64,000 nucleotides of DNA from Aquila chrysaetos chrysaetos (Eukaryota; Chordata; Aves; Accipitriformes; Accipitridae): assembly GCF_900496995.4 (NCBI RefSeq), contig NC_044007.1, positions 72,268,742 through 72,332,741 of the forward strand. Direction: 5' to 3'. The notes under the pieces were generated by a model. It was not told the origin of the DNA. It saw only the letters and a list, made by a program, of their open reading frames with translations, and did not search any database. Made by a program: the position numbers and the translations under genes. Positions 1 through 64,000 of the stretch are shown piece after piece (within the stretch, counting starts at the first letter, position 1; every line of letters begins with the position of its first letter).

Positions 1-3000
1 AACTTACAGGTTTTACATGCTTTGAAAGCTCATTTTTGGAAAAACAGTATTTCCTAATGAAGTAATGTACAGACTGACAGCAAATCTTTGCCTCAAACAT
101 CCTATAAAAGATCTCTTTACCCTGATTTTTTAGAGATGGAGAATATGAGGCACAGGAAGATGAAGCAATTTGATGAAAGTCACTCAAAGTTTACTACGGC
201 AAATGAGAATCAAACTGAGAACTGTGATATCCTTCTGCTTTTCTGATATGCTGTTCACTAAGCCACTCAGTAGCTACGCTATAGTTCTGCTTGCATATTT
301 TAAATATAGTGTTTAGAAAGCAGAAATCAATTCTTCCAGTGATGTATGCATGTGTGTACAAGCAGGTATGACATGTATCTCCTTGGACTTTACTTCCATG
401 TTACTATACATAGAAAACTGCCATCTGCTAACTGGTCAGGTACGGAACTGTGATTTTTGCTGCGACGGGGGGTAGGGCTTACGTTCACAGCCAGTGTACA
501 GTGAGACGTGCGCTTGCTTTAGCATCCTTCATCCTAGATCTCTAAAATGGAGGACGGAGACTTCCACTCCAGTATGGCAAGGCTTTTTCCCCTGTTCTAA
601 AAATGCAAACATAAGTACCATTTACGATGACAGTCTTATCAAATGGTTCTAAGCCATCCTTTTTTTCGTTTTCAGTTCCCATTGTCAAAATGGGATCGAG
701 GAGCTGCCTGTGACGTAACTACCAACAAGTCAATAGTTAAATATTAGTTTTCAAATTCAACAGATCACGTGGGTCATTATAATAATTCGGGGCTTTAGGA
801 GCACTTCGAAGAGAGGACCTGAAGAGAGGTCCCGCATAGGACAACTGAACTCATTTATCTGGTTTTGCTAGAACTACCTCAACACATTTGCTGATTTAAT
901 AAACAGTCTTTGCTCCTGCTGGCTGCATTCAGTGTTCACCACAGGTGCTATTTACCTCTGAAATGCATGATGACTACCAATCAGACTCAGGGAGAGGCAC
1001 ATTTTTCGATAATAGATCAGTGTCTGAATGTGTCAGCAACTCATTTTACCTCATTCCATACTTAAGTCTGGTAACGCTAACACTGAAAACAAAGGTTCAG
1101 TTAATAGATTTAGAGGACTTAGCTAAGACAAGTAAGAGAATATCAACCAAACGCATCGTTGCCACTCCTGCCAAGGACTCATTAGCTCTTGGAAGGCGTT
1201 TGTCCCCAATACTGCAGTTTTTTTCCAGTAACGGGTTTACTCATCTTGTTTTCAAATGCCTTCTCTCACACGTGCTCCCAATATCTGGGCATCCCTGTGA
1301 GTGTGCACTTGCTACAGGATCTCTCTCTGGACATATGTCCCAGGACCACATGTGGAACTGGGAGCATCAGCTGTGAGAAAGGATCGCAAAGTCCTCATTC
1401 TCATCATCAGCAACTTGCATCCTGGCCAGAGGATAAATGGAAAGCAGTACATAAAATTGCTGTGAGTAATGAGGAGCAGCAAAAATTAAAGTATCTTAAG
1501 TAGTATGAAAAAGATAGAAATCCCATTTCAAGTACATTTGTAGAAAAGATAGTTACGCTATTCAGGTTTGATAGGTCCAGCCTCGTGCAGGGGTATACCA
1601 GCAGAATGCGGTACTCTTGTGGCTTTAGGCAATTATATAGATCTAACTTGGCTCAGGCCAGAAAATTGAGGAGATTTGTTTTGTTTAAAAAAACTGGGAG
1701 TTTGAAACTTTCCATTCTGAACATAGCGAAAAGAAAACCATCTTACTTAGAAAAGAGAACACAGATAAGAGAGTACGAGTATCTCCACCTGAGTACAAAC
1801 AATAATGTGGAAATTACTCTGCGGACAGAAATCAGCTGAATGTGATGGTAACATGAATAAGGCTGCCTGTGCTTACCGTGACTCAAGCAGCTTCTTGGAC
1901 AAACAGATTTATGAAGAAATATTTTTCTCTCCCAAAAGGAACTATCCTATTTTATATATTTAGCCAAATATTTACCAGTCTAAAAAGAGGTAACGCTTTC
2001 AGTCTGGGTCTTCTACATCTCAGGAGAATGCTTTAATCTTTGAGCACCAGCTGGTATGAATCTCAGTCTCCTTCACCTCCTGGAACCAATTCTGGGCTTG
2101 GTAAGCCTTCTGGATCAATATACCAACTTAATTGAACCTATCCATGGAAAATTCCTGTTCCACCTAACTGACGTTTTTTTCTTGGGAAAGACTCACAAAA
2201 TAACTCCGTACCAGTATTACTTCATATATGCTGCATGAGAATGCCATCTATTTTGGCAACCTATTTTAGTAGATATATTTGGGCAGACCACAGTATTTTT
2301 TCCAATTGCTTTGTCTGATTCTGCTTCGATGCTATACACAAGGGGTGGCTGAGAAATTCCTTTTGCTACATTTCCCCTCTGGAAAGACTTGTTTTTCCAA
2401 CTCTGAGCTGCTGCCAAAAGGAGGTGAGCATCAAAGCCTAGAAGATACTGAAATTGCGTCCCTAAAAAAGAAAAATCTTCTACTACAATAAAACAGCTCT
2501 ACATATCAGAAAAACTCTCAAAAGAAGTATATAGCGTCCTGATGAGTCCACCTGACTTAGCATGGAATTGGAAAAGGACAACCAGAACCAGAGTCCGATC
2601 ACTCTGTCATGAGTGGCCCTACTGTATTATGAGCTCTGATTTAGAGTGGGTTTGTAGCGTCTTCCAAACCCTGCACAGGATGCTTTCTAACACACAAACA
2701 AAAGTGAAACCTACATAAATGTGATGGTGATCTTGAGGTGGTATTCGTCAATAAGACGTAGGATTCACAAAAAAGATGACTTCCAGGTACCGTCACAAAT
2801 ACATAGTTTTTCCTCCTATTTATGTTCCTAACTGTTGTGCAGGCTCCAAGATCAGGCAGAAGAGGTTAGTGGGGATAATAGCTGGTGGGTAGAGATTATA
2901 AGGCACAGGAGAAAGAAGGGAGGAAAATAACTGTGAAAAATAGTAGAATTGTTTGAGAAATCAAAGCTCAAGTAGCCTAGGAAGAATAGTAGAAGTAATA

Positions 3001-5619
3001 AAAAATTGCAGAACTACAGAGATGAAGGCTTTGGAGTAAGCTCTAAAATCTTTTGTCTAAAGCAGATAAAGTGCTTGAAGAGGGTATTTCACAATATCTC
3101 TGCAAGTTCTTGGTCTCAAATCTCAGGAGCAGAAGGAAGGCCTCTTACTCACATATAAAACTAATGTAGCTGAAGTGAATGAAGTGAATAAGGAACAGCC
3201 GCGTGGAGGGACTGCTGGTTCGGCACCAAAATAAATGAAAATAGACTGCTCACCACCTATACAAGAATAGAAGATAGGATTGCTTCTCATATAGAAGTCA
3301 AGGCTCAGATGTTACAACTCTGCAGCTGTGGCAAATGATGCAGAATTAGAATGTGCTTGTAGAAAACTATTAACAATTACCAACTGTTTCAAAGCCTTCT
3401 CTCTCCCCTTCTCTTACATGAATGTTACTTAATTAGACTACTTTTTGAATGTGGTTACTAGTTAATGAGAACCTTCAAAAGAAAACAGGGCTAAACTGAG
3501 AAAGATTGTAAAAAAATGCCTTTTTTGGTTTTTTTTGTTTTTAATCCTTCGTGCCAAACAAACTGATGTTTTCCCTATTTTGGTAACTTATTTTAGAAAA
3601 GTTAGCTGTCTCAGAATGAGTATCTGCAGACAAACAAAAAGACAGAGTTTGGTATAAACGCACCCACACCCAGTCAAGTTTTCATTCTCAGCTGCTCAGT
3701 ATGGGTATATTAGTGCAGGAAAATAAGCAACTCCTACTGCAGCCGGAGTTCATTACAGAGCTGTAAGTATTTATCACTCGTCCCTTTAAGCACACTTTCC
3801 CGATAATGCAAATGCAGAGCTACCTACCAACCTTGTATTCCCTGGTGCACATTTTTATGAAAAATGATGTTTACAGTGCTCTTGCTGCCCATCTATGAAT
3901 TACTTAAGCTTCTTTAAGCAGGCGTGGATTGGAGCTTTACTGACTAAAGCACACAGAGCAGTGAAGAGAAGCTTTTTCCCCTAGAGACATTTTGATCGAA
4001 GGAAGCCCGTGAGGTATAATGCTGAGGGGCACAGCAGAGGCACAGTTTCTGTCAGGGGCATACATCCTAAAGCAAGCGAATTTACAGGAATTGGAGGGAG
4101 AGGAGAGGGAAAAGAAGGTAAGGTACATGGCAGGAGTTAATTTCCAGGGAGGGTACTGCTAATGTAAGGAGCAGCAGGGAAGAGCGGGGTGTCAGTGAGA
4201 AGTCAGAAAAGCCTGGAACAAACATGGTGAGCTGGCAAGGTAGAGGAGAAGATAAGGACAGAAACCTAATTGAATGCTTTGAAGTTACATGGAATGTTAG
4301 ATAGAAATAAGGAAACTAGCTTGTGGGCCTAAAATGACCTACGAAGCGAAATGGAAAAGTCAGTAATGGAAAGAAATCCTCGATGCAGCTCAAATGCCTG
4401 AGTGATAAAGAAGGGAAGCCAGGAGAAAGAAACCACAGGTTACAGAAATGCATGTTCGCCCGTGTTACTCTGGGTATATCCTTTTCTTTCTTCTTCCTAA
4501 AAAAATCTAGCTGTGGAGGGTTGCTGCAGCTTAACGGCTCAACATTTCTGGACTCTGCTTGCCTTGGCCAGAGGCTCCAGGATCCCCGAGGTTCCTGACC
4601 CTGCAGAGAGCCCACGTTGGTGGCACTACGTGGAAAGTTGATGCTGGTCTCCCCCCCCAGTTACCAAAACCTGGCCACATAAAAGCAAGAGTGACTTGCA
4701 CGGCTACTGTGCACCCTGCGTGATGGATGCGACGCTTCCAGAAACCCACAGCTGGAGGCAGCGTGCCAGCACGTCCACAGCGCGTGTGCCGCGTTAGACA
4801 GGTCCGAAGAGCGGTCAAGGTGGAAACTGGGACTGCTTTGATCCCAAGTTAAGCAGAAGAAAAGGAGGAGGCAGGTATTACCTCATCCGCATTTGGAAGT
4901 CTCTGACCTTACTGCCATTATAATAATTGGGATAAAACCCGAAGAGCGTCACGGAGTGCAAATGTCTCACCGTCTGCCCTGAGTGGTGGGGCACAATGAT
5001 TAGGATTCTTTGGGGAACTCTGGATTTTGGCTCGTTAGCTTGCTTTGCAGGGGCAGGTGGTTGAGGGTGAGAGAAGTTATGATGGCAAAATGCAGTAAGG
5101 GAAAAAGACACAGCATGTCACTTTTCAGGAGGATTGTTAGCCATAAGGTAAGACAAATATCGTCTGTCAACTTGACGCTTTTCTATACTTTCCTACAGAT
5201 ATATATGTATGTGTATCCATAGATATACAGGTAATCTTTCAAAAGCTTAGTTGTAATTCAACAATTTATTAGAAAGTTTCTTCCCTGGTACTTTGCACGT
5301 TTTATTCCCAAGACAAGAGAAAAGAAGTGGAAACAAAACTGTTCTCAATACAAATCAGATCAGCCCCTTCAGTTTCTTTGTTATGGTAATTGGTAATTAC
5401 AGGAGAAAAAAAAAAAAAACCACTTAATTTAAGATGAAGATTGCTCCAAGTACCTTCCCTACACATGATCTGTCAGCAGCCCACCTCTGGATGACACTTA
5501 TACTGGAGGTTAGAACAGGTCACACGAACTCTCTGAGCAGCCACCAGCCACAGGTCTCTGCTCCCCCTTTCCCCAGCACCTGGGGAACAACTACAGCAGT
5601 ACCGAGACCTGGATAGTTG
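1..5619. other. Intergenic, AT-leaning, no gene seen
   Basis: No exon, RNA gene or recognisable transposon was found on either strand. Open frames are short, lack homology I can recognise and are not flanked by convincing splice signals. An AATAAA occurs near 898 but nothing coding precedes it in the window, so calling it the 3' end of an upstream gene would be a guess. A short direct repeat (GAAGTGAAT twice) sits near 3173-3190 and a 14-A tract at 5406-5419. Confidence 0.55.
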
Positions 5620-6300
5620 AAATGGGATCCAACGAGAGGCAGCTCTTTGACATAATAACGTTTCCCCGCCCCGTTTAGCCAAGTGGACCGAAAATTACGT
5701 GGTGCCAGCGAAGCCATCAGGAAAGCTTTGGGCCAAAATCAGAAGCTTAAAGAGGGAAGAGCTGCTGCCCGGTCCTCCCCTGATGGAGCCAGCCAGGTCT
5801 TCGTCCCCGTGAGGATGACCGCGGCTCCAGGCAGCTGGTGTCGGGTCACTGCACGCCCGCCGCATGAATAGGACCTTGAGAGCAAAAAACCCACGCAGCT
5901 TCGTGCCCACCCGCTGCGCTTCAGCGGGGTGGTCCGTGAGCGATGGCAGGGGATCCCTCTCCTCCAACGCCAGCTTCTGGACACGTCCCTGAAAGGCATT
6001 TAATTTCTAGCTGGAGACCTGACCCGTTTCTGACCAACGTTAGGTTATAGCACTTGCACTAACTACCAAATTCAGAGCTGGATTTTGTACCCGCTTTCTG
6101 TTTTCATCCCGGCTTGAACCCTGTGTGGGAGGGCGAGGGGAAATGGCTAAGGTCTGACGGAGGGCCGTTAAACCTATTTCCCCAGCTGCTTAATTATCCG
6201 GTTGCCTTCCTGGCCACGTCCCCTTGCCTACAGCCACGCACACGTGTGTGTCTGCGCACACGGACAGGCGCAGAGCGGGCCTTTCCAAGTGCAGATTAGG
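5620..6300. other. CpG-enriched patch, no gene
   Basis: CpG dinucleotides are clearly denser than in the flanks (for example around 5780-5960), and several frames are open on both strands for 60-90 codons. That is expected when stop codons are rarer in GC-rich DNA. No splice-flanked exon or known protein motif was seen. It could be a small regulatory CpG cluster or simply less-decayed sequence. Confidence 0.4.
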
Positions 6301-7520
6301 GGGCTGCTATTCAAAACTTGGATTTGTTGATTTTCTTCCCGAAGCAAACACATGACGTCTGTGACGGAGCGTTGGATAAATTAGATGTAAGCCTAATATC
6401 AGGCACTTTTCAGAGCAGAACCAAACATTTTTGAAATGGTCCTGGAAAACGGGAATATGTTCATATTTCGGAAAAGCATTTGCTAACTCTGCTGGAAGGA
6501 GTCATAATTTGATTCAAGGATAGCCTTTTCTCTTTGTTTCCTTCTGAATGCTTTTGGGCGCTTGCTTTCTATCTTGACAAGATACGTGTGCTTATGTATG
6601 CCCGTTTTATACTGTTGTGCTCTTGGGGTTTTTTCTGAACTATTATAAAAAAAGGAAACAAAGAAAAACCCACTGATGTGAAAGAAATTTCCAGCTGAAT
6701 TTGGGTGCTTGACAGTGTGTATGGGTGTGCTGAAATAAAAATGCAGCCTCTCAGAAAATGTAAAACAGGCATTCAGGAACACTCTATGATACAGCACAAA
6801 CAAATCTGCCAACAGGTAATAAATGGATAACGTCGGTGACTACCGAACCTTGAGCAAATATATTTCACTGTTAACCAGGGGATGTGTGAACTCAAATGCG
6901 GTCACAGCTTCTACAGTACCGTTTTATAGGACATTGTATTTGTCCATAAAACCTTTAAATTTAACGGTAGAAGGAATGGACTGTATATATTCAGTGAAAA
7001 ATACCTAGCCATCATGCCACACCAACGAGAGAGATTATTGTCTGGAATGAAGCAAACTCAGGGTCGAACCTTACTTCCATTAAGAGGCTGAGCAGTATTG
7101 TATATAGACAATGTGAGAAAACCTAAAAAAAATCTGACATTATCTGGACTTTCTGGTGTGCAGCGAACACTTCTTTGTCATTTACTGGTAATTTCTCAGT
7201 TCTAATGGAGTTAAACTGGAATTGCATTGATATTATCACTAATGCTTTTCAATCTGGTTTTGCTTTATTTGATTTTTAAAGAGTTGTTTTGCTGTTCCTA
7301 TTAATTCTTTCCTTTATCGTAAAACCAGTTACAGGATTGCACTCTCTCACTATAGATTTTGTATGATGTGCTGCGTTTGTATAATATGTTGTGTCAGAAC
7401 TAAAGTAACAATTTGTGGTAAGTGAGCTCACATGGGAACTTCTCAGAGTGTGCACTGCCCATGAAAAAAATAGCCACTACATTAAAAATAATGTTTACCC
7501 CACAGAACCACAGCAGTTTT
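6301..7520. other. Intergenic AT-rich stretch
   Basis: AT-rich sequence with frequent stops in all frames. I see no gene, repeat family or structured element in it. Confidence 0.55.
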
Positions 7521-9460
7521 AAACTCTGACTCACGTGTTCCCTATTTTTTTCAGCTTCTGGCCGTTTGAGCCCCAGTTGAGAGCAGCCACCACCAGCATC
7601 CTGTATCCCCGAGAGCTGACTCCCTTGGCACCCAACTGCAAAGGCTCTCGCTGGAGCCAAGGCAGCCGCTGTGGATGGGGAAATCCCAGCAAGGACGGCA
7701 GAATTTTCCACAGAAATAAACCTTAGGTCTTTCAGCTGCAGGTAGGCGACAAGGAAGAGCCCGCGGCAAAATCTCCAGAGCAAGAGCTTTCCTTGGGAGC
7801 CTGGTTTTCACGTCCGCAGCCCCATCCTCCACCTGATGCCCCATCATTTCTGTATTGGTTTGAAACACTGGGAGCTCATCCTGCTTTGAAGGGGGCAAGT
7901 ACCAGTTCATCTCTTAGGGGTCCTGTTGGGAAGTGCCAGCGCCTTCTGATAGCCACAGGTGAGTGCCTTCACCCCGGCTCAGAAATGCAGAAGCGCAACC
8001 GCTGCTGCCTTCACCACCCTCTGCCAGCATTTTCTGGGTTCTTCTCCAGGTCCCCTGTTCATCTACCGGCCAGTCCAAAAACCTTACCGGCCCCATTAGC
8101 TCCATGACTCTGTAAGAGCTCTGACCCCCATGCAGCGGCACATTAAAACTGAAGCTGTTATTACCTCCCAGCCGCCCATCACATCTCCTTGCTTTAGCAG
8201 GCCAGGCTGAAAACCCACAACCACTCGGTCTCTTCTTCGGGAGCCGTTCCCCATCCCTGCCGGGGTCGTACTGAGGGAGGAGCGGGGCAGCCAGCTCCGT
8301 TTCACCCATCCCATTTCATCTGTTGCTTCTCTGCCCGGGCTGCTTAAAAACTCACCGGTGCAGGGTGGCAGAGCATGGCACTGATTCCTCGCACGTGTGA
8401 AAAGTGTCTTGTGGGTTCCTGCAATAGTTTATGCTCTTTTCCTCGGTGGGTTTATGTTCCTCCTCAGCGTTTCCTGATGCACAGCTGCCTCCCCATCCCA
8501 TACGAAGCCCAACATAACCCGTTCCAGTCAGACGGCTCTCCCGCACCATTAGTGACCAGAGCGGGGCCATCCATACGGGAATAAGGACTGCAGCCGTAGC
8601 CATCCCCGCGTTAAGCGTGACGGCATCTAGCACGAGATTTCATACGTCATAACTTACTTTTCATTTTGTTTGCAGCTCCACAGCGTTACCATTTGCCTGA
8701 ACCGTCCCACACGTGTCCAGTCACAAACTCCGAGCAGCGTTTGGAGGATCTGGACACGTTGCCCAGCGATAGCTGGCAAACCGCTCGGAGCGGCAGCGGT
8801 TGCTCTGACGTGCCTGCAGAGATCCAGAAACACCGGGCGGTAACGCTCCGCCTGCGCTGATGAGCTTGCAGGGATGCTTGCAGCAGGTCCGATGCCGGCA
8901 GGCAGCTCAGAGGTACAGAATGTGTCCCTGTGCTGCCTGCATCTACAGTTGAGCCGCTGAGCTCGAAACGCGTTGAGGCCACGGCTCACGCGACGCATCG
9001 CACGTGCCCCCGTGCTTCTCTCCACGACCTCCTGGCCGGTCTTACGGCAACCCCGTTTCTACGCCTTGGCTCTCGGGAGTTGCTTGTCGCAACGCCCTGG
9101 CCTCGGTCCGTGTGGGCTTTGGCCACGTTATCCGTGCAAAGGTTCATGATATTTTTAAGGTATAAACGAATGCCGTGCGCTAGGTCGCTACTTTTATAGA
9201 CTTAAATGTTTAGTGCAAAATCGTGTTCACGCTTCGTTTACCCACAGATCCCAGAGCTCCAGAGAAATCAGGACCGTTTGTTCCTAACCACCCGAGAGCA
9301 ACAACGGAGGGCAGCCGGGTTATCTAGGTGTATTTTAAAGCCAGTTTACAGGTCAGTAAATACAGGCGTATCCGTTGCAGCTGTATCCGGAGGCTGCACA
9401 GAGAGAGGTGAGTGTACGTCTGCAGACCATAAAGCTTTCTAACGTTATTCAAGAAGCATA
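7521..9460. other. CpG-enriched intergenic stretch, no supported gene
   Basis: GC and CpG content rise, most strongly at about 8640-9130. Frames of 60-130 codons are open on both strands, overlapping one another in mutually incompatible ways, which is the pattern of composition rather than coding. None encodes a family I recognise. A candidate regulatory region or lncRNA promoter cannot be excluded from sequence alone. Confidence 0.4.
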
Positions 9461-12400
9461 ACACCGAAATTACTTCCTCTGCCCTTCGTGAAGATGCGCT
9501 GTAATGAATGACAGAGGAAAGCCACTGCCTTTGCTCAGAGACAACTTACACTTTCTAAGTGGCTCCCGAACAGCCGAAGTCAACCAACTCATGCCAATGA
9601 GAGCAGAGTCAATAAAGATAATTGTATTTGTTTAGCTCAGGAGACTGGAAGTATAGGTGAACAATGCAATAGCAGAGCTCGCTGGGAACCTGAATGTCTT
9701 TTCCAAGGACAGACATTTGAGGCAGGGGAAAAAATCCTTCTAAATTGGAACCAAGAGACAAAAATCTCAAATTCTACACTACTTAAAATTTCTGGGAAAT
9801 GTTGACTTCGTACTTCATAATTTTCTCCCATAGGTCATGTTTGTGCGTTTCATTTTAACAAGATAAAAACCTTTGTTTGTCTTGATCTTTGCGGTTAGTT
9901 TCATTTACAGATAGGTCATACAAAATGTAATGTAAATTCCTACAAAACATTCAGTGGGAATCTCTTCTGCCTAAACTTTTTGACCTGCTGCAAACAGTCT
10001 CTACCTCAGAAATTATCACATTCCTGAAGAATGATATCTTTTACGTGTATAACAGAGTTACACTTAGGGCTTTCTGGGTAGTTTATAGTCAGACATGAAT
10101 CCTGCATTTGTTAGGTTGCAGTATGGAGGGTCAGATTATTTCCCTGCTGGAGCACATCCTCGGAGGGATAGGAAAGACTTATTGGAATACCCTCTGTCCT
10201 CTTCAGTTTTCGTCAGTATTAGTTTGCAGCTTCCGTGGTCCCTCTTGCTTCCGCTTTTTCTTTAATGAGCACTGGGAGAACTGGTCTGTTAGGAAATATC
10301 AGCAAGATACAGGAGGGCAATATCAAATAAGAGTGTGGCAATACCAAAAAAGAGCAATACGAACAGGTTTTAGCAAGACAGCAAGAAGGGCTAAAGTTCT
10401 ACTTGCATTTTTCCCATACCTTAAAATCCTAAGAAACTTTACAGCGCTGTCATTGGGACTGAAAAGTAACTTTATTCCTCTGAGACAAATGAGGCCAGGC
10501 TGTACGTGGGGCTGTCATATCACAATACATCAAAAATGGCCAAAAAGACCCACAAAAGCATTCCTGCCACGCAGCTTGCCAAATCTGGGTGTCTCCTGGA
10601 AGGCCAGCACTGGTTAGGTGCATCAGAAAACATCTCGGCAAAGGTGTTGGCTACGTGGAAATTGCCGTACTTCACATTCAATTGATTTAAAGTGTTATTT
10701 CTCACAACATGTAATAATACGCTACTTTTTAAAAATACATTTTATACTTTATTTGTGTTTCTTTATACAATTATATACATTATGTATACATGTATACAGT
10801 ATGTGTGTGTTTATACAGACTAAATTTAGAGCCGTGTTGACAAATAATTTGTTGGATTTTACCTTTCATTCCTTTAATTCTAGATCTGTGCATCTGTTGG
10901 GATCTCTTTGAGTTTACCTTGAGTTAGTTGCCTAACATGGGGGTGTGATGCCTTTCGAGATGTTCTCTGCTCTCCCACCTGGCCTCCAGCAGCTGATCCA
11001 GGGAAAAAGAGCTCCCAGGGAGCTGCCAGTGCCGTGCAGACCTCTCTGCAACCCCAGGGTGCCCGAAATGGCACTAGGCACCTCAACAGCTGAATCCCAA
11101 TTTGCAACCCCTTCCCTGGGGGAAATAACGGAGGGAGAGAAGCATGAGACGTTGACATGGAAATTCAGGTTTCTAGCTGCTGCTGCCCACATTGCTGCTT
11201 TTGCAGCCTGGCAGTTGCTTCCTAAGTGCTGCCGCAGGATGGATTTGGGTTTTTTTTTCTGATTACACTGCTGTTAGAGCTCCCTGTCAGGAGCTGCAGC
11301 CCTCCTCTTTCCTGACTAAGCGTGCTTGTGTGAGGTTGGATTTAGTGAGGCTTCCCATGGGAACGGCTTCTCGGTGTTCTTGGTTCCCTTCCCAGCCTGG
11401 TTTCTCTCCGTGTTGCGGACACTGAGATCCAGGTGCTGGGGAGTGGGATTATGTGCACAACGTCCCTGCAATCCACGCGGAGTGGGATTTAGGATGCTTA
11501 ACAGAGGCAAAGAGCCCCGTCTCTCCAGCTCACCGGCTGCAGCGTGTTGCCTGTGCTGGAAAAGGTGCTCCGGTTGCCCGGGTCCCCACCGCTCAGGATG
11601 ACTCCCCAGTCCTAACCCACCTTCTGCACTTTGCTTTTTTACTTCTCTCTCTCTTCCCGGTTGCTACTCAGGATGAAGTTGTACTTTATTCATTCAATTT
11701 GAGAAAGCCTAATGCATTGAAAATACTTGTGCGCTACAACACAAGCTCATTTCGGTTTACTCACGGGAGGTAGTTAACACTGGCTCGCACGGAAAGGTCT
11801 TCCCAAACATTATGGGGACAGAAATAGAGGTGCATGAATCACAGGACCTTTCAGGCTGGTTTTAACCAATGCTGCCTCTTGTCCCATCTCCTGTGTCCAG
11901 TGATGAGGCATCCCAGTGATGCTGGTGCTCCTTTCCAAACAGGAAAATGCATCTTAGCCTCCTCAGATGGGGATTGTTCTGTGCCCTAAAACATGAAACC
12001 TTACATTCCTCCCACAACCGCGTTTCACTTCTGTGAAACAGTTGAGCCCTCTTCCACATTTTTTGAACCAGGAAAAAAAGGAGAAGTATTAGAAGTAAAA
12101 TATGTTATTAAATGGGAGCTGGCATGTGTCAGGCTTATTGATGGGAACTTGCATAAAATGTGATATTACTTCATTCCTACCTTAATTGAAGATATTTTCA
12201 GCCTAAGTGATGTGTAACTGCTCAGTGATTTAGCTCTCTTTTATGAATAATTATATTACATGTATTCTCTCTAGATATTTCCATTGATACATAGGATAAG
12301 TGTCTCTCAGAATAGCCTGTAAAGGGGTCAGGCAGATCTCACTTTATTGAATCCCTTTGAAAACAGCATATTTTGCCTTCTTAAAGTCAATGGTTAAATT

Positions 12401-15400
12401 AATAAACACAATGAAAAACCTTTCGAATGAGAGGAACATTCCCTCTGCTTATGATCTAATTCCCTGGACACCCACTTACTAAAGATTTGACAGGAGTAAC
12501 ATGAAGCTACAGCATTCACTATGTGGTTCATTTTTTATCAAACAAGACAGAAAGAATGAAGCCTTGTCTGTGTTTGAAAGCTGTATCGTGTTTCTGCCAT
12601 TTCTTTAGGCATTCTTACAGAAACCTTTCAGTTCTCCCTTTCTCACCTTCTGCAGGCTAATGTATTAGCAATAGCTTTTCTCTGATTAATAAAATGATGG
12701 TGATTTTTTTGCATGAAACATAGGAAGAGTCTCATTCTTACCTGTGTACTCATGAAATAACCGATTTCAAGCTGTGATGAAAACAGCAATAATTATAAAC
12801 ACTTCAGCAAATAAAGAAATCTTCAAGAGCTATATTTAATATTAAACACCACACAGAAAATTTCCCAGGCAACAGGCCAAGCTGAGATTAACTGGATCTT
12901 TTTGAAGAGGCGTTTGTAATGTAAATTTAAAACCAAACAGTAAAAAACACTTTGACAAACCTTTACATTATTGCCACAATCTGCATCTAGACCCAATAAA
13001 ATAATAGACAGGAAGGCTGCCAGCATCCAAGCCAGGGGTATGCAAATGCCCTATTCTGCAGCTCGCTGATAGCTGCTGGAGAGCTGAACTTAAAAGCACC
13101 ACTTCAAAGCTTTTCTAGGAAATAATTGAACACTTAATGATTTTAAAGTTCCGTGATAGCTCTAATGCTAAATTGTTGTTTAAATTAATTTATTTAACTA
13201 ACGATCAACACATGCATCTGGAAGATGCTTCTCTGTGCGTGTTTGTGGCTCCTCTATGGTGATGACTAAAACAAGAAATGCGGTGGGGCACGGGGCTTGT
13301 CCCAGGGTAAGCTGGGTAGGCAGTTGGCTCTGGATGAGGTGAAAAGTCCCTCTTTCGGACCACAGAGTTACTTTGATATCGTTTATTTAGTGCCGGCTGG
13401 ATCTGCTTCCAGAGAGAGCTAAGAGGGCATCTTTCTTCAAAATGCAACAGAAGACCCAGACTTGCCTACGGCAAAGAAGAAACAGCTTTTGCTTAAGGCA
13501 TTCCTGGGTGATTTTGACGTTTTGGTGCCAGCTAAGTTGGCTCCTGCCGGTTTGGGGGAAAGAAGAGATGGGATGGGACAAGTACAGGAATTCCCATCTG
13601 TGTGCGCGAGGTGCAGGGCAGAAGGTGCTCTCTGCAGAGCTGGGACTCGTGGTGGGAGTCCCGGGGGGAGGAATCGCAGCGGGGAACCCCGCTTGGGCGA
13701 GGAGTATGAGGGTCTGCGTGGGGAAGGGTTATCCAACAGGTAAAGATCCACGGTGCCTTCTAGAGCTTGCTCTCGCAAATTGCCTCTCGCAGTTTTGAGG
13801 TCGTTTCCCCTCCCGGGGCGGTTATACTATTGCTTCCTTTTTCCCACCTTCTGTCTCTGGTTATTTAGGTGAAAACGTCTGCAGCGCATGGGCTCTGCCT
13901 CCGTAGGTGAACGCAAGGGGCTTAACGCAGCTTTGCTCTGAAGTCAGCTAGCTCCTGTTTGAAGTGAGAAATCGTAATTTGAGGAAGGAGGTGAGCTGGG
14001 CAAGAGAAACCAATCAATCCCAAACTAGTCCCACAGTGCAGAAACCCCCCATTAAAACTGCAGTTGTGTTTTCTCAGTGTACTGATGCCGCCGGTGAGGG
14101 CATACAAAATTTATGAGGATTCTTGACGGAGAAGTGAGGGAAATGTGACAGAAGCCTTCACACTCAGAAAAGGTGGGAGAAGGATGCATAGGAAATGATA
14201 ATTCACAATTTCTCAGAGTGCCCCATCATTTCTCAAAAGGATGGAGCAGCCCATTTCAAACAAAAATCAATGCTGTTCCACATCACTTGCTATTGAAATG
14301 TGGCCTTCGTCACCATGGTATGCGCACCTCCATTACACGAGGTGAAGGTCGCCACGTGCTCCCCTTGTTTCTGCTGACTTCCCACGTCCTAAGGGAACTT
14401 CGTTTGCACCACCTCTAGGTATTTGCACTATATTTGGCATGACTTGCCACCTTTGCTCATCATCTCCTCTGGTCCCAGGGCTCGCTGTAACTTTGCCTGC
14501 CCTTCTACGGGTCAAGCTCGAAGTATGCTGAAGGGTTACTGCAAAGATGTTCATAGTGCCAAGGGCAAAATAGTACTTGCCTTGTGGATAAATAGGAATT
14601 TTCAGCTGCCGGGTCTCTGAATTAAAACACGTGGCCTCAAAAGGCTGTAAGTCAAGTTGGTGAAAAAATTCGCCACAAAAGCACTGTGTGGAAAAAAGTT
14701 TGAGAGCCTTGCAGCATGAAAAGGGGAAAGAGAAATTCCAACCAGCCTGGTCTTGTAGAGGGATTAATCCTTCTTTATAAATTAGCCTCTTTGTACCTGT
14801 GAAACATGTTTGATCAGATTCCAAAGCATGGCAGTGATTTGTGCCAAGTGGGAAGCCGATGAGTAGAGGAATGTCTGATATTTAAATATTTTACAAGCCC
14901 TTCCTCTGGGTTAATATTTTATTAGCAGCAAACATGCCTCTCTGCTAAGGATTCTACAGCTACGGCTCACCGTGGTGAGATACTGGTGACCTTGCACAAA
15001 GGTAGAATGAAAGACAAGAGTTGAGGGAAACATTGATGCCACTCATTTCTTCTTTCCTAAGGATGCACTGAAAACATCCACATTGATGAGCGTTTGCATT
15101 CTCTGTGCCTTGATTTGCAAGTCTGAGCCGCACAATTCAGCTTTTTCCCCATTCACGTTGCTTTCTGCAGTACGTACCAACCTCTGCGTAGCTGCATCAT
15201 CCTCACCGCACCAGACTGCTGGGTCTGTGCCTGATCAGGATGGTGCTGGCGAGGCAGCTGTGCAGGTCGGTAGGATGGAGAGGTTTGTAACGCTATGTAC
15301 AAAAGTAGTTCAAGCCGAGCTCTGACAAAATGGTTGCCAGCGGGACAAGCGTGCCCACGATTTGTCCTCCTGTATTCACCAGCAAATGTTTCATTCCGTA

Positions 15401-17137
15401 GGGTTATTGGCGTCTCCTTCTGTAAGGACCGCAAGCGCAGCGAGCTCTGGCAAGAGGCACACCGCCAGGTCTCTGATGAGATCGCGCGTGGATGCGGTAG
15501 GGCAACCAGCAAGTCCCTTGACCACAGCAGGTATGGTAAGTGCCATTTTTTGAGGAGATTCTGCTTTTTTTTTTTTTGTGGCTTGAGGCTGTGAAGCTGG
15601 AGCCAAACGTTCGGTTAGTTTCTTGGATGGACTATGCATCCAGAGGGGTGAAACAGGGTGGTGGTGCTGCCTCTATAGTCACCCATGTACCAACCAAGCA
15701 GATGTTGTATACGTGGGTGCAGGAGTCTGTGCCCTGCACAGTCTGGGATGTCCCCACTTCTGGAAAAGCAGGATGCTCTTGGTTTACCAGGCACTCTTAA
15801 TACGATTTCAGCTTGGGATGTCTCCTCTCTTCCCTTTGCTCCCCTTTCTTTTTTTCCATTTAAAGGAAAGCAATTCCTTGAGCGAAGAATGGGATCTCGG
15901 AAGATGGCTAGCTCAGTGCTCAGAGTGCAATGGCCGGAGCAGGATGCAGGAGCAGACTCTGTTCTGTGCTGCAACCTGATCCAGCCATGAGCAACCATCT
16001 TCAGTATAGAAAATGTAGATAATTATTAAAAAAAAACCCCAAGACAGTTTCTCTGGCCAGCTGCCTCTGAGGAGCAAATCAGTCAAATGGCAGCGTAGGG
16101 GTGAGTTGGCAGGCTGGGAGTATGGGGGGCTGCAATGGTAATGTAAATCATCCACACAAAAAACTAATATATTAAAGTAAATGACTGATGTATTAAAGTA
16201 AAACTTGTTGGGAATTTGCCTAATTGTGTGATGCTATCAAGTCCTGAAACTTTAATTTTCTTGTGTTTTTATGCCTATCTAGCTAGTCAGTTACATCCAG
16301 TCTTGCTGGCTGGCCACTGTGTAGTGGAATATTTATTCTACTAGAAATATCGAAATTATTTTCTTTCAGTATTTCGGTTGAGGAATACACAGAAGAATAC
16401 CTGGAGTTTGCATGAAATTCAGTATTTGTAGAGACTGTGGTAGTGGTTAGGACCACCCTGCTTTATCTCCTTCCTCCGTTCTTTCATACCGTATGTCCTA
16501 TTAAATTAATTAAAAAATTGGGGAGCCCTCCAGTGGCTAAAATTATAGAGCCTATGTTACCAGTGTGTTAAAGAGGTATCCAAATGTCTAATGGTGTCTT
16601 CAGACCTTGCAAAAATCCATACAATTTTAATATGGAATTTTACAAAATGTTACCTTTTAACTGAAGAGACAATTTTTTAAAAGTCAATCCAGTTAAGTAT
16701 ATGTGGAGGCACTTGGAGAAAAATTTCCCTAAAAGTTCTTTTCAGAAAACACCCCCAAATGCAAAATATCAACCTCAAGTTCTTAGTTCCTTTTAAACGT
16801 AAACTCCAGGAATTTGAGAATGTTCTGCATTTGGTAATGAAATTGTTCTCCTACTCCTCAGGCTGGTACTTGGTATTCTGCTTCTCATTCCATAAAAAAA
16901 ACCCCAACCTCTGTGTGTGTGGGAAATCAGACTCTTGACTCTTTGACAATCTCTATATTGATTCTTTAAAAGCCTGTATATTGCAGATTTACCCAGAAAT
17001 GATGCCGACAAAGGTTTCCGTTAAAAGAAGGGAGAAAAATATGCAAAGCTAAACCCAGGTTTGCAGCCTAGAGCTATAGCTTATTGAGGTAAACAAAAAG
17101 CATTGAGGGACTCTGCTCTGGATCCTCCTTGATCTCA
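9461..17137. other. Intergenic, mixed composition, no gene seen
   Basis: Mostly unremarkable sequence. A 169-codon frame at 10108-10617 (+) and a 163-codon frame at 14333-14824 (-) were read and show no domain, repeat structure or start context that supports a gene. An alternating TA/TG stretch at about 10,765-10,815 is simple sequence. At about 16,163-16,204 two imperfect 22-bp copies containing TATTAAAGTAAA lie in tandem. AT-rich DNA at 11.6-13.2 kb has no coding potential. Confidence 0.5.
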
Positions 17138-17185
17138 CTTCTGAAATGCTCATCGATTTCCCTTCTGAAATGCTCATCGATTTCC
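17138..17185. repeat. 24-bp perfect tandem duplication
   Basis: The unit CTTCTGAAATGCTCATCGAT followed by TTCC occurs at 17138-17161 and again at 17162-17185, with no mismatch. It looks like a local replication-slippage duplication of recent origin. No longer array is present. Confidence 0.9.
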
Positions 17186-17700
17186 ATGAGAGGAGATTTG
17201 GACTAAAAATCTGTGGGGAGGTGTTGCGAAGAACAATACAATTTTTTTGTCCTTAAGATAGTGACTATGCCCTACTACATGCTTCATATTTTTGTTAGAT
17301 CATGGAATTAAGCACAGAGGGAAAATAAGTAATATTTTTACAAATGAGGACATTTGGGACCATTTCATCTACGCCTCATTCCAACAAGCTGGAAACCCAA
17401 AGCAAAGCCCATTTAACTCGATAGCTTTTAGCTTGGGCTCTTGGAGAAGTATAAGTGGATCAAACTAAGAAAAAGGCTAAATCTCCCTTTGAGCCGGGAG
17501 ACCATCTCTGTGTGGGAAGCGACTGCCGGGCTTTGCCGTCAAGTGGGGTGGAGATGCCCAGCCCAAAGCCTGAGCTCCTGGTCACCTACATCTTGTTGTC
17601 AGCTGTAGAGCAGCCATGAAGCAGAGCCAGTCCGGTCACTAGCCCGGTAGAAGCCTCCTGCCCTCTAATTAGCTGTGAACTGACGTTGATGCCTTGAAAG
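17186..17700. other. Intergenic, nothing recognised
   Basis: No gene or repeat was recognised between the small tandem duplication and the next CpG-rich patch. Confidence 0.5.
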
Positions 17701-18240
17701 ACCTCCCGGTATGTTTTTTTTTTTCCCCTTCCTCTCAAACATTGCAACGGGTTTCTGTTGCCTTGCGTACTGCTCCGCAGCCTACAGGCGATCACAGCGC
17801 TTCGTAGGCGGCCTGAGACGATCTCCCGTCTCCCAGAGCCCGTGCGGTGGGACGTACGTCCCACTCCTACCGTACATCAGGAAGGCTGTGCCATCGCACC
17901 GGCTTATCTCAGGGTACGCACCACGGACCCCGGCAGCGCTGGGGTGGACCGTTCTGCCACCGCTGCTCCTCCAAGAAAGTTGGAGCATCAACTTCAACCC
18001 GATGGAAACATCCCGCTTCCCAAGTACGAGGACGGCCAACTTCTCCTACGCTGCACCGAAAGCCCTCTCCCGACTGCCAACGTTGCACAAGTCCAGCAGC
18101 TCTTCCCCGAAGTAAAAGGAGGTGCGCGGCGCAGTCTCCGATCATCCGCAAAAGCACAAAAATAGCATGGGGTGCCTGCAAGTTGAAAGCGGTCTGTGTC
18201 AAGAGCTGTCAAAAGCTGTGGTTGCCACAGGGATAATTGG
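17701..18240 (+). other. CpG-rich patch open in all three + frames
   Basis: CpG density is high at about 17,755-17,990, and all three forward frames are open for about 130 codons each (17711-18115, 17758-18165, 17847-18236). None of the three products resembles a family I know. All-frame openness usually means GC-rich composition, but a degraded exon or a lncRNA exon is possible. A pyrimidine stretch ending in an AG just before 17,780 could act as a splice acceptor, which is weak evidence. Confidence 0.3.
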
Positions 18241-21200
18241 TTTGTGCCAGCTGTAGTTGATGGATACCAAGCTGATGAAAGGAGACAGGATAATATGCCT
18301 TCTGTTGTTTAATTAAGGATTTTCTAAATCTGCAGAAACTGAAAGCTCTGGATGCTGAAAATCACCCGAACGCACCCCGATATTCGTGGCAATGAGAGAA
18401 TGCTGGGGAAACAGGGTTCCTCCCAAAATGTGCGTGCGCCTACGTAAAGCACCCCCTGCGCAGGAAAAGGCCGTTTGGCGATGCTCTTGCCCTTTATTTC
18501 CCACCAAACTGCTCCCTGCAGATTAACGTTTGTCAGAATCTTCCCTTATCACAGGGGCTGCAATCTTTACTTAATACCCTGAGGGAGGGACATCTTGGGT
18601 TATTTTGCACAGCGCAAGTGATTGAAATACGACAGCAAACCGCTAACATGATCCCAAAAGTACTGGCTCGCAGCCCAATATCTTTTCTACAGTCGTTTCA
18701 AAGAAGGTGATTAATAGCGTGTCAGAGAGTTGCTCTGTATACCGAACACTACTTGAAGGACTGTAAATAGATAAAACGGAATGATCAACAACCGTATACT
18801 GAAATAAGGACAGGCACCCAAAGGGTGCTGGGAATCTCAGTTGTTGAATTCTACTTTTATTGTTGTTAATGGTAGGTATCAAGAGGGGATGAATAGCCCT
18901 CAAATTAAATTTGCAGCTAATCTCATAGTAGGAGGCAAAGACTCTATCATGCAGGCAGTAGCCTTATCTGGAGGATATAGTAATAAAATCCAACCTGGAC
19001 AACACAAGCTAATATGCCCAGAAGAAAAGAAGAAACGTGTAGCTGTTTGATGGGGCTGGAGGTGTTTGGAAAGCAGCAGTGTTGGAAAAGTGCTGGGTGG
19101 AATGATGTGGGGCAAAGTCAGAAAATCAGCTGCAAGCTCGCAGTGCGGCATGGCAATAAGGCCGGGCAGTTTGTAAGAGCAAGGCTCACGGTTGTGAGCC
19201 TCGCCAACATGAGAAGGGTGAGGTTCATCTCACAGGACTGATACGTTGGGGAAAAAAAAAAAGACTGTTGCTATGCCATCAAGTATTAAACTTGTGAAGA
19301 AGGGGCCAGTGATCTCAGGGTGAAGGGTTTCTCTCTCACACACCTCCCTCCCTGAGGTCTCCCCCCATCCCCAGCCTACCCAATTTTGGAGGGAAGGGAC
19401 CTGCTCCTGTGGTCAACTCCCTCCCAGGAGGAGCAGTGGTGGCAGAACCGTCCACCCCAGGAGGGTCCCTGGGGCACCCGCTCTGTTCAGAGACAGATAA
19501 TGAAGATCTTCAGAGGTGTGGAATGCCTTTTACACCAGGAGCAGCCACAGAGACCAGGACTCTCCAGCCCAGGAAAGGACGTGTCCAAGGATGGATGTGC
19601 TAGAGGTCCACCAAGCGGCATGGGAAGGTAGGTAGGGAATGACTGCTGGTTGTCCCACGTGAGCTTGGTGTCCCACCGGGACCCCGGGACACCAGAGGGT
19701 GGCCAGGGCAGAACTGGCAAAAGGAAATGGTTCTTCACAGAGATGGGGTAAAATATTCACATTGGGTCAAAAACAACTGGGTGAATTCACAAATATCCAC
19801 TGCAGGCTTTTAAAGACCAGAATAACCCTTCTGGATCAGGAGCTGCAAATTTTCAAAGGCTGGAAGAATAGTCTGGGAAAACACGCCTAACCTGTTCTTG
19901 TACTCTTCCTTACGTGTCCGCTATGACCGTGGTCAGAGGCTCGATACTGGGCCAAATTGACAAATAGTCTGACTCAGTACGGCCACTGTGACATCTCTGA
20001 CAATGTATATGTGCCACAGCTTTCCCTGTACATTTCCTCTTGCCACAGCACAAGAGCTGCACCAGGCCACCCCGGTGCCTCGCTTCTCTCTGCTTTTATT
20101 GAGACAGCTGGTTATGACCAAGCTACATGTTTCTGTGCCTCCAGTGACCGTCTCTTCCAGTGGTCACTATCTTCTCCAAGGCAGGGCAGGCAATAACAGA
20201 GAGGAATCTGAGTATCTAAATTGTAGAAAAAAAGAGAGTTTTTCTGAAGACTTTGGCATTTATGTCTTCCTTCTGGTAAGAAGTCTTCCTGAAAAGTGAT
20301 TTTTAGTTTCCCCCGCTGAAGTGACTTGCTCTGAAGCCCACTTTCAGGTCTGGTTGGTGGTGCCTTTGGCTGTAGTTCCCACAGTGCCAGCCTTGGCCGG
20401 GGCAAAGCAAACCACAGCTGGACCATTTTTCAGGGCGCTCTCTACGACTTCCCAGTGACGAGTTGCTTCACGTCCTAAACACTCCTCCGCCTAAAAGTAA
20501 TGGCTCTTGCAGAAGCCCATCTTGTACTAACCCCCAAAAACCCCAGCCCCAAACCAAATATAAGCTGTCTAACTGCACACTGCTACTGAATTGGGGTATC
20601 AGGTTATAACCGCTCTCCTCTCCCAGGTGCACCGGGCTTGGATGAACCCCTTGCTACTTTGCAGGTGGAACTGGCTTTGGCAGCTCCCCAGGGTACGCAC
20701 TGCACATTCAGCTTCTCCACTTCTGCCCTGAGATACGCTCCGGTTGCTTTTGAAGATTGTAAAAATAATCAATAATAGATTAAAGTACACGTTTTCTTCA
20801 GGCACCAGGTCTGCTTACATGTAATGAGTGTTTATGAACTGAGGAAGGCATCCCAAAATTACCAAAATGCTTTGCTAAACCTGAACTTAGATTTTTTTTG
20901 TATCTGCAAGCTCTGCGATACCAATTTTATTGTGCTTAGGGGATAAATTTAAACGACTAGCACAGTTTTGGATGGGTTTGCTTTCATCACATTCAGAAAC
21001 GGGGGGCTAGTCCCCCCCCTTACGCTACTATTTCTTAATGATGTGCTTTTGTCAGTGAAGATGAGTTGGTAAAGACATGAGGATTACATTTAAATTCAGC
21101 TGTATTTGTAGTTTAAACATGCAGGAAATGAGATGAGGGGAGGAAGAGCTTATGCTAATCCAAACAAATGGGAGAGCTCGTAACGTTTTCAGATGGTTTA

Positions 21201-23600
21201 TTTGAAATCACATTAAATTCTCTTCGCAACCTGATGCATCTGTGCAACTGGGGGTGCCAAAATACACTCACCTGCTGTAATACAACCACTCCTGAACTTT
21301 TAATGAACATGCACAGCCACAGGGATGCTTAAATGATGTGCTGCATATGCAAAGCACAATAGAATTTATTAAATAACTAATCCACAAAGCCCATCTTTTA
21401 ACTCATTCAGGTGGGCAAATGAAGGCAGAAAAACCCAAGCGACCAGTCGTAGCCCCACGGCAAACCTGCCGGAGCTGGGACAACAGTGCAGGAACCCGGC
21501 ATTACCCTCCCAAGCCCTAATTGTCCTCCCAGGGCTGCGGCGAGCCCGTACCTCGGCGTCCCGAAGGAGTGATTAAGCACCGTCAGCAGTGTGTCTCCCA
21601 GCTCCAAAAGAGAGATTACTTTGCAGAGGAAAACAACACTGCCTGGGCAGCTAATTAATCACCTCTCTCCTCTTTGACAGGCAGTGTCGGCCCCGCTTCA
21701 CACCGCTCAAAATCTGCTCGTGTGCGCCTTTGGCTTGGCTATTTCTGGGAGGTGATGCTGGCTCCCGACGCCGAGTGCTCCATCAGCTCTAGTCATACTG
21801 GTCCCAGCTGAGCGGCACGGTTGGTCTCGAAGCCGCCAAGGAGATGAAAGAGAGCCCCGCCGCCCTGAGCCAAAGATTTGACTTTTGTAGTTGCAGGGCT
21901 GGCCAGAGCAGTGTTTCTGCAAGTGGAATTGTCTGGTTTGCGTTCATTTCATCCTTCGTGAGCAGGGTAAAAGAAAACAGATAGAATAGAGGTACTAGAA
22001 GAAAACATTCTGCCAGGGATTGGTGGGGTGTCCCTCTTTGAACGGGGAGCTGCTCCCATTCAGACTCGGCAGATGCTGCCCAGATCTACAGAAAGAGGAC
22101 TCTGCCCTACAGGTATTAACCTTTTTTCCAGTCAGCCTAATGGGCATTTCTGGGAAGAATCAGAGAGGGCAGCTCACCGGCTTGCTCATGGGTGGTTTTT
22201 ACCGCTCCTTGGTAAGCCGCCCCAACACAAGACACCACAATGACGCCATGTATATGTCCCTCATGCAGCCATTCAAACCTGTGCATGCAAAGGTCTTTTT
22301 CTGAAGAGAAAGTTTTGTGTTTTTTTTTTTTTTCTAGGAAATCATCCTTTCCATCAACATGTGTGTTAAACTGATTGTTTCCCTAAGAAATAAATACACA
22401 TTTGGGATTTGTTGCAAGCTTTTTATCCACTTTTATTTCTATTCCTCCCTCTTACTCCTTTAAAACAGGCCTGCTGGCCTACATTTGCAATGCTGAAAAA
22501 GGTGTAACAACATTTCCAATATTCAATATTTTTGTTGAAACCATCTTGAGAAAATAATTTTTAATGAAACACATTTACTATTTCTCATCTCTGTGCAATC
22601 TGTCTGATTTCCTAACTCCTCAAAATGACAAAAACCATTTGTCTGTTCAGAGATGCTGGCCCAAAGCCCATCACACCCACAGGCTTGTAGTTTTATGATA
22701 TGAAATGTTTGCCTAATTCTCCATACCATGGACTTGCAACCTTAGTTTAACGAGGAAAAAAAAAAAAAAATCTGTTACATAAGCAATCCCACCAGAACAT
22801 AGAATTAAAGGACAAATCCAATCTAGGCAACTCAGAGGAGTGGACATGTATTTACTCTCCGAGATTACCTCTTAGCAAGTGCTAAGATACCACAGGGAGA
22901 GGTGCCGTTATAAAAAGAAAACACAGATTGCTGGAGCTAGAGCTGAACTGCTCCAGAGAGTACCAGAAAGTACTTCTGCCTCTGCTTTCTAGCACTCGCT
23001 CTCATGCAAGAGTAGCAGGTACCCTGCACAGCCTGGGTAGGAAAAAAACACCTAACTCATAGTACCTAATTTTGCAAGGTGCAAAACAATTCAGGTAGAT
23101 GTTAAATGTCCTCAACTCTTGATTTCAGCGAAAGCTAGAAGTGCTTTGCTACGCCACCGGGTGAGGCAGAAGCAGGAGGAGGAGGAGGATGGGCTCAGTG
23201 CTTTCAACGAGCAGCTCTGCACGTGTCAGCTTTCTTCTGCTACGGATGGGATGAGACACAGGCGTTATTTCTTGGTAAGTTGTGGGTATTTCCGCAAATC
23301 GCTTTCGTGACGTTGCAGCAATTCCAACAGATAACGTGACATTTTTCTCCTCTTTCTTTTATACATCACTCATTTGTGTCTTCTAGGCTTAGGAATATAA
23401 TCATCACCCAGTCGCGTTGCTCAGTACATTATGTGTCGTTCTCACTTTCTCTGGTGACCTAATCAAACAATGTGCAAATACTTCTTGGTTTCGCTGTATC
23501 TACTTTGTACTTCCCGATACCACAAACTACTCACAAACAATAGCTGAACTGTTCCCGTACCTTTCCCTTTCCCCAAATTTGACGCAGCAGCTTCATTTTG
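18241..23600. other. Intergenic, no gene seen
   Basis: Mixed AT-rich and moderately GC-rich DNA. About 19,270-19,760 is GC-richer and reads like old repeat-derived or unconstrained sequence, but it could not be assigned to a family. T and A runs occur at about 22,318-22,334 and 22,755-22,769. No exon, RNA gene or clear transposon was recognised. Confidence 0.5.
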
Positions 23601-25060
23601 AATACGCCACTATTTCCCAAACTCGCCTTTTTTTCGGGGTCGTCACGTTCTGCTTCTCAGCGTGCCCTGAGCTGCTCCTGCCTTCGCGATGCTCAGCAGC
23701 GCGGGGGCCGCTCTCTTATCGCACACCTCCCTTCCCCGCGGAGTCACGGGCCGGGTGCTCCTCCGTCTGTCCCACCGGCAGAGCCCGATTCGAGGGCAAC
23801 GTCAAACTCCTGCCCAGGAATGTGCCGCGACGGCCGGGCGGACGCGACCGACCGCTCCCCTTTGCACGGGATAAATCAATGTTTATCGACAGCGAGGAAG
23901 AGCACAAGAATGAACTTGCCTCTGTACAGCCATGGTTACAGCTGGCGAATTTGTGCGCAGGGAGGTGGGATCTGAGATGTGCTCCCGGGGGAAGGGCTGT
24001 CCTCAGAGGAACGCTGGGACCGCGCTGTCCCTGGGTCACCCGTGAGCTCTTTCTCTCTTCCACTTGGTGTTTAGCAATGCCATGAAAAGAGGGCTAGCTT
24101 CTCCAGGAGAAGCGTGAGTGCCCCAAGTCCCAACTCTCCGCGTGTTACAGCCTGGGGAGGTGGGAGACCCTAACCGAAGCTGTCTGGAGCAGGGGACAGC
24201 CTTTTGCCACCTGCCCGCATGAGCTGGCTGCTGGCATATTCGTAACACCAAAATACTTCAAAAATACCAAAGGGAGGAAAATGCAAGGATTTTAGGCATC
24301 CGCAAGAGAGAAAGGACTTGCAAATTTTTAAGACAGCAGTGGCTCCTGGTGCTCTGCCCTGAGACGGGCACGGCTTATGGCCCACTCTATCCTAAACGTG
24401 TTCTTTGGGCTACTTTGCAAGCCTCCCTGTTGGCACGCTGACTCCTCCGGCGCCCGGCAGCTCCAGGACCGAGTCAACCTGGGCTCGGGCTTTCTTAAAT
24501 GTGAATGAGCATGACTGCCGCTCACAGGGCATCCTAAAATAGAGAAGAGCAGCTGACCACACAGTGATACGTGAAACAAGCCGCCCCGAGAAGGCGGGCA
24601 CCGGCCGTACGGGGATCAGCGGCGGCGGCAGCCAACGCAGACGGCACGCTGCTGGGTTTTGGCATCGCTTGTTTCCCACCCCGCGGTGAGCACGGCGGCG
24701 AGCGGGCGGCCGTGCCAGCAGCACCGGCAAGGCGTTAGGCAGATAGAGCCCATGAGATGGAAGCAGATGCAATTTAGCGGGTCTTGTGCGCGCCACTGAG
24801 CGTGCAAGCGCTGCAAGGGTATAGGCACCCGCCCTCGACGAGAGCCTTGCGCAGCAGCCAGCCCAAGGGCTCCTCTCTCCGCCGAGCTACTGTCGGTGCT
24901 TCTCTTTGCTCGTGAACGGCTTCCTCCATAAGGTCCTGCCAAGAACAGACACAGCCTATGCAGCAGGTAACCAGCGAACTCCTGAGGACACGTGAATCGA
25001 CTTCTAGAAACGGCAGCGACGCCTTTCACCTGTTTCTTTCGTCTGTCAGAGCTGCTGAAA
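23601..25060. promoter_or_regulatory. Orphan CpG-island-like region (two CpG clusters)
   Basis: Two dense CpG clusters are visible. In 23,641-23,880 I counted roughly 27 CpG in 240 bp. A similarly dense block lies at about 24,580-24,720 and tails off by 24,930. This density is far above the surrounding DNA and approaches that of the EPB41L4B promoter island 21 kb downstream. Frames of up to 222 codons (23417-24085, +) overlap it but show no domain and start in AT-rich sequence, so I do not call them genes. In vertebrates such orphan CpG islands often mark lncRNA promoters or distal regulatory elements; that function is inference here. Confidence 0.45.
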
Positions 25061-28000
25061 CGAATTAGCTACGCTGCTGCCTTAAATCGCTGATTAACAT
25101 CAACAGAGTCCGTATTTTTGTCATCTGAGGTTTGCAGGCAAAAGTATTTTATTGTTAGTTAGATCAACCGGTATAGTTTGAAAAGCAGCCAAGGTTTGGG
25201 ACATACGGTTTCTTATTTAGATCCGGAGTGGGAGGAGCATAACTAATACATTTCTTTTGCAATACAAGGGAATCGAAGTGATTTCTTCTCTTGTTTTGAC
25301 AAAATTTTGTAAGTTTTTGCACCTGATTTTCACATCAGGTAAATATCAGAAAAAAACCACAGCGCTTTCAGTTTTCGTTAGTAAACATAGTCTCAAGAAG
25401 CGTTCACAACCAAAAGTAATTTTGTCGTGAAGATTATGTGTTTCTAACAAAAAAATGCATGCTCCAGACTGGAATCAGTTAATGAAAACTCCTTATTTAA
25501 AGAACATACACCCATAGCCCTATTCAAAACCTATTGAAATCAGCGGCTATATCTCAATAAGATCCAAATGACCTTTGAACAGGTTCCTTTTAAAAAAAAA
25601 AGAAAACCACGGGGCTGTTACGGTGAAGCTCCTCCTTCCTTAGCTCGATTAACAATAGTGATTGGGAACACTTTACAACTCCTTTGCAGGGTCGTCTTCA
25701 TTGGCTTTTGCAAGGAACAAAGTAAAAGTGACCGCAAATACTTACTCTACACCCTAAAAGTTCAAAAGAGATGTGTTACCAGATACTCCAGGTTGCACTG
25801 TAAGGGCTCCAGCAGCTCTGGAAGAGGGATCAGAAATGCAATTGATTCTCACCCACTGCTGTAAATTCATTGTTTCTCTCCTGACAGTCACTGTCAGGGG
25901 TAGTGTAGGAGAATGGCTGAGAAGCAGATGGCTCCATCTAATAAATTTTGCAGGCTCATTTTTAAACAAGCGAGGCAGTCGGCACCGACGCTGACGGCGC
26001 TACGTAAAAACCTTTCTGCCTGTCCTAATGTCAGCAGCAGCCCTAAAAATGCACTGCGTGTCCCCGCTGGTTGGTAGGCCGGTCAGGTAGGCAACGCCAG
26101 CTCCTGCCAGGACTGGCGATAGCCCATTTCTCAACTCCCACGACGGCGATGCAAGTTTCTCCCTTGCTAGTGAATGTCTCCCGGGGGTGGGGAGCCGCGG
26201 AGAAACCTGGCGGATGGGAAGAAATAAGAATATATTCTTCTTCAAACCATCAGCTTGCACCTACTTTGACGCTCGCTGATACAACGGCGTGTAGGATTGT
26301 CAAGTCCTATTTAGTATGCATAAGCAACGAGGACGAATTGGTAGATGGTGCTGCTGGTGGTTTTGCTATTCTCGGTGGGACTCTCTTTTTCACTTGCTGA
26401 CATCTCCAGCAGCTATTCTCAGCGCTAGGTTGGGTAGGCCCAAGCAAAATGATGAATATGCCTCCAATAGCTTTTCCAAGCAGTGATACTTTATTGTACG
26501 TATGTACGCACATACGCATTATCTATGTATGCATTATTAGTAGACAGACCTACTTTGCAGCTATGCCAAGCACCTTTTCTCCGAGGAGAGTGCAGTGAAT
26601 CAATTCCTGTTGTCGGTAGAATCCAGGGGGGAAAAAAAAAAATCTGTCTTCATGGATTCCTGTAAGTGAAATATTTAACATATTCTGGAGACAAAAGTTA
26701 GTTTTCTCACATTTCTCCCATTTTGCAAAGAAAGTAGTAGTGCATGCATATTCATGAGTATATGAAATTGATGGGGAATAATTTTGCTATTCCAGGTAGT
26801 AGTAAAAATGGTTACATTTTAGTTGCTTTTAGCCTGAGAACTGCTGTGGAAATAGTCTCTCAAATGTTTAGATTCCGGAAGAATATAGGATCCCTGAAGC
26901 TTCTGTGTGTCAGAACAGTCTCCCCTTTTAGAAGGTCTGCAGAAAGTAGGCTCGATTGTCTATATAATTTTTTGTATTTCATATCTTATCTGGAATATAC
27001 TATACCTATTATAGATAGTATATTTAATTATATGATACATTTTACATACATATAATATTTCTTTTTTTTTTTTTTCATAAAAAATACACTGAAGCAGGTA
27101 AATTATTGTTAGACTTGTTTTGCCTCAGGACAGAAAGTCCCAGGCAGTTCTGCGTTGCAGGCTAGTGCAGACAGTGTGTTGCAGGACACATGCCAGTGTA
27201 ACAGGGCAGCTGTCTTGCAGGAGTTCACAGTTATCCATGGGGAGAAGGAAAAATTTCAAAGAACTGCTAACAGAGTTTCAGAGCAAAATCACTTCAAGAT
27301 TTCTTCTTCAGCTCACATTGCAATTATATGAAAATTTTGAAAGATTTTTAAGCAATAACTCCCTGACTAAATCTGCAATTTTGTTGGTTTGCTCTCTGTC
27401 TATATTCTTGTATAAAAGCAAACCATTTGGCTGAACATTCTTGAAAAGCTATTTTTGGTATGTATAACTAACCACAACTTGCAAATCTTACACGTCAAAA
27501 TAAAAACTCAGCATTTCAAACATCGTTTAAATACCTTCAAACGTATAATCACTTCCAGGTTGCAGAATGCTCCCTGTGCAATGCTAAAAATTTTAAACAG
27601 AGAACCTTTGCTGTGAAATCGGCCTTGAAAAAATGATTATCGAACACCTGATAAAAGGGTACTCTGCTCAAAGACAGAAAGCCCAATTCACTGACAAACA
27701 AAGCAAAATTCTTAATACAACTATGGCATCTCCCATTTGCTTAGAGAAGCCCAGGCTAGTGCCAGATGTAATGGCTACAGACATAATTAATGCAAATTAC
27801 GCACCGCTGCAGGAAGGCGGGGTTTCTAGATCACATATTCATTGCTGGCCTCTGCTTCTCCAGGCTGCGCCTATGTAGGGAAATATTCAGTATCTATTAA
27901 ACATGTTCTTTATAGCTTGTCATTTGCTTCCGAGTTTTCCTGTTAAAGATCAAAGGCAGCTGATGCCTTCCGCCTTTGAATAGATACGAAATAGGTGGCA

Positions 28001-31000
28001 ATTTTGGGACAGGGAAACAGAAGAAAAGGAAATCACCTTTCTCACACTTCATGTTTGGAACTACTAACATAGTATTAGAGATGTTGTTTTGTGACAGATA
28101 CTTTCGCTGATAACTGTCTCCCCACGCACGCTTTCCTCAGACTGAGGAGGCGAATCTATAACTTCAATGACCAGAAGTGCCTAATACATCCTATATGCTC
28201 CAGCACTATGGATTTACAGGTATAAGCATTTCATTACATAAATCTTCTTTCTTAACTAAAAATATTTCACCACGGATATGAAAATAATGTAGAATCCAAA
28301 TAATACTTCTACTGAAACAGCGGTTGGATCCAAACCCCGCTGTGTTTGCTTACTGCAAAAAATTATTTTTGTGGAGAGACAAGTAAGACATGCTACTGTA
28401 TAATTTGCTTGCTTTATACATCTTATGGATTGAGAGTGCACTTAATTATTGGTTATGGAACAAACCTTTGGAAACCGGAACATTTCTAGCAGCAACCAAA
28501 GCAGAAGGTATGGGGTTTTGCTGTTTCTTTTGTGTATTTTTCCTACAGCAGGTATTTGGCCTATGAAAATAGGGCAGGGCAAGAAAGCACGCTTGTAAGC
28601 CTTCTTCCAGATTCAAGAGATCGGGTCTATTATTGTGACTTCAGCACAGGCAGAATATCCAATTATGCTCACAAAACGCAGACATGCAATCCTCGCTCCA
28701 GGAGAAATATGCTTCAAGGCCCCGGTCTGACTTACAGATGTGGGCAATTCTATCCTTGCAGGTGATGCCATTGAAATCAAGGAAACTTCTCTCTTGATGC
28801 AGTTCCTAGCAGCTGGAGATAGGCTTTTTTTTGATTTGGGGCCCTTGACTATTGTTTGAAACGCGTTGCGATGCATTTACTCGTGGTGGGTAACGCATTA
28901 CTCCGCGTGGACTCCCAACTGACTTCAAGGAGCCTGCTCACAGCGCGAGGACCCATTGAGCAGTCAAACCCTGGCCTCGGGCTCAGCGTATATTATCGCA
29001 GCAAAACTTCGGCTTGAGCTGTGTTTGGGGAAAGCCCCGTGCACCTCTGCGGGTGACAGCCATCGGCGTGTTTGGGGCCGCTTCCTAGCTGTTCTCGACG
29101 CGGGAGGGAGGAAGATCAGCATCGACTCTTCTTGTGAGGCTACGTGAATCATCAGGGGCACCAGCAGCGCATTTCTCACAAGCTGCTACGCGCACCGTTC
29201 CCGTCTCTTAAGGTTGGAGGCTTTGGGGTCCCGATCAGCGTGCTGCCCTGCCCCATTTATGAGCTTCGGTGAAGTTATTCCTGTGCTTTGCGTGCATTTT
29301 GGGCTCCGGAGTGAGATGCCAGGGACAGCAGGCTGAAGCTTCTAGCGCAAGTAAGATCCTCCCGGCTAAGTTTAGGGGAAGCTCCACAATACTCTGTTTA
29401 TTATTTTTTTCTTCTCAGTACTTAATTGAACCTCACTTCACTCTAGCAGGGTAACAAACCAACAGGATTACATGTCCAATTTACCAGGATGTCATTTCAA
29501 GACAGCAGCTGCTTGCTTTCAAAAGGACATGGGCTCCCCTTGACTATTTTGTCCGAAGCGGGTAGGTACACAGAAGCAGGTAAGAATTTCTGTATTAATT
29601 TTCAGTAAAATACTAGTGGTTATAAGGCTGGCTTACTGCAAAACTTCAAACAGAAAACACCAACGTTGTGTTTAGAAATGCAAGGACTTCATCCTACTGA
29701 GATATAGTCAACTTCTGTCAGAGTATACAGAGGTGTTTTTCACATCAGACACTTCCACATTGAAACTGCATGATTGTTCAAAACAAACATAATAGAAACC
29801 AACCAAAATCTTTCTTTTGGGGAGGGAGGGGAGAAAAGAGAGGATGAGAATAAGAGCCTCTTATTCCATCTTACTCATCTTGGTGAGGAATAAGAGTGCA
29901 GTCCCATGCTTAAGACCGAGATATAAATAATTGTCACTTTTTGGCCTCCAGCAAAACAGACCATATGTCCACACCGCAGCCACGGCAGGTCGCATGAGCA
30001 CACCTGAGTTAGGCTTCAGCTCGCTGGCTGGATACCACTCCCAGGCCTGACTTGGCAGCAGGGAGCTCAGTGCGGATTTATTTGCCTCTCCGATCAGCCA
30101 GCTCCCTGGGCAGCATCGCTGCGGCACCTATGGTCTAAGCAGTGCCTAAGCCAGCTCGTGGCTTTGTCTCTCTGACCCTAACCAAGGCGAAGCAACAGTG
30201 CGAACAGCAAAAATAGGGGGAAAAGGAAGAGCGAAAATGATAAAAATCAGTATTCTCCAGAACAAGGGCAGTCACGGGAGCTGCTCTGGGGTAACCAGTG
30301 AGCCACAGTTTAGGACTCTGACTCCTTTTGCTACTCAAGGACATGGGTCCGTTGGTCCGATCAGGCTTCCCTGCTTCATTTCTCCTTTCCAGGCATGGCA
30401 GGACTGCCTGCCCTGCACTCTTCCCTCCTGCTGATGCAGTGCAGATCAGACGAAAGCTGAGAGAGAGGGGAAAGGGACCGACGGCAGCGAGAAATTCACA
30501 AGGGAAGAGAAAGCAGAGCAAGGTCTTGGATGATTCACGCTGGGGTTTCAGCGTTCACCCACTGGTAAGTGTGGCCACTGGTTACTACTCTTTCATCCGC
30601 AGTGTCTGGGGTGTAGGAGGCCGTGGACCTCAAGATACATGAGAAAACGGCAGCGTCCAAAGGCTGAACCACGCCAGCTTTAGCACGCCGTCCCTCCGTA
30701 TTTCATTCCACGGGAAAGATCCTTTCATTAACCAGCCCTCCCAGAAGATACCAATGGCAGAACAGCCTGGTAGAGTCCACGCCACATTTCTCTTTTTTAC
30801 CAGACAAAGGAAAATATCAGTGGACTAAAGAAGTCATTTTGTCGCCCTTTGGCACTTCTCCAAACATCAGCATCGAAAGTCCCAGGTAGGTGGCACACCT
30901 TAGGGTCCTCCCGCAGCTGGCTGCGGCTGCAGCTCTTGTGCAAGCGCAGCGGCACGTAACTCCTGCACATAGGACAAAGCAAACGCAGCCGAGTATTTCA

Positions 31001-31699
31001 CAGCTACGCGATACGCAGTTACGGGCACGACCGGATTGATGGTGCAGTTTGTTACAACAGTCAAAGCCGAATGAGACCCACGTTCCTCCTTCATCCGCAC
31101 GGCATACTGAGTTCCTGGCTTTGGTGTATGTATAATTACTAAGGGGTGATTCAGGTGAAGTTTAGATCCTGCACGACACCTTTTTCTCCCCCCCCACCCC
31201 GCCCCAAATCAGGAAAGTAAATATAGAAAGAACTCCACAAGAAAATTTGAGTATTATGTTTCTATAAAAGAATTTCCAGAAAGTAACAGGTGACTAATAT
31301 TACTGATGCAACGTGAATATAATAGGTGAATTTCAGCAGTAAATCACAATCATGATATCTATGCCTTAGGGTATTAAGACGTGATGTAAACTTGAGAGCT
31401 TTAGAGACCTCTTATCTGTGTTCCATTACAGGAATCTGAAAGCAGTGTCTCATTAAAACAAGGGGGGGAAACGAAATAACGCTTGAGTCTTTAAAAAGCT
31501 GCTGCATTCTGCCACAAAAAAGGTATGTTCTTATCAGACTTCTGATGTAATCATGAGCCTGCAGCACGAGATCTTGACAGTGTGCTACTGTGCTAAAATC
31601 CATACCGAAAAGTTTCTGCAGTCTTTTTTTTCACTATTTTTAAGCAGAGGTTCAAACAAAGGAAAAAATTACTGGGGGTGGCCACAACCAGGTGAAATG
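25061..31699. other. Intergenic, no gene seen
   Basis: Mostly AT-rich. Moderately CpG-rich patches occur at about 26,000-26,300 and 28,860-29,260 without supported coding content. A strongly AT-rich stretch with a T tract occupies about 26,990-27,075. The frames present (for example 27120-27434, +) are short and unrecognised. Confidence 0.5.
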
Positions 31700-31945
31700 A
31701 CACACTTCTTTCTAGGACAACAGTCCAACTGGTTCCAACTGGATATAAGGAAATAATACAAATCACCACGAGGAAAATTAGGCATTGGAGCAGGTTGCCC
31801 GGGGTGGTTGTGTAATCTCCATCCTTGGAGTTTTTCAAGCCACAACTGGCTAAAACCCCAAGCAACCCTGCCTGATCTCAGAGCTGACCCTGCTTTGAGC
31901 AGGCGGTGGGACTAGAGACGTCCTGAAGTGTCTTTTGACCCAAAC
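31700..31945 (+). mobile_element. CR1 LINE 3' fragment
   Basis: The sequence follows the 3' portion of avian CR1 elements in sense orientation. It has a GGATATAAGGAA stretch, then a GGAGCAGGTTGCC block, CTCCATCCTTGGAGTTTTTCAA, a GACCCTGCTTTGAGCAGG block, GGACTAGAGACGTCCTGAAG, and a CTTTTGACCC segment where CR1 has its conserved TTCCAACC region. It is 5'-truncated, as CR1 copies usually are, diverged, and carries no intact reading frame. The assignment rests on recalled consensus features, not an alignment search. Confidence 0.8.
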
Positions 31946-31991
31946 GTTTTCATCTGAGTAGTGGGTGATGATCCTGCTTTGTGGTGATTTC

Positions 31992-32010
31992 TTTTTTTTT
32001 TTTTTTTTTT
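31992..32010. repeat. T19 homopolymer tract
   Basis: An uninterrupted run of 19 T lies just 3' of the CR1 fragment. Its length is unreliable in most sequencing data. Confidence 0.8.
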
Positions 32011-32629
32011 AACACGTAGAAAGGGGTTTTCCTTTCTTATTGGGAAAAATGAAACCTTTTGAACATTTACATGAAAATGGAAGGTGTAGGAGTGTCAGCT
32101 GCACCCACCTGAGCCTTCTGGCTAGGGTGGTGGCTCAAAAGGTGGGAGACCCGGCTTCACATCTCTGCCGCATGACTCAGAGTAGAAGTTTGCACCCCAC
32201 ATCACTCCAGATGGGTTGCAAATGGCACAGCTTTCGGATCAGTGTTTGCAACAGCTTGCTAGCCATCCTCGTTATGTTTGCGGTCACCCGTAGGTTTCGG
32301 GCTCAGGGAGGCAGCGTGGTTTGGGGGATTAAGTCCCGAATCTAGCAGCGGTCAAAGGTGGTACAGTGCCTGCCGTGGCTTGGCCCAGCCTCAGAGGCTG
32401 CTGTAACTTGTTTGCGGCCCCTTTTTGTTCACAGGGCAGCTCTCTGAGACTCCACGATAGCCCCAGCAAGGTCACGTTGCTGATTTCTTCATTCTCCTTG
32501 GCACATACCTGGCACGGTCCGGTTCCGGAAGGTAAGTATGGGATAACAGGAGATGTCAGCACCCAGCTTCAGTGCCTTCGGAGGAGCCAAGAGCTCCCGA
32601 TGGCTAATCCTGCCCCTAAAAGTGTCTCC
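32011..32629. other. Short intergenic spacer, possible SINE remnants
   Basis: No gene. Around 32,140-32,170 there is a segment (GGGAGACCCGGCTTCACATC followed by TCTGCCGCATGACT) that faintly resembles the tRNA-derived head of a CORE-SINE, but it is too diverged to call. Confidence 0.35.
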
Positions 32630-32785
32630 TTCTGCGGCCTCAAGCACAGCATTTCACCTCTCTGTTGCAATTTTTTCATCTGTAAAATTGGGATAATGAC
32701 ATTTTACTAACGCGCAGGACTGCTGTGAACTTTAATTAAGGCAGGGTTTGTAAAATGCTTTAATGAGGGAAAGCACTAAGAACGA
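32630..32785 (+). mobile_element. MIR-type CORE-SINE, ancient copy
   Basis: The block CACCTCTCTG, then TTTTTTCATCTGTAAAATTG, GGATAATGACATTTTACTAA, CTGCTGTGAACTTTAATTAA and GTTTGTAAAATGCTTTAATG matches in order the central and 3' part of the MIR consensus as I recall it (CCTCTCTG...CATCTGTAAAATGGGGATAAT...TGTGAGGATTAAATGAG...GTAAAGCGCTT). The tRNA-like 5' head is not clear. MIR copies are old and shared across amniotes, so recognisable survival in this genome is notable. The element has no coding capacity. Confidence 0.75.
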
Positions 32786-35700
32786 GTAGATTATTTGGTT
32801 AAGCTGGCTGACGTGGTGCTGCCAGACTTGCCCGAATAACTCAGGATCTGTATGTACGCACTACAGATTGTTATTCTGTACGCCTTCAAAGATAAGTATT
32901 GCAGGGCTTGGGTCTTGGGCAGGCAGGATTGAGTTTGGGAGTGCCTCTTCCTAAGCAGACTAGTGTACAGCACTTACATTCACTGCCCACCTTGTTTTCC
33001 TTTATTTTGCAGACAGCAAACAACTTCGATTTACCAAGAGCCACCTTAAAATGAGGTACGGAGCCAGGTGGTGGGATAATCTGCAATACCAAGGACTGAA
33101 TGCAGAATGTCCTTTCTGATCCCCTGTTTCTGGATATAGGGAAAGCCACGGGTACATACACGTTACAGGTAGGAAACCGAACAATTTCTCTACTGCAATG
33201 GCAGGTATTACAAGGCGACAGCATTGCATCCGAACACTTTTTCCTTGTTTTCCTTTCCCCTCGCAGAGAAGCGAGCGGTGTCTCCTCAGTGACCTGTGGG
33301 GAGATGGAAGGGATTGCCCTGCCTGCTGTCTCCAACTCTTCCCATCCACTCGGACTTCATCTCACTGTTTTCCCTATGCCGGGAAGCCAGCCAGCAAGGC
33401 TTTGGGCATCTGGCAGTCCTCAGCAGAGGGGTGACTATCACATAAATCTATTCAAATACAGTGTCTCGCAGGTGTAAGTCCATCCGGACACCGCCTTTCA
33501 TTTTGCACCTTACAGCAGGCAGCGGGTGATAACTGTCACCCTCGCATCTTTCTTCCAGTTCCTTTTCTACTTTTTTGGGCCAGGAAAGAATTAACTGCTG
33601 TGAGCTGCGCTAAAAAATTGAATAAGTGGATGGAGAAAGGCATCCCCACGAGGGGCAGGACTGGGACCAGCCCTTCAAATCTGACAGGCAAAGGTAACTC
33701 AGGCCGAAGCCGTGCCTCCGGTCCCTCAGACCGCGGGAGGCAGGCAGTCACGGGGATGCTGTGGGGACAATGTGTCTTTCTGTGGGGACCTTTCACCATC
33801 CTTTTTCTACACCTACAGAGGTGTAGGTGCCGCTGCAGCCTTGCCCAGGGACCGCGGTCCTGTCCCGCTCCCTCCCTGCTCGCTCGCTGCCTGCTTGCAT
33901 CCCCCAGGAGCATGAGAAAGGACCGGTCCCTCCGGTGAATTCATCTGGAGCGGTGGTAAGGTCTGGGACTCCATATTCTTCCCCGAGGAAGATTTAATCC
34001 ATCTGGCTCTTAATACCACCCTGTTGCTCTTTGATCAAGGATTATTTAAGCTATTATTGAAATATTGTGCTCAGACTTCTATTATGGCTGGAATTCACAG
34101 AAACAATACTCCTCTCTAGCTGAGCAAATAATGTCGAGCTGTTTGTTTTAAACAGAATTCCACATATTCACTTTATGTTACTTTCACGCTGCTGGTCAGG
34201 AACAATAATACTTGTCCAGGGCTACAAATAATTACCGGGAATCATATTTTGGTGACATTTCCAGCAAGCTTCTACAGTGAAAATCCATTTGCAGCATTTC
34301 CAGTTCCTAGGCATTTCTTTAGGAATCAGACATCTGACTGGCTTTGGGGTTTTGTATTCTGATGAGTGCCAGGCTTCCTCACTGTTTCCATTCTTTAAAT
34401 TTTAACCATGTTTGCAAAATGTCAGACATCTAAATCAGTTTTTCTTTTGTCAGATATGAAAGATTATTGTCTGGAAAAATCAGCAGCCACTAATCTAGCT
34501 AAATCCGTGCTGTTTGTTTGCTGGTTCTACTATAGACACCTTGGCTCCCAGGTATTTTCAAGATTAAGCATTAGCATGACATCTTCTTTCAATTTTTAGG
34601 CAAGATTGTTCAGAGCAGCAGATATAGTCAGAGCAATGACCACAGACCACGATTAGTGATATTAAATGTTTGATGTTGCTGCTCAGTTTAGATACGTGAC
34701 ATGGTATACACGGACATGCATTTTCAAAGGAGAGATGCTTAGTCCAGCCTGAAAAATCAAGCTGCTGAAGTGAGCTACAAGTCAGGCATAACAAATTAGT
34801 AGATGCTATTGATAATTGTGGACTTAGAGCAAAGTTCCTGTCAAGTTGTTGGGTTTTTTTTTAAGTGTTCCTGAGAAACACCCTGCTCCCCTTTTTTGTT
34901 TGTTTGTTTATTTTTAATGAAGGTTTCAGAAAGATGTTTCCAAGATACAGGAAAAATAAGAGAACTCCAACTGCTGGCCCACTTAACAGAGAGAATTTTC
35001 ACTCGTTGAGATTCGTCATGCATTTGAAAACTATTGTGTGGCAAATCCAATAATCCAAATTATTGTTTGCTAATCCAATTAGGCATTTTAATTAAACTGT
35101 GCAAAGTTCAGTGCTGCTGTGAGTTTTTATATCTGAGTTTTAGTTCATTTTATTTTATAATTTCTGGGTGTCATCAGACGACAGAGCTTTAGCTCAGAAA
35201 AACAAAGGTGTCCACATATTGGGATACCGAGCGGGTAGCTCTCAAACGTTCCCATCACTTTTCCCTGAACAGCCAAGCCAGATAAAATTGCAGATCCTAT
35301 CGTTAGCAAAGGCATCCAGTCCATTCCTCTACCACCGGCGTGCTCCCGGCTGTATATTTACTTCTGTTTCCTTGTGACCTTCACCTAACCTTCAAATCTG
35401 GCCAGAATACTCTTACGGGATCTGGGCCCAAACTGATGTGAAAGTTTTGTTACATAAACGAGCAAAGCCCAGAAATAGACTGAGGGAGGGAGTGCACATG
35501 AACTCAGTTAATTCCACCTAAATAAGGCAAACTGAAGTATGCTGAAGCTGTAGTTGCTCTGTACTTGACAAAAGAGCCCTACTATTCAAGCATACCCTTC
35601 ACAACACGTCTTGCTACATCTATTCTTACGCTTGTGGGAGAGAAGAAAGAGGAGGAGAACAATAACTCCTCTACGGCCACACATGGGAACCCTTTCCCTT

Positions 35701-38700
35701 CATACCAGAGAGAAAGCGACCCACACAATACCCTCTTCTTCCTAAGCAGAGCTGGAGGGAGGCAGAGAACCAGCCTTCCCAAGTAGAGAGCTCTGATGAG
35801 CCGATACGTCCTGGCGTGCCGCTTTCAGGGTCACCATGAGCTTTGAGCTAGCGACCGACTAGGATCCGAGAGTGACATCTTTCCTTTTCCCTATGCACAA
35901 AGAATGATGTTTCTGAAGCAACTAAAAGTGACTGGCCACCCTGTTAGGCAAGCAATACGACCGTGACTCTTCCTCCTCCGCCGGTAGATGGGATATCAGC
36001 CCTTGCCCACCTCTGGAAGCAATAGCAACACAGATCCTACAGGCACAGGGCTAGGACAGGCACCCATCTCTTCTGATGGAGAGGAAGACTAGCTTAGCTT
36101 TAACTCTCTTCCACGCTGCTACAAGAACGCCGGGCGGACATGAGGGAGAATAGAAAAGCAGCCCTATATTTCTTAAATTTTATTCTTTGGAGCTTTACTC
36201 TTTTCTTTGCCATGTTCGTATTGTCAGATTCATTTATTTTATTTTAATTATTTAAAATGTTATTTGATTCTTTTATTGTGAACGATTTTGAATTTTATTT
36301 TGAGTCATTTTGAATTTCTTTCATTTTGAATGATCTTATACGTCCAAATGCCTCCTCCAACTCTGTTTCAGGAAGAGCAGAATGGGCCCTTTTCCTGCTG
36401 TGATGTGGCATGTTAGACAACCCTGCTGCTTGATGGGTGGAGAGCCAGGTTTCATGCTGGCAGCGGGGTTCTCATCAACTGCTGTTTGAGATTTGTAAAA
36501 TTATACATTAGCTGATAGCCGAGATCTATAATTGCGCTATTAACTATGCCTGCCAAAGAAGGCAGTAGGAAGATTCAAGCCAGAAAGCCAAACGCAGACC
36601 ATCATTCTTGTTAGTACGATCATTAGCTCTGTTCCGCAGCAGCATTTAGGATGCACTTTACCTGGGACTGGACTTCAAGGCCACCCACAGACACCAGGAG
36701 CCCGGCTACCCCTCTGTCACGATGTACTCCTGCTGTGGAAAACCCAGCATTGGCGTCTCACGGGTTGTAGTGTCTGCTCAATCGGTGGGTTTACTCCGTA
36801 GTAAGGTTATTTATGATCTGGACCGCGGCTACCTCCCCGCTCACCCTTTTCCCCCGCCAGCCGCTGAAGCAGCCAGGGAGCTCTTCTCACCCCTCCTGAC
36901 ACTCGCTCTCTATCTCAGAGCAGGAGGTATTACCCCTGGACGGCTCCCAGCTCTCCCAGTTGGCTGGGCAGAGCTCCAGTTTGGGATCCAGTTTGGGATT
37001 GCTGCCAGGCTTATCTTATCTGCGGAGGTTTTTTCCCTGAAGCCAGGCCTGAAGGGTTTTCAGTCCTCACGAGCGAGTGGGATTTTTTTGGTCTGACTTT
37101 TTACCAGAGGAGGCTACATCGCTCTGGGTTCCCTTTCTTGTTTTTATGTAAACAACTCTGTAGTCTGTGTAGATGTGCCTCCAGGCAGGTATAGGTATAC
37201 TTTAGGAACTGAATAAATGCCTGAGCTGCACATTTGATCTTGGCAAGTAGGGAGTTACTTCACCATGCAAGATGGAGATGGCCCTTGTTACGCAGGTAGA
37301 TAAGAGCTAGTTTTCCAGAGCTACATCTCAATTCTAGCTTATACGTGGCAATGTTCCTATCTATCTGAGTTATCTGAAGCCTCTATAAAGTAAGATCTTT
37401 CTGTTCAATGTGCTTGAAAAAAATCAGAGTTTTCATCCTTATGAAAAACTCACATTTTCATGATTGGGCCAGAGAAAGAATAAAAGGCATGCTTAGTTTC
37501 AGCGTTCGAGGGAAGGGCGATGCACAAGAGGCCACAGCACAACATTCAGAGAGAGCCCACAGCGACAGAGTAATCTGGGCACTAGGTAAGGGCTATGCAC
37601 AGTCCTGTTTCTTCTGTTGCCCTTGGAAAATAAAATGGGATCACCTTTTCTCCCCATGCCTAAGCGGGTCTTTCGCAGATGCAGTCTGACTGGCTGAGGG
37701 GGCCGGGCACATTCATCCAAATCAATTTTCCAAGAAGTTGGTCTTTCAAAGAACTTGTGCATCAACAAGTAAACACTCATCTCTGTCCTATTTATTTTTT
37801 TTTTAACCTGAGAGAGGCGAGTCTTTCTCCCACAGTGAAGGAACCCTTGGTAAACTCCTGCTTGGGAGCCCAGCCGCTCCTAATATTAGCTTGCACCATT
37901 ATGCAAATGCAGCTCTGGTGTTCCCACACCCTGGGAAGGGACCCGATCCCAGCTTCCCACCGCATCCAACGGCTTCCTCCAGCCCGTGCTCTGCCACCAT
38001 TGAAGACCGGATCGCTGTCATCAGCGTTCGTCTCTACTTCAGTTCTGACTTGGGTTTTGCCAGCTTCTGTCGCTGGATGTACTTGTTGCCGCCCCGTGTT
38101 TGAGAGTCTTTCTGCTCCAGTTTTCAAATGCAGTAAAACATTAATTGCTGAGAATACACAACATCAGCTGCTACATTTAAGAGAGATGGTGAAAGCAAGA
38201 TTTTAATCGTAATGCTTTATCTCAATGTCTACATGTAAACCTAATTCAGTAACTTTCTGTTTACCTTTTCTGGATAACCGTATAAACCTGCTTAGCAGTT
38301 TCAAAAGACATTGAAAAACCACAAAACCCTGTTTTTTTTATTTTTTTAATTTAATCTCCCAGCAAAGCCTGAGAAGACATTAGAGCTCCCGACAAAAAGT
38401 AAGCAGTCCGTTTCTCCACATTCAAGAGACCTCCCAGTAGCACGCTGAACCTCTTTTTCACTCAGGTCAAATAAAATATAGTTCCAGTTCTTCATTAAAT
38501 AGAACCCCAGCCTGAACACACTGGAGCTTGAACGTTACGGGATTCCGGGTTGATAGCCCCTAATGCGTGGCTTGATGGTCCTGGGATAAGTTTTGTAGAG
38601 CTAGTGCCCTGGCTGAGATGGTAACATGGTGCTACACTCCTGTGGAGGACCAGGTCTAGCAGATCTAGAGATCTCCCTTTTCTTCCCACCTCTCCCCGAA

Positions 38701-41700
38701 AGGCATCCTCACCTCCCCGGAGCACAGGAGGGGAGCAGCCGCTCACCCTCACGGCCTCTTCCCCGCCTGTCATCCATCCTCTGCATTGCTCCATGCAGGG
38801 CAAGCTCCAAGGACAAAAGTTTACAGCCCAGTCTAGTTTCCTATTTCATTTTGCTCATCTATGATGGTGAGAATATTTAAATATCCAAACAGGGAATACT
38901 TATGGTTGCCTGCCTGTTAGCACAATATTTTTACGCCTGCCTCCAAAACTGTAAACATGGGAATCAAACATCTGCTGTGCTTTCAGCAGGAGAAGGGATT
39001 ACAGTGAGGTACAACTACTAACATTTCCTTTATTTCTAGCTTGGATTTTTTTTTTTTTTTAATTGCTAAGTGTTTCAACACAATGATCTTACACACAGTA
39101 TAAAAGAACTTACATTTAAATAGGCTTACAATTATTTTCACTATGTATTAATAATTTGGATGACACATGCCCTACTCTTTCATGAGCTGCCAGGGTAAAA
39201 AAAATCCCGTCTAGCCCAGCAAACTTCTCTCTGCATGGCTTCACACCAGTGAACAAGAAAGGAATGCTCCCTGAACCTCCAGGCTTCACCTAAAGCCACC
39301 GAGTGACTTTGCCATGTCTGCAAGTGGTCCCATCTATCAGGGTTTAAGACAGATGTTTTCTGCGCTGCAGCTGTTACAAGAGTCCGTGTGTTCAAACTTG
39401 TAAAGGAGTCAGGCCACTGCAGTTGAAATACATCTGCACCCAGTCAACCGAGTTCAGGTGTGGCTGAAAGCATGCCAAGTATTTCGGAGAAAATACCTAT
39501 GGGGACTATTGTTCTTACAAAAAATGAAGGTGTGTAAATGGATTTGTTCATTTCAGGCAGAATTCTCTTTATCAGTCATGTTTGGTTTTAGACAGATTTC
39601 TTGTGTGTTGTAACTTGGACTATGCTTAAGGGAAATTTAGGTAAACAAAGAAATAGTTGTTTCTGTCTCTTCAGCAACGTGTTATAATGTTGCCAAAGCT
39701 ATCAAGCTTTCTTATGAAAATATCGTAAAAACATTTCTTTATAACTAAGTATTGGGATACATATAAGGGATACGTATGACATGAATCATCCTTTTTTTTT
39801 TTTTTACCTTGCCCTGATCAAGATGCAGTACCCAGCACTTTGCTGGATGTCATTATGCAGCCACGCCTTCTGAGCAGCAGCAGTCCTTCATCAAATGCCT
39901 TTCGATGTTGTTTTTTTTTTTTAGAGAAAACATGTCTTTCTGTATCACTGTCTGACTTTTGAAAGATGAGAAAAGTAATTAATTTCTTTGAGTTCTTGGG
40001 ACTCACTGCCTTTCCTCCTGATGAAATTCACAGGATACAAATTTTCTTCCGGTGATGTAAGGAGGATCTTTCTGATCTTTCTGCATGCTCCAGCCAGTCT
40101 GCATCACTTTACTTTTGGTTTTGGGAAAGGGCTTCTGCAAACCTGCCAGAAGTTTTGCCCAGTGACTCCAACCGGTAAATTGCCATAAGCATGGGAAAAT
40201 CTCAAGAGAAAGCTGAGCTGAACCCTTTTCTACCCCCAGCAGCATCACGGCTCCTCCCGTGGTCTAAGCATCTCTCCACCTGACACTGCCATTATCCGAC
40301 AGAGGATCTAGAGAGAATAAATATACCGTTAATTAAAAATGTTTTTATGTGACAAGAAAACAGCCTCGAAAGAACATTAGAGCGTTCTGATGCCATCACT
40401 GCAAGATGGCATAGGACAGTGTGCATAGCACAGTGCGGGGCAATAAGAAGAGGAAAATGCTGGGCGAGAAGCCGCCTTGGTTGACGGGGTATGTACATAT
40501 TAATATTTGATGGAGGAGGGGAAAGAGAGGAGAAGGATTCAGAAAAATATTTCTTTCAGTTGGTGCTATACTTCTTACAAAACAAAACACCCACAAACTC
40601 AGTAGGAAAGCAGCATGTCAGAAAACTTAAGTGATCAAGTAGCTGTGAAGTCATTGAACATCTTTAAAATATTCTTCCCCTCCAGGTCATATATTACGAA
40701 GAAATACTGCTCTCCAACCCTAGCATGGATTTCTTTACTGTAAAATAAACTTGGATTTGTGTCTGACAATCAATCTTGGAAGCTAAAGTCCATATACACA
40801 CAAGAGAGGACTGTACGCTTCCCCGTCGATATGCCATACAACAGAAATTAAAAGCCATGCTGTGGGGTGAATAAGTGATTCAGTCCTCCTTCGATTTTCC
40901 TCTTTTGAACATCAATGCAGGTTCCACTTGTGTGGCAGATTCTTGTTCAGTGGGAAGTAGATGGTGTTTCATTTTATACTCAGGTTATCAGACAGATACA
41001 GACTACATTTTAATTAATACATATTTTGTATTTGAAAATGAACTGTTTGCTGTCTGGGAAAATGCAGTTTCTAAAAAACAATAGTTACAGAAAATTTCTA
41101 CTTTATGAAGCAACTTTGTAAGAACTCAACAGTTTGGTTCCACATCCCTCAGGTTTCAGCAAAACCTGTGCTAGATAATGTAAGTTTACAAATTGGAAAT
41201 AAAGATTGTATTTATTTATTTTTTTAATTATTTTTACTTAAACTATTGGCACTGGTGGTTCAGTCGTTCAGTCCTGATTTTTCCTTCCTTTTTGTTGTTG
41301 GTAGTAGACACAGGACAAAGAAACTTACTCAGCAGCCATGTCAGTGGCTGCATCTTTTTCTTTTTTGTTGCCTTTCCTTTTTTGTTCCCTTAGGAATACT
41401 TACTTTTCTTGACTCGACTCTTCATTTGTTGACTGGTTTGTCTCCAACAAGTTCCTCCTCCTGCAAGTACAGCGCTCTGTCCTTCTTCTGTCCCTTGTTC
41501 TCTGACTCCGAAACAGTCCAAGAGATGAAGAGTCCAAGTCTCCACATGAGGAGAGGATCTCCTTTCTGCTGCCAGCTTAACGTCCTGGCAGAGGAGTAAA
41601 AACTCTTGAGAATCTGACTTAAGCTTCTTTTAATTATCCAAATCTAATGGGATCTTTATTCATTATAACTTTCACCTTTTTTTGTATTTCTAGGATGATT

Positions 41701-44369
41701 TTCAATACACGTTGAAGGTTTCCAGTGGTTTTCACAACCGGCTCATTGCCCCATCATACCTAGGCAAGGTACCGTTCAGCACTGCTGTGTCAATCACAGG
41801 GATCTTTGTTGCAAAATTCAGATCGTAATAATTCCCGCACAGCACAAGAAGCCATGGATATCTCTTTTCAGTGGAGATATAATTAAAAGACACATAATTA
41901 CTGCCAGAAAATATTTCAAGGAAACATTAGTGTTTCAGCATGTGATGTTTGTTTATAGGTAATATTCGGAGCAGTCTTCTAGGCTCCCCTAAGATTAAAA
42001 TCAAAACAGTTCACCAGTGGAAAGATGCCTCAATTTGTCAGCTGAGCATCTGGTATCTTTGCAATTTAACACAGCATTGAAAACTTTTTTGTTAATGCTT
42101 TAAACCTAATCACACATTTGAATATAAATATTTTCTATGCACTGAGGTCAGCACAAACCTGATAAAATTCTCACTAAAGGGAAGAACATCCGATTAAGTC
42201 ATATTGAACCTGCTTATTAGATGGACGGGAGGCATTGCAAAGTGTTCACTCAGCAAGAAACGTTTTCTTTCTGTAGATTTTCTAATGGAAAGGTTTTTGC
42301 TGTTACATCTTTATCAACAAACCTCTCTGGATATACTAGAACAGCTCTTTCAGTGGACACACTTATTCTGGAAGGAGTTACTTTTTTATTTATTCTGACA
42401 GAAAAAAGAATTTTTCTTTTCCAGAATATAAGGATTAACATGAACAGCAATAGCTGCCAAAATTCATGCCTACTGTAACACTGGTATTATTCCAAATGGA
42501 GAAGTATTACATTTTTTTCCTAATGCAGTTCTCTTGTAATGCTTGGAGGAGATAGTTCGTGTACTATAAAGGAAAGCCCTGACTACCTGCGACCGTGTGG
42601 TACCTTTTAAAGGAATACATCCACTAGCCCCAGCATCATGGCCATACGATTTGCATAATAACTTTCTGCCTATCCAAATTCATATTTCCATTACAATTGT
42701 ATAAGAGAGACTCTTAGTATTTTTCTCTGCTGTTAAACAGCTGCTGCATTTCAGGCTGGTGAAATAGTTCTACATATAATTTTCCTTTTTATTAATGAAA
42801 GTGCTTCAGGATCTCTCTAGCTGAAAGATGGCATAGAAATGCAAATTATCCTTAGCCGCATAACTCAGAATTACCTTTGCATTTTACTCTTGATCTGTAT
42901 CTATATATAAAGCCATCCTGAAAACCAGTGACATTAGGCTTGCTCATATAACCGACATGCTTTTGGGGAAAATAAACAGATAGAACTGCCAACTGCTACA
43001 GGAATGTTGTAATCCAATGAATGTTCATGCTGAAAAGTATCTCCTTTAATGAATTTTTTTCAGAAAACAATTTAATTTCATTTATAAGTTTAGAAAACAA
43101 AACCCAACAAATTGATACCTGAAAGCCTGAATGAATGTATGTCGTAACTCCTCAAGTTGCCTTTTCCCCCCTAGTTTTATTAACACAGACATTTGGGTTC
43201 ACATCAATACTTGTTCTTTGAATCCTTTCATATAAGTTTCTTTTAGTAATGACTGTAACAAAACATATCCCGGCAGAAGCTTGCAAAATATAAGCCTGTT
43301 TAAGTTACTCAGTAACAATAACATTTCTTCAAAACTGCAGAAAAAGAAACTCTAGCTGCACACAAATTAAATTTAGATCACTCCTTTGCAGACAGTGAAA
43401 GCCTGGCAGGCCAGGAAAAATCCATAAATGTGATCGCAGTGACAGAAAGTAAAACAAAAAAGAGGTCTCTGATGTCCAGGCAGCGCGTGCCTACCCAGTG
43501 CGGGAGAAGTCTCTTCACGGGACTGTCAGTGGTTCGCTCCCCATCCCCATGAGGTGGCTGCCTCCATGACGAAGCTTTCAAAAAGCAATCAGACAGGATT
43601 TGAACAAAACCAAAACTCTGAACGAAAGGGCAAGAATAAAGTGCTCATCACAATTGTATTTAGCTATTTAGCCACACCAGCAATAGCGTCTCCAACGGTT
43701 ACAGATCGCCCATCTTGCTGCTACTACACAAATGTCAGCAAGGATTCTCATAAATACTCTCCCATTTACAAGCTGCTTAGCGTTATGGCAAAACCCTTGG
43801 TAAAGCTGGTTACTTGCAGGGATTGCTCCCAGAACTGCAATACGAGTTAGTACAAACGGTTCACCTAGGTCACCACCTCTCCTGGGGCAGTGATCAAATT
43901 ATGACTTCCAGGGGAGACTGGAGTACTCCTTGGGAGGTAGATGTTGCAGTGAAGGGCTATTATTTTGATAAAGATTTAAAAGTAATGCCCTTAACCACAG
44001 CACAGATGAGAACCACAGCAGTTTCTGCTCGTGCCTCTCATTGGAAAGCAAGCAAGCAGTAGGCACCCTGAGGAGGGTCTCCAGCACAGAGGTACCAGCA
44101 AACCGAATCACTTTAGCGCTTGCCCACCTGAAAACGAAGAGAGGGTGTAGACGAGTGGAACGTAAAAGTACAAACCCGAATGTAAATACTAGTTTAAATA
44201 CTTCTCATCTTGCAATAAATGTATCATGGCATCCTCAGTACCCACAGTTGCTCAAGGCTCTTGTTTCAGGGCTAAAGATAGCTCTGCTGGTAACATGAGA
44301 CAAAATAATGGTGGAATCGTTTTACTCCAAGAGAAGCTGGGTACTAAGGAACCAGCTTTATTTCCCATG
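32786..44369. other. Intergenic, no gene seen
   Basis: Read on both strands without finding an exon or RNA gene. T-rich low-complexity DNA with several TTTTGAAT-type motifs occupies about 36,180-36,340. T runs occur at about 39,049-39,060 and 39,792-39,806. Frames up to 175 codons (37679-38206, +) show no family resemblance. If human gene order holds, PTPN3 would lie upstream on the same strand, but I recognised none of its conserved phosphatase segments here. Confidence 0.5.
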
Positions 44370-44384
44370 CCCCCCCCCCCCCCC
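44370..44384. repeat. C15 homopolymer tract
   Basis: Fifteen consecutive C, followed by a further short C-rich segment. Confidence 0.8.
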
Positions 44385-45579
44385 AGCCCCAGCTCCTTCC
44401 AGAAGATCCTTTGCCGTGAGCATTATCTCCTATTGCTTAATGCGAGATTTAATGGGACCTCGGCATCTCTATGGCGGTTCTGTAAATACAGCACTGCCTC
44501 TGGGGTATGGCCACTGGCCTGTATCGTGTGTGCTGCTACTGCAAGTCAAGCAAGCCTAGGTTTATGTATTTTAAAATAGCAGACTTCTGTTTTCATGACA
44601 GAAGTTGAGACAAAGGGCTGAAGTCTCACAGCTGAGTGAAGAAGCTTTTTAGCACTGCAAAAGACTCGCTCAGTTTTCTGCCAGGCCAGTCCTGAGTGAT
44701 GCCAGACCTCCCTTCCACCCCACTCTCCTTTGCACCAGAATTGCTGTAGCTCCCTCAAGAGACAAGGGTATTTCTGCTGAATTTCCAACCCTTAGGATCA
44801 TTTGTGTTGCATACGGTATGCAAACGAGCTTGATGGGACTGTGATACCTTCACAGTGCTCAAAGCAGTGTGCTGTACCATTCAGGATCTGAAAGAAAATT
44901 CAAATTCTGCTCCTAATGCAAAAAAAAAAAAAAAAAAAAAAAAGTAAAAACCCCATAATCTGTTGTGTCTACTCTTGATTGTGAACATTAGCAGGCATTA
45001 GCACCTTTCCACTCTGTTTCTGTAAAAGCTCTTTTATGCAGCTCTACAGTGCCGAAAGGGCTGCCGATGCATCCCTGCCAAAGATCATGCAGTTTAGTGA
45101 CAGTCTTGGCTGATGAGACACTTCAAGACCTGATGCAGCGCGCTGAAGAAACACGGAAAAGGATGCAGAAGCAGCAGGCAGTTACCTAATACTATCAAGT
45201 CTCAATAAAAAATGACAAGCCGAGACATTTTGGCAGGCTTTCCGAATACCTAATAGGACGCTTGTGTAAACTGGCCTGGAAGCAAGGTTAAGGGAAATAA
45301 ATCCACAGCAGAAAAAACAACGAAAAAACTTTAGAAGCAGCAAATTATTTCAGTTCAAAGCCCCTTAGATCGCATCTGACCATAGGGTGATAGAATTAGT
45401 CCCACTGATTGCTTCCACGAGATACGATTCGGGTCCAGTATTTTACACACGGCCATTCATCAGACGTGCTCCCACCCGAGCCGGAATACGTAAATATTTA
45501 ACTTATTGGCAGGAGCGACTGCGTGAGGGGGTATTTGTGCCTATGGATTCGCTATGGCACTGGAATAAACCCGCGCTCC
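44385..45579. other. Gene-free DNA upstream of the EPB41L4B CpG island
   Basis: No gene recognised. It holds a small perfect inverted repeat (ACTTCTGT at 44583-44590 and ACAGAAGT at 44598-44605, 7-nt loop) and an uninterrupted A24 tract at 44920-44943. GC content begins to rise after about 45,390 toward the promoter island. Confidence 0.55.
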
Positions 45580-45759
45580 TTCCTCACTTGCAGCAGAACC
45601 GAGAGGGAGCGAAACCCCGGGAAGGTCTGGGGAGAGGGTGCCTCGCTTTTACGGGGGAACCCGTTCTCCCCAAAACCACCGGACCACCGGTGATCGATCG
45701 CATCGGCAAAGGCGGGAGCGTTCTTCGCGCACCGGCCTCGCTCCCTTCTCCCCAACCCG

Positions 45760-45786
45760 TTTTTTTTTTTTTTTTTTTTTTTTTTT
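45760..45786. repeat. T27 homopolymer inside the CpG island
   Basis: An uninterrupted run of 27 T is embedded in otherwise GC-rich island sequence. A homopolymer of this length is mutable and often mis-sized. Confidence 0.85.
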
Positions 45787-45932
45787 ATTTCGCTGTTCGC
45801 TTCCCCCGTCCCCTCTCCCGCCCCGGCCGAAGGGGAGGTTAAGCGGCAAACCGGGCCCCGGCCGAGGCCCCGCCGCTCCTCCCCGGCCCGGCGGGCGGCG
45901 GCGAGGGGCAAAGCGCCGCCATCGTCCCAAAC

Positions 45933-45948
45933 AACCGCCGGGGCGGTT
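45933..45948. promoter_or_regulatory. Palindromic double GC box
   Basis: AACCGCC and GGCGGTT form perfect 7-bp inverted arms separated by GG, giving GC-box cores on both strands about 360 bp upstream of the EPB41L4B start codon. Sp/KLF factors bind such cores; use at this site is inference. Confidence 0.45.
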
Positions 45949-46225
45949 CGCTTGGAGGAGCGGGGCTTGAGGCGGCCGGCGGGCCTCCCCGCCACCACAG
46001 GTGGCCCTGCCGCCGTCGCCCGCCTCAGCAGCTCCCCCTGCCCGCCGCTCGGCCTTCCCCCGCCTACAGCGCTCGGTTCGGCGGTGGGAGGGGACCGCGG
46101 GGCCGGCCCCGCCGTACTGCTGGAAGGCGGAGCGGGGCGGCGGGGACGGCCTGGTTCCCGGCGGGCGGCGCTGGTGCTGCGTTGCCGTGGGAGGCGGCGC
46201 CCGGCCGGGCGCGGAGCTGCGGGCT

Positions 46226-46249
46226 CGGCGGCGGCGGCGGCGGCGGCGG
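46226..46249 (+). repeat. (CGG)8 trinucleotide repeat in the 5' UTR
   Basis: Eight pure CGG units followed by a GGGAGG-rich stretch lie about 55-80 bp upstream of the EPB41L4B start codon. If transcription starts upstream, they are in the 5' UTR. Read in frame with the gene they would encode polyalanine, because the frame is open here. Confidence 0.85.
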
Positions 46250-46305
46250 GGAGGGAGGGAGGGCGGGGAGGGGGGGGTGTGAGCGGCCGGGCAGGGCGCC
46301 CCAGG

Positions 46306-46587
46306 ATGCTGCGGTTCCTGCGCAGGACCTTTGGCCGGCGGTCGATGCAGCGCTACGGGCGAGGAGGCGGGCGAGGTGGGCTCGGCGGTGAGGGGGACGA
46401 GCGGGACGGGGGGCTGCGTGGAGCCGCCGCCGTCGCCGCGGGAGGTTTCCCCTCCTCGCCGCACCCCGGAGGGGTCGTGCACGGCGCCGGAGCGGCCGTT
46501 CACATCCCGGCGGCCGGCGGCAGTAAGCCGGTGCTGCAGTGCCGCGTCCTCCTCCTAGACGGGACCGAAGTCAGCGTGGAGCTGCCG
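46306..46587 (+). CDS. EPB41L4B: EPB41L4B first coding exon (partial gene)
   Basis: This exon encodes the first 94 residues of a band 4.1-like FERM protein. I identify EPB41L4B (also called EHM2 or LULU2), a cortical protein linked to the actin cytoskeleton, epithelial junctions and cell motility. The N-terminus MLRFLRRTFGRRSMQRY matches EPB41L4B as I recall it; the paralogue EPB41L5 begins MLSFFRRTLGRRSM. A low-complexity Gly/Arg/Ala linker follows (about residues 18-68), then AAVHIPAAGGSK and LQCRVLLLDGTEVSVELP (residues 77-94), the first strand of the FERM F1 lobe. The start codon has A at -3. The exon ends in phase 0 at GTGAGT, where the family's KHAKGQ-type exon 2 should follow; that exon is beyond the window. 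The frame is also open for 118 codons upstream from an ATG at 45952, but family N-termini favour 46306. Confidence 0.9.
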
Positions 46588-46593
46588 GTGAGT
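46588..46593 (+). other. EPB41L4B: Splice donor of EPB41L4B exon 1
   Basis: GTGAGT directly follows the ELP codons (GAG CTG CCG). It is a full-strength U2-type 5' splice site and ends the coding exon between codons (phase 0), as expected for this gene family. Confidence 0.9.
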
Positions 46594-46839
46594 AACGTGC
46601 GCTTGCCTCCCCTCGCCTGCGGAACAGCGCTTGCCATCTCCCCTCATCTTCCCTCCTCCGCATCGTCCGTGCTGACAGGCTCACCCAGCCCCGGCCGCGC
46701 AACGTGCGCCGTTCTCCGGGCGAGCCCGGCTACTTTCTTCCTCCCCTCCGCCGCCGATCCCCGCCTGCGTGCACCTGCTGCCAGGTGCGCGGCGTCCCTC
46801 CCCGCCATGACCGCCGCTCCGCTCTCCCCGCCGGCTGCG

Positions 46840-47176
46840 CCCCCCCCCCCCCCCCCCTTTTTTCCCCGGAGCGAGCGTGGAGGTGGGCAACCGTTCCCCC
46901 CCCCGCAGCCAAAAAAACAGCCCCCCTTGCAGCGATGCCTTCCGCGGCGCCTCTCCCCGGAGGGGCTGTCCCTGTCTACCGCTCTGTGTGTGTCGTTCGT
47001 TCGTCACCCCCCCCCCCCCCCCCCCCGGCTTGGAGGAGGAGGGTTTGGCGGGCTGCCGTGTGGGGAGCCGGCAGGGGCGGCCCCGCAGCACCTGTGGCGC
47101 CGGCGGGGAGAGCGGGGCGAGGCCGCGGCCGTGAGGCGAGGCCGGGCGGCGGGGGGTCTGCGGGGGGGGGGGGGGG
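46840..47176. repeat. Clustered C/G homopolymers at the start of intron 1
   Basis: Within about 340 bp there are C18 (46840-46857), C20 (47007-47026) and G15 (47162-47176), plus shorter C runs. The C runs put G-runs on the template-complement strand and the G run puts them on the sense strand, so both can form G-quadruplex-type structures. Lengths are probably inexact because such tracts are hard to sequence. Confidence 0.8.
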
Positions 47177-47420
47177 AGCCGCCTCGTTCGTTCTTGTTTT
47201 CTGACCCACACACACCGCCTTTCTGCCGGCGGGAGAGGAGCGGGGCTGGCCGAGGGGCTGCGGGGGCCTCGCTCGGGCGTGTGTGTGGCGCGTTGCCTTT
47301 CCCCCCCTGAGGGACGCCTGAGGTGATTCTCTTCCCGCCCTCCCGGTCCCCCTTCGCCCGCCCTCCCGCTGGCCGTGAGGGGCGGCCCGGCCGGTGCCGG
47401 AGCTGAAGTTTTTCCCCTTT

Positions 47421-50400
47421 TCCTGGTGCTGCGCTGAAGGAATGAGGAAGGGACGGTGCCGGCCTGCCGAGCCGTGTGTGCGTTCGTGTTTGCCTGCTTG
47501 GTGAAGTTGGGCCGCGTTTGTAGGGGTTTCGGCATCCCCGGAGCCCGTTGTACGTCCTCGTCTCTGTTAAAGGAAGCCCGCGCGGTGTATATTGCTAATT
47601 TGTGGAATTTAGGTTTTGCCAGACTTTTCCCTCTCGCGGCTGCTAAACACTCTATACCTGTCCTTTTTTTGCTGACCCTTTCCCTCCCTCTTGAAAACCA
47701 GGTTTCCCATGAAATAATACAGAAGTTTATCATATTTGAAAAACATGTAATCATCTTTCCGTTTCAACCCAAATAATCGCCAGCCAGTGAGCTTCATCTA
47801 CAAAAACAGATGGGGGAACTTACTAATGACGAGTGTGACAACCTGTAGTGTAAAAGAGAGAGTGGTTGTTTTTTTTTTTCAAGAGTACCTTTTGAATCTT
47901 GCTAGGTGCCTTTCATATTAATAGTTATCTGTATACATTGGCGTCATTTCGCTAAAACGTGGAATTTGCCAACCCTATGGTTTCTGCTTAAAAGAAACCG
48001 AAGGGATGGAGTAAGACTCTTACAAGTGCATATAGAAGTATGTGAATGGAGCCACCTAGAGATACTTGCTGCAGAATTATCAGGCCTCCCTTGCCTCACC
48101 GCCTGGATCAAGCATTTCCAGATATTGGAAATGCTAATACATTTCCTCTCCTCCCATCTCCTTCGCAACTTGCTGCAGTCCTTCTAACATCTCAGCACGA
48201 ACCTTTTCTAAAGAAGGCTTGATGAATGTTATCAACGTGCTAAGGATTTACTTCTAGTGGTTTATGTAGATAAGCTCAGTAAATATTTTGCTTAAGGTTA
48301 TACTCCCTCTGATTTATCAGGGTTCAGCTTTTGCTGTAGAGCCTGTTTAAGACGGTCTGTGGTTTTGAAGCATCGGAAAATAAGGTAATAGCACTCTTCT
48401 TAATCCTTGAGTATTGAAAGTATATGGAAGTATCTGCTTGGTCCAGTAAAGCAGCCGTGGAGCACTCTTGCTTGAATTTGACCTCCAGACAAAGCCTAGA
48501 CTGCCAGTGTTCTCAGAATGTGAGCTGCACATGTGGTGGTTGTAGTTAATTTGTCCAAAGAGAGGGAAAGAAGTTGGTTTGGGTTTTGGTTTTTTTTTCA
48601 CTGAAATCCCTAGACTGGTGGAGGACTCTGGAGCACGTAATAGCTGTCAATGTTTTGAGGATTAAAAACGGTTCTGTTGAATTACATATCTGTTCCTCAT
48701 GCTTTTTCCCTTTCTTTCACGAAAGTAACACCCACACTGAGAGTTAGAAAAACTGAAAGAGGCGTTGCACCATTTATAGAAATTGATCAGTAAAGTTTCT
48801 CTGAGCTTTGCAGCTCTAGATTTTATGGGATTAGGGCCTGAAATGGAACGTGCTTTAATACTCAGAAGCTGTGGTACAGGACTGGTTAAGCTGAATGAAT
48901 TGAGTAGCATCTTTTCCGTTTCAAAAAAAAAAAAAAAAAAGTTGTATGGTGTTTTCTTCCCATTTCAGCTCAAATTTTATTGAAAGGGAGGGAGTGTGGG
49001 CTTCATTACCAGTGAGCAGCTTACCCATGAAATCAAGTGTGTAGTTAATTGGCAGAGGACTTTACTGTGCTGCTGATTGTGTTCACAAGCACTTATTTCG
49101 GGAGATACTGGCATCTGTAAAAAGTGCTCTTTTTACTGCCTGCTAACATTACACCCCAGTTGTCTTTACAGTGGAAAAAGGACCTTGTTGATATTAGAAC
49201 GTGATACTCTTGCAACTACAACTTTTTAGGCAGCTATCTAAGACTTAGAAATAATTGAAAGGTTTATTAGATTTTTAAAGACTACCGGATCTATTTGTTT
49301 GTGTGGAGGAATGACAGAAAAGACATGACTGAGGGAAAGCTTTAGCTATACGTGTACAAAAAAAGTTTCAGGGCTTTTTGTTGACTTAATGGTGTTGGTT
49401 TTTTTAATATTCAAGTAAAGCTCAAACCCTGAAACTTTTGTCTAGGTTAAATGTATTAGGTTCTGCCACAGTGTTTTCTCATATGCGGGGGCTGATGGTG
49501 GTACTGGAAAAATAAATCCTACGTCAGTAGGTTGATAACTGTCTTTGGGGTTAAGGTTATCATTTATGTGATAGTACCTGTGTTAGAAACTGCACATCTG
49601 GTAAGTTCTTGTCTGCTCATGGTGGAAACAGAAGTAGAGATCTACCTGGATGTCCGAGTCCTTCCTTAGCTTGTTCTTCTCTAGACTGTATAGCAATATT
49701 GTGACCAGGGTCACCTTTCTTCTTTATCTGCATTTCCACGCTCGCTTCCTTCTGGGGCATTTGCACTTCATTCCTTTTACTGCATGTCTTCTGCCCTCGG
49801 ACTACCCCATCTTCTAGCCTGCCCTCTACGGTGCTGTGTACTCTTTCACTTGTAGGTGTTCTCTGGCTTTCCTGAACTTGTTTCCTACCCAGCTGTCCCC
49901 ATACAAATGTCAACATAAAATTATTCTGAGCACTGTAGATACCCCTGGATAATGGTGTCTGTACTCAGCTTCTCGCATGAAATTTCAAGGATTGCTTGAC
50001 GATGCTGGCTTTTCTGTTCACTATTAAGGCCAGAATCGTGTACTTTGAAAGTATTCTTTCTAAACAGAATAATGCACTGGATGGCTTTTAAAACCCAGGA
50101 GCTCCTCAGGGCCCTGTATTGAATGTGAGATGCTATTAAGGTTGGATCCGTTGTATAGGAGTGAGTGGCAGTTGACCAGTTCTGTTGCTGTGGGGTGATT
50201 TCCCACGGGAAGGGGGAGCATAGATGGTGTCATTACTTCCTCTTGACCTGACACCACGCATCTGCACATCTGAAATCTAGTTATAAGGATTGACGCAAGG
50301 AGAAAAATACTTAAATTAGAAACCATCCTTTCCTCCCTCTCACATAGGTATCGTCATATTTCTTTTTACCATGGAGAACCTGTTTAGTATCTTTTGTGTT

Positions 50401-52226
50401 GCATCTTCACTTACATTGGAGGCTGTTACTCGTTTGGATTTTGTAGCTCGGCTGTAGGTAGACGGAAGGCCACTTGCTCACTGCTGTCAAAACAATCTTG
50501 CCTCTTTTTCTGGAGGACTCATGACTTTAATGAGAGGAAAAACTGGTTATGGATGATGCTGTGTTCTTACATAAAGAATGCAGGGAAAGCGCATTGACAT
50601 TTCCGCAGCAGTGATGATGCCTGCTAGTTAATATATAAACGAAATAGTCTATAGATGGCTCTCGGATGAGGCCAAAAAGCCAAATTTTTGTTGACTTTAA
50701 GACGTGGTTGCTGGCATTTCTAAAATATGAGCCTCTGATTTTTAATTTAGTGCGTTGTATGAAAGCTTAAAGGGAGGATATGAAAGATGGCTATTCAGTG
50801 GGACTGTCCAGGGTAGCAGGAATTAGTGTCCCTTTTCTTAATGCCACTGAAAACAGTATTCTGTGATAAGTTGCAGGAGGGCAGGAGGGGAATGAACACA
50901 TGTAGCGTGTTCTTGGGTTTGTGTAACCTAAGTGGGATAAAAAAGAGGGAACAAATGGTAAGCTTACTCTACTACGGAAATCCTCATCCTGCAAAGCAGA
51001 TATAGGATACCTTACATTTTCTGTGACATGAAGCCACAGCCAGTCAACGCACTCTCTGTCATAAATACTCCTTTCTAAAAATCTCCTTGCTCTGATAAAT
51101 TTCTGTGCTGCTGTGAACGTCATTACAAAGACCTGTGTGATGTACTGGAAAGTAGGTGATGTTTAATGATTGGATTAATGAACAAGTCAAATACAACTCT
51201 TCAGATCTGTGAGTTGTTTTCAGATGGATAGCTTTTGTATTGTTTCTTTGCCTTCCTTTTGGTGTATCTGTTTTAATAATTGTTTCGGCTGCTATGGAAA
51301 CACTTCAGGATAGGGATAGTGAATGTTCTTCAATAGCCTTTTGTAGTCTCTAATCTTCTATGCGTTGTATCCTTTTCTTGCTGGAGTAACATGAGCATAA
51401 CAAAATTTGCTATCTGGCCTCTATGCTTACATCAAATGTAAATGTTAAATTTGCTCTTGAGTAGTCATCTCTATCTTATAATTATTGGTTAGTGTATTTG
51501 ACTTGATAAAGTTATAAATATCGGGAGAGAAGTACAACTCATTTTTTCTTTCTTTTATATCACACGTGATTTCCTAATGACGCTTCAGGAATATTAACTC
51601 TAAAGAAATGGACTAATACGCATGTAGAGACTCCAGAGAATGACTTGAATCTAACTGAGGAGTTACCCCACCCCCCACCCCCCAAATAGATGTATTACAT
51701 CAGATGGGGAACAGGATTTTTTATTAATTGTTTAAAGCTTTTATCACTTACGAAATTGATAATATGCCGCCTTTATGCAGAAGTTACCTTTCAACAACAT
51801 AAAATTAGAGTACTTGCTGGAAAACGTTAAAAGCATATTTGCAGCACTAGGAAGGCCTCTCATGTTCATGAACTCCTGCGGGCACCAGCACCTGTAATCC
51901 CCTTCATAAACTGATCAAGCTCCATTTTTTAGAAGGGCTTGGGTATTTTGCTTCCACAGCTCATCTTGAAATGCCTTTTCATTACCTTACAGCTCGGATC
52001 AAGTAACTGTAGCTAGAACTCGATGTGCTGTCTTCTGGCGGTAGCCTTAAATTATGTTATGCATGTACCGTATACTTGGATGCGTTGCTGTGTATACTGA
52101 AGGTGCGTGAAAAGCGTTCATAGTAGAATCAGGTACTAAAAGCCAGGGACGTACGCAGCCCCCTAGAAATAGGAATGAGGTGGGGTATGCGCATGTGACC
52201 GCAGCTTTGCTTCAGAAATGCACGAC
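47421..52226. other. Intron 1 interior, no exon or repeat family recognised
   Basis: AT-rich intronic DNA. An A-run lies at about 48,921-48,938 and a C-rich simple stretch at about 51,667-51,684. Frames such as 49617-49916 (-) and 50791-51123 (-) have no recognisable domain or splice context. No transposon was identified, although old diverged copies would be missed by eye. Confidence 0.5.
52222..52226. repeat. Target-site duplication, left copy (ACGAC)
   Basis: ACGAC immediately precedes the TGTCGTGG end of the LTR element. The identical 5-mer follows the other end at 55075-55079. Confidence 0.85.
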
Positions 52227-52809
52227 TGTCGTGGTTTAACCCCAGCCAGCAACTAAGCACCACGCAGCCGCTCACTCACTCCCCCCCCCACCCAGTGGGA
52301 TGGGGGAGAAAATCGGGAAAAAGAAGCAAAACCCACGGGTTGAGATAAGAACAGTTTAATAGAACAGAAAAGAAGAAACGAATAATGATAATGATAACAC
52401 TAATAAAATGACAACAGCAATAATGAAAGGATTGGAATGTACAAATGATGCGTAGTGCAATTGCTCACCACCCGCCGACCGGCACCCAGCTAGTCCCCGA
52501 GCGGCGATTCCCCGCCCCCCCCCTTCCCAGTTCCTATACTAGATGGGACGTGCCATGGTATGGAATACCCTGTTGGCCACTTTGGGTCAGCTGCCCTGGC
52601 TGTGTCCTGTGCCAACTTCTTGTGCCCCTCCAGCTTTCTCGCTGGCTGGGCATGAGAAGCCGAAAAATCCTTGACATTAGTCTAAACACTACTTAGCAAC
52701 AACTGAAAACATCAGTGTTATCAACATTCTTCACATACAGAACTCAAAACATAGCACCATACCAGCTACTAGGAAGACAGTTAACTCTATCCCAGCTGAA
52801 ACTAGGACA
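52227..52809 (-). mobile_element. Complete 3' LTR (583 bp)
   Basis: On the minus strand the LTR begins TGTCCTAGTTTCAGCTGGGA and ends GGTTAAACCACGACA. This is the ERV LTR family I recall as common in avian genomes. In order it holds U3, a mutated CRE, a TATA remnant (CTAGTATAGG, where other copies have a better TATA box, from memory), a poly(A)-type ATTAAA (52360-52355), a pyrimidine-rich U5 and a G/C homopolymer. The order CRE, TATA, ATTAAA, U5 fixes the minus orientation. Alignment of its first 272 bp with the partial 5' LTR shows about 8 substitutions and one 1-bp indel by eye, roughly 3%. Confidence 0.85.
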
Positions 52810-53055
52810 CTGGGGAAGGCAGGAGAGCTGATGGGGATGTCCCTTGCCACCCGGGGAAGGCAGCAGCTCGATGGAAGCCAGGCCCTCTCCTCCCCTCTCG
52901 CTCGGGCCTTGGTGCGGAAGAGGTGGCAGCTCTTCACGAGGGGCGGTGGTGGGGATGGGGAAGAAGGGCGCAGGCAACTCTTGAGAGCAAAAGAACTGTT
53001 TAGTGGTGGGAGATGCTGCAGGTGAGCCTGCGGGAAGTCCACGGAGTTTGTTTTC
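52810..53055 (-). other. Unique internal segment next to the 3' LTR
   Basis: GC-rich sequence with no recognised family. Read on the minus strand it is pyrimidine-rich immediately before the LTR, so the purine tract expected for plus-strand priming is absent. The 11-mer TCCCTTGCCAC (52840-52850, + strand) recurs at 54795-54805, beside the broken edge of the 5' LTR. Confidence 0.6.
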
Positions 53056-53205
53056 AGTTAAACAGGACTCTCCCCTTGTGAGCCCGTGTTGGCTATGACC
53101 AATGACTGCATTGTCTCTCAAGTGTTTGTCAGTAACTCCCAGAATGACCTCCATAACTTTACCTGGCACTGAAGTGAGACTGATAGTTTGGAAATGAGAC
53201 ATTCC
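53056..53205 (-). mobile_element. CR1 LINE reverse-transcriptase fragment
   Basis: The minus strand encodes ISLTSVPGKVMEVIL, then SQHGLTRGESCLTE. These are hallmark motifs of the CR1 reverse transcriptase fingers region (typically SLTSVPGKVMEQIL...SQHGFTKGKSCLTN). Only about 45 codons are present, with no flanking CR1 domains, so it is a dead internal fragment. It is sense with respect to the surrounding LTR element. Confidence 0.85.
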
Positions 53206-53440
53206 TAGGGTTCGGTGCCTTTAATTATGACAATTTTACTCCATTTAAAAGACTAGTATCAAGTTTTTGATGTCACAGCCTAAAAAACCCCAGAATGTAA
53301 GGCACCGCCAAAGCGCGCGGGTGGGCATGGAAACGGAAAGTTTCTAGAAAGAGCCTCCTACTCAAAGGCAGAGATCAGGTGGTGTGACAGGAGTGCAGAC
53401 GCAGTTGCCCAAGTGCTAAATAAGAGAGGACGCAAGCTTT
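53206..53440. other. Unassigned internal segment of the composite element
   Basis: No gene or known repeat was seen. In the minus orientation it is the sequence downstream of the cassette's poly(A) signals. It contains only a weak GT-rich stretch that could serve as a downstream cleavage element. Confidence 0.5.
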
Positions 53441-53446
53441 TTTATT
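53441..53446 (-). terminator. AATAAA poly(A) signal, distal copy
   Basis: TTTATT on the + strand gives AATAAA on the minus strand, 173 bp after the stop codon of the cassette frame. Confidence 0.6.
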
Positions 53447-53456
53447 CTCATAGTTG

Positions 53457-53462
53457 TTTATT
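53457..53462 (-). terminator. AATAAA poly(A) signal, proximal copy
   Basis: A second AATAAA on the minus strand, 157 bp after the stop codon. Two canonical signals 16 bp apart after a long frame support a real transcription-unit end. Confidence 0.65.
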
Positions 53463-53618
53463 GTCCAGTCAAGAAGGTGCAGAGGCTGGGCTGCCGGCAG
53501 GGAGCTGGCCGGATGCTCCTGCGACGGTGTTGGCACCATGTGTGGCGAAGGAGCCTGGGTGGTCGGGGTGCAGCCAGGTGATCCCTGTGGCAGGTGCACC
53601 CACTGCCTTCGATGGCTC

Positions 53619-54470
53619 TCATTGAGGTGGATCTACCTCCATGGGCTCCACGTCGTCCTTTGGTGGGCTGTCACGCCTGGGCCTCCCACCGTGCCTCAGC
53701 AGATAGGTACGCCGGGGCCCCACGCTGTTCCCCGACGTGCCAACTGCTGCGCACTGGACGATGATGGTTGCGTGAGCAAGGGCCATCGCTCTCCTGGCTC
53801 GAGGAGGGATGTTGTTCCTCCTTCTTCTCCACCAATTGTCTTTCCTCAGGCTCCTGGGAGGTGCCTTCCTCTTTGACGGTCGCAGGAACCGTCTGCGTGC
53901 TGTCCCACGCCAAGGTGGGCAGCCGCCCGCGTCGCTGCCGCGGCTGCTCCCCGTCAGGCAGACACGCTTGGGCTGCAGGGCGTTTGGTGGTGTGCCTACA
54001 GCCAAGCGCTGCATGGCGTCGGTCAGCGGTTGGAGGCTGACGACGCTGGTGGCGGGAGGGGTGATGGCGTTCCTCCTCCGCCTCCTGCGCTGCCTCTGCT
54101 TCCTCCTGCTGGGACGCGCCTTCCTCCTCCGCGGTGGCGTGGAGGGGCTCTGTGGCGTCCCACGCCGAGGTGGGCAGCCGCCCGCCTCGCTGCCGCCACC
54201 CGTCAGGCAGACTCGCTTGGGCTGCACGGCGTTTGGTGGTGTGCCTACAGCCAAGCGCTGCATGGCGTCGATCAGCGGATCGAGGCCGACGGCGCCGGCG
54301 GCGCGAGGGGCGATGGCGTTCCTCCTCGTGGGAGGTGCCCGACTCCTCCGCGGTGGCGGGGAGAGGCTCTGTGGCGTCCCACGCCGAGGTGGGCAGCCGT
54401 GCGCCTCGCTGCTCCGGCTCCTCTTCCTTCCAAGCATGCTTGGCGTCTGAGGGCCGGGAAGCTCGGCCAT
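53619..54470 (-). CDS. Unrecognised basic tandem-repeat protein in the LTR element
   Basis: A 283-codon intronless frame that I do not recognise. Residues 1-22 include a likely nuclear-localisation stretch, GRKRSRS. Three repeats follow at about residues 23-95, 96-178 and 179-262. Each opens with GCPP(R/W)RGT, continues through an Arg/Pro-rich basic segment to N-x-I-x-P, then an AVGT block and, in repeats 1 and 2, PKRVCLTG. The third repeat is the most diverged. The acidic tail ends KDDVEPMEVDPPQ. Residue composition suggests a nuclear or nucleic-acid-binding protein, which is inference only. The ATG is 33 nt from the TATA box, so the leader would be almost absent; a second ATG at residue 12 (54437, A at -3) is a credible alternative start. 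In the second half of the repeats, several codon differences between repeats 1 and 3 are synonymous in this frame (GCT/GCA, GTA/GTT, ACA/ACG, CGA/CGT), which favours it as the coding frame. Confidence 0.5.
   Translation of the reverse strand: MAELPGPQTPSMLGRKRSRSSEAHGCPPRRGTPQSLSPPPRRSRAPPTRRNAIAPRAAGAVGLDPLIDAMQRLAVGTPPNAVQPKRVCLTGGGSEAGGCPPRRGTPQSPSTPPRRRKARPSRRKQRQRRRRRRNAITPPATSVVSLQPLTDAMQRLAVGTPPNALQPKRVCLTGSSRGSDAGGCPPWRGTARRRFLRPSKRKAPPRSLRKDNWWRRRRNNIPPRARRAMALAHATIIVQCAAVGTSGNSVGPRRTYLLRHGGRPRRDSPPKDDVEPMEVDPPQ
53685..54404 (-). repeat. Three tandem coding repeats (about 219-252 bp each)
   Basis: On the minus strand the units lie at about 54404-54186, 54185-53937 and 53936-53685. 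Units 1 and 2 are nearly identical over their second halves. Unit 2 carries an in-frame insertion in its basic stretch. Unit 3 is clearly older or less constrained. Confidence 0.75.
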
Positions 54471-54496
54471 CTGTGGGCCGGCTGCGGGGCCCCTGC

Positions 54497-54503
54497 TTAT
54501 ATA
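54497..54503 (-). promoter_or_regulatory. TATA box of the cassette
   Basis: TATATAA on the minus strand, in a GC-rich context (GCCC before, GCAGGGGCC after). A start about 30 bp downstream would fall just before the ATG at 54470. Confidence 0.6.
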
Positions 54504-54510
54504 GGGCCGG

Positions 54511-54518
54511 TGACATCA
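54511..54518 (-). promoter_or_regulatory. CRE-like site upstream of the TATA box
   Basis: TGATGTCA on the minus strand, one base from the consensus cAMP-response element and 8 bp upstream of the TATA box. Further TGACG-type half sites lie in the next 50 bp (near 54,540-54,575). ATF/CREB-type binding is inference. Confidence 0.4.
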
Positions 54519-54803
54519 GTAGGCCACTGTGATGGCGACTGTGACGGTGGCTGATGCCTGTGGCCGATTATGACGCGTTCGGGCGCGGTGGGCCTGTGGC
54601 CCCAAAGATGCCCAAATATGGTTGTTGGAGGAGGAGGGCGGTGGGGGCTGAGGGAAGGCAGGGCAGCTCCCACGTGCGGGGCAGCTGCTAGGGTCGGTGT
54701 GCCTCAGGTCGGTGGTGGGGCTGATGCTGGGGATCGTCTGAAGTAATGGCCTGGGTGGTAGCGGGACAAGCCACCTTCCGCAAGGTTGCGGGTATCCCTT
54801 GCC
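54519..54803 (-). promoter_or_regulatory. Promoter-proximal DNA between U3 and the TATA box
   Basis: About 285 bp, GC-rich, with no recognised repeat family, lying between the broken 5' LTR and the cassette's CRE-like/TATA elements. It would be the natural upstream promoter of the captured unit. Repeated GTGATGGC/GTGACGG motifs occur at its TATA-proximal end. Confidence 0.4.
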
Positions 54804-55074
54804 ACTAGATGTGACGTCACATGGTATGGAATACCCTGTTGGCCACTTTGGGTCAGCTGCCCTGGCTGTGTCCTGTGCCAACTTCTTGTGCGCCTCCAGC
54901 TTTCTCGCTGGCTGGGCATGAGAAGCTGAAAAATCCTTGACATTAGTCTAAACACTACTAGCAGCAACTGAAAACATCAGTGTTATCAACATTCTTCACA
55001 TACTGAACTCAAAACATAGCACCGTACCAGCTACTAGGAAGACAGTTAACTCTATCCCAGCTGAAACTAGGACA
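54804..55074 (-). mobile_element. Truncated 5' LTR (U3 only, 271 bp)
   Basis: It matches the first 272 bp of the complete LTR at about 97% by eye, including the TGTCCTAGTTTCAGC end. Homology stops at ACTAG, exactly where the other LTR continues into its TATA-like segment, so TATA, R and U5 are missing. It keeps enhancer-type U3 sequence but could not act as a normal retroviral 5' LTR. Confidence 0.85.
54812..54819. promoter_or_regulatory. Perfect palindromic CRE (TGACGTCA) in the U3 remnant
   Basis: A full consensus TGACGTCA within GTGACGTCAC. The corresponding site in the 3' LTR is mutated (GGACGTGCC). CREB/ATF proteins bind this palindrome; activity here is untested. Confidence 0.7.
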
Positions 55075-55079
55075 ACGAC
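55075..55079. repeat. Target-site duplication, right copy (ACGAC)
   Basis: Immediately follows the LTR end AGGACA and is identical to 52222-52226. It shows the outer LTR ends came from one integration. Confidence 0.85.
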
Positions 55080-57499
55080 ATGTTAGGTTCTTGAGAGAGA
55101 AGAGGGAATTTTAGGCCCTGAACATGCTCACCAAACATCCCCAATAAATCTACAGCAGATAAAAGACATTTCAACAGTATATAGTAAAAGAGGGAGACGG
55201 TGAACAGGGTTTTGTTTTGGCATATGCTAGATAAATTCTGCTTGTGAGTTCCTTTAGTTATTTATGGAAGCCAATATAATTTTTCAATGCAGTACAGATA
55301 GATAGGGTAACAGGATCACTGCTGCAAAGTTGACAAAGAGTGAGGGGGAGAAAGCCAATAATGGGAGTAGTATACTGAAAAGATAAAAGTATGAGCACCT
55401 AGTACTAATTCTCTGATGGAGAGCTTATGTGTTTGAAGAGATGGGTAGAAGATAAGGTTGTTGTATGTATTCTTTCGGAAGCCTCTTTACAATGGACTAG
55501 AACACACCTATGCTGAGGAAGGTAACCGTGTGAAATGTCAATGTGGCTGGGCCTCTTGTTTGTTAGCACAAAAATGCATTTCAGTAGCAGCTGTTTGCAC
55601 TGAACTTAACTACGCGGTCATGAACACTGGTGATGCTCTGAAGACCACCATGGATGCGAATGGAGATGGTCAGTAAGAAGGAAACTTTCAGAACAGTTAG
55701 ATAATATGTGTTTATTTGTAAACAGTGTACATCTAATGTTTGGCTGGTTTTTTTTTTGTTTTGTTTTGTTTTTTTCCCAGTGGTTGTGTTCCAGACTAGA
55801 TTGGTAGGTAGCAAACCTGTAGCTTCAGGCTCTTAGTAGTGGTCCTGAAGAGGAAAAAGAGTGTCTTGGCATGTAAAAAGTTCTTATGAGGGAGGAAATA
55901 AGAGTAAAGAGACTTCGGAAGTGCAGCCCATATAGAAGAGCAAGCAGAGGACTAGTTTTGTTTGGATTACAGAAGGTAGTACAGGAAGAGACAGGCTGAA
56001 ATGGTGAAGAAACTAGAAGTGGTATGTAAAGTATGGAATGTATTGTCTAGCCATTTCTTTTCTGAAACAGAGGGGACAGGTTATCTCTACCCTTGCTTCT
56101 CTGCGCATGCTTTTCTTCCTCACATGCTTCCTTCTGCTCCTACTGGTAAGCCCCTCCGTAAGTATCTCTTTTCCCGTAGCTTTCTCTGAGAGGCTGGCTT
56201 CATTTAGTGTCTCTCCTTCTCCAAGCATAGGTCCATTTTCCTATTCAGGGCTTCTGTTTTTAAATTCCCAGCCATTTCCACCCACCCTTCTCCTTTGCAG
56301 TCTCCTCCCTGAGCAAGTCTCTGTACTTTTTCTGTGTGGATATCATCTGTATTACTAGCATGATACCTACTGAATTTTCTTTTTATTAAGAGCAGATTTC
56401 TTTTAGTTTTGCAGAGTTTTCCCCCCCCACTCTGTTTTTCCAATCTGTAAAAGCAGTTTCCTTTGCATCCCAGGAGCAGCTACACAAGCTGTGAAACAGT
56501 TCACCGTGGAGGATCTCTTTAAAGAGCACTAGAGGTCTGCTGCCTTCTGGTTAGGGCCTCGAGTATAGTTCTCTGTCCCATTCACTCCTACCAGTTTAGA
56601 TAATTTCTGTGGTTCTCTGCAGTTGTCAGAAATTTGGAACGCTCTTCAGTCCTGTTCCTTCCCCACAAAAATGCAATTTTCCAGCTGTGGCCAGGGGTCT
56701 GAACTGTGGAAGGTCCGTCGCTGGCTCAGCCAGCTTGACTGGCAAAGCGTTCTGTCTGTCAGCGCACAAATGGTGCGGGTGGCCGCTTGTCCTGAGCATT
56801 CCCAGTTGCAGAGCAGACATTAGGGGAACATTGGTAGCGACTGGTGAAATAGTTAATTCAAAGGTTAAACCTCCTCACTTTAAAAATGCGTGGTTTCATA
56901 CGAGACGACAAAAACGGACCTGAAAACTCAAATGGTGTGGGAAGGAGGTTGAGAGAAGAAGGGAGAACTTACATGTCACTGAATCTGTAGACCCTTTGCA
57001 AAGTAAAACATAAGGGTAAGTACAAATAATTTCTTTTATTTTTAGCTAGAAGGATGAAGTTGACAGCTGTTAACTGTATGTACAGTGTTGCTGGGTTAGT
57101 ATTTTAAATTACTTGAGAAACACATGGGGTTTTTTAGTATTTGTTTTCCAATGCAGACTATGGTAAATGTTCTTTTATTCTTTCCACATTAGAAATAAAA
57201 GGGTTGGAGGATAATGAAGTGTTTAGAGTGACCATCTGCTCTTCATTTGACTTGCTATTTCCGTTTATTTCTATGCATCAATTCAAATATGTCCTGGCCC
57301 ATTAGCTATATTGTGATGAGATTATTTCAAAATACTTGTTGAAGTTCCAGATTCAGACTCCAGCATGAAAAATATTAAGAGCTAATTTATATTGGCTGTT
57401 TATGGTTTTGATCTGTACAGATTCAGATTATTTCCCTTCCTTGCTGTTATGGAACCACAGATAGTTTATCCTTTATCCAAACAAATACCAAATGTCGCC

Positions 57500-57520
57500 T
57501 TTTTTTTTTTTTTTTTTTTT
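57500..57520. repeat. T21 homopolymer tract
   Basis: An uninterrupted run of 21 T in intronic DNA. Confidence 0.8.
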
Positions 57521-57937
57521 CTTCCCAGTATACTGAAAAACACATTGAATTGAGATGTTACTGTATTTCATGATTTTAATACATGTGGTGCAGTTTGTAT
57601 GATAAATAGAGACTGGAAATCCTAACAGAGGATCCAATTTAATGTTTGTGAAGTACAACAAATAACGCTACACAAATATGTGCAGAGTGTAGGTCCTTGC
57701 TTTTGAAGAACTTGGGCTGGTATGAACATACCAGTATCAAATATACAGTTAGAAAAGCACAGTGTTATAACTTAGGGGTTGTAACCTGTAATTAAATTAT
57801 TGTAGACTGCAACATTGTTTCCAAGGCTGACTTATCCAAGGATGAATTCTTTTGTGGCTGTTTGAAAATAATGCTTTTTGACAGTAGTTCTTCATAGTAC
57901 TAGTAATTGATTGTATGTGTTATTTTCATTGGTGTTT

Positions 57938-57961
57938 TATATATATATATATATATATATA
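57938..57961. repeat. (TA)12 dinucleotide microsatellite
   Basis: Twelve perfect TA units. Likely polymorphic between individuals. Confidence 0.9.
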
Positions 57962-60900
57962 AAATAATAATTGTAGACTTGAGAGGAATTTTGTAGCTTA
58001 GCAGTCTTGGCTGGGAAAACACCTGTTTCTTTTTCTGCCTAAATTGAGACTAAACAAGGAAACCACTTCCCATTTTTAAGTTCCAGGTTTCTTACTGTGT
58101 ACATTTCACTATGTGAGGTCTTGTAGGTTATGTATTAGATGATAGATAAGCAATTTCAGTTGGCTGTGTTAAGCTTTAACAGTATCCTAGGCTGTAAGCA
58201 AATTTTCATTTTAATATTGATGGATAAAATAAACATGCTAACTGCATCACATCTTTTTTGTTGGTGTTATGTCCGAACAAAATTACTTAATGTCCAAATG
58301 TTACCTGCTTTAATTGTGCAAGTGAATGTTTCCACATTTTCTGAGAAAAGGAACAGTTTTATTAAGTTTTTCTTCCTTCTCCCTTGTTCCCATCCAGAAT
58401 TGGTCAAGGCTGGTTTCTGTCATTGAAATAAATCTCTTCTATACCTTGTTAGTGGTTCCTGGAGCTGTTATATGGTAGGATTTTAAATTCAGGGCTTCCA
58501 TTTATGTAAAAAGACCAAACCCAAGAAATTCCATTTTTATAAGCAGATCTGAAAACGCCAGTACTCTGTACAATCGTTGTGTCGCAACAAAGATCACTAT
58601 TCAGCAGAGATGCAAATCCTCAGTATGTAGGTTTTATATTCAGGCTACTTACTGAGTAGAAATTCTTCTTGAATAATGAACTTTCCATGAGTGCTTTGCT
58701 TTGAGAGATGATGAATGATGAGTCTGTTATCTCTTTGAATTAAGCAAGTAAGTGAAGAGTGGTGGTATTCTTCAAAATCGGTCGTATCACTAGGGTAGGC
58801 AGCGCCCTGGAAGTGTAAAGTCCAGTGGGCAGTATCTGCTTACCTTCTCTCATGCTGTGATCTTTGGATGCCGATGTATTTCGATGTGAATTCGGACGTC
58901 CTGCTGTAGCTCTGTGGAGGGAAGAGTTGGTTTAATACAGCAGCAATATAACTTGTTTGTTGTGGAAGTTTCTCTTCCTCCCTTTTCCTGCTATTTCATG
59001 TGTTGGGCTTCCTTGAGGTTTTTTCTTTTTCTTCCCCTGCTGTTCAGCAATGAAGAGAGGGTGGCAGGGTGTTTTCTTATTTGTTACCGACATCCCCTTT
59101 CTCCGAGGAGGAGTGTTCCCAGCCCTGCTCTGTGACGGCTCCTGAGCCCGCAAGTCTCGTCTGCCAAGGCCATGTTCTGAGCTGTGGCTCGGAACACCTA
59201 GCTGCAGGGTGGCTTTACGTGTGCCCAGTGGCTGCCTTGCACAGTTAATTCTGCACGCAGCTCTCAGCAGTACGTTAGAGTCCTGGTCTTGACTTCCAGT
59301 TAATTAGATGATGTTGATTTTGATGGGTTTTCTTTTTAATGGGGGGACCTGCTTACTAAGACAGCAGAGATCGCCGATTCCTTTTACAGAGGCCAGTGAA
59401 GCCATTAAATGCTGACTGTAGCACTTTACCTTTTCTCCTTTAAGCTGATTGCTTAAGCTATCATCTGCCTGTATGTCTGCTCTGTCTCCCTGCACTCCCC
59501 TCCTCTCATACAATGATATTTCACAGTTGGCTTTTCTCTGTTGGATGAACTGTTGCAAAATTTGTAAAATAGCAAATCAAACCCTTGGTTTGGGGTGTGA
59601 AAATGGGGGAGCCTTTGGGGCATCAAAATATTTGCAACAGTACTCAAATTGTTTGTTGTGAGCAGTAGGGACTTGGAGGGGAAAATTTTTTTTAATTGAT
59701 GGATTTTGGTAGTTCAGGAAAGGTGCTTAATATATTTTAGGAGGTCAATCTATGAGGAAATAATCTGCACAACAAATGTTTTTCTAGTGTTCTTAAATTT
59801 AGAATTGGAAACAAGCAGAGATTACCCACTACCTTCACTTCTTTTTCCTCTTGAATTCTCTGAGCCATCCTCTCTTTTGCTGGTATTGCTTACAATTCCT
59901 TTTTTCCTGTGTAGCGTGTTGATGCACAATTTGCATTATAGATTTATCCTATAGTAAAACCTTTCTGATGCGTCATTTCTGGCTTTAAGTAGTAAAGATG
60001 TTTACAAAGTATGGGGAAAATGAGGAAAGAGTTTGAGCATTTGTCTGTGTATTAGCAAAGAATAGACTGAAGTTGATGACTGCATTCCTGGGAGGGGAAT
60101 GGGAATAGAAAAATTCAGCACTGTGAAACAAAAACAAGTGGGTTTTGTTTGCTGCTATTGAAATTTGCCAGCAGATACTCTCATGTTACAGTTTGTGTGC
60201 TTGGATATTGATGTATTTTCACGTTTGATCTTAAAGTGTATTTTCAAAAAAAAGTTCAGCTGTTTTGCTGTAGGAATATGGTTATGGCCAGGAAAGGGGA
60301 CCTTGATTTCTTACACCCTCACGTTAATGGTATTAGATAATGATAGAAGTCTTTCTTCTAGAAGAGTTTCATCTTAATTTGACAGAGAGAAGTGGATCAT
60401 CTGATAACATTTCCAGCATGATCATAATCTGAAAAATTGTCAGACAAAGCAAAAAGATGTAGTCTTTCATAAATAGAAAATATTGTTAATTAGAAGTTTG
60501 TTTCAGAAAGCAGATTTTTCCCTGTTACAACTGTCAGTTTCTCAGCGTTTGTGTAATGCCAGGAGTGGAGAACTTTCCCAGCTGTTTCAGTAAGCTAAGT
60601 GCTGGAAGCTTTCTGGGAAGAGAAAATAGTCTGAAGAACCTCTATGGCTTCCCTGTGACTTTCAGGGGCTGTTGAAAGTGGGCAAGCTGAAGTGCAAGGA
60701 TTTCCAAGGCATCTTACTGTTTACTGAAGTCAAAAGTTCTTTCTTAATTTAAGGCAGATAGAGCTTTTAAGTAATACCAAAGTCTCCAGCAAGGTGTTCG
60801 AAAAGCTGGTTTTTGCAAGCTACAGGGCAAATGAATGGTTAGGTTGCAAGGAAGATAGGGCAGTATTTAAAGAGTACGAATTCCTGTTTATTGCATATGC

Positions 60901-63116
60901 ACTAACCTCATTAACAGCATAAGGCTGTCAAGACTAGAGCAGTGCGAAATGACTTGCAGGAGCTACCAAATATAGATCCTGTGAGAAGTCCCAGGCCTGG
61001 GGAGCTCTTGCTACAGAGGGCAGCTCTCCAAATAGTGCCGCCTGCTTTTCTGCAGGAGCATTTGGGTCAGACTCAAGTCCCGGTATGTATCTGGGAAGAA
61101 AGCTTTTCTCCCACTTTTCCTTTTGTGAGTCTTAGAGAACTGCAATCTTTTGTACTAGTTTGTAAAATGGTGCAATAGTCTGTCTGCATTGCAGAGCTGA
61201 TACAGGTGAGATGGAGAACAAAGTTGTTCTTTTGTTTCTGTGGTCTTGTACACGAAGTGAAAGCACTCATTGGAAACAGCAAACAACCAGGTAGTTGACC
61301 GACCCTGTGCAATCCAACAGCAGTTTGTGGTGCTGAAAAAATATCTGTGAAGGCAAAATATGAATTCAGTGCAGTTCCGGAGGGACAAGATGCGACCACT
61401 TTGCCTACTTCTAATAGTGTCGCCCGCTTTGCTTGAAGAGTATGTTCTGTGAAATTCCAAACTTGGGTAACCTCTGTCTCTGCAAAGATGGTAGTGGAAG
61501 CTCTTCGAGAGACAAACCGGGGAATGGGAGACTGGGTGCAGGGCTGATGAGGGAATGTGTGCTCTGTGGTATACTTCTGTTTCTGTCCTATATGTGGACA
61601 TAACCTGCCACGCTAATAAACTTGGAGTGGTTTTATCGCTAAAGGATAGGTTATAAATGCAGAAACAGGCACCCGTAGTTAGTGCTAGGAGGCAAGCGTG
61701 CAGCTTTGGTTTCAGAGCTAAATGAATTTATGGTGTTATTCAAAGCGACTTTTGTATCTCAAAAGCCCTTATGAGGCTGCCGGTTCCTGGTGGCGGTAAG
61801 GAATGGAATTGATGTTTGAAGTAGCTAGGATTTATGACGCACATTTTCTTTTTGTACTTTTGTGCTTGAGTAGGGAGGGAGGGAGACAGTTTTTCTTATG
61901 GCCTGACTAAATGAATACAAACTTATACATACTAACAGGACTTCTTGTTTTTACAAGCAATTATTTTTCAAAGGGAATTGTTAGAATGCAGGATTTACAG
62001 AAAATCAGTAAGGTGATTATTGTTACCTGTTTGTATCTTTTTTTTTTCTCCTCCCCACCCTGCCACCCCCAAAGCCCCAGCAGTTTGATCACCACTTTCG
62101 ACAGAGCTACCACATTTGCTAACTAAGAAAATTTGCTTTGGGTAAGTGGCTAGCAGAGGTTCCAGCTGTCTCTGTTCCTGTTTGTTCCTCCTTTTAACAT
62201 CTTCTGTTAAGCCTGTTACGATGGTGTTAAATGGAAGTCAACTGACTGTTCTCCCTAGATATCATTTGGACTATCGCTTTTTAAATTATATTGGAGAGTT
62301 AGTCATATGGATGGCTTGTAAATGAATAGGTTCTGAACTGTAGATTTGTTTCAGGTCAGGAAGGATCATTGTGAACACTTAATCTGTTCTCCTTCCCTGA
62401 TCAGTCTCCAGAACTTCTTCCAAGAACATGTTTTAAGCCTGTCACTTTTTAGCATCAGCTGTCTCCTTGGATCTCATTATTTTGTCTACCTTTAAGAGCC
62501 TTTAATGAGAAGCAGTTACTTATTCACCTTGTGCGTGGACTCTTCAGAATAATAACAGGTCTTTTATTGTATCTGATATTTTCATGGTCCCTGTTATCCC
62601 CTGTCTTGGTACCTGAGCAGGCATGCAATGAAAAGTCCTGCGACTATGGGGAAAAATATTTTACACATGAAGGTGTGCGAAATTCACATGCAAGCCACCT
62701 CTTAGTCTCATCTTCGATTGTCTAAATAGATAAAATTTATTTCCAGATGCTTTTCAGACTCAAAATTATTCTTTGTGGCTTTTTTCTGACTGTGCATAAT
62801 GCGCGGACATTTGAGCTGAGCACAGCAATGTTGTTATAATGGTCTGCTGAATGTTACATGAAATGGCATTGCTCCTTACTTAATGTTCCCTTGTTACGCA
62901 TTCATGGCTCATGTTTACTTTCTTGGCTGTAGTATTACACTGAGAGCTCATGGTCAGTTGTTCTTCTGTTGTTGCACCGGAGTTCTTACAGTGCTGCTGA
63001 GATCCAGGGCACTATCTTTGACCTAGTGAGTGTGAGCGAAACTTCTGTTCCTCTGTGTGTGACCTGTGATTTCACTGAATTCAGCTACAGTGTGCTGATG
63101 CAGTTCTGCATCCTGA

Positions 63117-63142
<26 letters not shown>
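63117..63142. repeat. T26 homopolymer tract
   Basis: An uninterrupted run of 26 T in intronic DNA. Confidence 0.8.
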
Positions 63143-63147
<5 letters not shown>

Positions 63148-64000
63148 TGCCTATCGTGGACTACACACATCTATTTTAGGAATGCTTACGCTTGCTTCTG
63201 TTGGACTGTCTCATAGGCTGTGTTTTGAGAGTACAGGTGTTTCATGGTCAATACGAGTTCAAAGAGTTCTTGCCTTCTCGTTCCCATCCTAGTGCTGCAG
63301 GCAGATGCCTGCCCTTTCAGTTGTTTGTGGGGCTGTGCTGAAAGGCAGGTCAGGGATCAGATCCAGGGATGTTTCACTGTAAAAAACACTTTTGCAGCAT
63401 TGAATGTCAGAAATTTGTTAAAGGTATGGCATAAGTAAGGGGGCAAGCAGTAGGAAAAACCTGACAGAGGGCGTGGGAGCTCTTTAGGGTGAAAGTGCTG
63501 TAAAAGCCCCTGTGATGTTGAGTTGGGCCTTGAGGGTATAAATAATCACTTTAGGAATGGTTTGATTCATGTACTTAGTGCTCTCATAGCTTGGTCATGT
63601 GAGTGCTCCTCCTCTGCCCCGCTAAAGTCAGGCAGATTAGTATTCAGCGGGGAAGAAATGCTTAGTTGCTGCAGCAACGTGGTTCGGTGACAGAAATCGT
63701 GGCAAGTAGCTCAAGCTGGATCTGCAAGAGCTCATCTGTGCCAAAGTCAGGTGTCTTGCAGAAACGTATTCTAAGGTTCCTTATTGCCACAATCAGATAA
63801 AAGTGTCGTCTTATGGAGGAAGAAGTTACACTTGTTTTATGAGACTTAATTTTCTTAAAATCCTGATGAGTGGTTTAAACTATCCTGCTGTTATTTAATT
63901 TACTGCTGACTGGACCCAGCCGTTTCCAGTTTTTATTTTCAGAATCTAACAGGGAGCCAGAATTGATGAGAATAACAAAGCTGATACTGAAATTAGAAAG

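What the first reader, a model, noticed from the sequence alone, without database searches (positions are those of the whole stretch)
52227..55074. LTR-flanked composite element that carries a complete-looking transcription unit
A 2.85-kb insertion has a perfect 5-bp duplication at its outer ends. Instead of retroviral genes it contains a TATA box, a 283-codon frame and two poly(A) signals, next to a CR1 fragment. An LTR element carrying an independent gene with its own promoter and terminator is unusual for vertebrates. Either a non-autonomous family acquired a cellular or viral gene, or one provirus was rearranged after insertion.
Basis: partly seen in the sequence, partly recalled or inferred. 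Interest (0 to 1): 0.85.

Follow-up and report, generated by a model that had tools for sequence, protein, structure and literature searches.

The report
Bird array gene caught between LTRs
A copy of a little-known bird gene, normally found in a tandem array, was probably carried to a new place by recombination between two scraps of the same viral repeat, so it looks like a virus carrying a gene but is not a mobile gene-carrying family.

Summary
In detail: 52227-55074 has a full LTR, a 1,994-bp unit with TATA box, 283-codon frame and two AATAAA, a partial LTR and 5-bp flanking repeats (ACGAC). The mobile-family reading is not supported. The host genome holds the same unit 1.7 Mb away on the same 77-Mb contig as a head-to-tail array (u1-u4) plus an inverted copy. 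In the array, LTR is absent at two of three unit boundaries; at the third (u2/u3) sits the same truncated LTR (positions 1-272) with both junctions identical to the window's. Diagnostic sites show a reciprocal switch: the array LTR piece matches the window's full LTR at four sites (71-149) and the window's left piece at four (184-264); a ninth site, 51, does not fit. Best explanation: an array-derived [LTR 1-272 + unit], probably a circle, recombined into a solo LTR already sitting here, mimicking a provirus. No gag/pol match, no polypurine tract. The gene has no Pfam match above cut-off; among seven copies its frame shows pN/pS 0.38, against 0.88 and 1.96 in the other frames. A known kind of event, unusually legible.

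The parts
52222..52226 (.). 5-bp target repeat ACGAC, left
52227..52809 (-). full LTR (583 bp; starts TGTCC, ends ACGACA on the minus, sense strand). Sites 71-149 carry array-LTR states, sites 184-264 do not; site 51 also differs from the array
52810..54803 (-). one complete monomer of a tandem gene array (1,994 bp), opened at a point inside a ~41-bp spacer repeat
52810..52863 (-). spacer tail with ~41-bp repeat; ends ..CTGCCTTCCCCAG directly at the LTR; identical junction in the array at C4:70625738/70625739
53056..53186 (-). 131-bp CR1 reverse-transcriptase fragment, part of the array unit
53441..53462 (-). two AATAAA poly(A) signals
53619..54470 (-). 283-codon frame of an Arg/Pro-rich protein with three imperfect modules; only Pfam match is below cut-off (E 0.3)
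54497..54503 (-). TATA box TATATAA of the gene
54804..55074 (-). truncated LTR, positions 1-272 with one 1-bp deletion, broken off at the LTR's own TATA-like site; sites 184-264 carry array-LTR states, sites 71-149 do not
54812..54819 (-). TGACGTCA (CRE-like, name recalled) in the truncated LTR, absent from the full LTR
54893..54926 (-). inferred crossover interval in the left LTR piece (LTR positions 150-183); counterpart 52627-52660 in the full LTR
   Evidence: coordinates computed from them
55075..55079 (.). 5-bp target repeat ACGAC, right

Best explanation
The window element is a pseudo-provirus made by homologous recombination. (1) Shown: an intronless gene sits in a head-to-tail array with a ~41-bp repeat spacer. 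(2) Inferred: an LTR inserted in the u2/u3 spacer of the array and lost its positions 273-583 plus one spacer repeat, leaving LTR 1-272; the resulting junctions are shown. (3) Inferred: recombination between u2 and u3 released a circle holding one unit (5' part from u3, 3' part from u2) and LTR 1-272, or an equivalent intermediate. (4) Inferred, with a shown mosaic signature: a single crossover between LTR positions 150 and 183 put it into a solo LTR of the same high-copy family, which already sat here between ACGAC repeats. The relocated gene keeps its TATA box, open frame and poly(A) signals and now has LTR sequence about 300 bp upstream, so it could be transcribed from its own promoter; expression was not tested. 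The confidence is for array-to-window transfer through LTR homology, by a circle or an equivalent intermediate.
For: Array u1-43bp-u2-[LTR 1-272]-u3-43bp-u4 at C4:70621853-70629663, with both junctions identical to the window's. Reciprocal switch in the LTR: of 9 sites at which the two window LTR pieces differ, the array piece matches the full LTR at 71, 111, 116, 149 and the left piece at 184, 257, 258, 264 (and at 51). 71T, 149G and 184C each occur in 0 of 8 other LTRs, so the array shares rare states with opposite window pieces. The unit is nearest u3 (98.0%), shares six states with u3 alone at 165-224, yet lacks the 14-bp deletion that u1 and u3 share at 1638; u2, rp and d also lack it. 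No polypurine tract (longest purine run 2 in 24 bases) and no gag/pol match in the five frames put to Pfam. The LTR family is large: 2,461 first-look candidates, 40 scored, 39 of them other places at 97-98%; 4 of 8 fetched copies have perfect 5-bp repeats directly at both LTR ends, as solo LTRs do. An ORF of unnamed source (P0014) runs from unit tail into unit head without an LTR; its tail scores 60 against the unit head, 500 shuffles reach at most 40.
Against: Site 51 does not fit the single switch and needs a private change (T occurs in 2 of 8 other LTRs); at 216 the array differs from both pieces. The order of matches alone is not decisive: 9 of 126 arrangements have as few runs. The unit mosaic needs further exchange: 1424-1429 match u1/u3 inside the u2-like part, several sites before 1135 match u2 rather than u3 (127-138, 577, 624, 1001, 1024, 1044), and four states are shared with d alone. 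The signature is reciprocal, so transfer from window to array is not excluded by it. The circle itself is not observed.
Confidence: 0.8

Rival explanations
1. A non-autonomous LTR retrotransposon family that captured a cellular gene and moves it by reverse transcription.
For: LTR ends with TG..CA termini and a 5-bp repeat at the outer ends; gene in the same sense as the LTR.
Against: No second LTR-unit-LTR copy among the 8 gene places (map; searches scored only 40 of 278 and 40 of 2,461 candidates). No polypurine tract, and the left LTR lacks positions 273-583 with any primer-binding side. The unit exists as an array mostly without LTR. The test for ORFs spanning the 54803/54804 junction elsewhere gave 5 matches among 82 candidates; none follows the unit side. 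P0012's local alignment (45% of the query, 52% identity) runs past the junction, but its letters there go on like P0010, an uninterrupted LTR.
Confidence: 0.04
2. Reverse direction: the composite arose at the window first and a circle excised from it seeded the truncated LTR and a unit into the array.
For: The reciprocal LTR mosaic and the u3-like/u2-like unit mosaic fit this too.
Against: It leaves unexplained how a unit, opened exactly at the spacer, first came to abut LTR position 1 here; in the array an LTR insertion plus a deletion explains it. The window unit has its own 6-bp deletion that u1-u4, r and d lack, though that alone does not set the direction.
Confidence: 0.12
3. Replication template switching (MMBIR/FoSTeS type, names recalled and seen in the abstract) copied [LTR 1-272 + unit] from the array into the resident LTR, with no circle. 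This overlaps the best explanation: same donor, same landing site, other intermediate.
For: Would give the same product if the switches fell inside LTR homology.
Against: The window unit is u3-like at its start and not u3-like at its tail, which a u2/u3 circle gives in one step. Not separable with sequence alone.
Confidence: 0.25

Closest known systems
Segmental duplication through circular DNA intermediates (PMC7450558, PMC7188851; outlines and abstracts seen)
   Same: A donor segment appears at a distant locus in changed order, as expected if a circle was opened elsewhere.
   Different: The first abstract stresses microhomologies at breakpoints, the second leaves the mechanism open; here the entry point is LTR-LTR homology with a visible switch.
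Non-allelic recombination between LTRs / solo-LTR formation (recalled; start of the abstract of PMC11009239 seen in the listing)
   Same: Homologous LTRs recombine; solo LTRs are abundant substrates in birds.
   Different: Usually deletes a provirus interior; here recombination put a host gene between LTR sequences.
Retroviral gene capture (oncogene transduction type, recalled)
   Same: Host gene between LTR sequences with target repeats.
   Different: No viral genes found, no polypurine tract, gene keeps its own promoter and terminator, and the same truncated LTR stands in the gene's array.
Ampliconic multicopy gene arrays (recalled)
   Same: Near-identical tandem units plus an inverted copy about 47 kb away; signs of exchange among units.
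   Different: Function, sex linkage and expression of this family are untested.

Membership tests
LTR retrotransposon / provirus | two complete LTRs flanking the interior | tested here: not met
   left copy has only positions 1-272
LTR retrotransposon / provirus | target-site duplication and TG..CA ends | tested here: met
   ACGAC both sides; same 5-bp type in 4 of 8 fetched relatives and in L027
LTR retrotransposon / provirus | polypurine tract before the 3' LTR | tested here: not met
   CATCAGCTCTCCTGCCTTCCCCAG, longest purine run 2; on the other orientation 4
LTR retrotransposon / provirus | primer-binding site after the 5' LTR | tested here: not met
   the sense 5' LTR has lost its 3' end and meets array sequence
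LTR retrotransposon / provirus | gag/pol frames | tested here: not met
   no Pfam family above cut-off in the 5 frames put to it; only the 131-bp CR1 piece recalls reverse transcriptase. Other frames were not scanned
Non-autonomous gene-carrying LTR family | several dispersed copies with the same junctions and own target repeats | tested here: not met
   1 of 8 gene places; the junction-pattern searches themselves did not complete
Circle-mediated duplication | changed order relative to donor | tested here: met
   donor u2-LTR-u3, product LTR-unit-LTR with u3-like start and non-u3 tail
Circle-mediated duplication | a circular molecule | not testable with these tools
   needs germline DNA
Functional protein-coding gene family | frame under purifying selection | tested here: met
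   pN/pS 0.38 in the frame, 0.88 and 1.96 in the other two; frame open in 6 of 7 near-identical copies. But modules inside the gene show no constraint, and changes to 5 of the 8 relatives (those tested) are at best weakly conservative
Functional protein-coding gene family | transcript and protein | not testable with these tools
   no expression data held

The most novel reading that the evidence does not exclude
An uncharacterised, fast-evolving array gene, so far named only from birds, spreads along its chromosome by a repeatable route: an LTR fragment lodged in the array spacer turns each released unit into a circle that can enter any of the many matching solo LTRs, a host-made gene shuttle that uses viral repeats as landing sites without reverse transcription.
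Probability: 0.2. Interest if true: 0.65.

Novelty: new member of a known kind. Interest (0 to 1): 0.42.

Why it matters
It shows how a host gene can end up looking like the cargo of a retrovirus, with target repeats and all, through LTR-LTR recombination, so LTR-gene-LTR structures should not be read as gene capture without checking for a donor array. It also points to an open, probably selected gene family without a known domain, for which the searches named in the report listed no description.

Tried and rejected
Mobile gene-carrying LTR family: rejected. Capture in a provirus: rejected, no polypurine tract or viral match. Phage records, IMG/VR and GTDB genomes: no relative. Rfam: 0 matches in the window at gathering scores. 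PDB by sequence: one match, a plant photosystem protein at E 0.034, taken as chance. Structure: AlphaFold2 on 9 sequences, mean pLDDT 49.8, pTM 0.17, mostly low confidence, so no fold search. Module-against-module dN/dS and BLOSUM tests gave no clear constraint; comparing genomic copies later did. From I first took sites 71, 111, 116 and 149 as private to the left LTR piece; eight more LTRs reversed that reading. The cassette reads GT..AG with a pyrimidine tract on the LTR sense strand; the array spacer has the same CAGGT letters without an LTR, so I treat it as coincidence. A host-gene lead (EPB41L4B) was followed in papers only to one figure legend. Whether C4 is the Z chromosome could not be tested: the DM-domain search did not complete. 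Genome-wide junction-pattern searches did not complete.
Full report
What is there. The two LTR pieces differ by 8 substitutions and one indel over 272 positions. The sense strand of the LTR is most likely minus: related LTRs in this genome carry TATA-like letters (GTATATAA in L023, GTATATGA in L027, GTATAGGA in most of the eight close relatives) at about positions 270-280, where the partial copy breaks off. Read on that strand, the order is LTR 1-272, unit with the gene in the same sense, full LTR.

The unit. On the minus strand it has TATATAA at 54497-54503, the frame 54470-53619 and AATAAA at 53457-53462 and 53441-53446, then a 131-bp CR1 piece and a spacer with a ~41-bp repeat. The protein search gave eight relatives at E up to 1 among the 7,992 candidates scored, five of them below 1e-50; three carry names, all from birds (Grus japonensis, Limosa lapponica baueri, Mycteria americana), the other five have no named source. 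A Pfam scan of the nine aligned members gave only two matches, at E 0.3 and 0.32, in one member each. Two relatives look degenerate: P0007 runs into CR1-like sequence and P0008 begins in another frame (my reading).

Not an LTR family. The host genome (1.23 Gb in 144 contigs, window at C4:72268742-72332741) was searched with the unit (40 of 278 candidates scored) and with the protein (39 of 39 candidates scored). The protein search gave 10 matches at 8 gene places, all on C4: the window; four array units; one inverted unit at 70677692-70678546; one broken copy at 72.80 Mb (two matches); one diverged relic at 59.53 Mb (two matches). The full frame is open in six of the eight. Mapping unit and LTR on the fetched stretches shows an array u1 (150-1994), 43 bp, u2 (1-1994), LTR 1-272, u3 (1-1994), 43 bp, u4 (1-1617) at C4:70621853-70629663. 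The 43 bp are one more spacer repeat plus GT. The inverted place has a partial unit, 43 bp and a unit; the copy at 72.80 Mb has unit tail, GT, unit head without an LTR between. A spacer-and-head piece without the gene lies on contig C24.

The same junctions. u2 ends ..CTGCCTTCCCCAG directly at LTR position 1, and LTR position 272 (..CACATCTAGT) meets GGCAAGGGATAC of u3, letter for letter as in the window. So the truncated LTR and the unit were already linked in the array lineage, or the array got them from the window.

The crossover. Of nine sites at which the window's two LTR pieces differ, the array LTR matches the full LTR at 71, 111, 116 and 149 and the left piece at 184, 257, 258 and 264; at 51 it matches the left piece. 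At 216 the array differs from both. Eight other LTRs, fetched out of the 39 other places, have neither 71T nor 149G nor 184C, and 264A only once. This is what one crossover between positions 150 and 183 leaves when a molecule carrying LTR 1-272 plus one unit enters a solo LTR. Site 51 needs a private change; by order alone, 9 of 126 arrangements are as orderly. Four of the eight LTRs have perfect 5-bp repeats directly at both ends, as solo LTRs do, and so has L027, so a solo LTR between ACGAC repeats is an ordinary landing place.

The unit is a mosaic. It is nearest u3 (98.0%; u2 97.2%, d 97.2%), shares six states with u3 alone at 165-224, and lacks the 14-bp deletion at 1638 that u1 and u3 carry. 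A circle released by recombination between u2 and u3 would have a u3 start, a u2 tail and the LTR piece between them. Against a clean mosaic: ten sites before 1136 match u2 rather than u3 (five of them a u3-only cluster at 127-138), seven sites after 1150 match u3 rather than u2 (three of them at 1424-1429, shared with u1), and four states are shared with d alone. I take these as private changes and later exchange among units.

Is the gene real? Among seven near-identical copies (21 pairs) pN/pS is 0.38 in the frame against 0.88 and 1.96 in the other two; mean divergence is 0.021 in the ORF, 0.050 upstream and 0.073 downstream, though the 3' untranslated part is as low as the ORF at 0.016. Against this: ORF length alone is weak (36 of 1000 shuffles), module comparison shows no constraint, and changes to five of the eight relatives are at best weakly conservative (the other three were not tested). 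I conclude that the array gene is probably selected; whether the window copy is, cannot be told.

Elsewhere. An ORF of unnamed source, P0014, reads from CR1 piece and spacer straight into the unit head (score 60; 500 shuffles at most 40), so the head-to-tail arrangement without an LTR was met outside this assembly too, unless that source is the same species. P0020, also unnamed, has spacer next to an antisense relative of the LTR, a different arrangement. The search for ORFs spanning the left junction found five matches among 82 candidates; none follows the unit side.

In print. Searches for gene capture by bird LTRs, satellite or tandem arrays with solo LTRs, ampliconic avian genes, the only functional name met (re1-silencing transcription factor-like) and LTR-LTR recombination listed no paper on this family in the titles and abstract starts shown. 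That library misses most subscription journals. Circle-mediated duplication was found; it is described for human DNA (abstracts of PMC7450558 and PMC7188851).

Verdict. A real and well-observed composite; most likely a host gene relocated by LTR homology rather than a mobile gene-carrying element.

Noticed in passing
window 46306-46560 (+): GC-rich stretch encoding MLRFLRRTFGRRSMQRYGRG.., which I recognise from memory as exon 1 of EPB41L4B; the element would then lie in its first intron, antisense. A PDB search of part of it (46399-46599) gave only matches at E 0.32 and above.
   Followed up: partly
C4:70621853-70629663 and C4:70676964-70679464: Two inverted clusters of the gene about 47 kb apart; the homology runs about 300 bp past unit u4 into a shared right flank.
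   Followed up: partly
L037 (C4:59533270-59534278): Diverged, broken relic of the same gene family, 72-75% identical in its longer pieces, resembling P0008.
   Followed up: partly
L038 (C24:11159916-11160323): Unit spacer (1749-1994) and head (1-146) lie contiguous on another contig without the gene between; unit breakpoints near 146/150 and 1617/1749 recur at other copies.
   Followed up: no
P0020 (ena contig of 3,043 bp): In an unnamed source the unit spacer stands next to a related LTR in antisense orientation.
   Followed up: partly
window 54812-54819: TGACGTCA is intact in the truncated LTR and in the array LTR piece, but in none of the eight other LTRs aligned nor in the full LTR; the more distant LTR in L031 has it.
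   Followed up: no
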